Below, one piece after another: positions 1 through 32,313 of a stretch of DNA of 32,313 nt. Origin of the DNA: a virus; the IMG/VR virus record IMGVR_UViG_3300008120_000179, positions 1 through 32,313 of that record. One strand, given 5' to 3'. Below the pieces are notes generated by a model. It did no database searches, was not told the DNA's origin, and saw nothing but the letters and a program-made list of their open reading frames with translations. How positions within the stretch are numbered: the stretch's first letter is position 1; each line of letters begins with the position of its first letter. The position numbers and the translations under genes were made by a program.

Positions 1-114
1 GACGGCGTAGATACCAGTTTCGCATCCGTGCCGAACGTTGCAGGAAGCCCCGTGTTTGCCAGCGTGACCCACGAGTTCGTTGCAAAGTCGTAGCGCTTGA
101 AAGAGCCTGATGCC
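1..114. repeat. Left copy of exact terminal direct repeat
   Basis: These 114 bases are identical to 32200-32313. The repeat lies within a coding sequence that continues in frame across the join. It therefore looks like the overlap left when a circular or circularly permuted molecule was assembled, giving a unit length of 32,199 bp. A true packaged terminal repeat cutting through this gene is possible but less likely. Confidence 0.97.
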
Positions 115-635
115 AGCGTGCCGCCGCCGAAAGCGAAAAAGGTCGGCGTCATCAGACGATAGACAGTCGACGCGCTGAATGCGCTTGCCTGCGTTGCTAC
201 CGTGATGGTTGCGTTCGCGCCGATGGTGTTGCTCAAAATCTCTAGCGTGAGTCCTGCATTCGGCCCTGCGAGAATGTGAACCGAGTAGCCCCGTAGGTCG
301 CGGGCTAATGTCTGATTCGTTACAATCGTCGACGTCGTCCCACCCGTAGCCGTGAGCGATGCCGCGCCCGCTGTGGCGCCCGTTGAGAATGAACCGCCGA
401 CGCCACAGCATCCTTGCGTAAACGTTGCAAGCGCAGGCGACGGCAGTTGCACCCACCCGTCCTCTTGTGGGCTGTATGCGTGAGCTATCCCGGCGCTTGA
501 GATGTAGACCTGATTTTGCCGCACGTGCTTCGCAGAGATGATAAGGTGCTGCGACGTGGGGACAACGGGCGGCGGCGTACAATACTCCCACCGCTTCAGA
601 TCAAGGATTTTTCGGGTACCGTTAGTTGTTGGCAT
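1..635 (-). CDS. Kelch-like head appendage/fibre protein, N-terminal part (continues at 32199)
   Basis: The start at 635 follows an AAAGGAC Shine-Dalgarno. The reading frame is open to base 1 and continues at 32199 down to a stop at 31407. Together the pieces are 1,428 nt, exactly 476 codons, a 475-residue protein. This part holds about residues 1-211. It has one kelch-like blade (FAFGGG, then YDFATNSW) and a Thr/Ala/Gly-rich insert at about residues 80-155 (TGATAGAASL to TVYRL) that is repeated in the second half of the protein. Kelch blades form beta-propellers that often bind ligands. Its place among small virion genes after the capsid gene suggests a head fibre or decoration protein, though a tail fibre role is possible. 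The function is inferred; the frame across the join is seen. Confidence 0.75.
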   Translation of the reverse strand, partial: MPTTNGTRKILDLKRWEYCTPPPVVPTSQHLIISAKHVRQNQVYISSAGIAHAYSPQEDGWVQLPSPALATFTQGCCGVGGSFSTGATAGAASLTATGGTTSTIVTNQTLARDLRGYSVHILAGPNAGLTLEILSNTIGANATITVATQASAFSASTVYRLMTPTFFAFGGGTLASGSFKRYDFATNSWVTLANTGLPATFGTDAKLVSTP

Positions 636-646
636 TGTAAAGTCCT

Positions 647-1096
647 TTAGGTTACGCTGATTCGGTCACGGAGACCGTTGGCGGCCATCCGCATGAGTGC
701 AGGGATATGATCGTTCGCTGCGATGGTGCCGATCTGCGATTGGTTCGTCAATGTGGTTACGGTCGAAACTGTCGTGACCGTACCTACGCTTGTGACCGTT
801 GCGAGGGTGAGCGATGCGGAAATCGAGTCGATCGCCACCCGCAGACGCGCGGCCGTGTCTGGCATCACCAGACCTAGCCCCGAACGGGTGAGAGATTGAG
901 TAGCCATGCGCAGAGCTTCGATAGCTTCGAGGAGTTCGCCGTAGACAACCGTCGGCATTGGGTTTGATTCGCTGACGTCGGTAGCAGAGCCGTCCGCACC
1001 GACGCCGATCTTCACGCGCTGGTGAAGTACGCCGCCGATGTCGTCAGCTGCGATGCTTGCACCCGTGCCGGGCGTGTACCCTACATTGTCTGGCAT
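647..1096 (-). CDS. Small virion-associated protein (hypothetical)
   Basis: This 149-residue protein starts one base after the preceding stop, with GGGAG upstream. Residues about 25-50 carry a VKIGVGADGSATDV segment of a kind common in small phage structural proteins. A short helical stretch (LLEAIEALRMA) follows, then a Val/Thr repeat region at about 98-120 (TVTSVGTVTTVSTV) that probably forms regular beta strands, as in fibre shafts. It lies within the run of small genes between major capsid protein and head-tail connector, directly before the kelch-like appendage gene. A head-fibre or appendage component is the likeliest role; no enzyme motif is visible. Confidence 0.6.
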   Translation of the reverse strand: MPDNVGYTPGTGASIAADDIGGVLHQRVKIGVGADGSATDVSESNPMPTVVYGELLEAIEALRMATQSLTRSGLGLVMPDTAARLRVAIDSISASLTLATVTSVGTVTTVSTVTTLTNQSQIGTIAANDHIPALMRMAANGLRDRISVT

Positions 1097-1097
1097 C

Positions 1098-1307
1098 TTA
1101 TGCTCCCATGAGTAGGAATGGATGGAATGATTCTCCGCCGCCCGTACCCGCAGGCACGTCGGTTTGGAGATAGATGTCCCCGTCCGTACCGCCCGAAGGC
1201 GAGGCCGTCCCCGACGTTATCGGCAGGGCTACCGGGTCGATGACGTCGGATGATGTTATTTCCGACAGGCTGCCCGATGCGTTGATTAGTGGCTTCTTGC
1301 GTGCCAT
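1098..1307 (-). CDS. Short fibre-like structural protein
   Basis: This is a 69-residue protein. It contains a GGTDGDIYLQTD segment (about residues 39-50), which resembles the G-D-G-D-I-Y-L motif found near the ends of many phage fibre and appendage proteins. The C-terminus FHPFLLMGA is hydrophobic. The start lies two bases after the preceding stop, and the next gene begins one base after its own stop, so the three genes are probably translated together. The role is inferred from context and the short motif only. Confidence 0.55.
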   Translation of the reverse strand: MARKKPLINASGSLSEITSSDVIDPVALPITSGTASPSGGTDGDIYLQTDVPAGTGGGESFHPFLLMGA

Positions 1308-1309
1308 CG

Positions 1310-1816
1310 TTAGGCTAACGTTATTGGTTGTTGCTGCTCAAACGCGATCGCCGTGGCGCTGATTGCGATGCCGATCTCTTGCGAGATGTGGCCAGACGTC
1401 GACGGAGCCGTAGCCGTGGCCGCCCCTGCTGTCGAACCGCTGAGATAGTAAGCCACTCCCGGCGTGAGCGAGCTTAGCCCCGTGAGGTCGCCGCTCAAAT
1501 ACACCGTTGCGTTGTTCGGCGAGGTCGTGCCTGCCAGGACGAACCCGTGCGCGCGCCGGCCGTTGGAAGCGTCCGCCTTGCGTGCCTTGCGCGTGCCGGC
1601 GTCGTTCCAAATGTTCACCAGATCGCCCGCGCTGAGGTTCTCGCTCGATGCCATCACCTCGGTATCGGCGCCGATGCCCGAAGGCATAAGCGAGTTGTCG
1701 AGACGGCCCGACGAATCGAGCTGTGGGATTTTGCCAGCATCGCCCGCACCTGCTGAGGTCTGCGTGCCTGTGACTTCTCGCAGCTGGCCTGCGTTGTTTT
1801 CTAGGTATTTCGCCAT
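1310..1816 (-). CDS. Head fibre/decoration-like beta protein, paralogue of the next gene up
   Basis: This 168-residue Ala/Gly/Ser/Thr-rich protein has an N-terminal linker (GKIPQLDSSGRLDNSLMP, about residues 28-45) typical of fibre proteins. It is followed by a beta domain at about 50-160 with LSAGDLVNIW, then GFVLAG, then YYLSG, then IGIAIS. The same order of motifs (LTAGVSLSAL, VIGITS, VYLGSNGTLT, VGRALT) occurs in the neighbouring 139-residue protein, so the two probably share a fold and arose by duplication. Such small domains decorate capsids or fibre tips in many siphoviruses. The assignment is by pattern and position. Confidence 0.6.
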   Translation of the reverse strand: MAKYLENNAGQLREVTGTQTSAGAGDAGKIPQLDSSGRLDNSLMPSGIGADTEVMASSENLSAGDLVNIWNDAGTRKARKADASNGRRAHGFVLAGTTSPNNATVYLSGDLTGLSSLTPGVAYYLSGSTAGAATATAPSTSGHISQEIGIAISATAIAFEQQQPITLA

Positions 1817-1819
1817 TTG

Positions 1820-2239
1820 TTACACCGTTTGAATGATTGTGTCAATGTCGATTTGTAGTGTCGTAGCCGTGAGCGCCCTGCCCACATGCACGAGGATAGC
1901 CCCGCCCGATGGCGCCGTCTGAGTGAGCGTTCCGTTGCTGCCGAGGTAAACCGTGCCCTTAGTCCATGACCACGATGCATCTGTCATAATGCCAGACGTT
2001 TTGATGGTCACGCCCGCGCCCGCGACGGCCGCGTTCGACGTGATGCCGATCACCTGCGCATTGGCAAGCGTATCGTTCGATGCATACACCGCTTCGCCGT
2101 TGGCGTCGGATGTCACCGCACGAAGGGCGGAAAGACTTACACCTGCTGTAAGTGAAACGTCGTCCGAGATTGGCACGAGGCCGCCGCCGCTTATCTGCAA
2201 GCGGATGTTAGGGCGCTCTATGCGGATGGTTCGGTTCAT
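1820..2239 (-). CDS. Small beta-rich virion protein (decoration/appendage candidate)
   Basis: This 139-residue protein has its start codon overlapping the previous stop (ATGA), so translation is coupled. The sequence is a string of short strands and turns: LTAGVSLSAL at about 30-40, VIGITSNAAV, VYLGSNGTLT at about 97-106, and a closing VGRALTATTLQIDID. This resembles DUF2190-like and fibre-appended domains, in which a variable value is followed by a G-x-LT turn and a terminal V-G-x-A-x-S/T strand. No catalytic motif is seen. Its neighbour of 168 residues looks paralogous. A virion surface role is inferred. Confidence 0.6.
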   Translation of the reverse strand: MNRTIRIERPNIRLQISGGGLVPISDDVSLTAGVSLSALRAVTSDANGEAVYASNDTLANAQVIGITSNAAVAGAGVTIKTSGIMTDASWSWTKGTVYLGSNGTLTQTAPSGGAILVHVGRALTATTLQIDIDTIIQTV

Positions 2240-2589
2240 GGACGCGTCACCTGATCTATGATGACTGCATCGCCGCGGACTAGCTCTTCGCGGATGCCGG
2301 CGTTCGTTTCAACGATCGTAAACAGATAGTCACCGCCGGCCACAAACGCGAGCGTCTGAGCATCCGAGAGTGCCACGGAAAACTGCCCTGCTGCCGCGTT
2401 GGTGATTGTACATGTTGCCGTTGCGATGAGCGTATCGTCTGGCGTTCGGAACTGGCATGAGTACGAACGCCCGGCGATGTTCTCCGGAGTTGCACCGTCG
2501 TAGATGTCAATGACGTATGCCCACGCCGTCCCGCGGACGATCTCCGCGCGGCTCTGAGCGCCTACGTTTGAAAGAATGAACTCTGACAT
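2236..2589 (-). CDS. Ig-like small structural protein
   Basis: This 117-residue protein has a compact beta-sandwich pattern: GTAWAYVIDIYD (about 20-31), YSCQFRTPDDTL, TCTITNAAAGQFSVAL, YLFTIVE, then VRGDAVII at the end. This order (G-t-hydrophobic strand, a 'quality of range' strand pair, then a final G-x-v-x-v strand) resembles the N-terminal Ig-like domain of siphophage baseplate-upper-type proteins. It is preceded by a 56-base gap containing a hairpin and has only a weak GGAAAG ribosome-binding site. Position after the capsid and its likely decoration gene suggests a head-surface or appendage protein. Confidence 0.55.
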   Translation of the reverse strand: MSEFILSNVGAQSRAEIVRGTAWAYVIDIYDGATPENIAGRSYSCQFRTPDDTLIATATCTITNAAAGQFSVALSDAQTLAFVAGGDYLFTIVETNAGIREELVRGDAVIIDQVTRP

Positions 2590-2614
2590 GGCTTGCTTTC
2601 CAAAATCTCACCAC

Positions 2615-2631
2615 GGGGCCGTATCGGCCCC
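2615..2631 (-). terminator. Hairpin between capsid-linked genes (weak terminator or RNA stabiliser)
   Basis: A perfect 7-bp stem (GGGGCCG/CGGCCCC on the minus strand) with a three-base loop ATA lies between the genes at 2646-3119 and 2236-2589. Only a short TTTT occurs about nine bases downstream, so it is not a classical rho-independent terminator. It could protect the 3' end of the abundant capsid message or cause partial termination after the capsid genes. Confidence 0.45.
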
Positions 2632-2645
2632 ATAGTCAGCGTTTG

Positions 2646-3119
2646 TTATACGATGAGGTTAACGGCTGCGCCGCGTTCGGCTGCGGACGTTGGCGTTTCG
2701 TTGGCATTGCCAAGATTCGCCCACGCCACAAGAAACGTGCCGGCTGTGCCGTCGCCGGCCGTCGCCACAAGGTCTAGGTAGCGCTTGCGCCCCGCCATGT
2801 CTACAAAGAACTTGTAAATCTTGTTATCGTCCGTCGCACTTGGAAGCGCCGTAGCACTACCCGTGTCCGGGTCAATCGCAGTTCCGAACACCGTGCCCGG
2901 AACATCCGTTGGGCTTGACAGTGTAGTTGCGTTCGTGGCAACGTCGGACTCTTGCAGTCGAAGGTTAGTCATAGCGATGTCGGTATCACCGAGCAACACG
3001 CATATTTCAACCTTGTTGAATCCGAACGTGTCTACGACGTTCGTTGTGAACGAGCCGTTATCCACGCGCGCGGCCGGCGTGACGATTGCGACGGTTCTGT
3101 TCTGTTGAAGCAGGTTCAT
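2646..3119 (-). CDS. Capsid-adjacent structural protein (decoration candidate)
   Basis: This 157-residue protein begins at the ATG at 3119, chosen for its strong AAGGAGA ribosome-binding site; the longer open frame to 3242 would run into the capsid gene. It opens with a short N-terminus and then strands such as VDNGSFTTNVVDT, KVEICVLLGDTDIAM, and NKIYKFFVDMAGRKRYLDLVATAG near 115-138. Proteins of this size and composition often directly follow the HK97-type capsid gene and are found in virions. The strong ribosome-binding site fits high-copy production. It may be a cement or decoration protein; no family name can be given with certainty. Confidence 0.6.
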   Translation of the reverse strand: MNLLQQNRTVAIVTPAARVDNGSFTTNVVDTFGFNKVEICVLLGDTDIAMTNLRLQESDVATNATTLSSPTDVPGTVFGTAIDPDTGSATALPSATDDNKIYKFFVDMAGRKRYLDLVATAGDGTAGTFLVAWANLGNANETPTSAAERGAAVNLIV

Positions 3120-3130
3120 TCTAAATCTCC

Positions 3131-4606
3131 TTAGTTCTTGGTGACGATTGCAGCCAGTCCGCCACGCTTCCGGTTTGCGGCCGTCGAAGAAGCGTTGCCG
3201 ATGTTCCACCAATTGAATCCGTAGCGCGCCGTAGACTTCCAATAGAGCGTGTCGTTGAGATACCCCGCCTCGGTTGACGGCGTGATAGAAAGCCCCATAC
3301 GATCGTACATGATGCCGGACACGTCGGCCGAACCAACGAACGCGAGAAATTGGTTGTTCTCAGCGGTCAGCAGCGGCGTGTATAGTTCATCAACGAACAC
3401 GACTTCCATTCCGTTGAGGAACTGACGTTGCACACCGTCGATGATCTGCGTCGTCGTGTTGCCAGAGGCGGCGTTCATCAGCGGCACGATTTGACCAAAC
3501 CAGATTTGCGACGGAACGTAGAACCGATTGATCAGCCCCGGCCACGTCGCTACCTTGGCTTGCGCCTTGTAGATGTCTGCAAGCGTCAGCGATGCGACTG
3601 TCGAACCCGTAGCAAGCGCAATGCTAGCAGCGCGAAGCTTGTCGGCGTCCGTTGCCCACGTCCCGCCCGTGCCGGTTACCAGCGCCTTGAAAGCCTCGGT
3701 AACTCCGACGATGCCGTTGTACGTTGACGTGCCGTCACCGAGGAAAGCGGCGCGGTCTTCAAAGACGGCGTGCTCGTAACCGTGGTCGCGAGCAACTTCT
3801 TCGCCGAGGTTGGCGAACGCGTCCTCGTTGATTTCCATCGTGGCCTGTGTCACAGCGCCGAACTTCTTGGCCGTGACCATGATCTGATCAAACTTCACAT
3901 CGGAAGTCGTGTAGGTCTGCCCTTCGCCCAATGCACGAACCGACGTGCCGCCGACGTTGCGAGCAAAACGGCGTGTCTCGGTTGAACCGGTCACTACCTC
4001 CATGATGTTGCGAGCGACGCCGCGCTCTTCGCGGTAGTAACGAATCGCCGTGTCGAGTTCGTCGGTGACGATCAGACCGCCGAGGGCGTCGTTGCCTTCG
4101 CTCTGCAACTTCACGCGGAAGTCTACGCCTTGCTCCTTGCAGAAGCGTTGCGCTTGCTCGTTGCCGAGGTAGGCGGCGATCTGAGCACCGGCCTTGTAAG
4201 CGGCCTTTTCAGCGTCGGCGCCATAGGACTTAAAGCCCTTGCCGCGGTAAGGACGCGTCTTGACGCGAACGTCTGACGTGGTGACCGTCGAACCGGCCGG
4301 GGCCGTGAAAGCAGGGCGCAAACCTTCGAGGGCTGACGCGTTCGACTTTTGCAGGTTGATGAGGTTGCGCTTTGCCTGCATGGCGGTTTCGATCTGTCCG
4401 ATCTTCGCCATCGCCTTAGCTGCGCCTTCCGATGCGGCTGCAATCTCCTCTGTGGTTGCCGTTGCGCTTGTCGCTTCGGCGATCATTGCGGCCAGCTGCT
4501 CGCGAATGGTTGCGAGTTCTGCGGCCATTGCTTCCGGCGTTTCGTACGTGCCTGCAAGCACGGCGTCCAGCGACGAAAGCAACTCATCCCATGATTTAGT
4601 TTTCAT
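3131..4606 (-). CDS. Major capsid protein, HK97 fold
   Basis: This 491-residue protein follows the prohead protease gene with an 11-base overlap and has an AAGGA ribosome-binding site. Residues about 1-100 are Ala/Glu-rich and helical, as in the delta (scaffold) domain of HK97-type capsid proteins, and would be removed by the protease. The rest shows typical features of the Phage_capsid family: GGLIVTDELDTAIRYY (about 175-190), the spine-helix region EEVARDHGYEHAVFEDRAAFLGDG (about 270-293), and a C-terminal segment with LAFVGSADVSGIMYDR and a Trp/Phe/Asn-rich end. It assembles the icosahedral shell. The length suits a protein with a built-in scaffold, and no separate scaffold gene is seen. 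Confidence 0.93.
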   Translation of the reverse strand: MKTKSWDELLSSLDAVLAGTYETPEAMAAELATIREQLAAMIAEATSATATTEEIAAASEGAAKAMAKIGQIETAMQAKRNLINLQKSNASALEGLRPAFTAPAGSTVTTSDVRVKTRPYRGKGFKSYGADAEKAAYKAGAQIAAYLGNEQAQRFCKEQGVDFRVKLQSEGNDALGGLIVTDELDTAIRYYREERGVARNIMEVVTGSTETRRFARNVGGTSVRALGEGQTYTTSDVKFDQIMVTAKKFGAVTQATMEINEDAFANLGEEVARDHGYEHAVFEDRAAFLGDGTSTYNGIVGVTEAFKALVTGTGGTWATDADKLRAASIALATGSTVASLTLADIYKAQAKVATWPGLINRFYVPSQIWFGQIVPLMNAASGNTTTQIIDGVQRQFLNGMEVVFVDELYTPLLTAENNQFLAFVGSADVSGIMYDRMGLSITPSTEAGYLNDTLYWKSTARYGFNWWNIGNASSTAANRKRGGLAAIVTKN

Positions 4607-5357
4607 GGCGTGTTCCTTGATTCAGTAGTTGTAAATGAAGAAGCAGAGCGCGCCGCTCTTTCGATGTATCGGGCGACGGGTCTGTCTCCTTGTGTAGAGC
4701 GTAAAGCGATTTCGCGGCATCGGTCAGTTGATCGGCAAGTGACGCGATCATGCCGCGGATTCGGGAGTTGAGGACGCGGCCGGCTTTGAGTTTCATGTCT
4801 GCGAACGCGTGTGCATGTTCTTCGGCGTTGTCAACTAACGCGGACAACGTGGCTAGCTTGTCTTCGATCCCCATTTCCTTTACGCTCTGTGTTTGTGTCT
4901 TTGGGTTTGCTCCGAGTGTCACAAGAGACCACTCGTAAAGTTTTAGTTTGTTTAGTTCTTTCGTGCCGTCCGGCAGCGGCGTCGTGAGTACCTCATCATA
5001 GCCGAACGAATACTGATTGACACTACCGAATTTTACATGTTCGTAAGCTTCGCGCCCGGCTTGCACGTTGAGATTCAGAAGCCCCTTTGCTAGCAGCCCA
5101 CCATTGGCCTTAATCTCATCAGGCAAACGCGGATCGCCGGCCGGCACTTCTTCCATCGACGTCGTTATGCCGATAGGCGTGTCCATCTTGTGTTGCCAGA
5201 TAAGCGCCGGCGTCAACTCGGAAAGGGTCGCAGCAAATGCGCCGTATTTCACGCGATCGCCGTATGAATCCACGTTGTCGTAGACGCTGACCCATGCTTC
5301 TATCTCGCCCTCGGTTCCGGTCGCTTTCCAGCGCGCGGGGAATGATTTGTATCTCAT
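4596..5357 (-). CDS. Prohead maturation protease, HK97 family
   Basis: This 253-residue protein overlaps the portal stop by ATGA and runs 11 bases into the capsid gene. The N-terminal domain matches HK97-family serine proteases (MEROPS U35): RGEI-like strand GEIEAWVSVYDNVDSYGD (17-34), the WQHKMD motif with the probable catalytic His56, QYSFGY with the probable Ser117, and LYEWSLVTLGANP (140-152). A C-terminal extension of about 90 residues is helical and charged, longer than in the 180-220 residue proteases, and may help assembly. It would cleave the capsid delta domain inside the prohead before DNA packaging. Confidence 0.9.
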   Translation of the reverse strand: MRYKSFPARWKATGTEGEIEAWVSVYDNVDSYGDRVKYGAFAATLSELTPALIWQHKMDTPIGITTSMEEVPAGDPRLPDEIKANGGLLAKGLLNLNVQAGREAYEHVKFGSVNQYSFGYDEVLTTPLPDGTKELNKLKLYEWSLVTLGANPKTQTQSVKEMGIEDKLATLSALVDNAEEHAHAFADMKLKAGRVLNSRIRGMIASLADQLTDAAKSLYALHKETDPSPDTSKERRALLLHLQLLNQGTRHEN

Positions 5358-7438
5358 CGCTTTGGTGCCTTATCGTATCGTGTCGGCCGGATGACGCACC
5401 GGCAGTTAATCGTTTCGCCCGGATCGGTCCCGATGCCGGGGCCTTTGGTTATGCCCGGTTGGTGAATCTCCCATGACTGCCCCGTTTCGATCCATAGCCC
5501 GTCTAACTCTTCGTGTGATTCGCGCACCGCATCGTCACGCTCGGAAAGCCAGACGTTGACAAAGCGCTTGTTTGGGTCCGCTTGCCTGCGGTTCAAACCG
5601 GAGACGGTTTCGTTCTGCACAACGGTAGCCTGCGCCCGGCACGTTGTCCGTGCGATCGTTGCGGCACGTGACGGACCGATAGCGTCGAACCGTCCCGTCA
5701 ATGCTTCGCGCATGGCGTCCACGTTCCCCGCGTTGGCTTCTGCGATACGGGCGACGTCGTTTTTCAGAGACTCACACGACGTCTTAATCATGGCCTCGGT
5801 TTCGCGAGTCTGAAGGTCGGTGATCTGATCTATGTCTGATTGTACCGTGGCCAAATCCACGCCGTCCATGTTCGCGATCGTCAGCTCGATGATTTGCCGC
5901 GCCAGCTTTTCGCGCGTCTTTGCGTTCGCCTTCATGAACTGCCGAACAAGCGACTCGATTGTCACGCCGTCCTGCGGGGCTTTCACTTTGGAAAGCGCGC
6001 CTTTGCGGGCGGCCTCGATCATGTCGAGCGCCTGCCGTGCCGTTTCTTTCGCGGCGCTCTCGATTATACGTTCCTGCGCTTGCCAGTATTTCACGGCTTC
6101 CGGCTCTACCCACTTGATGCGCCCGCCCTCTGTCGACTCTATCGGGTCGATAGCTTCGCCCGCCTTGCCCGTTTCCGGGGCCGTGGTTGCGTTTGAATTC
6201 GTCGCGGCGGACATAATGCCGCCCGGCAACATCGGAGCCGCCCTATCGATTGAGTACACGTCCCCGTCTTCGACAAGATCGTAGCCGAGTTTGGCGCGTG
6301 TCTCGTTTTGGGTGATGAGGTTTGCGTTGTACTGCGCAATGACGGGGTAAATAACGCGGTCCACGTCTGGTTGCAGGGCCTGTACTTGCGTTAGGTCGAA
6401 ACCCAGTTGAAGCCCCGGGTACTCCGGAGCGAGTCCAGATTCCAACTGCTCCTCGATCGCGTTCCACAACGGCACCCGCGTTAGGGTCGTGAACTCGGCA
6501 TAGGCGCTTTGCAGGTTGTTGTAGGTCGACACTGCAAGGCCAGCCGTCGAACCGATGACTGACGGATGGATGCGGAACGACGCGCAGATGGCCGCTTCCA
6601 AGTCTCGGAGCGTTTCGCCGGCTTGCATCCTGCTTGCGTCTAATCCCATTGCGACGTATGTCATGCCGTTACCGAGCACAAGCGGCTCGGTACGTTCTTT
6701 GCCGGATGCGTCACGGCGCTTTTGCAACTGCTGTTTGAGTGACGCCACCTGCGCGCTGGGAACTTCGGCCGGAGCCGTGAGGATGCCGGACACGACGCCG
6801 TTGGATGCGGCAAGCGAGTAGATGGTGTTCTGAAGTTCGATGTACGTTTGAACCTTGTCCCAACAGACCTCGATAGGAGACATCCCCATGTAAAGCTTTA
6901 ACGGGTCCGTGTACAGAGGGTTGCGCAGGTGGATCACCTCGGACGCTTCCCACGTTTCTTCGATGCTCTTGTCTTTGTACAGGTACTGCCCTACCCACCC
7001 GTAACGGTTCAGGACCGGCACAACGTGAGCATCTGAGTACACGACGAAGCCGGAGATATTCCCCGCGGCCCCGCGAATCTTTTTGATGTAGGCGTTGCCC
7101 GATACCGACAAGAAAAACCACACCATGCCCCAAAACTGCGCTTGCCCCATGTACGGGTTCGGGCGCCGGAAGGTAACGGATATAGGATGGTTGAGGTTAA
7201 TGCGCCCGGTCTGCGGGTCCAGCACTCCGAGCGGCGGTTCGTTCATTGTCGACTGCATTAGTCCGACACATGCCGCCACGATAGGGTTTGCCTTGTAACC
7301 GCGCGTGACCTTTGTGATATACCCGCTACGGTTTGGATAGTCCACACGAAAACCGATCGGCACACCCGATGGACCGGGCAGCCGTTCGGCGCTTTTGGCT
7401 TGTCCTATGAGTTTCCGCAGATTGTCGGCTAAGCCCAT
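5354..7438 (-). CDS. Portal protein fused to MuF head-morphogenesis domain
   Basis: This 694-residue protein joins two modules usually encoded separately. Residues about 1-400 match HK97-type portals: ANPIVAACVGLMQSTMNEPP, NAYIKK, VIHLRNP, GMSPIEV and the stretch around AICASFRIHPSVIG. A 150-residue Ala/Lys-rich helical linker follows. Residues about 575-690 match the Mu gpF-like minor head domain: ATIARTTCRAQATVVQNE, W-x-S-x-R-D-D-A-V-R-x-S-H-E-E-L-D-G and the closing INCRC. The portal forms the dodecameric DNA channel at one vertex; MuF domains lie inside the prohead and may be injected. No good ribosome-binding site is seen; it starts 17 bases after the terminase stop. Confidence 0.92.
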   Translation of the reverse strand: MGLADNLRKLIGQAKSAERLPGPSGVPIGFRVDYPNRSGYITKVTRGYKANPIVAACVGLMQSTMNEPPLGVLDPQTGRINLNHPISVTFRRPNPYMGQAQFWGMVWFFLSVSGNAYIKKIRGAAGNISGFVVYSDAHVVPVLNRYGWVGQYLYKDKSIEETWEASEVIHLRNPLYTDPLKLYMGMSPIEVCWDKVQTYIELQNTIYSLAASNGVVSGILTAPAEVPSAQVASLKQQLQKRRDASGKERTEPLVLGNGMTYVAMGLDASRMQAGETLRDLEAAICASFRIHPSVIGSTAGLAVSTYNNLQSAYAEFTTLTRVPLWNAIEEQLESGLAPEYPGLQLGFDLTQVQALQPDVDRVIYPVIAQYNANLITQNETRAKLGYDLVEDGDVYSIDRAAPMLPGGIMSAATNSNATTAPETGKAGEAIDPIESTEGGRIKWVEPEAVKYWQAQERIIESAAKETARQALDMIEAARKGALSKVKAPQDGVTIESLVRQFMKANAKTREKLARQIIELTIANMDGVDLATVQSDIDQITDLQTRETEAMIKTSCESLKNDVARIAEANAGNVDAMREALTGRFDAIGPSRAATIARTTCRAQATVVQNETVSGLNRRQADPNKRFVNVWLSERDDAVRESHEELDGLWIETGQSWEIHQPGITKGPGIGTDPGETINCRCVIRPTRYDKAPKR

Positions 7439-7455
7439 AGTGTCGGGGTTTCTGG

Positions 7456-8637
7456 TCAGATGTCGTACACAAAGCTACGGACTTCATGGCCGGTGATCGC
7501 ATACACGAGCGCGTCTACCATGTCGTCGTGATCCTTACCGCTCCCATCAAAAATCAAGAGTTGTTCCGTGAACTCCGCACATAAGTTATTCACATGACGA
7601 ACGAACCCGTGCTCGTACTTCCCTGCAACCGGCAGGAAGCGCGTTAGCTTGTCCCGTCCACGTGGTGAAACGCCTTGAATGTTGTGCATGGTCTCCGACC
7701 TGAGTTCCTGCACCATAGCATCTTGATACGCCACATTTTCAACGCAGACTTTGACAGCGTTCCAACGGTCGGCTGCTTCGATGATCTTCCGTTTGGTTTC
7801 GTGGAACGACCATTTGCCCGTGATGACGTCAACCACGTAAAACGTTTTATCACTTTTGCCAACGACCACGATAGCCCGATCGTCGGAGTCTTTTTTCATG
7901 CTGATGGCAAGGTCCACGCCGACGGTGTATTGCGTGCCTTCCGGCGGCATGGCCGAAAGCTGAATCCAGTCTTTGCGCATGACGCGACCGATCGCGTCCA
8001 CGAACTCCCCTTCTAGTTCCTGCCGTGCTACGTCGGAGGCATAGGATTCATACAACGATTCGACGTACTCGGTAGGTAGGTAGATGTTGTCTTTGGTCCG
8101 GGCGGTGATGACGTCATAGCCGAACGTCCGAGACCGGAACTTCCTGTCGATGCGGTCGCGTACCCACCCGCGCCCGGATAGCCCGTTGGCACTTGTCGTT
8201 ATCCACGCCTTTTGATACGGTGCGCGGCGAATACGACCGAGCATAACGTCCCATGCTTCGGCCTGCATGTAGTCGGCCTCATCCATGTAAAACCAGTTCA
8301 GATTCGGTCCCCGCATCCGGTCCGGTTGGTCTGCCGATCTCCAGAAGATGACAGAGCCGTTTTTGAGTAGCGTCGTGTTTTCTTGTTTGTGGTGCTCACG
8401 TACCCAGCCGCGGTAGAGTTCAAAGAACGTCCGCTGGGTTGCGTCTCGTAGCATTGGGTAGGTCGGAGCTAGCACGGTACCGTATGACATCGGCGGTTGG
8501 CGGACGATCTCCACAACGCCCGCCAACGTCTTGCCAGAACCGATACCGCCAACAAACGCCCTAATCCGCCGGTCCGATTCCCAAAACTTCTGTTGGGCCG
8601 GTAAGGGCTTGTCGATTCGTGTTGTCAGGACTGCCAA
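7456..8637 (-). CDS. Terminase large subunit
   Basis: This 393-residue packaging motor ATPase/nuclease has Walker A GGIGSGKT (30-37), Walker B WFYMDE (115-120), and an RNase H-like nuclease domain with Asp242 (VGVDLA), Glu300 (VCVEN) and Asp371/372/375 (DHDDMVDAL). It resembles the Terminase_6 group. The frame has no ATG before Walker A, so the start is most likely the TTG at 8637, preceded by GAGG at good spacing. This makes a 77-base overlap with the small subunit gene, unusual in this genome. It translocates DNA through the portal and cuts it at the end of packaging. Confidence 0.95.
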   Translation of the reverse strand: MAVLTTRIDKPLPAQQKFWESDRRIRAFVGGIGSGKTLAGVVEIVRQPPMSYGTVLAPTYPMLRDATQRTFFELYRGWVREHHKQENTTLLKNGSVIFWRSADQPDRMRGPNLNWFYMDEADYMQAEAWDVMLGRIRRAPYQKAWITTSANGLSGRGWVRDRIDRKFRSRTFGYDVITARTKDNIYLPTEYVESLYESYASDVARQELEGEFVDAIGRVMRKDWIQLSAMPPEGTQYTVGVDLAISMKKDSDDRAIVVVGKSDKTFYVVDVITGKWSFHETKRKIIEAADRWNAVKVCVENVAYQDAMVQELRSETMHNIQGVSPRGRDKLTRFLPVAGKYEHGFVRHVNNLCAEFTEQLLIFDGSGKDHDDMVDALVYAITGHEVRSFVYDI

Positions 8638-8926
8638 TGATGACCTCGAATGTGTCGAACGTTTGATCTACCGTTTGCTTGTCAGACTGTCCTAGGTATT
8701 GCTTGCCGAGCCAGATGAGCATCGTGATGTTGCCGTCCATCGCTTTCTCCCATTGCTTACGACGCAGGGATGCCTTGCCTGCTTCGCGCCACTCGGCAAT
8801 CTGCGGCCCGTACTTTTTGTCGATGTGGCTTTCAGAGCATCCCACCACCTGCGCTATCTCGGCATGAGTGCATTGGATTCCTGCAAGCTTGCGGATCAGT
8901 TCGTGGTCAAGGTCGAGTTTACTCAT
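8561..8926 (-). CDS. Terminase small subunit (probable)
   Basis: This 121-residue protein overlaps the upstream Mom-like gene by ATGA and the large terminase gene by 77 bases. Residues about 10-45 form a helix-turn-helix (ECTHAEIAQVVGCSESHI-like pattern), followed by charged helices (EWREAGKASLRRKQWEKAM) and NITMLIWLGKQYLGQ, a motif very common in phage small terminases (the 'a-x-K-f-L-G-q' end). It would bind the packaging initiation site on phage DNA and recruit the large subunit. The assignment rests on motif and position. Confidence 0.85.
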   Translation of the reverse strand: MSKLDLDHELIRKLAGIQCTHAEIAQVVGCSESHIDKKYGPQIAEWREAGKASLRRKQWEKAMDGNITMLIWLGKQYLGQSDKQTVDQTFDTFEVIIGSPDNTNRQALTGPTEVLGIGPAD

Positions 8927-9711
8927 TGGTTGAGCGAGCAGGTCGGAGTCGCACCGCCCTCTACTGACTGGATGTCAGCCGCAACGCTGTCTTTGCTTTG
9001 CTCGCGTGGTTTTCCTCTGTACATTCCTGCGCCACGTCTGGCGATCTCGGAGAATGGCAATATAGGTACGGTCAGCCTTTCTTTTGCGGTCGGATCAAGA
9101 AAGTAAATGTATCGCAACTGGAAGCCGGGGAGAATCTTGCCGTTGGTTGCGGCCCGGTATGCTTCGAGATTATATTTCCCGCCGGTGATTTCATAATACG
9201 ATCGGCCGCCAAGCTCTTCGCGTTTCGACGTAGGGTTGCTTTCTAATGTCATTTTGTGAATTACCTCACCATCCCCCCGCATAACCAAGTTCATGCTTTG
9301 GTTTATTCCTGTCAAAACGAAACCGCTTGCCCGATAAATAGTGCCGTCCCCGCATTGCGTTCCATCGGCAAATGATACGCACCATTTAATATGTGGGTAC
9401 TGCTTCCGCATCCATCGGAACGCAAAACCTAATGCCCTTGATTCCCCGTTACGTGGAAGCCAATCGGCAAAGGCCATGCGGTTTAATTCGATAAACTCAT
9501 TCCAAAACGTTCCACGAACCATCCCTAACATTTTCCTTTTATCCAACGACGGCCCAAACTGCATTGCTCCGCCACATTTGCCATCAAGAAACACGCCGAG
9601 ATGCAACTGCGAATTTTGAACGGTCTTTCCACTGTAATGCAGTGACTGAATTATGCGGTTTGCATCCCTCCCAGATATGGGCTTAACAATCAATTGCTTG
9701 GCGTCACCCAT
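8923..9711 (-). CDS. Mom-like DNA adenine modification protein
   Basis: This 262-residue protein (start at the ATG at 9711, overlapping the ParB-domain gene by eight bases) resembles the phage Mu Mom family. Visible family features are IIQSLHYSGK (20-29), LGVFLDGKCGGAMQFGPS (38-55), ELNRMAF (75-81), SFADGTQCGDGTIYRASGF (113-131), and PGFQLRYIYFLD (195-206) followed by LPFSEIARRGAGMYRG. Mom proteins have a GNAT-like fold and convert adenines in phage DNA to an N6-methylcarbamoyl form, which blocks many restriction enzymes. Here the gene lies between a ParB-domain gene and terminase, so DNA would be modified before packaging. Activity and modified base are inferred. Confidence 0.85.
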   Translation of the reverse strand: MGDAKQLIVKPISGRDANRIIQSLHYSGKTVQNSQLHLGVFLDGKCGGAMQFGPSLDKRKMLGMVRGTFWNEFIELNRMAFADWLPRNGESRALGFAFRWMRKQYPHIKWCVSFADGTQCGDGTIYRASGFVLTGINQSMNLVMRGDGEVIHKMTLESNPTSKREELGGRSYYEITGGKYNLEAYRAATNGKILPGFQLRYIYFLDPTAKERLTVPILPFSEIARRGAGMYRGKPREQSKDSVAADIQSVEGGATPTCSLNQ

Positions 9712-10342
9712 TGAACGCCTCGCATATTGCCGCAAGCGCGTTGCCGTTGCTGTTTTCGTTTACGTCCGACTTGCCGCCTCCAACGTCCTTCGCTTTTTTA
9801 ATTGCCGCTTCGACTGCTTCGTACTGTGTGTCGTGCAATGTGAAGGTCATTTGTCGGAACGGTTCTCGATCGCCAACCGGAAGTTCTGGCGCGTCGACAA
9901 CATCGACACCATAGCCCATTAGCTTAGACAATTCGTCTGCATTGAACCCCAAAATTGCGACGTTAAAATCGCAGGCGTGAAAGTCTGACAATTCTATTGT
10001 TAGCAGTTCCTCATCCCAGCCCGCATTCAACGCCAGCTTGTTATCCGCTATCACGTATGCCCTCCGCTGTGTCTCGCTAAGGTAACCAAGACGGATGCAC
10101 GGGACGTCGGCAAGTTGCAGATGCTGAGCGGCCAGCACGCGGCCGTGCCCTGCAATGATCGTGCCCTCGTCGTCAATCAGTACGGGGTTGGTAAATCCAA
10201 ACTCCCGTATCGACGCGGCAATCTGCTTTACTTGCTCCGGTGAGTGCGTCCGGCTGTTACGTGCGTAGGGCGTCAGCTTATCCAGCGCGACGTACTCGAT
10301 CACTCTTTTGTCGGTTTTTCCCGACGTTTGTGCGTTTTTCAT
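9704..10342 (-). CDS. ParB/sulfiredoxin-fold domain protein
   Basis: This 212-residue protein overlaps the DnaA-like gene by ATGA. Residues about 18-100 form a ParB N-terminal domain: LTPYARNSRTHSPEQVKQIAASI, FTNPVLIDDEGTIIAGHGR (GHGR at 65-68) and AYVIADNKLA. The end (LHDTQYEAVEAAIKKAKD, then NGNALAAICEAF) matches the tail of phage ParB-like proteins that are often joined to or placed beside DNA methyltransferases. Since no partition partner (ParA) is present, plasmid-type segregation is unlikely. Pairing with the Mom-like gene suggests a shared role in DNA modification or its targeting. That link is inference. Confidence 0.85.
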   Translation of the reverse strand: MKNAQTSGKTDKRVIEYVALDKLTPYARNSRTHSPEQVKQIAASIREFGFTNPVLIDDEGTIIAGHGRVLAAQHLQLADVPCIRLGYLSETQRRAYVIADNKLALNAGWDEELLTIELSDFHACDFNVAILGFNADELSKLMGYGVDVVDAPELPVGDREPFRQMTFTLHDTQYEAVEAAIKKAKDVGGGKSDVNENSNGNALAAICEAFNG

Positions 10343-10926
10343 AGGTTAACTTCCCCCTCACTGCTATTCTTTGGCCGTTTCCCTGCCCGTGGTGGCGTTT
10401 TTATCTGCTCAGGCAGGGGTAACATACCCCTAGGGTGTAAAAGTGCCTGTAATGCTGTTTCTGACGGCCCTACGATTTCGACGTTGGCGTAGTAGGGTAT
10501 GAGTTCCACGAATGTAACGAAATCCGGGTCCGTGTCCATCAGCTCCCGAACGCGACCAGCGCCGTAGCTGATCGTCGAGCGGTCCTGATCGAAGTACGAC
10601 GCGATGAGTTCAAAGGGCAGCTTCCACCGGTCCCGGAGAATCCACCACGTCAGCTGTTGCGCGTACACCAGATCGGCGTCCTTCGTCCCCGTCTGCCGAA
10701 AGCGCGTGCGTTCCACGTGAAACAGATCGGCCATGGCGTCTATGAGGATGTCTATCCTCGTGCCCGGCACCTCATCGCCTGCCCACGGGCGCACTCGGAA
10801 CTCCAGGCGCTTGTACGGGTTTCGGTATGCTCCCCACATCGTGCGCAATCCGCTTGTCGAAAGCAGCGGCGCGGTAATGCGCGGGGCGGGTTCGGCTACA
10901 TGCGTCGGTTTCTTAGTTCTGGGCAT
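10339..10926 (-). CDS. DnaA domain IV-like DNA-binding protein
   Basis: This 195-residue protein starts at 10926 with AAAGGA upstream and overlaps the previous gene by 14 bases. Residues about 59-133 match the C-terminal DNA-binding domain of DnaA: IDAMADLFHVERTRFR, DADLVYAQQLTWWILRD (the 'a-R-q-a-A-m-Y-L' helix), then PFELIASYFDQDRSTISYG, the counterpart of the DnaA 'F-x-x-R-D-H-S-T-V' signature that reads the DnaA box. The AAA+ ATPase domains are absent. It may bind an origin or regulate replication. The placement next to the initiator gene supports this. N- and C-terminal tails are Pro/Lys-rich and probably disordered. Confidence 0.75.
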   Translation of the reverse strand: MPRTKKPTHVAEPAPRITAPLLSTSGLRTMWGAYRNPYKRLEFRVRPWAGDEVPGTRIDILIDAMADLFHVERTRFRQTGTKDADLVYAQQLTWWILRDRWKLPFELIASYFDQDRSTISYGAGRVRELMDTDPDFVTFVELIPYYANVEIVGPSETALQALLHPRGMLPLPEQIKTPPRAGKRPKNSSEGEVNL

Positions 10927-11404
10927 ATGCGTCGTCCTTTGGGTTCGGGGCGGTCTTGCCTTGTGCGAGCATAGCGCTTGCCTCGCTACGGTACTGGTCC
11001 AGCAGAGGGTCTGATAACTTGATTCCCCACTCCGGCTCTTTGACGGTTAGCACGTAAAGCGCCCACGCCTTGAATTCTTGCTCTGACATCGTTGGCTTCT
11101 GCGGCTGTGGGGCCTGTTCTTGCCGCGGTTCAAACCGGGCGCCGTCAACACGGGCGTTCCGCTTAGTCAGCGTCGCGTTGTACTGATCCTCGGTGGGAAC
11201 GAAGTCCGAAAGTTCCAAAGTCGGGTCCGTGCCTTTGAACGTCCAATCACCGTACTTGATCCACAGTTCCGCCCTCTGCGCTTGGTTCGGGTCGTAGCCC
11301 ATCGCCTGAAGTTCGAGGTAGAAGTAATCCGCCCTCTGCTGATCGATTTTGACCTTCCGGGCCAGTTGCAAGTGCGCCAGCATTTCCTTCAACCAAAAGA
11401 ACAT
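10913..11404 (-). CDS. Replication-module protein of unknown function
   Basis: I do not recognise this protein. The ATG at 11404 has a good AAGGG ribosome-binding site and gives 163 residues; an ATG at 11506 would give 197 but lies deeper inside the initiator gene. Either way the overlap with the initiator's 3' end is large (158 bases or more). The N-terminal half is helical (FFWLKEMLAHLQLARK, then QRADYFYLELQAMGYD) and includes WIKYGDWTFKGTDPTLELSDF, followed by a Gln/Pro hinge (QEQAPQPQKP) and a second helical part. The size and position would suit a helicase loader or replisome accessory protein, but no ATPase motif is seen. Confidence 0.7.
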   Translation of the reverse strand: MFFWLKEMLAHLQLARKVKIDQQRADYFYLELQAMGYDPNQAQRAELWIKYGDWTFKGTDPTLELSDFVPTEDQYNATLTKRNARVDGARFEPRQEQAPQPQKPTMSEQEFKAWALYVLTVKEPEWGIKLSDPLLDQYRSEASAMLAQGKTAPNPKDDAYAQN

Positions 11405-12158
11405 TACGTTCCCTTCGTCGGTCTGGGCGGTCCATGGCGTAAAGCTTCCCGATGCTTTCCTGATAGTCGATCGCCACTTCGCGATCGCCGAGTGTTCGTT
11501 TTGCATGCTGTTTCCCTTCGTTGTACTTGGTTTGGTTTCTGATCCAGTTCCGTGCGGCGGCTCTCCAGTCCCTCATTGCGTTGCGTCCGACCCTCCAGCC
11601 GTTGGCCGTGTAGTAATCCCAAAAACGGGCGGCCTCGTTCGGTGTCGATCCGAGTTCGACGAAGAGCGCCAGAACTTCGTCCTGCGATTGCGGGCGCGGC
11701 GTGCGCGAAAGCGCGCGCGTATCCTCTTCCGAGTTATTGTATCCTTCTTCTTCTTCTTTCTTCTTTCTTTCTTTCTTATGATGTTGCCCGGATTGTGCCC
11801 GGATTGTGCCCGGATTGTGCCCCTCCGAAAATTGGGGACCTGCTAACTCGTTGGATTCTATCAATTTAAGGTGTGTCCAACCTGTGCCCTTTTTCGACAG
11901 AATAATTCCCGATTCGTGCGCGTGCTTTAGAAAGGTTCTGACGTGCTTTTCAGACGTTCCGGAACGCTCTGCAAGCGAGCGAATCGAGGTTATCATTTCG
12001 CCTGCTTCGACGCTCACAAGCTCACCACCGAGCACGATCTGCGACGGTCGGAAGTTGACACCCCAAACGATCGTCATGTACACGGCGATGTACTCCGGCT
12101 TGCGGGCAATCCATGTATCGCGAATTGATCTATCCACTTTTACCCACCCCTCAGTCAT
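11247..12158 (-). CDS. Replication initiation protein (winged-helix)
   Basis: This 303-residue protein starts at 12158. Residues about 1-105 form a replisome-organiser type winged helix: GWVKVDRSIRDTWIARKPEY, then VSVEAGEMITSIRSLAERSGTSEKHVRTFLKHAHESGII. A linker (113-139) encodes the iterons and a Lys/Glu-rich tract. Residues about 155-210 (FWDYYTANGWRVGRNAMRDWRAAARNWIRNQ) match the C-terminal segment of DnaD-like phage replication proteins. The last 53 or so residues overlap the next gene and look low in conservation. It would bind the origin and load host helicase. There is no strong ribosome-binding site. The initiator role is known for the family; the origin is inferred. Confidence 0.8.
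   Translation of the reverse strand: MTEGWVKVDRSIRDTWIARKPEYIAVYMTIVWGVNFRPSQIVLGGELVSVEAGEMITSIRSLAERSGTSEKHVRTFLKHAHESGIILSKKGTGWTHLKLIESNELAGPQFSEGHNPGTIRAQSGQHHKKERKKKEEEEGYNNSEEDTRALSRTPRPQSQDEVLALFVELGSTPNEAARFWDYYTANGWRVGRNAMRDWRAAARNWIRNQTKYNEGKQHAKRTLGDREVAIDYQESIGKLYAMDRPDRRRERNVLLVEGNAGALATGPEGQNRSAEGGLLLPRTSGDGLRPEPSAEGGTVDQVR
11742..11777 (-). other. 36-base purine tract beside iterons (candidate DNA-unwinding element)
   Basis: On the minus strand 36 consecutive bases are purines, built from GAAA and GAA units. They encode the Lys/Glu run at residues about 127-138 of the replication initiator. The tract is richer in A/T than its surroundings and lies ten bases from three iterons, the arrangement expected of an origin with a melting region. 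Confidence 0.55.
11787..11819 (-). repeat. Three tandem 11-bp iterons within the initiator gene (candidate origin)
   Basis: The unit CACAATCCGGG (minus strand) occurs three times without spacing, and four extra bases begin a fourth. It lies in the linker between the DNA-binding and C-terminal domains of the initiator. Because 11 is not a multiple of three, each copy encodes different residues, so the repeat is conserved as DNA rather than protein. Several phages, lambda among them, carry origin iterons inside the initiator gene. Confidence 0.65.
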
Positions 12159-12350
12159 GGCAGCAAATAGGCATCCCCACCCCCTGATCTTCTGCTACGG
12201 TGCGACATAATACACCGCCCGCGGCCTCTCGATCGCGGGGAACTTCAGGGAATGGGGATGCTGGGTTTCGGTTCATGTTACGTCATTGATTTAAGCATTG
12301 CAAACATACGGCCGGGTTTCGACCTGATTTTGGCGTTTTGGACGGGGCAG
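12159..12350 (-). promoter_or_regulatory. 192-bp non-coding gap before the replication initiator
   Basis: This is the longest gene-free stretch in the window. It has an 8-bp inverted repeat (GCATCCCC at 12171-12178 and GGGGATGC at 12254-12261), two copies of CGAAACCC on the minus strand, and a possible promoter with TTGCAA at 12298-12303 and TAACAT at 12275-12280, 17 bases apart (each four of six to consensus). It may drive or regulate the replication genes. No convincing terminator is seen. Confidence 0.4.
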
Positions 12351-12926
12351 TTACCTCTTCCTTACCCAAACCTGAGCGTTGACTTCCAAGATGTCCAGTT
12401 CGTCCTGATGTGTGGCGAGGAACCACACGATCGCCGGGTAAGGGTCGTGCTTCGGTCCCTTGCCGGAGCGCCATGTGTAGTCGTCGAACGCCATGATGCC
12501 GCCAGGCTTCAGAACCTCCCAGCCGTTGACTGCGTCGGAATGCACTTGTTCGGCGGTATGGTCGCCGTCGATGTACACGAAGTCGTAGGTTCCTTTACGG
12601 TCGTATATGGCAGGGAAAAAGAAATCGTCCGACGTCATGTGATGCACGGTCACGCGCTTACGATACGGCTTCACGCGTGCCTTGTAAGCCCTCGCAACCG
12701 CCCGCCAATCCATTTGATTGTGTGCGGCCTCGTCTGATCCCTCCCAGGTGTCCACGTCGTCCACAAGTGCCTTTTCGCCGATGCTCTGACATATCCACTC
12801 GGTAGCGTGCCCGACGAAGGCCCCAATCTGCAACGCGCGGAACTCGCGGCCTCTGTACTCGGATAGGAACCGTTCAAAGTTTGCGCGCGCGGTCAGGCCG
12901 AACCAGTTTGGAAAGTTGTCGGTCAT
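12351..12926 (-). CDS. Class I SAM-dependent methyltransferase
   Basis: This 191-residue protein overlaps its upstream neighbour by ATGA. It has motif I LQIGAFVGHATEW (32-44), an acidic strand end VDDVDTWEG (55-63), YDFVYIDGDHTAEQV (114-128) and LKPGGIMAFDDY (139-150). This pattern fits the Methyltransf_24 group, whose members often methylate sugars or small molecules; DNA methyltransferase motifs (DPPY/NPPY) are absent. The C-terminal VWVRKR is the usual last strand. Its target could be a glycan on the virion, working with the glycosyltransferase at 27623-28453, or a host molecule. It is the last gene before the 192-bp gap. Confidence 0.85.
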   Translation of the reverse strand: MTDNFPNWFGLTARANFERFLSEYRGREFRALQIGAFVGHATEWICQSIGEKALVDDVDTWEGSDEAAHNQMDWRAVARAYKARVKPYRKRVTVHHMTSDDFFFPAIYDRKGTYDFVYIDGDHTAEQVHSDAVNGWEVLKPGGIMAFDDYTWRSGKGPKHDPYPAIVWFLATHQDELDILEVNAQVWVRKR

Positions 12927-13303
12927 GCGTGCCCCCAGACTACGTTGTCGTCCTCAGCTGATGGCGTGTTCGGCTTAGCCCTGTGCTCACGCCTCTCCTC
13001 CCACTCGCCCGTATCGATGCACGGCAGAACTTCGATTTTAGCTTCAGGGGAGATGCATCCTACATCTATCGCGCGGCTCTCGGCGTCGCTAATGTAGTCA
13101 GAGACATAGTACACGTTGTTATTAACCCGCACCATCCAGCCGGTTGGCGGCCGCTCTGGCAGTGCCTCACGCAGGGCCATCAATGCGTCGTGCATGTTGT
13201 TGCCCGATGCAACATCATAGTCGCCCGTCATATCGTGGATGCTGATGTGCTCCATCACTTCGTCGAGTCGCTCGTGTATCGCAATGATTTCGTGTGGCGT
13301 CAT
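12923..13303 (-). CDS. Hypothetical early protein
   Basis: I do not recognise this 126-residue protein. It overlaps genes on both sides by ATGA, so it is translated in a coupled chain. It opens with an amphipathic helix ([19 protein letters not shown]), has a helical middle ([20 protein letters not shown]), and a beta part ([23 protein letters not shown]). The C-terminus is acidic and Trp-containing. It is soluble and acidic, a composition often seen in early phage proteins that act on host factors. No catalytic motif is seen. Confidence 0.7.
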
Positions 13304-13584
13304 GGCATCACCTCCACACCTAGCCCCGCGAAGACATCGGCCATCTGTGAGCTTAAAATCTTCGCCCCCTTGAGGTTCGCCCCGCGCAGGTTCACCCCGT
13401 GAAGGTTCGCCCCGCTCAAGCTCGCCCCTTCTAGGTTCGCCCCGTACAGGTCTGCCCCGCTCAGGTTCGCCTCGTTTAGGTTCGCCCCGTACAGGTTCGC
13501 CCAGCTTAGGTTCGCCCTGCTCAATGTTTCGGCGTCCACGGTGTGCAGGATAGCGCCGGTAGTCTGATGTTTGATTTCAATCAT
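13300..13584 (-). CDS. Pentapeptide-repeat protein
   Basis: This 94-residue protein contains about eleven consecutive A-N/D/S-L-x-x pentapeptides from about residue 24 to 75 (such as [20 protein letters not shown]). These would fold as a right-handed beta-helix of nearly three coils. Known pentapeptide proteins such as Qnr and MfpA mimic DNA and bind gyrase, but those are about twice as long, so such a role is uncertain here. The start has AAAGGA upstream and a short CA repeat before it. The start codon overlaps the stop of a 38-residue membrane peptide gene. Confidence 0.85.
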
Positions 13585-13697
13585 GCTTTTTCCTTTCGTG
13601 TGTGTTTTCTGATTGTAAACAGTATTGCGACAATCCCCAGAGCCTGCACGGTCTGTGCTAGGACTTCGACAAGAATGACGAGTTCAAGGGTGCTCAT
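13581..13697 (-). CDS. Small membrane protein (38 residues)
   Basis: A 38-codon reading frame begins with an ATG overlapping the stop of the preceding gene (ATGA) and ends in an ATGA overlap with the next gene, so it fits the coupled chain exactly. The protein has a hydrophobic helix at about residues 4-29, with one charged residue (Glu11), and a basic tail (RKHTRKEKA). This predicts a single-pass inner-membrane peptide with the tail in the cytoplasm. Function unknown; holin-like or superinfection-exclusion roles are possible. Confidence 0.65.
13585..13605 (-). promoter_or_regulatory. CA-repeat plus AAAGGA leader before the pentapeptide gene
   Basis: On the minus strand ACACACACG precedes AAAGGA and then the ATG at 13584. 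The same layout, a CA run, a G-rich Shine-Dalgarno and a short spacer, occurs before two genes at 18344 and 18117. Here it falls within the preceding small coding sequence. Confidence 0.4.
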
Positions 13698-14002
13698 GGC
13701 ATCGCCTCGTTGTAGATGTCGCAGATGCGTTGTGCGGCGTCTTTCTTATCCCAGTCCATCATAAGCATGCACAGCCTCCACTTGCCGTCGGTTAGCACCC
13801 AGTAAGCGCCGTCAGCGTTCCACTCCACCGTCCACCTCTTCGGCTTGACGTATGGGGCGGGCTTGGGGATGGGTTGCCAAGGCTCGCCTAATTTTATGCC
13901 GTCGTATGCCCATGCGCAGGGCTTTCCTTTGTGCCACTTGAGCACTGTGTAGCCGATGGCTTCATCAAACGTCGGCAGTCGGTCTGTTATCCATTCACTC
14001 AT
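13694..14002 (-). CDS. DUF551-like small protein
   Basis: This 102-residue protein starts at 14002, overlapping the previous stop (ATGA) with GGGAGGG upstream. The N-terminus SEWITDRLPTFDE (2-14), followed by YTVLKWHKGKPCAWAYDG and WQPIPKPAPY, matches the DUF551 pattern, in which a W-I-x-x-x-D-R-L-P start leads to a WxPLP-type end. These small proteins are common in early regions of phages of Gram-negative bacteria and have no known function. The rest (WTVEWNADGAYWVLTDGKWRLC) is a Trp-rich beta hairpin unit. Confidence 0.7.
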   Translation of the reverse strand: MSEWITDRLPTFDEAIGYTVLKWHKGKPCAWAYDGIKLGEPWQPIPKPAPYVKPKRWTVEWNADGAYWVLTDGKWRLCMLMMDWDKKDAAQRICDIYNEAMP

Positions 14003-14277
14003 GCCACCCTCCCTTCTGCCTTGTCGATAATGCGATCGGCGAGTTCTGCCAACCACGCTTCGTCCTCGCGGCCCGATTCTTTGGCCTTACGAAACTGCTT
14101 GATAAAGTCCAGCATCTCAGGGGCGGCGGCGAAAAGCTTAAACATCGCTACCGTTTCGGGGTCGTCATTCACTGATGCGATTACGTTCCGGCTGCCGCTT
14201 CGGATGTATAACTTACAAGGTCTCGTCTCGTCTGTTTCGCGTACCACCCGGAGATCGGCATACGTTTCCGTACTCAT
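13999..14277 (-). CDS. Hypothetical early protein with AAPEML motif
   Basis: This 92-residue protein has its ATG at 14277 overlapping the previous stop. After a beta-rich first half, it has FKLFAAAPEMLDFIKQF (about 48-64) and a second helix ending DRIIDKAEG. The 'A-A-P-E-x-L' helix followed by '-I-x-K-A-x-G' is a widespread pattern in small early phage proteins. Its function is unknown. The gene is one link in a chain of ATGA-coupled small genes. Confidence 0.7.
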   Translation of the reverse strand: MSTETYADLRVVRETDETRPCKLYIRSGSRNVIASVNDDPETVAMFKLFAAAPEMLDFIKQFRKAKESGREDEAWLAELADRIIDKAEGRVA

Positions 14278-14957
14278 GGCTTCCGTCCTTTCTCGGAGTA
14301 GTAAGCGCGGCAAAGTTCGTGGTACGCGTTCAGTTGCGCCTTGGCTTGCTCGCGTTCATTCCACGTCGCATAGTAGGCTGTGCGCTGATATGGTCGGCGG
14401 TCCTTTTTGGTGCCGCGCGTCGTGTGGTCGTCTACGCTCACACCGAAGGGCTTCAAACCCGTCGTTGGCTTGTCCTGCAAGATCAAACCGCGCTTGTGCA
14501 GGTTGTAGCCGCCCGTGCATTCATACAGCGCGATAATGGCAAGGGGGACCGTCTGCTTTGCAGAATCGAATAGGTCGCGCGGCAACTCTCCGCTCTGCAC
14601 GCGATCGCCCAAAACACCCAAGCGCTTATGCGGTCCCATGCGCCCACGTGACGAACGTCTGCGAGTTGCACGCGGGCCGCTTTCCACAATCTCAATAAGC
14701 GGTTTCCGGTTGCAGTCGATCTCTGCAAGGTCTGCGGAGAGCTTTGCAACTGCGGACTGCAATTCGGCTATCTGCGATTCGTGAAACTTCCGCGTCGCCT
14801 CTTCGCGGCCTTCGATCTGTGCAATGCGTAGACCGTACTTTGTCACCGCCTCGTGGTACACGTCCTGCTGCCTTCGCAGGTCCGCGATTTGCGACGTAAA
14901 CGACTCGCGTAGGCTCTCGACGCGCTCGTGACTAACTCCAAAGATCCCCATGTTCAT
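14274..14957 (-). CDS. Coiled-coil protein with basic C-terminal domain (unknown)
   Basis: I do not recognise this protein. The ATG at 14957 overlaps the nuclease gene stop (227 residues); a second ATG two codons later has better ribosome-binding-site spacing. Residues about 8-85 are a coiled coil (ESFTSQIADLRRQQDVYH through ELQSAVAKLSADLAEID). A basic linker (RATRRRSSRGRMGPHKR, about 97-113) follows, then a globular region with YECTGGYNLHKRGLIL and SVDDHTTRGTKK, ending in helices. The basic linker suggests DNA or RNA binding. It sits between recombination and small early genes. Confidence 0.65.
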   Translation of the reverse strand: MNMGIFGVSHERVESLRESFTSQIADLRRQQDVYHEAVTKYGLRIAQIEGREEATRKFHESQIAELQSAVAKLSADLAEIDCNRKPLIEIVESGPRATRRRSSRGRMGPHKRLGVLGDRVQSGELPRDLFDSAKQTVPLAIIALYECTGGYNLHKRGLILQDKPTTGLKPFGVSVDDHTTRGTKKDRRPYQRTAYYATWNEREQAKAQLNAYHELCRAYYSEKGRKP

Positions 14958-15238
14958 ACTCTCCCAATGATTGTGTTGATTAGCGCAATCGCATCCTCGC
15001 GTGTGCGCACTGTAAAATAGTTGCCTTTCCATGTCGACTGAAATGCCAGCTGATCCGGCGTATGCTTTGCCGTCCGTGTGCTTTTGATTTCGACTAGCAA
15101 CGTCCGCCCTGCATAGCCAACGACCAAATCGGGGAAGCCCTTTCCGACCGCTGACGTGATCGCTACCGATGCTCCGAGCTGCCGAAACGTGTTGACAATC
15201 TCGGTTTGGTTCGTGTCGATCTTGCGTGCGTACCTCAT
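14954..15238 (-). CDS. VRR-NUC domain nuclease
   Basis: This 94-residue protein overlaps genes on both sides by ATGA. It shows the PD-(D/E)xK motifs of the VRR-NUC family: KGFPDLVVGY with Asp37, and LLVEIKSTRTAKHTPDQ with Glu50 and Lys52, followed by the Gln in helix three. Stand-alone phage VRR-NUC proteins are nucleases thought to act on branched DNA such as Holliday junctions. It lies near the probable annealing protein and the Gp157-family gene, a usual recombination grouping. Confidence 0.9.
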   Translation of the reverse strand: MRYARKIDTNQTEIVNTFRQLGASVAITSAVGKGFPDLVVGYAGRTLLVEIKSTRTAKHTPDQLAFQSTWKGNYFTVRTREDAIALINTIIGRV

Positions 15239-15702
15239 GACAACGGGCACCGGGCGAGTTCGCCGTACACGTTCGTATATGAAGCTTTCATCTGATCTTG
15301 CCCTTTGGCGAACCGCTCTAAGGCGTACCGCAGGGGCACCGTAGCGGCGTGAACGGCTTTGCGGTGCCGTTCCTGTTCCGCTTTGCGCTGCATCTCTTCA
15401 CGTATGCGTACTTGTGCGGCCCGTGCCTCGGTGTCTTCGATCATCATATCCAGTATCACGCGCGACTTTGCCAGTTGACGGGCTGCTCTTCGTGCCGATG
15501 CGCTCATCGTCTTTGCTTCGGCCCGCGCCCAGTTGTACGACGCCATGTACACGGCGCGCGTCTGACCGGAACCCACTTCAACGGGGAAAGACTTTTGCCG
15601 GACGTCATCGCCGAACCTAACGACTGCCAGATATGCGCGCGTGATAATGCCCTGACGAATGGCCTTGATCTCGATTTCGGGTTCGTTACTGCCGAGCAAC
15701 AT
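15235..15702 (-). CDS. Hypothetical protein with helical C-terminus
   Basis: I do not recognise this protein. The ATG at 15702 has GGGAGG at ideal spacing inside the end of the preceding gene, giving 155 residues with a 17-base overlap. The first 50 residues alternate hydrophobic strands (IEIKAIRQGIITRAYLAVVRFG). The rest is long, charged helix, with many Arg, Ala and Glu (AARQLAKSRVILDM, IREEMQRKAEQERHRK), and is likely a coiled coil. It lies between the annealing protein and nuclease genes, so an accessory role in recombination is possible. Confidence 0.65.
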   Translation of the reverse strand: MLLGSNEPEIEIKAIRQGIITRAYLAVVRFGDDVRQKSFPVEVGSGQTRAVYMASYNWARAEAKTMSASARRAARQLAKSRVILDMMIEDTEARAAQVRIREEMQRKAEQERHRKAVHAATVPLRYALERFAKGQDQMKASYTNVYGELARCPLS

Positions 15703-16441
15703 ACTTGCCTCCCTTCCAAACCAACGCGAGGGCATTACTGCGAGCCGCTAGGGTGCCCTTCGTGGCGTCTGCAATGCGCGTAGGGGCCTTTTTCAGCTGC
15801 TTCACTATCTCGGTAAGGGTCTCGGCATCGTCGGCGCTCTCGATGGTGTCCAGCCACGTCTGCACGGTGTCGGCTTCGCTGTCGGTGAGCGGGGCTGTGA
15901 TGGCTTCACGTGGCACCTCTGTCGCTTCGACCTGATGCGCAGGTATAGATTCGGTTTCGGTTTCGTCCATCATGCCCAGACCGCAGACCGAAAGCACGGC
16001 GCGCCGCTTTGCTTTGGTGATCGCCTTTAGCATCGCGTTTGCCGCGGCGTCACCCTGGAGGCCATTGATCGGCACGGCTCCGACATCCTCCGACGATGAG
16101 CCGTCCGGCTTGGTTGCGCGCACGGTCACGACGTACAGACCGCCCAATACCTCACGGTTTACGATCTCCACTTTGAGCCGGTTCACGGCCGTAAGCTGAG
16201 CGGTCGCCGCCTTGTTCGCGTACAGAACGAGTTTGCCCTGCAACGTGATCATGTCGAACGGCTTTGTGTACGGGTCCAAACCGACGCGCTCGCAAACCAG
16301 CTTGTAGTATTCCACGCGCTGCGGCTCGGTGAGCTTCGATAGGTCCGAGTTCAGTACCAGCGACGTAAACATCGACGCGGCCTGCGTTGTGTCCATGGTC
16401 GTAGTGATCGCCTGTTGCGTTGTTGAAAGTGCGGTGCTCAT
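15686..16441 (-). CDS. Probable single-strand annealing protein (RecT-like)
   Basis: This 251-residue protein overlaps the gene before it by ATGA. Residues about 45-65 (YYKLVCERVGLDPYTKPFDMI) resemble the RecT-type segment 'l-C-x-x-L-G-L-x-P-x-t-x-P-f'. Further on, GKLVLYANKAATAQLTAVN, a beta region, and ANAMLKAITKAKRRAVLSVCGLGMMDETE (about 134-162) form a pattern seen in phage proteins predicted to be annealing recombinases. The C-terminal 80 residues are acidic then basic. Neighbours (Gp157-family and VRR-NUC) support recombination. I am fairly confident of the class, not of the exact family; Erf/Sak-type alternatives remain. Confidence 0.6.
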   Translation of the reverse strand: MSTALSTTQQAITTTMDTTQAASMFTSLVLNSDLSKLTEPQRVEYYKLVCERVGLDPYTKPFDMITLQGKLVLYANKAATAQLTAVNRLKVEIVNREVLGGLYVVTVRATKPDGSSSEDVGAVPINGLQGDAAANAMLKAITKAKRRAVLSVCGLGMMDETETESIPAHQVEATEVPREAITAPLTDSEADTVQTWLDTIESADDAETLTEIVKQLKKAPTRIADATKGTLAARSNALALVWKGGKYVARQ

Positions 16442-16635
16442 GGAACCACCTCGATTTCAGACACGAATACGTTGCTTTTTGCTGATTGCACGTGTTCGGC
16501 CAATGAATCGGCCTTGCTTTCAATCCATGCCGCAATCTCGCTTGCGACGCGGACGTCGTGAACCTCTCGGATAATCTGCGCGGCGGTATCGATCTGCCGG
16601 AGCTTGTAAAGGATCATGGCTTGTTCGGCGTTCAT
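16438..16635 (-). CDS. Small helical protein, downstream copy of a tandem duplication
   Basis: This 65-residue protein starts at 16635, overlapping the preceding stop by ATGA. The first 43 residues are nearly identical to the 57-residue protein encoded just upstream (Ala3 versus Thr3 is the only change); 126 bases of DNA differ at only four positions. After KAD this copy continues with SLAEHVQSAKSNV and EIEVVP, probably the original end. It is helical and soluble. Function unknown. Like the upstream copy it has no clear independent ribosome-binding site other than GGAGG at seven bases. Confidence 0.75.
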   Translation of the reverse strand: MNAEQAMILYKLRQIDTAAQIIREVHDVRVASEIAAWIESKADSLAEHVQSAKSNVFVSEIEVVP

Positions 16636-16845
16636 TTCACCTCCAAACGTGAACGTGTGATAAGGGCGCAACCTTCGTCGGCCTTGCTTTCAATCCATGC
16701 CGCAATCTCGCTTGCGACGCGGACGTCGTGAACCTCTCGGATAATCTGCGCGGCGGTATCAATCTGCCGCAGCTTGTATAGGATCATGGCTTGTTCGGTG
16801 TTCATTTTACCTCTAGACGGTTACGTGTGATAAGCGCGCACCCTT
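16462..16845 (-). repeat. 170-bp tandem duplication
   Basis: Bases about 16632-16845 reappear at a 170-base offset at about 16510-16675. The inner 126 bases (16680-16805 versus 16510-16635) differ at four positions. The 44 bases derived from the end of the Gp157 gene differ at about nine. The join occurs at a short shared CGAAGG, which suggests unequal crossing over or replication slippage. Confidence 0.9.
16632..16805 (-). CDS. Small helical protein, upstream copy with a Gp157-derived tail
   Basis: This 57-residue frame starts at 16805 with an ATGA overlap and ends with an ATGA overlap. Residues 1-43 match the neighbouring 65-residue protein, but the end (EGCALITRSRLEVK) is a copy of the last 14 residues of the Gp157-family protein (EGCALITRNRLEVK). 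It is therefore a hybrid made by a 170-bp tandem duplication whose unit begins in the end of the Gp157 gene. The frame is intact and coupled, so it is probably translated. Its function is unknown. Confidence 0.75.
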   Translation of the reverse strand: MNTEQAMILYKLRQIDTAAQIIREVHDVRVASEIAAWIESKADEGCALITRSRLEVK

Positions 16846-17356
16846 CGACGGGGACGCCGTTTTTGAGAGCGTCAGCAATGGCCTTCTTATCGATCGTCTC
16901 TTTCTCGACAACCTTCACGACGCGGTAATCTGCCGGGATGAGCGACTCATCGCGGACCTCCACGGCGGGCGGGTTCTTCCGGAGCTTCAAGGTCCAAAGG
17001 TCGGTCACGATCTCCGTGATTTCGGAATGCTGCATGTAGTGCATAATCGCGCTCTGCAACCGTTCGGCCCGGCGCTTTCGCATGTCGCGTAACGTCTGCA
17101 ACCTCTCGATTTCGTGGTCGATACCAACGACCGACATTTGCAGATCGGTGGCCCGCTCCATGAGCGCCACGGCATAGGCTTTGAAATCGTCGTACGATTC
17201 CTGCAACGCGAGTTCGCAATAGGCGATTACTTCCGGCTCGTCGGTGTGCATCATGGCGTCGATGAGCGCCATAACCCGATAGGCTGACGATGTGCGCTCT
17301 TTGATCGGTTCGGCGTGTTCGGTGAATACGAGCGGTTCGGCGGCTCTAGTTTCCAT
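16802..17356 (-). CDS. Gp157-family (siphovirus) protein
   Basis: This 184-residue protein matches the Siphovirus Gp157 family (PF05565). The central coiled coil contains GIDHEIERLQTLRDMRKRRAERL (about 78-100), followed by WTLKLRKNPPAVEV, the conserved 'l-R-K-N-P-P-x-v', then LIPADYRVVKVVEKETIDKKAIADALKNG, and a C-terminus VEGCALITRNRLEVK. The family has been linked to phage resistance in Streptococcus, but its molecular job is unknown; it usually sits beside recombination genes, as here. Its last 14 codons have been copied into the next gene. Confidence 0.9.
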   Translation of the reverse strand: METRAAEPLVFTEHAEPIKERTSSAYRVMALIDAMMHTDEPEVIAYCELALQESYDDFKAYAVALMERATDLQMSVVGIDHEIERLQTLRDMRKRRAERLQSAIMHYMQHSEITEIVTDLWTLKLRKNPPAVEVRDESLIPADYRVVKVVEKETIDKKAIADALKNGVPVEGCALITRNRLEVK

Positions 17357-17549
17357 CGGCGCCCCCGTCGGCTATGGTCTTCAAAATGCAGTACCGAATC
17401 ATTGACGATACTGACCGGTCGGCGGCCTGCGCGCTCTCCAGAAGTTGCGCGTACAGATGCTCGGTCATGGTCACGGCAACGTATCGCGAGTTCTTGCGAC
17501 GTGCCTTTGGTTTCGGCGTCAACGCGGACGCCGGCGGTAGTTGGGTCAT
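17346..17549 (-). CDS. Ribbon-helix-helix DNA-binding protein
   Basis: This 67-residue protein starts at 17549 with a strong AAGGAGAGG ribosome-binding site and overlaps the next gene by 11 bases. A basic N-terminal arm (KPKARRKN, 13-20) leads to a strand RYVAVTM (22-28), a helix EHLYAQLLESAQAADR and a second helix SVSSMIRYCILKTIAD, the Arc/MetJ/CopG fold. Such proteins dimerise and bind operators through the strand. It is the clearest transcription regulator in the genome. The operator is not known; the palindrome near the early promoter is one possibility. Confidence 0.8.
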   Translation of the reverse strand: MTQLPPASALTPKPKARRKNSRYVAVTMTEHLYAQLLESAQAADRSVSSMIRYCILKTIADGGADGN

Positions 17550-17579
17550 AGGACCTCTCCTTGTTGGTGATTCGGCGCG

Positions 17580-17810
17580 CTAACGTAGCACGCCATGAAA
17601 TGTAACTGTCGGCTGAATGATGGGGTCCGGCGTGGATGCCAGGCCATAGGCGGCCACGATGACGAAGAGGGCGATCGCGATTGCTGCAACGGCGATGCCG
17701 CCGGCCTGACGTTCGGCGTCTGGGTTCTTCCCAATGACAGCCGGAGCGATACGAACGAACAACTTGCCGCGCTCATCACGGCGCGCGCTGATCTCAAGAC
17801 CTATGAACAT
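17580..17810 (-). CDS. Single-pass membrane protein
   Basis: This 76-residue protein begins inside the end of its upstream neighbour (17-base overlap). It has a basic N-terminus (ISARRDERGKLFVRIA), then a strongly hydrophobic helix at about residues 38-58 (IAVAAIAIALFVIVAAYGLA), followed by a polar C-terminus. The positive-inside rule puts the N-terminus in the cytoplasm. Early expression and a single membrane helix suit a superinfection-exclusion or host-takeover role, but there is no direct evidence. Confidence 0.65.
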   Translation of the reverse strand: MFIGLEISARRDERGKLFVRIAPAVIGKNPDAERQAGGIAVAAIAIALFVIVAAYGLASTPDPIIQPTVTFHGVLR

Positions 17811-18117
17811 TAACGCCTCCGTTGGTAGGGTCGATGCAAGTCCAGCACCAACCGCTCGTAGTGATCGCTTTTTTGCCCGTGGCGATCATGCCGGCTATCA
17901 TCTGGGTTGCTACCTCTATGCCGTACAACTCGCACAATTCGGTCTCTGCATCGGCAACGTCCATTTTCCAAAACAGGCTAACTTCCCTATCCCATCGCCA
18001 TTTCCAAACCTGCAACGTCCCCGCGGCGTATTGCGCCCGGCGCATGGCCTCCGGAATGGTTGCGCCCGTCCCTGTGAACGTGCCGTCGGCGGTCGTGGTT
18101 GTGGCTGTGTGTTTCAT
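17794..18117 (-). CDS. Hypothetical early protein
   Basis: The start at 18117 is preceded by GGGAG with a CA-repeat, so this is a 107-residue protein; longer frames upstream would cross the terminator hairpin. It begins with a Thr-rich segment and continues with ATIPEAMRRAQYAAG and a Trp-rich stretch (VWKWRWDREVSLFW). The second half has helices and a Trp/Cys end (SGWCWTCIDPTNGG). It is not recognised. It comes directly after the attenuator-like terminator, so its expression depends on readthrough or partial termination. Confidence 0.65.
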   Translation of the reverse strand: MKHTATTTTADGTFTGTGATIPEAMRRAQYAAGTLQVWKWRWDREVSLFWKMDVADAETELCELYGIEVATQMIAGMIATGKKAITTSGWCWTCIDPTNGGVNVHRS

Positions 18118-18140
18118 CTGTCTACTCCCGTGTGTGTGTG
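18118..18140 (-). promoter_or_regulatory. CA-repeat leader and GGGAG ribosome-binding site
   Basis: Between the terminator hairpin and the ATG at 18117 the minus strand reads a (CA) run at 18130-18140, then CGGGAG and a short spacer. It closely matches the leader of the first gene. Confidence 0.5.
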
Positions 18141-18168
18141 AAAAAAGTCGCGCGTTGTGCAGACGCGC
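18141..18168 (-). terminator. Rho-independent terminator/attenuator after first early gene
   Basis: The minus strand folds into a 6-bp stem (GCGCGT pairing with ACGCGC) with a seven-base loop, followed after GAC by six T residues (18141-18146). It lies 14 bases after the stop of the 53-residue gene and before the rest of the early operon, with no new promoter visible behind it. It therefore probably acts as an attenuator. Confidence 0.75.
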
Positions 18169-18182
18169 CCCTGCGGACGGTG

Positions 18183-18344
18183 TTAGGATGCGACCTCGAT
18201 GATCTCCATGTCCTCTGCAGGGTATCCGCATACATCGACCAGCGACTGCATCGCGGCTTGGGCCTCTGCTAGGCTATCGAATGAGCCGCTCGGCTCGTCG
18301 TATGATCCCCGTGCGGTGCGCGTGCGGATGATGAAATGTGCCAT
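18183..18344 (-). CDS. First early gene: 53-residue hypothetical protein
   Basis: The start at 18344 is preceded by GGGAG at good spacing and by a CA repeat; upstream frame codons simply translate the repeat. The small protein starts MAHFIIRTRTARGSY and ends with an acidic helix and strand (LAEAQAAMQSLVDVCGY, then EDMEIIEVAS). It is not recognised. It is the first gene after the main promoter and has its own terminator, so it may be made in large amounts from a short transcript. An early host-interaction or regulatory role is plausible but unproved. Confidence 0.65.
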   Translation of the reverse strand: MAHFIIRTRTARGSYDEPSGSFDSLAEAQAAMQSLVDVCGYPAEDMEIIEVAS

Positions 18345-18371
18345 GTCTGTGCTCCCGTGTGTGTGTGTGTG
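18345..18371 (-). promoter_or_regulatory. CA-repeat leader before the first gene
   Basis: A (CA)7 run at 18357-18371 (minus strand) is followed by CGGGAG and an eight-base spacer to the ATG at 18344. It is unstructured sequence in the 5' leader, likely to keep the ribosome-binding site open. Confidence 0.5.
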
Positions 18372-18386
18372 AATTAATGACTCACA

Positions 18387-18414
18387 AATATAAGAGCATT
18401 TCAAACAATGTCAA
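18387..18414 (-). promoter_or_regulatory. Main early promoter
   Basis: In the one clearly AT-rich patch of the genome, the minus strand has a perfect -35 TTGACA (18414-18409) and, 16 bases on, TATATT (18392-18387). The same bases read TATATTTG, which also matches the TAnnTTTG element of Bacteroidota promoters, but the widespread Shine-Dalgarno use favours an ordinary sigma-70 reading. An imperfect 17-base palindrome at 18369-18385 overlaps the expected start and could be an operator. Confidence 0.75.
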
Positions 18415-18453
18415 CACAAAAAACGTAAAAAGAGAAAATATTTTTTCACCCAT

Positions 18454-18488
18454 AAAAAACCCCATCCGGTCACACATACCAGACGGGG
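18454..18488 (-). terminator. Rho-independent terminator of the late/tail operon
   Basis: On the minus strand CCCCGTCTGG pairs with CCGGATGGGG (10-bp stem with two G-U pairs) around a nine-base loop, followed directly by six T residues at 18459-18454. It comes about 50 bases after the stop of the last tail gene and just before the early promoter. Confidence 0.9.
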
Positions 18489-18535
18489 CCACACTTCATA
18501 GAGGGGAGTACTCTACGCCATGCAATATACGATTT

Positions 18536-19072
18536 TTACGGCAGCACCGTAGCGATCTCTGTGAACACCCGTACCCGCGCTTCGGCGCCCGATGCGTAGC
18601 TGATGGTGCTTGCGTCGTTTGACACGAATGCGAGTAGAAGGTTCTGCGCAGTGGCGGCCGTGGTCTGACGTATGTAACGGTTCGGGTTGATCGTCGCCGT
18701 CCATACCTCGTCCCTAGTGCGTTTGTAGTCGGCCGCTGCGATCTCGAATTGCGCGATGAGATACGCGAGGTCTGGATTGAATGCCGCGCCGCCCGCAGGC
18801 GATACCGTAGCCCCTGCGCCGAACATGTACACGATCAGCGGATGCTTCTTGATGTTCGCACTCGACGATGCAGTCTCTTCGAAATCGATTTGCCGGACGA
18901 TAGCGTGCTGATTGGTTGCGGTCATGTTCCGCACGGTGACCAGCCCCGCCAGGATAGGCCAGTAGCGCGATAGGTTCGACGTTAGCAGTGAAACTCCGAC
19001 GTCCTGCCAGCCGTTGGTGGCGGGGTCGGTGAGGATGTTCGCCGCTATCGGCGTGTTTGGTAGGCAGGACAT
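18536..19072 (-). CDS. Last gene of the tail module (unknown structural protein)
   Basis: The start at 19072 has an AAAAGG ribosome-binding site and gives 178 residues; longer frames would overlap the previous gene. Composition is that of a virion protein, rich in Ala, Thr, Asn and with few charges. Segments such as LSRYWPILAGLVTVRN, HPLIVYMFGAG, and FNPDLAYLIAQFEIAAADYKR are visible, with a beta-like C-terminus. Position as the last gene of the tail-tip group suggests a fibre, chaperone or receptor-binding accessory. No known motif is seen. Confidence 0.6.
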   Translation of the reverse strand: MSCLPNTPIAANILTDPATNGWQDVGVSLLTSNLSRYWPILAGLVTVRNMTATNQHAIVRQIDFEETASSSANIKKHPLIVYMFGAGATVSPAGGAAFNPDLAYLIAQFEIAAADYKRTRDEVWTATINPNRYIRQTTAATAQNLLLAFVSNDASTISYASGAEARVRVFTEIATVLP

Positions 19073-19083
19073 TGTAAACCTTT

Positions 19084-19872
19084 TTAGATTGTGTTGTCGA
19101 AGATGTTTCCTCTGATGGCCGCGTTCTCCGTCTCGGGGCTGCATCGCACACGCGCGCCGTTGACATACGCATAGTACTGCGATTCGGTTGCCTGACCTGA
19201 TGACGACCCCGAACCACGGCGAAGCATAATCGCCACACGCACACGATCGCCCGTAGCCAGTGGCACAAGCGCCGTGCCTTGCAGGATGATCTCGTCGAGG
19301 TGCGACTTGTCTGTGTAGTGGGCGTTCATCATGTCGATGTACCGATACACAGCGTTGTTCTTCAAAATCGCCAGCCGCGCCTCTTCGACGCCGCCTGAGG
19401 TGCCGATGCGCAGACCAACGAAAGCGGATACTAGCCACACGCCCGCGTTATCCGCAGTGGCGTAAAACGACCATTGATTCGCTACGTTCTCGGTGCTGAT
19501 GGATCGCACGACTTCGTTGGGCAATTTTATTACGTTCGTAGCCCCGTTGGGGTTCGCGTCGGCAGCCCAATCGAAAAGGGTGTCGGTTCCGCTATCCCAC
19601 TCGAAAGCGTAATGCCAGTCCGATGCGTGATGCTTCGCCCTGCGTTCGGCGTTGGCCATTGCGGCCATGGTGGCGCGTGTGGTTTCTTCGGCAGCTCTGA
19701 CATTGATGGTGATATTGGAGCCGAACCGGTACTGATTCGTCACGAAGGTTTGATATGTGACGTTGCCCGTTGCGCCGTCACCACCTACGACGGTTGCACC
19801 TTCGCGGCGGTTCTCAAAGGCCAGCGAAGCGGGCGCAACTTTAGAGCGTCTGATAGGGTCGTTGATTGGCAT
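19084..19872 (-). CDS. Tail fibre/receptor-binding candidate with C1q/TNF-like domain
   Basis: This 262-residue protein begins directly after the preceding stop. The N-terminal third holds linker and strand sequence (YQTFVTNQYRFGSNITI). Residues about 130-250 look like a C1q/TNF-type jelly roll: WSFYATADNAGVWLVSAFVGL, ARLAILKNNAVYRYIDM, ILQGTALVPLATGDRVRVAIMLRR, then YYAYVNGARV. Such trimeric domains often form the receptor-binding tips of phage fibres. Position near the end of the tail operon supports this. The fold is inferred from pattern; the host receptor is unknown. Confidence 0.7.
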   Translation of the reverse strand: MPINDPIRRSKVAPASLAFENRREGATVVGGDGATGNVTYQTFVTNQYRFGSNITINVRAAEETTRATMAAMANAERRAKHHASDWHYAFEWDSGTDTLFDWAADANPNGATNVIKLPNEVVRSISTENVANQWSFYATADNAGVWLVSAFVGLRIGTSGGVEEARLAILKNNAVYRYIDMMNAHYTDKSHLDEIILQGTALVPLATGDRVRVAIMLRRGSGSSSGQATESQYYAYVNGARVRCSPETENAAIRGNIFDNTI

Positions 19873-21672
19873 TTATGCTACGTTCCCCGTTGCGGCCATG
19901 AGAAAATATCGCGTCGTAACTTCGCCCGTCATCCAATTATGAGTTGATGACGTCAGAATCGCCCGCCCCCACGGCAGCCGAGTAAGCAGCGCAGAAAAGT
20001 CCGACGCGCCACCCGTACCGCCGTCGTTGTTGAATGACAGATCATGCACGGCTCCGACGTTGTGCGGCATGACGGCCGTAGTTCGCAGGGCAGACCACGA
20101 CGTTTCTACGCTTGCGTTATCGGGATGCGCGAACGTATGACGGTAAAGCTTGGCAAGCGCAACGGCCATAGTTGCAGACGTCTGTATGGCGTTGAGTTGG
20201 ATGCGATAGTTGCCCTCGTTATCATCGTTCACTACCGGCTCACTTCCCGCCGTTGTGGTTGCTTCGACATAACCGCCAACGACGTCCGGAAGGTATTTGT
20301 AGCGCGTGTTCTCATGCACCAAAACCAGGGTCGTCTGTCCCGATTCGGGACGCTTGAAATACAACTGATTTGTCTGGACCATCGGTCCGCGTCTGCCGTC
20401 CGGCATGTCTTCTTCCGGCAGAAACACGGGCGCGTTGTGGACGATCGGCTCGACATTGATTGATCGCGATCCACGCGAACCGGTCTGCAGATACGCAATT
20501 TGTTTAGCGTCTTCCTGGAACTCCGACTCCCAGCGAATTTCAACTTTGCCGATGTTGCTTTCGCCGCGCCGTGTCGATGGCCTTTCGGTCATGCGAAGCG
20601 CTCCGACTTGAGCATCGTAAGCCGTTGCGTGGTTGTCGCCGGCATTGGGCGAACCGATACGCCGCGGCCGCCATGTGATCGTAAACGCCGGGCTTCCGAG
20701 TATCTCCGAAACCTCTATGCCGTACGACATCTTCACGCCGAACGCTTCGCATAGGTCTCGCATCACGTCGTATGCCGTCGTGTCGGTCCGCGCCCATGAG
20801 TACTTGTCGGAGGAGCTTAGTAGCCCACCTTCTGCGCCGCCGCCCGAGCTTATCCGCGTCATCACCGCAACCTCGGTTGCAGACAGCGCCGCGCCCGCCG
20901 TACGTGGCAGTGATTCGTACGTCGATCGGTACAGCGTGATTGCAGAGTCTGCGATTTTCACCAGTTGAGCGTTGTTCGTGAATGCGTTGAACGCGGTCAC
21001 GCCCCGCAGGTAATGTTCCGACAAAACCGCACCGACGTTTGCAGCGTACTTTTCCAGAAGGTCGGACAAAAACGAATGCCCGCGTCGGTAGGCGCCGAAA
21101 AGGTCGTGGAACTGATTGCGTCCGCGCTCGTTGGTGCTGAGCGTTTGGAAGACCTTATGGTACGTTCCGTATACGGTCGGCTGCGTTCCGAGCGTGAGCC
21201 AAAAATACGCGGCGTCTACGCTCTTCATGGCGTGATACACGACATCCACGAGTTCGATTTCGTAGCTGTAAATGTCCCCTGCTTCCGGCACGGCGTCGAA
21301 GCCTTCGATGACGTCTTCACATCCGACGAACTCTGTCGTCCACGTTACGCCGCCCGTACCACGGTCGGAGTACAGCACGAACACATTGCGATCGGGGACC
21401 GGTGGCGGCGGCAATGTGGGGTCCTGCCCTTCTTGCAATGCCTGGCTCATCCCCACCGGAAGGTAGTTGAGAGCCAGTTTCAATTTCAGCGTCTGCGGTT
21501 CGATCATACCGAACGGCAGCGTGTCGAACTCCGCCGTATGGTCACCGATTTCAAGGAGTGCCACGCCGTCAACCATCGTTGCGGCGTCAGCAAGCGATCC
21601 ATCCCACGGGATGTAGTCCAGCCGGATACGCCAGCCCGTAGGCAGTGTTCTTTCGATGCGGTAGCGTGCCAT
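19873..21672 (-). CDS. Large tail-tip/baseplate hub protein
   Basis: This 599-residue protein starts at a TAATG overlap with the previous gene. The first 150 residues include LDYIPWDGSLADAAT, VALLEIGDHTAEFD and PQTLKLKLALNYLPVG, resembling the beginning of distal-tail proteins that sit under the tail tube. The middle is helical (FGAYRRGHSFLSDLLEKYAAN), and the last part is beta-rich with GRAILTSSTHNWMTGEVTTRYFLM. It is probably the tail hub or Tal-like protein that initiates tail assembly around the tape measure. The precise family is not certain; no peptidase or lysozyme motif is apparent. Confidence 0.65.
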   Translation of the reverse strand: MARYRIERTLPTGWRIRLDYIPWDGSLADAATMVDGVALLEIGDHTAEFDTLPFGMIEPQTLKLKLALNYLPVGMSQALQEGQDPTLPPPPVPDRNVFVLYSDRGTGGVTWTTEFVGCEDVIEGFDAVPEAGDIYSYEIELVDVVYHAMKSVDAAYFWLTLGTQPTVYGTYHKVFQTLSTNERGRNQFHDLFGAYRRGHSFLSDLLEKYAANVGAVLSEHYLRGVTAFNAFTNNAQLVKIADSAITLYRSTYESLPRTAGAALSATEVAVMTRISSGGGAEGGLLSSSDKYSWARTDTTAYDVMRDLCEAFGVKMSYGIEVSEILGSPAFTITWRPRRIGSPNAGDNHATAYDAQVGALRMTERPSTRRGESNIGKVEIRWESEFQEDAKQIAYLQTGSRGSRSINVEPIVHNAPVFLPEEDMPDGRRGPMVQTNQLYFKRPESGQTTLVLVHENTRYKYLPDVVGGYVEATTTAGSEPVVNDDNEGNYRIQLNAIQTSATMAVALAKLYRHTFAHPDNASVETSWSALRTTAVMPHNVGAVHDLSFNNDGGTGGASDFSALLTRLPWGRAILTSSTHNWMTGEVTTRYFLMAATGNVA

Positions 21673-22163
21673 TATGACCGGTATTTGTGGGCGAACACCG
21701 CCGCGAGTGTGCGGTTGCCCTGTTGAACATTCAATGACTCATCCCATGACCGCAACGTGACCGGATAGGCCGTGCCCGCAGTTGACGGCCACGTACGCGA
21801 GCCACCTTCTATCCTGATGTACAAATGCTTTTGCCCCGTCGCAACTCCGGCGATCGTCACAAGGTCGTCGATGTCTTGCAGGTCAGCGGCCGAGGTTGCG
21901 GCGTAGCTGAACGGAAAGCTTTGGATGTTGAACGTTCCGCGCCGTGTGACGTATGAAACCGCCTCGCCGCCAACGTCCGTGATCTCTTCGGCGTTCACTT
22001 CCGGCTTGGCTTCGGGTTTGACGATGTAGTACGTTGCAGAGGTCGCAGACGTTAGCGCCGTGATTGCACATGTCCGCATACCGTACGCATCCGGCGTTGT
22101 GCCGGGCGTTGTGTTGACGGCAGAACCGTACACGGTCACCTTCCAATTCGATTTTGCGCTCAT
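21672..22163 (-). CDS. Minor tail protein (distal-tail candidate)
   Basis: This 163-residue protein overlaps the tape-measure stop by ATGA. It is beta-rich with few helices: WKVTVYGSAVNTTPG, CAITALTSATSATYYIV, EEITDVGGEAVSYVTRRGTFNIQSFPFSY, HLYIRIEGGSRTW and a C-terminal LRSWDESLNVQQGNRT. In siphoviruses the gene after the tape measure usually encodes the distal tail protein or a tail completion protein. The RRGTF-x-I segment resembles tail-tube-like folds, so it could be a ring protein at the tail tip. No domain is certain. Confidence 0.6.
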   Translation of the reverse strand: MSAKSNWKVTVYGSAVNTTPGTTPDAYGMRTCAITALTSATSATYYIVKPEAKPEVNAEEITDVGGEAVSYVTRRGTFNIQSFPFSYAATSAADLQDIDDLVTIAGVATGQKHLYIRIEGGSRTWPSTAGTAYPVTLRSWDESLNVQQGNRTLAAVFAHKYRS

Positions 22164-25100
22164 CGCATTCTCCTTGCAAGCATTCGTGAACGGTCACGTT
22201 CATAAAGATAGGTATCTAGTCCGACGTTCACACCGACTTGCGTTTGCGATTGCAGCCCGTTCGGCATGGAGTCCAGACGCTGACGTATCGCATTCAATGA
22301 CGCCCGCATCTGTTGGAGTTCAGTTATCGGCGTAGCGCCCGTGAACGTGTCCAGCGCGCCGCCCTTGTTGAGATGTTCGGCAAGCGCCCGATGCTTTTTC
22401 GTTGCCTTGGCATTGAGTACATACTCTTGTCCGTGGACAACACCCGCAACCGCGTTTGCTGGCATGTCTCCGGTATAACCGCCCGTGTCGAACGATCCGA
22501 TGGCAGCCGATACGAGGGCTTTGAGCGTTGCAACCGCTGCCGTACCTGCAATGATCCCGAAAGGCCCCGGAATGATTGACGCGAAGCCACCAATGATAGT
22601 TGGAGCGTAGAGATTCAAAAGAGATTGCACGGTTGAAGCGACGATAGACTTCAGAGCGTCGCCCGCCGTCTGCGATCCCGCCAACAGTCCGGCAAATGCC
22701 GCACCCGCCGCGGTCCCGATTTGTGCGAGCGCTTGTTCCTGAGTATCCGCGGCGTCTTGTGCGGTCTTTTTCTCTTTGTCTTTGAGTTCCGCGGTCTGCT
22801 GTTCAGCCTTTGCAACGATGGCCGCGCGCGCCTCTTCGTAGAGCTTCTCAGATTCAAAGTTCGCCAACCGCAGCGCGTCGAGTTCGGAGTTCTTCCGGCG
22901 TTCGACTTCCACGATTTGCGCGGCTATGTCTTCCTGTGCCTTGCGGAGTTCCTGAAGGCGCGCTATCGAATCATTGGCCGCCGCGAGTTGCTGATCAGCG
23001 ATGGTCTGAAATACCGAACCAATGAGCGCCGCCGTCGCGCCCGCCTGCTGTTCTTTGGCCTTTTCCAGTTCCGCAAACTTCGCCGCGGCTTCTTGGTACG
23101 ATACCTCGCCGGCCTTGACTGATTCGATCAGCTTGTTTTGCTCATCATTCAATTCACGCGTCGCCCTGCTGGCCTCTGCAAACGGCGTTACAAAGTCCGC
23201 ATCCAACAACGCTTGGTTTATGCCCTTGATTGAATCGGCGAACGTGTCCGCCCCGATGCCGTCCAATGCCGCGCGGACCTTGACAGATACATCATTCGTG
23301 GTCTTCACGATGTCCGCCGCGGCCTTGTCGTAGGCGTCGCGTATCTGCAACGCAAACGGGTTTGCCGTATCGCCCGGCAACGTTAGAAGCTCCGACGTGA
23401 TCGTCTGCCGTAGTTCTGCAACGCGCTTTTTCGCGTCGTCGGTGCTGATGATGCCGGCGAGCAAATCGCGATTGATACGTTCCGCACCGGCAACGAACGC
23501 GGGTGTCGATTCGACGATCGCGTCAACGGCATCGGATAGGGTGCGTTCGGTGATGGCCCGTTGCGCTGTAACGATCTGATCGGCAAGCGCCACGTTACCA
23601 GCCTCGAAACGAGCCTGCAACTTGGCGAGCGCTGACTCTGCAAGTTTGGCCTGAATGTCGGCTACCTTCTTTTCTGCTTCGGCTGCCAACTTCAGACGGT
23701 CGGCCGCGGCCTTGCCTTCGATCTCACGTATACGCCGCGCGTTGTCAGCCCGCAGGATTTCGATACGCTTGTTTATGACCGCCTCTTCCGCGGTCCGCAG
23801 TTTGCCCTTTGACGTAAGCGCCTTGCGTTCGACTTCCAACGCTTGCAGAGCGTACTTTTCTTCGATGGCAAGACGTGCCTTTGCGCGCTCCTCTTCCGTG
23901 CCGAGCGTGTCGGCTTTGAGTAGTTCGGCTTGCTTGGCTTGTTCGGTCGTGAGGTCCTTCAAAGCGTCCTGCGCTTTCTTCAGAGCTTCGGCGTACTTCT
24001 TCGCGGCTTCCGCATCGGGCGGTGGGGCTTTCTTGATTTCCTCATTCAGAGCCTTTTGCGCGTCCGCTTGCTCCCCAGTTGCCTTTGCCGCCCCTTCCGT
24101 AGACTTCTTTACTTCGTCGGCTGCCTCTGCATTGCCCAGCAAAGCGTCTTTGATCTTGCCAAGGTCAAACGATGCGATCGCCGATATGAGGTTTGATATG
24201 TACGTCACCGCCTGCGCTGCGACGTCAACAATCGCCGCGATCGCGCCGACGGTCAACTCAATAATCGGGACTAGCTTATCGAGTGCGAACGCCAGCAAAC
24301 CAACGGCAAGGTTCAACGCCAGCATGATAGCCCGGTTGTTTACAATCGCAACAATCAGCTTCCCTAGCGTCGTGGCAACCTGCGCAATGATCGGCGTGAG
24401 CCGGACGAATAGCCCCGTAATGATCGGCAGTATCGGAGACAGCCCTTTGATGAGTTGCGGCAGGAACTCTCCTAGCGCATCGGCTACGGCCTGTATGACA
24501 ATGACAAGCGGCTCCAAAGCAACGCCAACGATAGCTTTCAGCGGTTCAATGAGCATCCCCACCAAATCGAGTATCGGCGTTAGCACGGCCGTGAGCAAGT
24601 TCGCAAGCGGGCCGGATAGCTTCTGCACAATCTCCACAATCAGACCGCCTATCTTTTCAAGGATGGGAGCGAGCGGAGTTAGGACGCTTTCCAGGATGGG
24701 GAGTAGCGATTCGATTATCGGCAGCAGGCTTTGAGCGATTGGGGCGAGCGCGTCGAGTAGCTGCGTACCTACCGTTTCAAAGATTTCCCCCAGTTCGTTT
24801 TGCAGACGGTTAAGAATCCCGCCCGCGTCGCTTTGCTGCTCCTTGACTGTCTCGAAGCTTTGACCGAGTACCTTGTTTGCTTCGGCCAGCTTTTCCGTAG
24901 GCGAAAGATTCGAGCGCAACGTTTCGGCCAGCTGCGGGTACTTCTTAGCAAGCGCATCGATAGCCGCGGCCCCTTCGGGGTCTGCAACGCCGCGCGAAAA
25001 AGCCTTTGCGACCTGCTCGCCTTTGACGGCGCCGTCGGTGAACACTTCCAAACCAGCCGACAACTTCGTTAGGTCTTCGGCGCTCTTGCCAGTAAAGCCG

Positions 25101-25582
25101 CCCAATGACGCAACCGATCCGGCGAGTTCGCGCGTTCGTTCGACGGGCAAACCGAGGTCGTTAGCAAGGTTCTTTGTAGACTTCCTTACCTTTTCGATTT
25201 CGGCGTCGACGTCTGCTATTCCCTGTTGAGTGAATGCAACTTCGAGCTTGTCCCCGAAATCGTCCGCAGCCTCGGCGCCCTTGACAAGGTTACTACCGAG
25301 CGCCGCGATGCCTTGTGCAGCCGCCCCACCGAGCGCCCCACCTGCAAGCGCTCCGAGCTTTGACACTTTGCCCTCGGCGCCCTTCGTGTCAACGTTGATT
25401 TTGACGGGACCGTCTAGCTTGTCTTTCTTACCGAGCGCGCTGTCGAGCTGGTCGTCGTCAACCTTGACAGTTACGGTAGGGTCTTCGCTTTCTAGCTTCT
25501 TTGCAAGTCCGAGAGCTTCCGCAACTTTTTTACGAAAGTCCCCGATGTCGAAACCAAGCTTTACCGTGCTTTGCGTTGCCAT
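22160..25582 (-). CDS. Tape measure protein
   Basis: This 1,140-residue protein is the longest in the genome and starts after AGGT with a three-base gap. It has an alpha-helical N-terminus, a long run of hydrophobic Leu/Ile/Pro-rich segments at about residues 270-470 that may insert into membranes, extensive coiled coil (about 500-680 and 850-960) rich in Glu, Lys and Ala, and a C-terminal region with a second hydrophobic stretch and FDTGGYTGDMP followed by VVHGQEYVLNAKA (about 1060-1085), the usual tape-measure ending. At about 1.5 angstrom per residue it predicts a tail near 170 nm. It sets tail length and helps DNA entry. Confidence 0.95.
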   Translation of the reverse strand: MATQSTVKLGFDIGDFRKKVAEALGLAKKLESEDPTVTVKVDDDQLDSALGKKDKLDGPVKINVDTKGAEGKVSKLGALAGGALGGAAAQGIAALGSNLVKGAEAADDFGDKLEVAFTQQGIADVDAEIEKVRKSTKNLANDLGLPVERTRELAGSVASLGGFTGKSAEDLTKLSAGLEVFTDGAVKGEQVAKAFSRGVADPEGAAAIDALAKKYPQLAETLRSNLSPTEKLAEANKVLGQSFETVKEQQSDAGGILNRLQNELGEIFETVGTQLLDALAPIAQSLLPIIESLLPILESVLTPLAPILEKIGGLIVEIVQKLSGPLANLLTAVLTPILDLVGMLIEPLKAIVGVALEPLVIVIQAVADALGEFLPQLIKGLSPILPIITGLFVRLTPIIAQVATTLGKLIVAIVNNRAIMLALNLAVGLLAFALDKLVPIIELTVGAIAAIVDVAAQAVTYISNLISAIASFDLGKIKDALLGNAEAADEVKKSTEGAAKATGEQADAQKALNEEIKKAPPPDAEAAKKYAEALKKAQDALKDLTTEQAKQAELLKADTLGTEEERAKARLAIEEKYALQALEVERKALTSKGKLRTAEEAVINKRIEILRADNARRIREIEGKAAADRLKLAAEAEKKVADIQAKLAESALAKLQARFEAGNVALADQIVTAQRAITERTLSDAVDAIVESTPAFVAGAERINRDLLAGIISTDDAKKRVAELRQTITSELLTLPGDTANPFALQIRDAYDKAAADIVKTTNDVSVKVRAALDGIGADTFADSIKGINQALLDADFVTPFAEASRATRELNDEQNKLIESVKAGEVSYQEAAAKFAELEKAKEQQAGATAALIGSVFQTIADQQLAAANDSIARLQELRKAQEDIAAQIVEVERRKNSELDALRLANFESEKLYEEARAAIVAKAEQQTAELKDKEKKTAQDAADTQEQALAQIGTAAGAAFAGLLAGSQTAGDALKSIVASTVQSLLNLYAPTIIGGFASIIPGPFGIIAGTAAVATLKALVSAAIGSFDTGGYTGDMPANAVAGVVHGQEYVLNAKATKKHRALAEHLNKGGALDTFTGATPITELQQMRASLNAIRQRLDSMPNGLQSQTQVGVNVGLDTYLYERDRSRMLARRMR

Positions 25583-25585
25583 GTG

Positions 25586-25990
25586 TTACCTGATGGTGTC
25601 GAGAATCAGCGCACAATAATCGCGCGCCTCTTCGTAGGTGATGGAATCGTATTCGATCGCTTCGGCGTCTTTGGCCGTGGCTTTGATGCACTCCAGAGCC
25701 AGACGCAAGGCCCCTATGGTCATCGGGATTTCAGAGACCATGCGATGTATGCGGGCTGCTTTCACCGTGTCGGATTTCGCCCACAGCGCGATCGCCTCCT
25801 GCGCTTTGTCGTCGCCAGCGGAAAGGGCGTTGATCGCCGTGGCAAAATCGGGGTTTGATTCGATCTCATCCATGAGCATCCGATTGATGCGCGGTGAGAT
25901 TGAGTCCTGAATGAGCGCCGCGATTTTGGCCGCCCACAATTCAAACGTTGGCGCGTTGCCTGCGGTGAGGGGCTGTGGTGTGATGTTCAT
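25586..25990 (-). CDS. Tail assembly protein (gpT-like candidate)
   Basis: This 134-residue protein begins at 25990 with AGGACAAGA at good spacing. It is acidic and helical: FELWAAKIAALIQDSI, PDFATAINALSAGD, RIHRMVSEIPMTIGALRLALE and YEEARDYCALIL. It lies between the tail-tube gene and tape measure, the usual place for tail assembly chaperones. The same frame is open a further 34 codons upstream, overlapping the end of the preceding gene in the -1 frame, so it could also be made as the downstream part of a frameshift product. Confidence 0.6.
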   Translation of the reverse strand: MNITPQPLTAGNAPTFELWAAKIAALIQDSISPRINRMLMDEIESNPDFATAINALSAGDDKAQEAIALWAKSDTVKAARIHRMVSEIPMTIGALRLALECIKATAKDAEAIEYDSITYEEARDYCALILDTIR

Positions 25991-25998
25991 TTCTTGTC

Positions 25999-26361
25999 CT
26001 ATTGTGGTTTGTAGCGTTTCGGTTTTTTCAGTCTGCGATGTGAAGTCTGTTCGATCATGTGGGCGTGTTGCCCGGCGTGTCCTGTCCACCACGGCCGCTT
26101 TTGAGTGACGGCCTTATGCGTCAGCATCCATTCGTAAAACCGCTCGTATGGCATGGCGAGAACGTCAGAGACCGACATCCCCCAAGGTTCGGATAGTTGC
26201 ATAGCAAGGGCGACGGGCCGCATTCGCTCCGGCAAGATGTCCACGTAATTGTCATCTGTTTCGAGTGTGAACCGATCGTCGGATTCGGTGAACCCGTACC
26301 TGTCCATGACAGGCACGGAAGCAATACGCCATTGCGAGGCTCTCCAGACGGCGAAATACAC
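25999..26361 (-). CDS. Tail assembly chaperone candidate (gpG-like), GTG start
   Basis: No ATG fits the upstream gene end; a GTG at 26361 lies one base after the preceding stop and has GGA upstream, giving 120 residues. An internal ATG at 26307 is less well supported. A beta-like N-terminal half leads to helices AMQLSEPWGMSVSDVLAMPYERFYEWMLTH (about 53-82), a pattern seen in tail assembly proteins. The C-terminus is basic (HRRLKKPKRYK). A run of six A residues near the 3' end could allow slippage into the next gene's frame. Confidence 0.55.
   Translation of the reverse strand: MYFAVWRASQWRIASVPVMDRYGFTESDDRFTLETDDNYVDILPERMRPVALAMQLSEPWGMSVSDVLAMPYERFYEWMLTHKAVTQKRPWWTGHAGQHAHMIEQTSHRRLKKPKRYKPQ
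26023..26029 (-). other. Possible -1 frameshift site (G AAA AAA)
   Basis: In frame, the gene reads CTG AAA AAA CCG. A one-base backward slip on GAAAAAA would enter the -1 frame, which is open through to 25586 and gives a fusion of about 258 residues, close to lambda gpGT in size. The heptamer is not the classical X XXY YYZ but allows G-U re-pairing. Confidence 0.35.
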
Positions 26362-26362
26362 C

Positions 26363-26956
26363 TCATTTCCACGCCTCGCAAAATCGTGTCAGCCATTCGG
26401 CCACCTCCGCGGCCGTCGCTGTCATCCACAGTTCAGAGTTCTCATCGCGTACCAACGTGCCCGTATTGGCCCCGTAAACGCGTTCTACGGCGTCGTAATC
26501 CGCACAAGCGATAACTACGCCCCTGCCGAGTTTCAACGTGTCCAGCGTGGCCGGAAACTCGGAAGCGTCATAGTACATCTGACGGGCTACCTCTGGGTTG
26601 GCGCTGAAATAGTCCCGCATGGTGCGCTCATGGTCGGCCTTCGCAATGGTGCGGGCGAACTCTTCCGTCAACGGTTCGCGTTCGGAACCGCCCTGCTCAC
26701 GTACCGCGGCCCTGTCGTGTGCGTCGTTCTCCAGCATGAGCCGGACGTTGCGGTCTAACCAGACCTTCGACGGCATTCCGATTTCGTCGATAAGCTCGGC
26801 AAGCAGCGGGTCATGCTGGCGTAGCCGTGCGATCGTCCGCAGGGTCCGCGTTACGCTCCGTTCCTGTGCATGTTTGCGCGCCTCTTCATAGTGCGGCCTG
26901 ACGACCTGTTCGTTGCCTAGCGTAATCGGAAGCATTGGAATATCTGCAATGGTCAT
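26363..26956 (-). CDS. Hypothetical tail-module protein
   Basis: The ATG at 26956 has AGGACAAGA upstream and gives 197 residues. The first half is helical and charged (RPHYEEARKHAQERS, then LRTIARLRQHDPLLAELIDEIG), and the second half mixes helices with EFPATLDTLKLGRGVVIACADYDAVERVYG. It starts 29 bases after a strong terminator that follows the major tail gene, so it is expressed less than the tube. Either it is a tail assembly chaperone or a tail accessory protein; I cannot tell which. Confidence 0.6.
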   Translation of the reverse strand: MTIADIPMLPITLGNEQVVRPHYEEARKHAQERSVTRTLRTIARLRQHDPLLAELIDEIGMPSKVWLDRNVRLMLENDAHDRAAVREQGGSEREPLTEEFARTIAKADHERTMRDYFSANPEVARQMYYDASEFPATLDTLKLGRGVVIACADYDAVERVYGANTGTLVRDENSELWMTATAAEVAEWLTRFCEAWK

Positions 26957-26984
26957 GTCTTGTCCTGTCTTGTCCGTGGTTGCA

Positions 26985-27045
26985 GAAAACAAAAGGGGCC
27001 AGAGCGCCGTGCCGCCGGACAAGGGAACGGCACGACGATAGCCCC
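26985..27045 (-). terminator. Terminator after the major tail protein gene
   Basis: Minus strand: outer GGGGC/GCCCC and inner CGTGCCG/CGGCACG stems with an internal loop, followed by TTTTGTTTT (26994-26986). It lies in the 98-base gap after the tail-tube gene. It would lower expression of the tape-measure and tip genes relative to the abundant head and tube proteins. Confidence 0.85.
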
Positions 27046-27054
27046 ATTGGTCAC

Positions 27055-27636
27055 TTATCCGAACACGACCTCACCATAAGGCGCTGTCGTTGCGCCGATG
27101 GTCGTGGTTGCGCCTGTCGTTGCAAACAGCGCGTGGACAGCGCTAGGAATCAGCAGGTCCTTTTCGAGCTTCTGCGCGATACAAACCAAGTTCGGCTTCA
27201 GGTATGTACCTGAAGAGAAATTGATTGATCCCGAACTCTGCGCGACCTTGAAAAGACCGAAATACGATAGGGTCTTGTTCGCGTCCGCGCCGCCTACGAT
27301 CTTAGGCCCCTTGAAACCAGCGGCGAGGGTTGTCCCCGTTGCAGCTGACCCGAGACGCGTATCGCCGTCCTCAAAGGGGACGTCTTCCGGCACGACTCCA
27401 GTAGAGACGCCGGCGTAGGTTTTGACGAACGTGTGAAAAGCCGAATCCGTTTGGATTTGGTCGAGGGTGAAAGTCGGTACGCCCGCGTCGTCCTTTGCGC
27501 CGTCCGTGCTGATCTGCGCTTGGCAGGTGTAGACGGGCGTGGTCGATGTGAGCGTCGTTTGGGTCGTGCCTACGGTGATGGAATAGAACGCTGAATAAGC
27601 GCCCCCACCGATCCCGTAGCCTTCAAACTTTGCCAT
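27055..27636 (-). CDS. Major tail (tube) protein
   Basis: This 193-residue protein has a GGAG ribosome-binding site and overlaps the glycosyltransferase gene by 14 bases. It is beta-rich with little charge: FYSITVGTTQTTL, VYTCQAQISTDGA, FTLDQIQTDSAFHTFV, a Gly/Ala/Thr-rich middle (TGTTLAAGFKGPKIVGG), and a strand-rich end. It is followed by a strong terminator, which fits a protein needed in many copies. Position before the chaperone and tape-measure genes is the best evidence. It would form the stacked hexamer rings of the tail tube. Confidence 0.75.
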   Translation of the reverse strand: MAKFEGYGIGGGAYSAFYSITVGTTQTTLTSTTPVYTCQAQISTDGAKDDAGVPTFTLDQIQTDSAFHTFVKTYAGVSTGVVPEDVPFEDGDTRLGSAATGTTLAAGFKGPKIVGGADANKTLSYFGLFKVAQSSGSINFSSGTYLKPNLVCIAQKLEKDLLIPSAVHALFATTGATTTIGATTAPYGEVVFG

Positions 27637-28453
27637 GTTTAGACTCCAGTTGTCTTAGTGATGAAATCTCGCGAACGTACACGTCTTCGTAGTAACGTCG
27701 GAGTTCGTGTTTCGGATGATCGCCTAGCCATCTGCCGATCAGAGTGGCGTTGCGCTCCAATTTCCGAATGAGTGCGCCGTCATCCTCCGAGTAGCCGTTG
27801 TGGATGACAACCAATGATGTGTCGACGATGCTGTAACCAGCGCCGCGGACCGCATGCGCGATTTGTTCGTGTGCGTAGCCCTCCCAACGAAGGGCCGGCA
27901 CGTTTCGATAGAGTCGTAATTGTTTGACGCTTGCATATTCGCAGTCGCCTCCGAGCATCTGCGGGTAGCGCGTCATGTGCGCCTGTGCTGCGTAGAACCC
28001 ACCGACGCCGGCGCCGTGACCATAGGCCGCGTAATTGATGCCGTCGTGTTGCGCGTGTGCGAGCATTTCGTCACAGTCGATCCAAAATATCCACTCGCAA
28101 GTGGCCATTGCTTGGCATAGGTTACGCGCCATCGCAAATGAAAACTTGCCAGCAGGGTACTTCCACAGTTGAGAGCGTACCGTACGCTGCGGATGCAATG
28201 CAACGTCAACCTCCGTTATCTCGCCTTCGCCCTTGTGCGGCTCGTTAAGCAAGATGCAAACCTGCGCATTGTTTGGCAGGGATGCCATACAGCGGCTGAG
28301 CGCCTTCAGGTCTTCCGGCCTTGCGATGATGCAGAACGACACGCCGAACGTATCGCGTTCAACGACGGCCTCCGGCGCCTGTTCGCTCTGTTTTGGTGCG
28401 GCCTTGTTTGCCTTCGGCGCGGTGGCCTTGTTCTTGGTTGGTTTCGTTGCCAT
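27623..28453 (-). CDS. Family 2-type glycosyltransferase
   Basis: This 276-residue protein has a disordered Lys/Ala/Pro-rich N-terminus (about 1-30), then a GT-A fold: SFCIIARPEDLKALSRCMASL (39-60), the FSFAMARNLCQAMA helix, WIFWIDCDEM with the DCDE metal-binding motif at 126-129, an acceptor-region segment (KQLRLYRNVPALRWEGYAHEQI) and a C-terminal helical part. These are typical of GT2 enzymes using nucleotide sugars. There is no membrane helix. It sits between tail-terminator and tail-tube genes, so it may glycosylate virion proteins. AGGACAAGA precedes its start. Confidence 0.85.
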   Translation of the reverse strand: MATKPTKNKATAPKANKAAPKQSEQAPEAVVERDTFGVSFCIIARPEDLKALSRCMASLPNNAQVCILLNEPHKGEGEITEVDVALHPQRTVRSQLWKYPAGKFSFAMARNLCQAMATCEWIFWIDCDEMLAHAQHDGINYAAYGHGAGVGGFYAAQAHMTRYPQMLGGDCEYASVKQLRLYRNVPALRWEGYAHEQIAHAVRGAGYSIVDTSLVVIHNGYSEDDGALIRKLERNATLIGRWLGDHPKHELRRYYEDVYVREISSLRQLESKHGKV

Positions 28454-28465
28454 ATTCTTGTCCTG

Positions 28466-28930
28466 TTACTGGAGGATTGTGATAATGCGAGCCAGCCCAG
28501 TAATGCCAACGCGCACCTTGTTTTCTGCCATACTGAAGTCCCCGCTTGCTCCGGTGACGGCAAGCGTTACGAGATGTGTTTGATACCGTCCGTCGGTTGC
28601 GGGTTCGGCTTTGTTCGTGTCGAAGTTGTCGATGCGATATTGAATGCGCGACGCGATGCCGGCCATGACGTCAGACGCCACGCCCTTCTTTGATGGGTCC
28701 GCAGGGGCCAGCCCGTTGCAGAGGATGTCGAACGGCACTTCTGCCAGCCCATGCCCGCGGCTATTCTCCGAGGCTGTGTCGTAGTTGAGGGAGACGCAAT
28801 ACGGATAGCAGACGATTTTACCGTTGACGAATGCCTCATCGTCAAACGTGCCCGCGACCATGATTTGCGGGTCTTCGCGTAGAATGTCCGCGATGGTCTT
28901 GCGAACGAAGGCAAGCGGTGACGTGTTCAT
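28466..28930 (-). CDS. Tail terminator/completion protein candidate
   Basis: This 154-residue protein overlaps the previous gene by ATGA. An N-terminal helix (FVRKTIADILREDPQI) is followed by strands (MVAGTFDDEAF, KIVCYPYCVSLNYDT) and a C-terminal strand group (YQTHLVTLAVTGASGDF, NKVRVGITGLARII). Its size, the helix followed by a beta sheet, and its place after the gp10-like gene and before the tail tube match tail terminator proteins, which cap the tube and join it to the head. Assignment is by context. Confidence 0.65.
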   Translation of the reverse strand: MNTSPLAFVRKTIADILREDPQIMVAGTFDDEAFVNGKIVCYPYCVSLNYDTASENSRGHGLAEVPFDILCNGLAPADPSKKGVASDVMAGIASRIQYRIDNFDTNKAEPATDGRYQTHLVTLAVTGASGDFSMAENKVRVGITGLARIITILQ

Positions 28931-29544
28931 TGTCCGGCCCCTTGCAACTCGTCGATGACTTCTGCGATTATGTCGTCGATCAGCTCCGGCAAACCTTCTG
29001 CCATATACTTTGCTTTGCCCGGTGCCAGAAATGGACGCGCGGGAATGGTGATGGAATGGGGGCGTGTCACGGGCAACTCACGACCCGTCTTTGCGAAGTA
29101 TTGCGCGGCCTTAACCTTCGTTACAAATACGGCTTTGCCTTTAACGATTCGGTACGGCGTGCCGCCCGGATGTTGAATCGTGCCGCCGTACTCATGTAGC
29201 ATGCCGTAGCGCAGGTCTCCAACGCGCTTCCCCTGTTTGACTGACGTCGACGGGTTAAAACCAAACTCCAAGCTGATAATGGTCTTTGAGTCTGCTTCCA
29301 CCGTTGACACGTTGCCTTTGCCTTTCGGCGTCAGCGCGCGCGTGAGGTTGCCGTAGAGCGTCCGTAGTTGAGTGCCGCGGTTGGGCGGCAAACGGCGGCT
29401 GCCGTCTTTGCGTCGCTCCGGCTTGGTGAATATCATTTCGTCGAGGATGTACGCAGACAGCTCCCCCGGCGCGCGTTGCATGGCGCCTTTGACGATTCGC
29501 TGGATTGCGCGCTCCAATGATTGCAGACGGCCGGCGATGCTCAT
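28927..29544 (-). CDS. HK97 gp10-like tail completion protein
   Basis: The ATG at 29544 overlaps the preceding stop (ATGA) and gives 205 residues. Features include RLQSLERAIQRIVKG near the start, MLHEYGGTIQHPGGTPYRIV (about 113-132), and a segment RPHSITIPARPFLAPG (about 170-185), which matches the 'I-P-A-R-P-F-L' motif of Mu gpG/HK97 gp10-like tail completion proteins. These act at the head-tail joint or tail end during assembly. Helices at the C-terminus (LIDDIIAEVIDELQ) are usual. Confidence 0.8.
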   Translation of the reverse strand: MSIAGRLQSLERAIQRIVKGAMQRAPGELSAYILDEMIFTKPERRKDGSRRLPPNRGTQLRTLYGNLTRALTPKGKGNVSTVEADSKTIISLEFGFNPSTSVKQGKRVGDLRYGMLHEYGGTIQHPGGTPYRIVKGKAVFVTKVKAAQYFAKTGRELPVTRPHSITIPARPFLAPGKAKYMAEGLPELIDDIIAEVIDELQGAGQ

Positions 29545-30116
29545 ATAACGATCCTTCGATACGGCCGCAGACGCGGCTCGATCTTCGCCCGTGCCGATGT
29601 GATCGTCTTCGACACCGACACACCGCCGGCGCTGTCGGTGATTGCAGACACGCCGAACCGAGAGCCGCCCGGCGCGAATGCCGATGCGAAATACAACTCG
29701 GTAACAAGCTCGTAGGCGCACAACTCTATAACGTTCGGTACGGTTGCGTAGCCTGTCGTTGCAACGATGCGATATTCGGCGGCCGTCCATGTTCCCGTTG
29801 TGGCCAGATGTTGCACACCATCAACGGAGACAACCGAGGCCGTCCCCGTGATGGGCGCAAAATCTTCTGTCATGTTCGCGCGCGATGCAACCGATACAAG
29901 CGTCATGGGCACGGTTAAACCGAGCCACAAGAGATGGTCGGTTGTGCCGCGTACATAGTACGTGCATTGCTTCGCAACTATCGACTGACCGCAGATGTCC
30001 TCGATCTCATTCTCCGCAATGGTGATCCATCGGTCGAACGTTTTGTCGAGACTGTTATCTGATGCCGGGATGTTGAGATAGTCCTGTTTCAGAACGGCGC
30101 GCGAGCATATCGGCAT
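29541..30116 (-). CDS. Head-tail connector protein (gp6-like)
   Basis: This 191-residue protein begins with helices that fit the gp6/gp15 connector family: RAVLKQDYLNIPASDNSLD, then FDRWITIAENEIEDICGQSI (about 28-47), followed by strands (CTYYVRGTTDHLLWLG, VPMTLVSVASRA, AAEYRIVATTGYATVP), and the helix IELCAYELVTELYFASAF. The C-terminal IEPRLRPYRRI is the usual final segment. It would form a ring under the portal. It lies next to the gp10-like gene, the standard order. Confidence 0.85.
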   Translation of the reverse strand: MPICSRAVLKQDYLNIPASDNSLDKTFDRWITIAENEIEDICGQSIVAKQCTYYVRGTTDHLLWLGLTVPMTLVSVASRANMTEDFAPITGTASVVSVDGVQHLATTGTWTAAEYRIVATTGYATVPNVIELCAYELVTELYFASAFAPGGSRFGVSAITDSAGGVSVSKTITSARAKIEPRLRPYRRIVI

Positions 30117-30119
30117 GGC

Positions 30120-30500
30120 TTAGCCCTCGCTCTTTGTGTCGGCCGTGTTGAAAGCTTGGTAGATTTCAACGATGCCCCACACGACGCCCGTGACCAATGC
30201 CTCGGTGACGTTGCCCAGGCTGATGCCGAACACGGTAGCCAGCATGAACGCGGCTTTGATGACTCCAGAGATTGTCGTCTTTGGGTCCTGCATAACGACT
30301 CCTAAATAGATTTGAAAAATGAACGGCATGAGCCGAATCTTATCCCATAGTGAAAGGCTTGGCGGTTCGGGTTTGAACCCAAAAGGCAAAGCGTCCAGCG
30401 GCTTCAGAGCGGCGCGCGTCACGATCTCTTCGACGTGTGACGTTGTGCGCTCTGGCCTATGAATAGGCCGCGGTGGTGTTTTGGTGATGAGCTCATGCAC
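30120..30500 (-). CDS. Membrane protein, holin candidate
   Basis: This 126-residue protein has a basic, Pro-rich N-terminus (TPPRPIHRPERTTSH), then a hydrophobic stretch MPFIFQIYLGVVM (about 58-70), and after QDPKTTISGVIKAA (about 71-84) further hydrophobic segments, FMLATVFGISLG and LVTGVVWGIVEI, ending in a polar tail. The 'D-P-K-T-T-x-S-G' start of the hydrophobic part resembles several predicted phage holins. It overlaps a second membrane gene by eight bases. Holins make the pore for lysis. No endolysin is found beside it, so confidence is limited. Confidence 0.5.
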   Translation of the reverse strand: MHELITKTPPRPIHRPERTTSHVEEIVTRAALKPLDALPFGFKPEPPSLSLWDKIRLMPFIFQIYLGVVMQDPKTTISGVIKAAFMLATVFGISLGNVTEALVTGVVWGIVEIYQAFNTADTKSEG

Positions 30501-30744
30501 GGCCTATGCCCTGCCTCTCTTCGATGCGAACCAGGCGTTCGATCATGTTCAGAATCTGCCTGCTATGCTCCTTGTCGGCGCGCTGCAGTTCGATGATGGT
30601 GTCTGTAGTGCTTTTGAGACTGACGTGCATTTGTATCGTCGTTTCACGCGTCTGCCGCGTCTCTGCGATGAGCGACTTCAGGAAATGGCCGATGACGGCT
30701 ACCATGCTTGACAGAATCAGACCGATGAGGATTTCAGGTGTCAT
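30493..30744 (-). CDS. Membrane-anchored coiled-coil protein (lysis accessory candidate)
   Basis: This 83-residue protein begins at 30744, four bases after the previous stop. A transmembrane helix (EILIGLILSSMVAVIGHFLKSLI, about 4-26) is followed by a long amphipathic coiled coil (IIELQRADKEHSRQILNMIERLVRIEER). The layout resembles spanin- or XhlA-like lysis accessories and small membrane regulators. It overlaps the holin candidate. Orientation and role are inferred. Confidence 0.55.
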   Translation of the reverse strand: MTPEILIGLILSSMVAVIGHFLKSLIAETRQTRETTIQMHVSLKSTTDTIIELQRADKEHSRQILNMIERLVRIEERQGIGRA

Positions 30745-30748
30745 TGCT

Positions 30749-31084
30749 TTATGGTGTGATTTCGGATCCGAAGACTTGGTAGGTGATCGCGGCGCCCGTG
30801 CCGGAGCGAACGGTGACAACGTCGTTGTTGTCGAGCGTCACGCCACGCGCCACTTCTACCGTCGTGTTTGCAGGCACCGACACGGCGAAGCTGTGATAGT
30901 GTTCGTTGGCAATGCTTGCGTTGTTCTTCCGAAACGCGAGTCGATAGGTAGCCGCCGCGCCCGTCAGGTTTGCAATGCTGATGAGCGATATGACCGCGCT
31001 CTTTCCAACGGGCACCGTGTAAACATCGGTGTCAGCTGTGCCTGCGGGGCATGACTGCCCGAGAATCTTGTAAGAGTTTACCAT
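30749..31084 (-). CDS. Small beta-sandwich virion protein
   Basis: This 111-residue protein starts at 31084, just after the preceding stop. It has KILGQSCPAGTADTDVYTVPVGKSAVISLISIANLTG (about 6-42), then TYRLAFRKNN, HSFAVSVPANTTVEVARGVTLDNNDVVTVRSG and a closing ITYQVFGSEI. This pattern is widespread in phages and metagenomic virus contigs near head or tail fibre genes; it forms a beta sandwich. It probably decorates the virion. It is part of the appendage gene run. Confidence 0.7.
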   Translation of the reverse strand: MVNSYKILGQSCPAGTADTDVYTVPVGKSAVISLISIANLTGAAATYRLAFRKNNASIANEHYHSFAVSVPANTTVEVARGVTLDNNDVVTVRSGTGAAITYQVFGSEITP

Positions 31085-31085
31085 G

Positions 31086-31241
31086 TCATTTCCAATCGCC
31101 AGATGTTTTGATGTACGGCTGCGATACCTTCCACGTGCCAGCGACACGGCGCCATGTCCGCGCTGACTTCCACACCCCAGAGAGCCGGACGTGTGCAACC
31201 GTTACAAGGGCGCCTTGTGGAGATAGAAGCGTTAGTAGCAT
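31086..31241 (-). CDS. 51-residue virion-associated small protein
   Basis: A 51-codon frame starts by TAATG overlap with the preceding gene and ends two bases before the next start. The sequence repeats a Trp-Lys motif: SGVWKSARTWRRV, AGTWKVS, SGDWK. Short 'G-x-W-K' repeats are common in phage fibre or tail-associated proteins. The tight packing between neighbours is the main evidence for its being real. Confidence 0.65.
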   Translation of the reverse strand: MLLTLLSPQGALVTVAHVRLSGVWKSARTWRRVAGTWKVSQPYIKTSGDWK

Positions 31242-31405
31242 TACCGAAGGCTTTCGAGTTTCGTCAGCAGCTCTGCGAGGTTGTTGATTTCGATCTCCAG
31301 GCGATCGACCTGCTCAACGTCACCGACGGCATAGGCCGAATCGTGAAGCCGAACGAAATGATTGCGGCGATTTGTAACGAGCGTGATGAGTGTTTCGAGG
31401 TCCAT
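31241..31405 (-). CDS. 54-residue helical small protein
   Basis: A 54-codon frame starts one base after the kelch-like gene stop and overlaps the next gene (TAATG). It is helical: LETLITLVTNRRNHFVRLHD, then VEQVDRLEIEINNLAELLTKLE. Such short two-helix proteins are often found in phage virion operons. No function can be given. Confidence 0.65.
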   Translation of the reverse strand: MDLETLITLVTNRRNHFVRLHDSAYAVGDVEQVDRLEIEINNLAELLTKLESLR

Positions 31406-31406
31406 G

Positions 31407-32313
31407 CTAGATCACCATTTGACGGAAGGTTGCTTGTACGCCGTTTGGCACAAGGTAGATATAGTCAATTTCGGTATCACCGTCACGATAGGTTGCGTCG
31501 AACATCGTTTCGAGCTGGCCGCTACCAGACTGTGGGAAGAGCAACGTACCCCAGCCGTCCATCGATGACCTAGCGACGTCAAGGCGAAAGCATCGGCCGG
31601 TCATTTCCTTGGTGACATAGATGGCGTCTTTGCAATATGCGTAGCGCGTTCCGGCACCAAACGTTTCTGTAGCAGGTGCATACGTCAGCGCTGCCCATGC
31701 GTTGAGCGCGATGTCATAGCGATCCAACGAAGCGCCTGAGCCGCGGAATGAGTAGATATAACGCCCGTTCTGGATGGCGTTCTCTGACGTCCAATCCGTA
31801 GCCAATACGCTATGCACCCACGTTCCCGAAAGGGCCGTACCCGGAGCGCCTGCACGCGCGACGCCCGGCGCCAACGTTGTCCACGTGTTCCCTGAGATCG
31901 AGTACCGATACATCGCAACGGCGGCATTGCCCATCAGATAGATGAAATCGTCGTTGCCTTCGATGCTGTACTGTGACGTTGCATCGGGTTGCGTTGTCCA
32001 TGCCGCGGACGTGGTGATGACCGTGCCGGTGTTGGACGCCACCGTTCGAATCTGTCCTGCACCCGTGCCTGCCGTGATGCGGATTTGAAAGTTTGTCCAT
32101 GAATTCGTGGTCCACGCCTTCGCCGAATTCGTCAGCGTACTAGCGCCGCCTGCCGTAGCCGTGCCCGTGGCGAATGCCTTATAGCCAGTATCAATCCATG
32201 ACGGCGTAGATACCAGTTTCGCATCCGTGCCGAACGTTGCAGGAAGCCCCGTGTTTGCCAGCGTGACCCACGAGTTCGTTGCAAAGTCGTAGCGCTTGAA
32301 AGAGCCTGATGCC
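31407..32313 (-). CDS. Kelch-like head appendage/fibre protein, C-terminal part (starts at 635 across the join)
   Basis: This is the rest of the 475-residue protein that starts at 635. Bases 32200-32313 repeat 1-114, so the gene proper runs from 635 to 1 and then from 32199 to 31407. It contains a second copy of the Thr/Gly-rich insert (TGTATAGGASTLTNSA through SQYSIEG) and blades FIYLMGNAAVAMYRYSIS, YIYSFRGSGASLDRYD and IYVTKEMTGRCFRLD, typical of kelch repeats (hydrophobic-Gly-Gly-like strand, Tyr, then Trp). No ATG occurs between the left edge of this part and 32042, and a GTG there is not needed once the join is taken into account. It is probably a head-surface appendage or fibre with sugar- or protein-binding ability. 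Confidence 0.75.
   Translation of the reverse strand, partial: ASGSFKRYDFATNSWVTLANTGLPATFGTDAKLVSTPSWIDTGYKAFATGTATAGGASTLTNSAKAWTTNSWTNFQIRITAGTGAGQIRTVASNTGTVITTSAAWTTQPDATSQYSIEGNDDFIYLMGNAAVAMYRYSISGNTWTTLAPGVARAGAPGTALSGTWVHSVLATDWTSENAIQNGRYIYSFRGSGASLDRYDIALNAWAALTYAPATETFGAGTRYAYCKDAIYVTKEMTGRCFRLDVARSSMDGWGTLLFPQSGSGQLETMFDATYRDGDTEIDYIYLVPNGVQATFRQMVI
32200..32313. repeat. Right copy of exact terminal direct repeat
   Basis: Identical to 1-114. See the left copy: it shows that the molecule is circular or circularly permuted, with a unit of 32,199 bp. Confidence 0.97.

Follow-up and report, generated by a model that had tools for sequence, protein, structure and literature searches.

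A putative holin cassette without a recognisable endolysin gene in a 32-kb phage genome

Introduction

Tailed phages usually bring their own wall-degrading enzyme. The locus at positions 30120-30744 of IMG/VR virus record IMGVR_UViG_3300008120_000179 raises the question of how a phage that encodes a holin-like membrane pair would open the wall of its host when no endolysin can be recognised beside it. The stretch analysed here, referred to as the window, spans the entire record (32,313 bases). Should the lysin loss described below prove real, either the endolysin of this phage belongs to a family not yet described, or the phage is an exception to the rule that tailed phages supply a wall-degrading enzyme of their own. 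Its relatives offer an exact before-and-after picture, and the question can thus be tested with a handful of genes.

Results

The first and last 114 bases of the record are identical, and this exact terminal repeat sits in a single gene that remains in frame through the join and encodes a 475-aa kelch-like protein. Because of the end repeat and the continuous reading frame, the record is probably a complete, circularly permuted genome, and the genome-wide absence of a lysin therefore carries meaning. We also weighed an archaeal host without a wall and discarded it, since genes for a DnaD-like helicase loader and a DnaA C-terminal domain are present and indicate a bacterial host. Alignment of TerL placed the window in a family of about 32-kb phages, and 10 relatives share with it the order of head, lysis and tail genes; in six of these (G001, G002, G011, G012, G015 and G016) the ends overlap and the genome is essentially complete.

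The membrane genes of the locus are as follows.

30120..30500, minus strand: holin-like gene, long form; 126 aa, GTG start with a strong Shine-Dalgarno sequence; homologues in 9 relatives
30493..30744, minus strand: membrane partner; 83 aa, ATG start
30120..30293, minus strand: 57-aa KTT-type product of an internal in-frame start; ATG at 30291-30293, AGGAG upstream

The two overlapping membrane-protein genes reported by the first-pass annotation proved to be real open reading frames on the minus strand, sharing 8 nt. The 126-aa protein matched the holin family PHROG 4712 weakly (E=0.027) and gave no match in Pfam or NCBIfam; it has one clear hydrophobic segment on the Kyte-Doolittle scale and a second, weaker one seen by eye only, and its size and KTT motif are common to its homologues. 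Taken alone, the sequence supports a holin identity weakly. The 83-aa partner has a single N-terminal transmembrane segment followed by a charged stretch, with a coiled coil judged by eye, and it matched PHROGs of unknown function (E 6e-5) as well as PHROG 1863 (E=3e-5). Homologues of the partner, 44-46% identical, occupy the same place in 7 relatives, where the order and overlap of both membrane genes are kept directly before the head-tail adaptor gene. A tblastn search of phage records with the pair returned no matches. When the partner was considered as an i-spanin (Rz), just one homologue matched the Rz-like spanin family PHROG 739, at E=0.02, and the positive charges that follow the transmembrane segment argue, by eye, for a cytoplasmic C-terminus; no spanin match was found in the window.

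A lysis role for the pair is suggested by its surroundings, since the homologues are syntenic and in two relatives, G015 and G016, a TIGR02594/CHAP lysin gene follows the holin gene immediately or after one intervening gene, so that related phages do have a holin gene adjoining an endolysin. Judged by this synteny, the two genes form the membrane side of a lysis cassette of the holin-endolysin type, with putative holin activity. The earlier description of a holin with a coiled-coil accessory thus stands as far as the lysis cassette is concerned, while the name holin is weak by profile alone.

The internal methionine of the holin-like gene is invariant in 10 of 10 homologues, each with an AGG-type ribosome site before it, and the ATG lies 51-58 codons from the gene end in all ten, directly before the K-T-T motif. 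Two in-frame starts are thus conserved in this gene, and a ribosome site precedes each. The internal sites are about as strong as those of ordinary gene starts but only modestly above the background of internal ATGs (fractions 0.05-0.24); part of the ribosome-site signal comes from a Gly codon, also conserved, that lies three residues ahead of the internal Met. At 57 aa, the shorter product would have the length of a stand-alone small holin (PHROG 4712 has 50 positions). From the conserved internal start it is reasonable to infer two products, of which the long form may act as a regulator, and the arrangement points to a holin gene with long and short forms whose extension would be unusually large. 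Phage lambda S105/S107 is the dual-start case in which long and short holin forms arise from one gene. A dual-start holin is also available for comparison from the Palo podophage (PMC7844081). The window's gene resembles such holins in being one gene with two possible starts, and differs in that its extension is about 70 residues as against a few, and in that its two products are presumed.

Holins of the relatives combine an almost invariant N-terminal half with either of two dissimilar C-terminal halves, GVIKLVFFALGAFGISAGN and GVVGALAVLVNSITGV, a pattern that looks as though recombination close to the internal start had swapped the C-terminal halves.

Each of the eight relatives whose sequence covers the site (G001, G002, G008, G009, G011, G012, G015 and G016) has a TIGR02594/CHAP cysteine-peptidase gene. 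G004 and G005 were left out of this count; the gene is absent from both, but the site is not covered by their contigs. The eight carriers represent three lineages, because G001, G002, G008, G009, G011 and G012 are close to one another. In those six the lysin closes the late operon, whose end reads: homologue of the window's 18536 gene, 46-aa ORF, metallophosphoesterase, HExxH protein, lysin, terminator, early promoter. The G015 lysin (186 aa; TIGR02594 E=3.5e-37, CHAP above the Pfam gathering score) is instead encoded between holin and adaptor, and its homologue in G016 stands next but one to the holin, directly before the adaptor. The relatives' lysins share three invariant motifs of catalytic type, PWCSSF, GGGHVGF and GGNQ; a profile of these lysins found no chain among solved structures at E 0.01. 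The place that the lysin takes in G015 and G016, between holin and adaptor, is held in 7 relatives by a conserved 66-aa protein (MIDFSKIKNKAIVTINHGAKDI...), which is absent from the window.

L130 (G001) 10877-11077, minus strand: gene for the 66-aa protein; equivalents in other relatives

G015 and G016 (IMG/VR, about 32 kb) resemble the window in the succession of small membrane protein, KTT-type holin and adaptor, and in a holin with a long N-terminal part and an internal Met; they differ in having the TIGR02594/CHAP lysin between holin and adaptor, which the window lacks. Outside this family, Pseudomonas phage ZC01 has a TIGR02594 putative endolysin gene adjoining that of a 70-aa putative holin with two transmembrane segments (PMC5418858). 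This pairing of a small holin with a TIGR02594 enzyme is that of the window's relatives, whereas ZC01 also has Rz/Rz1 (PMC5418858) and the window has neither a TIGR02594 gene nor a spanin match.

The features at the two positions where relatives carry the lysin are as follows.

30117..30119, no strand: 3-bp gap between holin stop and adaptor start; site of the TIGR02594 lysin in G015 and G016, empty in the window
29541..30116, minus strand: head-tail adaptor, the synteny anchor; 34-48% identical in 10 relatives
18536..19072, minus strand: last late-operon gene of the window; in relatives the phosphoesterase and lysin genes lie beyond its homologue
18458..18490, minus strand: intrinsic terminator directly after the 18536 gene; 13-pair stem, -21.6 kcal/mol, z -4.05
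18387..18414, minus strand: sigma-70-like early promoter, TTGACA-N16-TATATT
17583..17810, minus strand: small membrane-protein gene, right flank of the missing block; HMM E=2.6e-12

Both known lysin sites are contiguous, empty, interior and cleanly spaced in the window. By alignment, the terminator that follows the lysin stop in relatives comes directly after the 18536 gene in the window, the TATATTTGTGA block of the window's early promoter matches a block downstream of the relatives' lysin, and the 17583-17810 gene is, by HMM, orthologous to the relatives' gene downstream of the lysin block. The phosphoesterase, HExxH and 46-aa genes are likewise missing, and the late operon of the window stops one block of about 1.9 kb early (the block measures about 1.9 kb in G002). 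Since related phages of about 32 kb carry the lysin wherever the site is covered, its absence is read as a loss; a lineage-specific loss from an ancestor that had the block would be the simplest account, probably by a single deletion. A search of viral contigs for the exact junction pattern found no second contig with the junction, and scans of viral contigs with the holin, neck, 18536 and Gam proteins singly gave no near relatives.

PHROGs scans covered most window proteins, and Pfam and NCBIfam searches covered the unknown ones; none of these profiles gave a peptidoglycan hydrolase match. TIGR02594, SLT, Phage_lysozyme, Amidase_2, Peptidase_M15_3 and Peptidase_M23 were all negative against the six frames of the window, and an HMM built from the relatives' lysins found no remnant in any frame (best E=18). 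The earlier statement that no endolysin is recognisable anywhere was thus borne out: a profile match of a window protein to a known endolysin family, which would have overturned it, was looked for and not found. The window accordingly lacks the endolysin gene of a canonical holin-endolysin cassette.

Discussion

The reading that we prefer, with a probability of about 0.6, is that of a holin-endolysin cassette whose TIGR02594/CHAP lysin was lost with the terminal late-operon block of about 1.9 kb, another enzyme now opening the wall. The 46-aa ORF, the phosphoesterase, the HExxH protein and the lysin would have gone together. The membrane lesion would come from the 57-aa protein with two helices that the internal start yields, its action being tuned by the long form of 126 aa together with the 83-aa partner, and the wall would then be broken down by an enzyme invisible to profiles, most likely a diverged product of a window-specific gene and otherwise by host autolysins.

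It is possible, at well under even odds, that the endolysin is simply a window-specific protein of unknown family, with an unrecognised fold or strongly diverged. Profile searches left several window-specific genes without a match (14274-14957, 15235-15735, 12923-13303, a gene within 17794-18231, and 647-1096), and the Enc34 endolysin is a precedent, its catalytic domain being ascribed to a family without recognisable sequence similarity (PMC8943055). These window-specific proteins show no enzyme-like motif, however, and most of them lie in the early DNA-metabolism region. The three candidates put forward in the first-pass annotation fared poorly. Orthologues of 10913-11404 and 18536-19072 co-occur with the TIGR02594 lysin in relatives, which makes both unlikely stand-ins; 14274-14957 is window-specific, but modelled without an alignment it forms, at low confidence, a long coiled coil (residues 10-92, with confidence confined to about residues 10-80 and the remainder including the C-terminus being unreliable), and is an unlikely lysin.

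We consider it unlikely that the real phage has a lysin which the record misses, whether through misassembly, through a circle falsely closed at the kelch-like repeat, or because a deletion variant was assembled. The record is a single metagenomic contig without a second one carrying the junction, every other relative that covers the site has the lysin, and the end repeat falls within the kelch-like-repeat gene, where a segment could have gone missing in a wrong join. Against this, the size of the window fits that of the complete relatives (32.2 kb, compared with 31-34 kb for most), both known lysin sites are interior and away from the end repeat, and the terminator and promoter are intact.

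Lysis without a muralytic enzyme of the phage's own, through a membrane lesion together with host autolysins or an enzyme from a co-infecting relative, is rather unlikely. It would agree with an intact membrane pair beside a missing lysin block, and related phages do keep lysins of one family; the literature searched, however, gave no example of such a tailed phage, and its persistence would be improbable unless helpers were common. The stricter form, a natural tailed dsDNA phage without endolysin that lyses or leaves its host by the nested two-start holin and partner alone, is in our judgement quite improbable.

Lysis by a virion or tail protein (the tape measure, 19873-21672 or 19084-19872), also raised earlier, found no support and is highly improbable: these tail proteins are large and unannotated, and the model of 19873-21672 from ten sequences reached a pLDDT of 31 only, but each has orthologues in lysin-carrying relatives and none matches an SLT, M23, lysozyme or CHAP profile.

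Three further features of the window were recorded. A Mom-like DNA modification gene (8923-9735; PHROG 1384, E=4e-47) adjoins a ParB-like gene and has no match among the relatives compared. The product of 27623-28453 is glycosyltransferase-like by weak Pfam and PHROG matches; its gene, conserved at 25-52% in all ten relatives, lies in the tail module, which is an odd place for it. Finally, positions 16508-16847 hold a 170-nt tandem duplication, 93% identical, that copies the end of a Mu Gam-like gene and the small ORF following it.

Follow-up and report, generated by a model that had tools for sequence, protein, structure and literature searches.

A probable modular fibre locus beside the capsid gene of a viral contig, with a proposed stalk homologous to a known neck fibre, a separate predicted Ig-like anchor and a kelch head cassette

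The genes that follow the capsid gene in the viral contig studied here most likely make up the locus of a modular fibre, with a stalk homologous to a known neck fibre, a separate Ig-like anchor and a head cassette built around a kelch protein. The window, by which we mean the whole stretch of 32,313 bases that was analysed, has identical first and last 114 bases, which fits a contig that is circular and 32,199 bp long. Twelve genes on the minus strand, eleven small ones and a kelch gene encoding 475 aa, lie between the capsid gene and a gene in the connector position, and from the capsid side their order is A-B-C-D-E-F-K-G-H-I-J-holin-like gene. We give a probability of roughly 0.65 to the reading that B-C-D-E-F-K, together with the distal G, H and I, encode a virion fibre that is attached at the neck, at the junction of head and tail.

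The minus strand encodes terminase, portal, protease and capsid proteins, a tape measure of 1,140 aa and the neck and tail genes. The capsid gene (3131-4606) is of the HK97 type (PHROG 10 major head, E=3.9e-23; Pfam Phage_capsid, 62.8 bits); its protein has no match among named phages, and the only two close relatives by capsid protein are fragmentary and both near-identical to the window. An earlier note on this DNA had claimed an island of appendage genes between the capsid and connector genes. The island is present, and its order is kept in 56 related loci (L009-L063 and L067), all of which carry A-B-C-D in that order while 22 of them reach the connector-position gene, a conservation that is confirmed to be more than chance. 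The earlier note had placed the island at 30749-31405, a span that holds the distal genes G, H and I only, and its name of connector for the gene at 29541-30116 (minus strand) finds no backing, as that gene is without a match in PHROG, Pfam or NCBIfam; it is kept at the same place in the 22 clade loci, and the gene next after it (28927-29529) matches Neck1/tail completion. Ten of the island proteins have no NCBIfam match. The genes had also been described as not usual in this position, and their composition is indeed unusual, but the position is stable in the clade, and bead cassettes lie near head and neck genes elsewhere (Flavobacterium phage 11b, L111 and L122).

Some further features of the genome can be recorded here. 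The nearly identical contig L003 (1-5104) lacks two segments that the window has, the first comprising the end of the capsid gene and the start of A and the second inside B, and these deletions are either natural variants or assembly errors. A glycosyltransferase-like gene (27623-28453; weak PHROG and Pfam GT2 matches) lies between the neck and tail genes, is kept there in the clade loci and is possibly involved in virion glycosylation; phiPsal1 also has glycosyltransferases between its capsid and neck genes. At 13300-13584 there is a gene for a pentapeptide-repeat protein of 94 aa (Pfam, 89 bits), seen in the DNA as repeats spaced by 15 nt, and at 16508-16847 a tandem duplication of 170 bp with copies that are 93% identical.

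The earlier suggestion that the island encodes fibres is well supported, and so is an adhesin of the beta-propeller type. Residues 30-131 of C (1820-2239, minus strand, 139 aa) match residues 132-234 of gp82 from the Anabaena myophage A-1(L) (PDB 8keg chain a, labelled neck fiber gp82N; E=2e-11), which is the C-terminal domain of gp82, and only about 28 residues stand ahead of this bead domain in C. D (1310-1816, minus strand, 168 aa) is 49.7% identical over residues 16-168 to A1L_81 of the same phage, annotated as a neck fiber (E=4e-28), a homology seen in a multiple alignment as well; a search with its sequence among solved structures gave chance matches only. The genes gp82, gp81 and gp80 are adjacent in A-1(L), just as C, D and the cap are here. 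The accessible part of the A-1(L) report (PMC10966104) describes five neck fibres of about 100 nm each, held by a 15-fold ring of the neck (gp5), every fibre combining a single trimer of gp82, some 14 of gp81 and one of gp80. Mixed in vitro, gp82, gp81 and gp80 also formed chains of beads; in the same part of that report, no host binding was found for the distal module. A host-receptor role would thus be hypothetical even for the A-1(L) fibre.

The bead proteins are widespread. D matches 63 phage records, some of them annotated as capsid fiber protein or head decoration protein D, and it is 45-56% identical to its counterparts in KPP25-type phages, N4-like roseophages and the Acidovorax phage ACP17. 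In KPP25 the homologues of B (ORF087) and C (ORF086) are recorded as structural and that of D as hypothetical. A scan of bacterial and archaeal genomes found 62 loci with relatives of D, in Nocardia, Methylobacterium, Pseudomonas, Delftia, cyanobacteria, Chlorobiaceae, Magnetococcales and others, and when these are taken together with 13 other loci, C is next to D in 72 of 75 and B is upstream of C in 34 of 75. The two genes at 1310-1816 and 1820-2239 had been proposed as likely paralogues, and this stands at the level of profiles, where both match PHROG 4368 (E=4e-20 and 3e-17) and cross-match each other, but a paralogy visible in the two sequences directly had to be given up, since BLASTP found no mutual match.

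B (2236-2589, minus strand, 117 aa, PHROG 1084) is predicted to be the anchor of the fibre. Its AF2 model (pLDDT 85, from 14 sequences) has an Ig-like anchor fold of the BppU, p132 and whisker type, with the L-shaped-tail-fibre proteins of T5 and DT57C as the best match (Z 13.4, rmsd 2.0 over 108 residues to 7qg9_J), and further similarities are to neck chains of Sf14 and Bas63 (Z 10.7; 9c39_J and 9mt4_H), a neck chain of P74-26 (Z 9.3), the Ig-like portion of the adaptor of R4C (Z 8.1) and BppU-type baseplate proteins. As far as the available parts of the two papers describe them, the neck whiskers of the Shigella phage Sf14 are made of gp30 and gp31 (PMC11821841) and the R4C adaptor has an Ig-like attachment domain (PMC10276861). 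The structure 8keg is absent among the fold matches of B, which excludes nothing, and the profile of B has no match to gp82 of A-1(L). The same profile matches PDB 26dk_M (E=9.4e-10), which is the ORF087 protein of a KPP25-type phage; the capsid protein of that phage is in PDB 26de and 44ny and its ORF014 protein in 26fb, and no published paper behind these four entries was found in the literature.

Between the capsid gene and B lies A (2646-3119, minus strand, 157 aa, PHROG 5707), conserved in 56 of 56 clade loci and always next to B. Its AF2 model (pLDDT 78) is a beta-rich sandwich with weak fold matches, the best to YomS (Z 9.0) and others to capsid decoration proteins (Z about 7), and its profile has no solved relative. 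Judging from this model A may be a capsid decoration protein or a part of the neck, and there is a weak case that A alone among the island genes could still be a capsid decoration protein. Beta structure is predicted for A and B only, the two proteins that were modelled, and the statement in the earlier note that nearly all of the island proteins are beta-rich was too broad, as the products of 30493-30744 and 30120-30500 have membrane-type hydrophobic stretches.

E (1098-1307, minus strand, 69 aa) is proposed to be the adaptor that ends the stalk. Its profile matches the N-termini of R7L gp39, of a 619-aa protein of ACP17 and of MMDA13 gp22, and it corresponds, for example, to residues 1-60 of R7L gp39, a protein of 677 aa. 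The gene after D has an E-type N-terminus (at least 9 bits) in 41 of 75 loci. The background is 4 among the N-termini of 1277 other ORFs, and at least two of these four also belong to genes located after D; in this comparison the next genes were scored over 110 residues and the background over 26. From this difference we infer that the free-standing E is the N-terminal docking part of cap proteins found elsewhere. Further matches of E are to the far C-terminal ends of two tail-fiber PHROGs. Tandem E-type proteins, a 68-aa one followed by one that is fused to a glycine-rich head, are seen in L025, L035, L053, L061 and others, and in L065 (10588-11112) a cap protein with an E-type docking start itself contains a bead domain. 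A docking N-terminus shared by D and E was considered as well, but the similarity is weak (1.6 bits for D of the window and a median of 4.35 for D proteins, with a median of -1.5 for shuffled sequences and 4 of 480 shuffles at 5 bits or more) and we keep it as a hint without leaning on it.

Two motifs stand in the C-terminal part of E, DGDIYLQ and, at the very end, HPFLLMGA, and each can be related to a different neighbour. In the clade, E ends in FLLMG and gene I is present in 27 loci, neither is the case in 8, and none of the 35, the window included, is discordant. Of the 77 genes preceding F, 21 have a DGDxY end motif, while the other 7095 ORFs yield a single one, in the E of L003. Both sets of counts are to be read with the knowledge that the regular expression and the FLLMG test were written after the sequences were seen, and the counts are not independent, as the same sites contributed many nearly duplicate IMG/VR loci. 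Gene I (30749-31084, minus strand, 111 aa; PHROG 1276, weakly PHROG 693 tail fiber) is a candidate second distal domain, with homologues in several aquatic phages, at 42-48% in phiPsal1 and ct2KA10. The E of the window bears both motifs, and F-K and I are both present in the genome, which suggests, from the sequences, that E may present two different heads, the DGDIYLQ segment serving the kelch protein with its linker F and the HPFLLMGA end serving I.

The head cassette begins with F (647-1096, minus strand, 149 aa), the proposed head-linker, which precedes the kelch gene K. K starts at 635 and reads down to 31407 across the identical 114-bp ends of the contig, so that it appears in the window as two parts on the minus strand (1-635 and 31407-32313). 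It carries a kelch motif (Kelch_4, 24.6 bits against a Pfam cut-off of 21.6), as does its relative in L163 (Kelch_6, 30.8 against 25.3), and it has homologues in the cyanophages S-CRM01, MinM1 and Pam2; F matches Pam2 at 43% (E=8e-21). The helical-looking partner G (31241-31405, minus strand, 54 aa) resembles a 55-aa gene of MinM1 (z=7.7, reached by 0 of 1000 shuffles) and a 53-aa gene of Pam2 with z=1.3 only. H (31086-31241, minus strand, 51 aa) has a repeated GxWK motif and matches the C-terminus of PHROG 6977, a minor tail protein. The scan with F took in 80 of 124 loci, and the 81 rows that were examined are 79 of these, the window and L003. In the rows with enough downstream sequence, in which the window and L003 are included where long enough, K comes directly after F in 76 of 76, G after K in 56 of 68 and H after K in 24 of 67.

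The cassette is found in different settings. In another group of phages (L174, L175, L189, L190 and L210) F-K-G lies between the portal and protease genes, so that the cassette is mobile among head-gene neighbourhoods. In 13 rows F is the first gene behind the portal gene and lacks a neighbouring stalk gene, and since F-K-G stands in this way in several loci, K may not need the bead chain. Among the papers listed in literature searches on kelch proteins in phages, we found no description of an F-K-G-H cassette. A kelch-type protein, CBB_552, is part of the virion of the jumbo phage CBB according to the mass spectrometry in the accessible part of its description (PMC5259590).

What ties the beads, the adaptor and the cassette together is the exchange of parts between relatives. 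In L162 and L163 the order is portal-protease-MCP-A-B, then a single collagen-like protein of 246 aa, and then F-K, with G-H also present in L163. The N-terminus of the collagen-like protein resembles the N-termini of the clade C proteins (z of up to 14.3 compared with shuffled sequences, and above 4 with 54 of the 57), and it ends in GTAAPSGGNDGDWYAQYT, similar to the segment TSGTASPSGGTDGDIYLQ of E, with GTAxPSGGxDGD as the common motif. L163 thus swaps C-D-E for a collagen-like rod and keeps the capsid gene, A, B and F-K-G-H, and this is our ground for reading C-D-E as a stalk that links the anchor to the head; most simply, the same anchor and the same head would be joined by either of two stalks, C-D-E or the collagen-like rod. 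The heads are exchanged as well: of the 56 clade loci, 34 cover the whole stretch between D and J, and of these 20 have a YPF-type head of 270-290 aa, 14 a glycine-rich head and none a kelch head. Pfam recognizes Gly_rich_2 in the two glycine-rich heads tested, and it names none of the tested YPF-type head, gp80 and R7L gp39. In 43 further loci the gene after B is a bead C in 17, a collagen-like gene in 3 and another gene in 18, and the remaining 5 end at an edge. A tentative generalization, to which we give somewhat less than even odds, is a plug-in platform with one Ig anchor, two interchangeable stalks, at least three heads and short peptide connectors, in which the E of this phage would display two heads.

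We hypothesize that the fibre would be built as follows. The Ig-like domain B would be the anchor and C the first, proximal bead, docked on B by its N-terminal strands, and D would be the repeating subunit, whose copies join head to tail to form the chain of beads, following the example of gp81 and the gp82 C-terminal domain in A-1(L). E would end the chain and offer its short C-terminal connectors, and F would join the kelch propeller K, and probably also I, as the distal head, which could touch a glycan or another surface. The order of the genes would then mirror the order from anchor to tip. The site of attachment, the order of assembly, E as the terminator, K and I as heads and the ligand are all inferred.

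Not all genes of the island need to belong to the fibre. It is likely, and fully compatible with a fibre, that some of the small genes, J and 30120-30500 and perhaps A, have to do with lysis or with capsid assembly. J (30493-30744, minus strand, 83 aa, PHROG 1863) has an N-terminal membrane-type segment with a mean hydropathy of 2.05 over 19 residues, the holin-like gene (30120-30500, minus strand, with its start at 30500 or at an internal ATG at 30329) one of 1.86, and in L163 a metallophosphatase and a CHAP endolysin are found beyond the holin-like gene, which is itself a possible holin. These two genes are probably related to lysis and not to the appendage, and we counted nothing against this; for A, on the other hand, the constant neighbourhood with B in the clade could mean a structural link.

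The neck attachment, which we hold to be right with a chance of about two in three, is read from the analogy with A-1(L), from the position of the genes in the clade, between the capsid and connector-position genes, and from the position of the cassette in other phages. In Flavobacterium phage 11b, for whose proteome we found no openly available paper in the literature, the cassette lies between the genes for the head-tail adaptor Ad1 and Neck1, in L111 between the portal gene and the protease and capsid genes, and in L122 immediately behind the capsid gene. Among the nine genome loci whose prophage context was covered, however, the Methylobacterium prophage L105 has the cassette after the baseplate-wedge and tail-fibre genes, so the cassette does not by itself imply a neck location; in L140 it follows the major tail protein. 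The same bead-chain fibre might therefore sit on the tail, laterally or on the baseplate, with its position on the capsid side of the genome being incidental. Besides L105, the best folds of B, which are the anchors of the T5 p132 and DT57C tail fibres and BppU baseplate proteins, agree with a tail site, and in Pam2 F-K adjoins genes annotated as distal tail, collagen-like and minor tail. We nevertheless consider a tail fibre unlikely, as neck fibres are the closest relatives of C and D with a solved structure, the clade and 11b have the cassette among head and neck genes, and B resembles the neck chains of Sf14 and Bas63 too.

About as improbable, in our view, is that F-K-G-H is an independent appendage with its own attachment, that the bead chain carries I or nothing, and that the two merely have a locus in common. 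The 13 rows with F directly behind the portal gene would fit this, as would the fact that a stalk with the motif precedes F in only 21 of the 77 testable rows. The near exclusivity of the DGDxY end motif to genes before F speaks against it, as does the collagen-like stalk of L162 and L163, which starts like C, ends like E and has F-K behind it.

For the neck fibre, finally, the decoration of the capsid surface, with fibres standing on the shell, is a still more doubtful alternative: MinM1 has its F-K-G closely behind a DUF2190 (cement-type) gene, and A, with its place after the capsid gene and its model, would suit it, as would a sub-threshold cement match of C, but a lambda-gpD-like cement had to be rejected for C and D, with C reaching 17.7 bits for Phage_cement_2 (PF09956, DUF2190) and thus staying below the cut-off of 24, the homologue of B in the KPP25-type phage is in 26dk and not among the capsid entries of that phage, and the D homologues of A-1(L) form neck fibres. 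The decorated capsid that the earlier note had envisaged is weaker than the neck, since the nearest solved relatives of C and D are the five neck fibres of A-1(L) and no capsid coat, and the reading of capsid decoration as the main function is probably wrong.

Bead genes are spread over many bacterial groups, in phages as well as genome contigs, and stalks and heads are exchanged between close relatives. This exchange gives assembly rules that can be tested, i.e. which end motif takes which head, and many genes beside capsid genes that are now called hypothetical would be explained as parts of a single accessory adhesion device.

Among known systems, CBB_552 of phage CBB is comparable by its kelch type alone, as a virion protein of a different phage in the accessible part of PMC5259590. 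The whiskers of Sf14 (gp30 and gp31; PMC11821841) and p132 of T5 and DT57C share the Ig-like fold of B, but this is a similarity of fold only, they are not bead chains, and the two are found at different sites of the virion. MinM1, Pam2 and viral contigs of freshwater type have F, then a kelch protein and then a gene of about 54 aa, as the window does, but their stalks are collagen-like, other fibres or no adjacent stalk gene at all, and the bead proteins C and D were not matched in these F loci. The KPP25-type phages, the N4-like roseophages, ACP17 and Flavobacterium phage 11b are like the window in the other half of the locus, which again runs B, C, D and then a cap gene, but they have other caps (R7L gp39, annotated as sialate O-acetylesterase, that of ACP17, annotated as carbohydrate-binding, and others), and the kelch cassette was not matched in their loci.

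The nearest system is the neck fibre of A-1(L), besides which we found no second published bead-chain neck fibre in the literature searched. The beads are homologous and in the same order, C corresponding to the C-terminal domain of gp82 and D to gp81, and the gene for the distal cap comes next. The differences are that the window has an HK97-type capsid and a long tape-measure gene, that its anchor is the separate Ig-like gene B where A-1(L) has the fused gp82N, that its genes lie between the capsid gene and the connector position while those of A-1(L) are far from the structural genes, and that its cap consists of E, F and the kelch protein, possibly with I, in place of gp80, which neither E, F nor K matched in the comparisons made. 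With no homologue of gp80 and a different set of proteins as the cap, the fibre of the window is a variant of the A-1(L) type and not a member of it.
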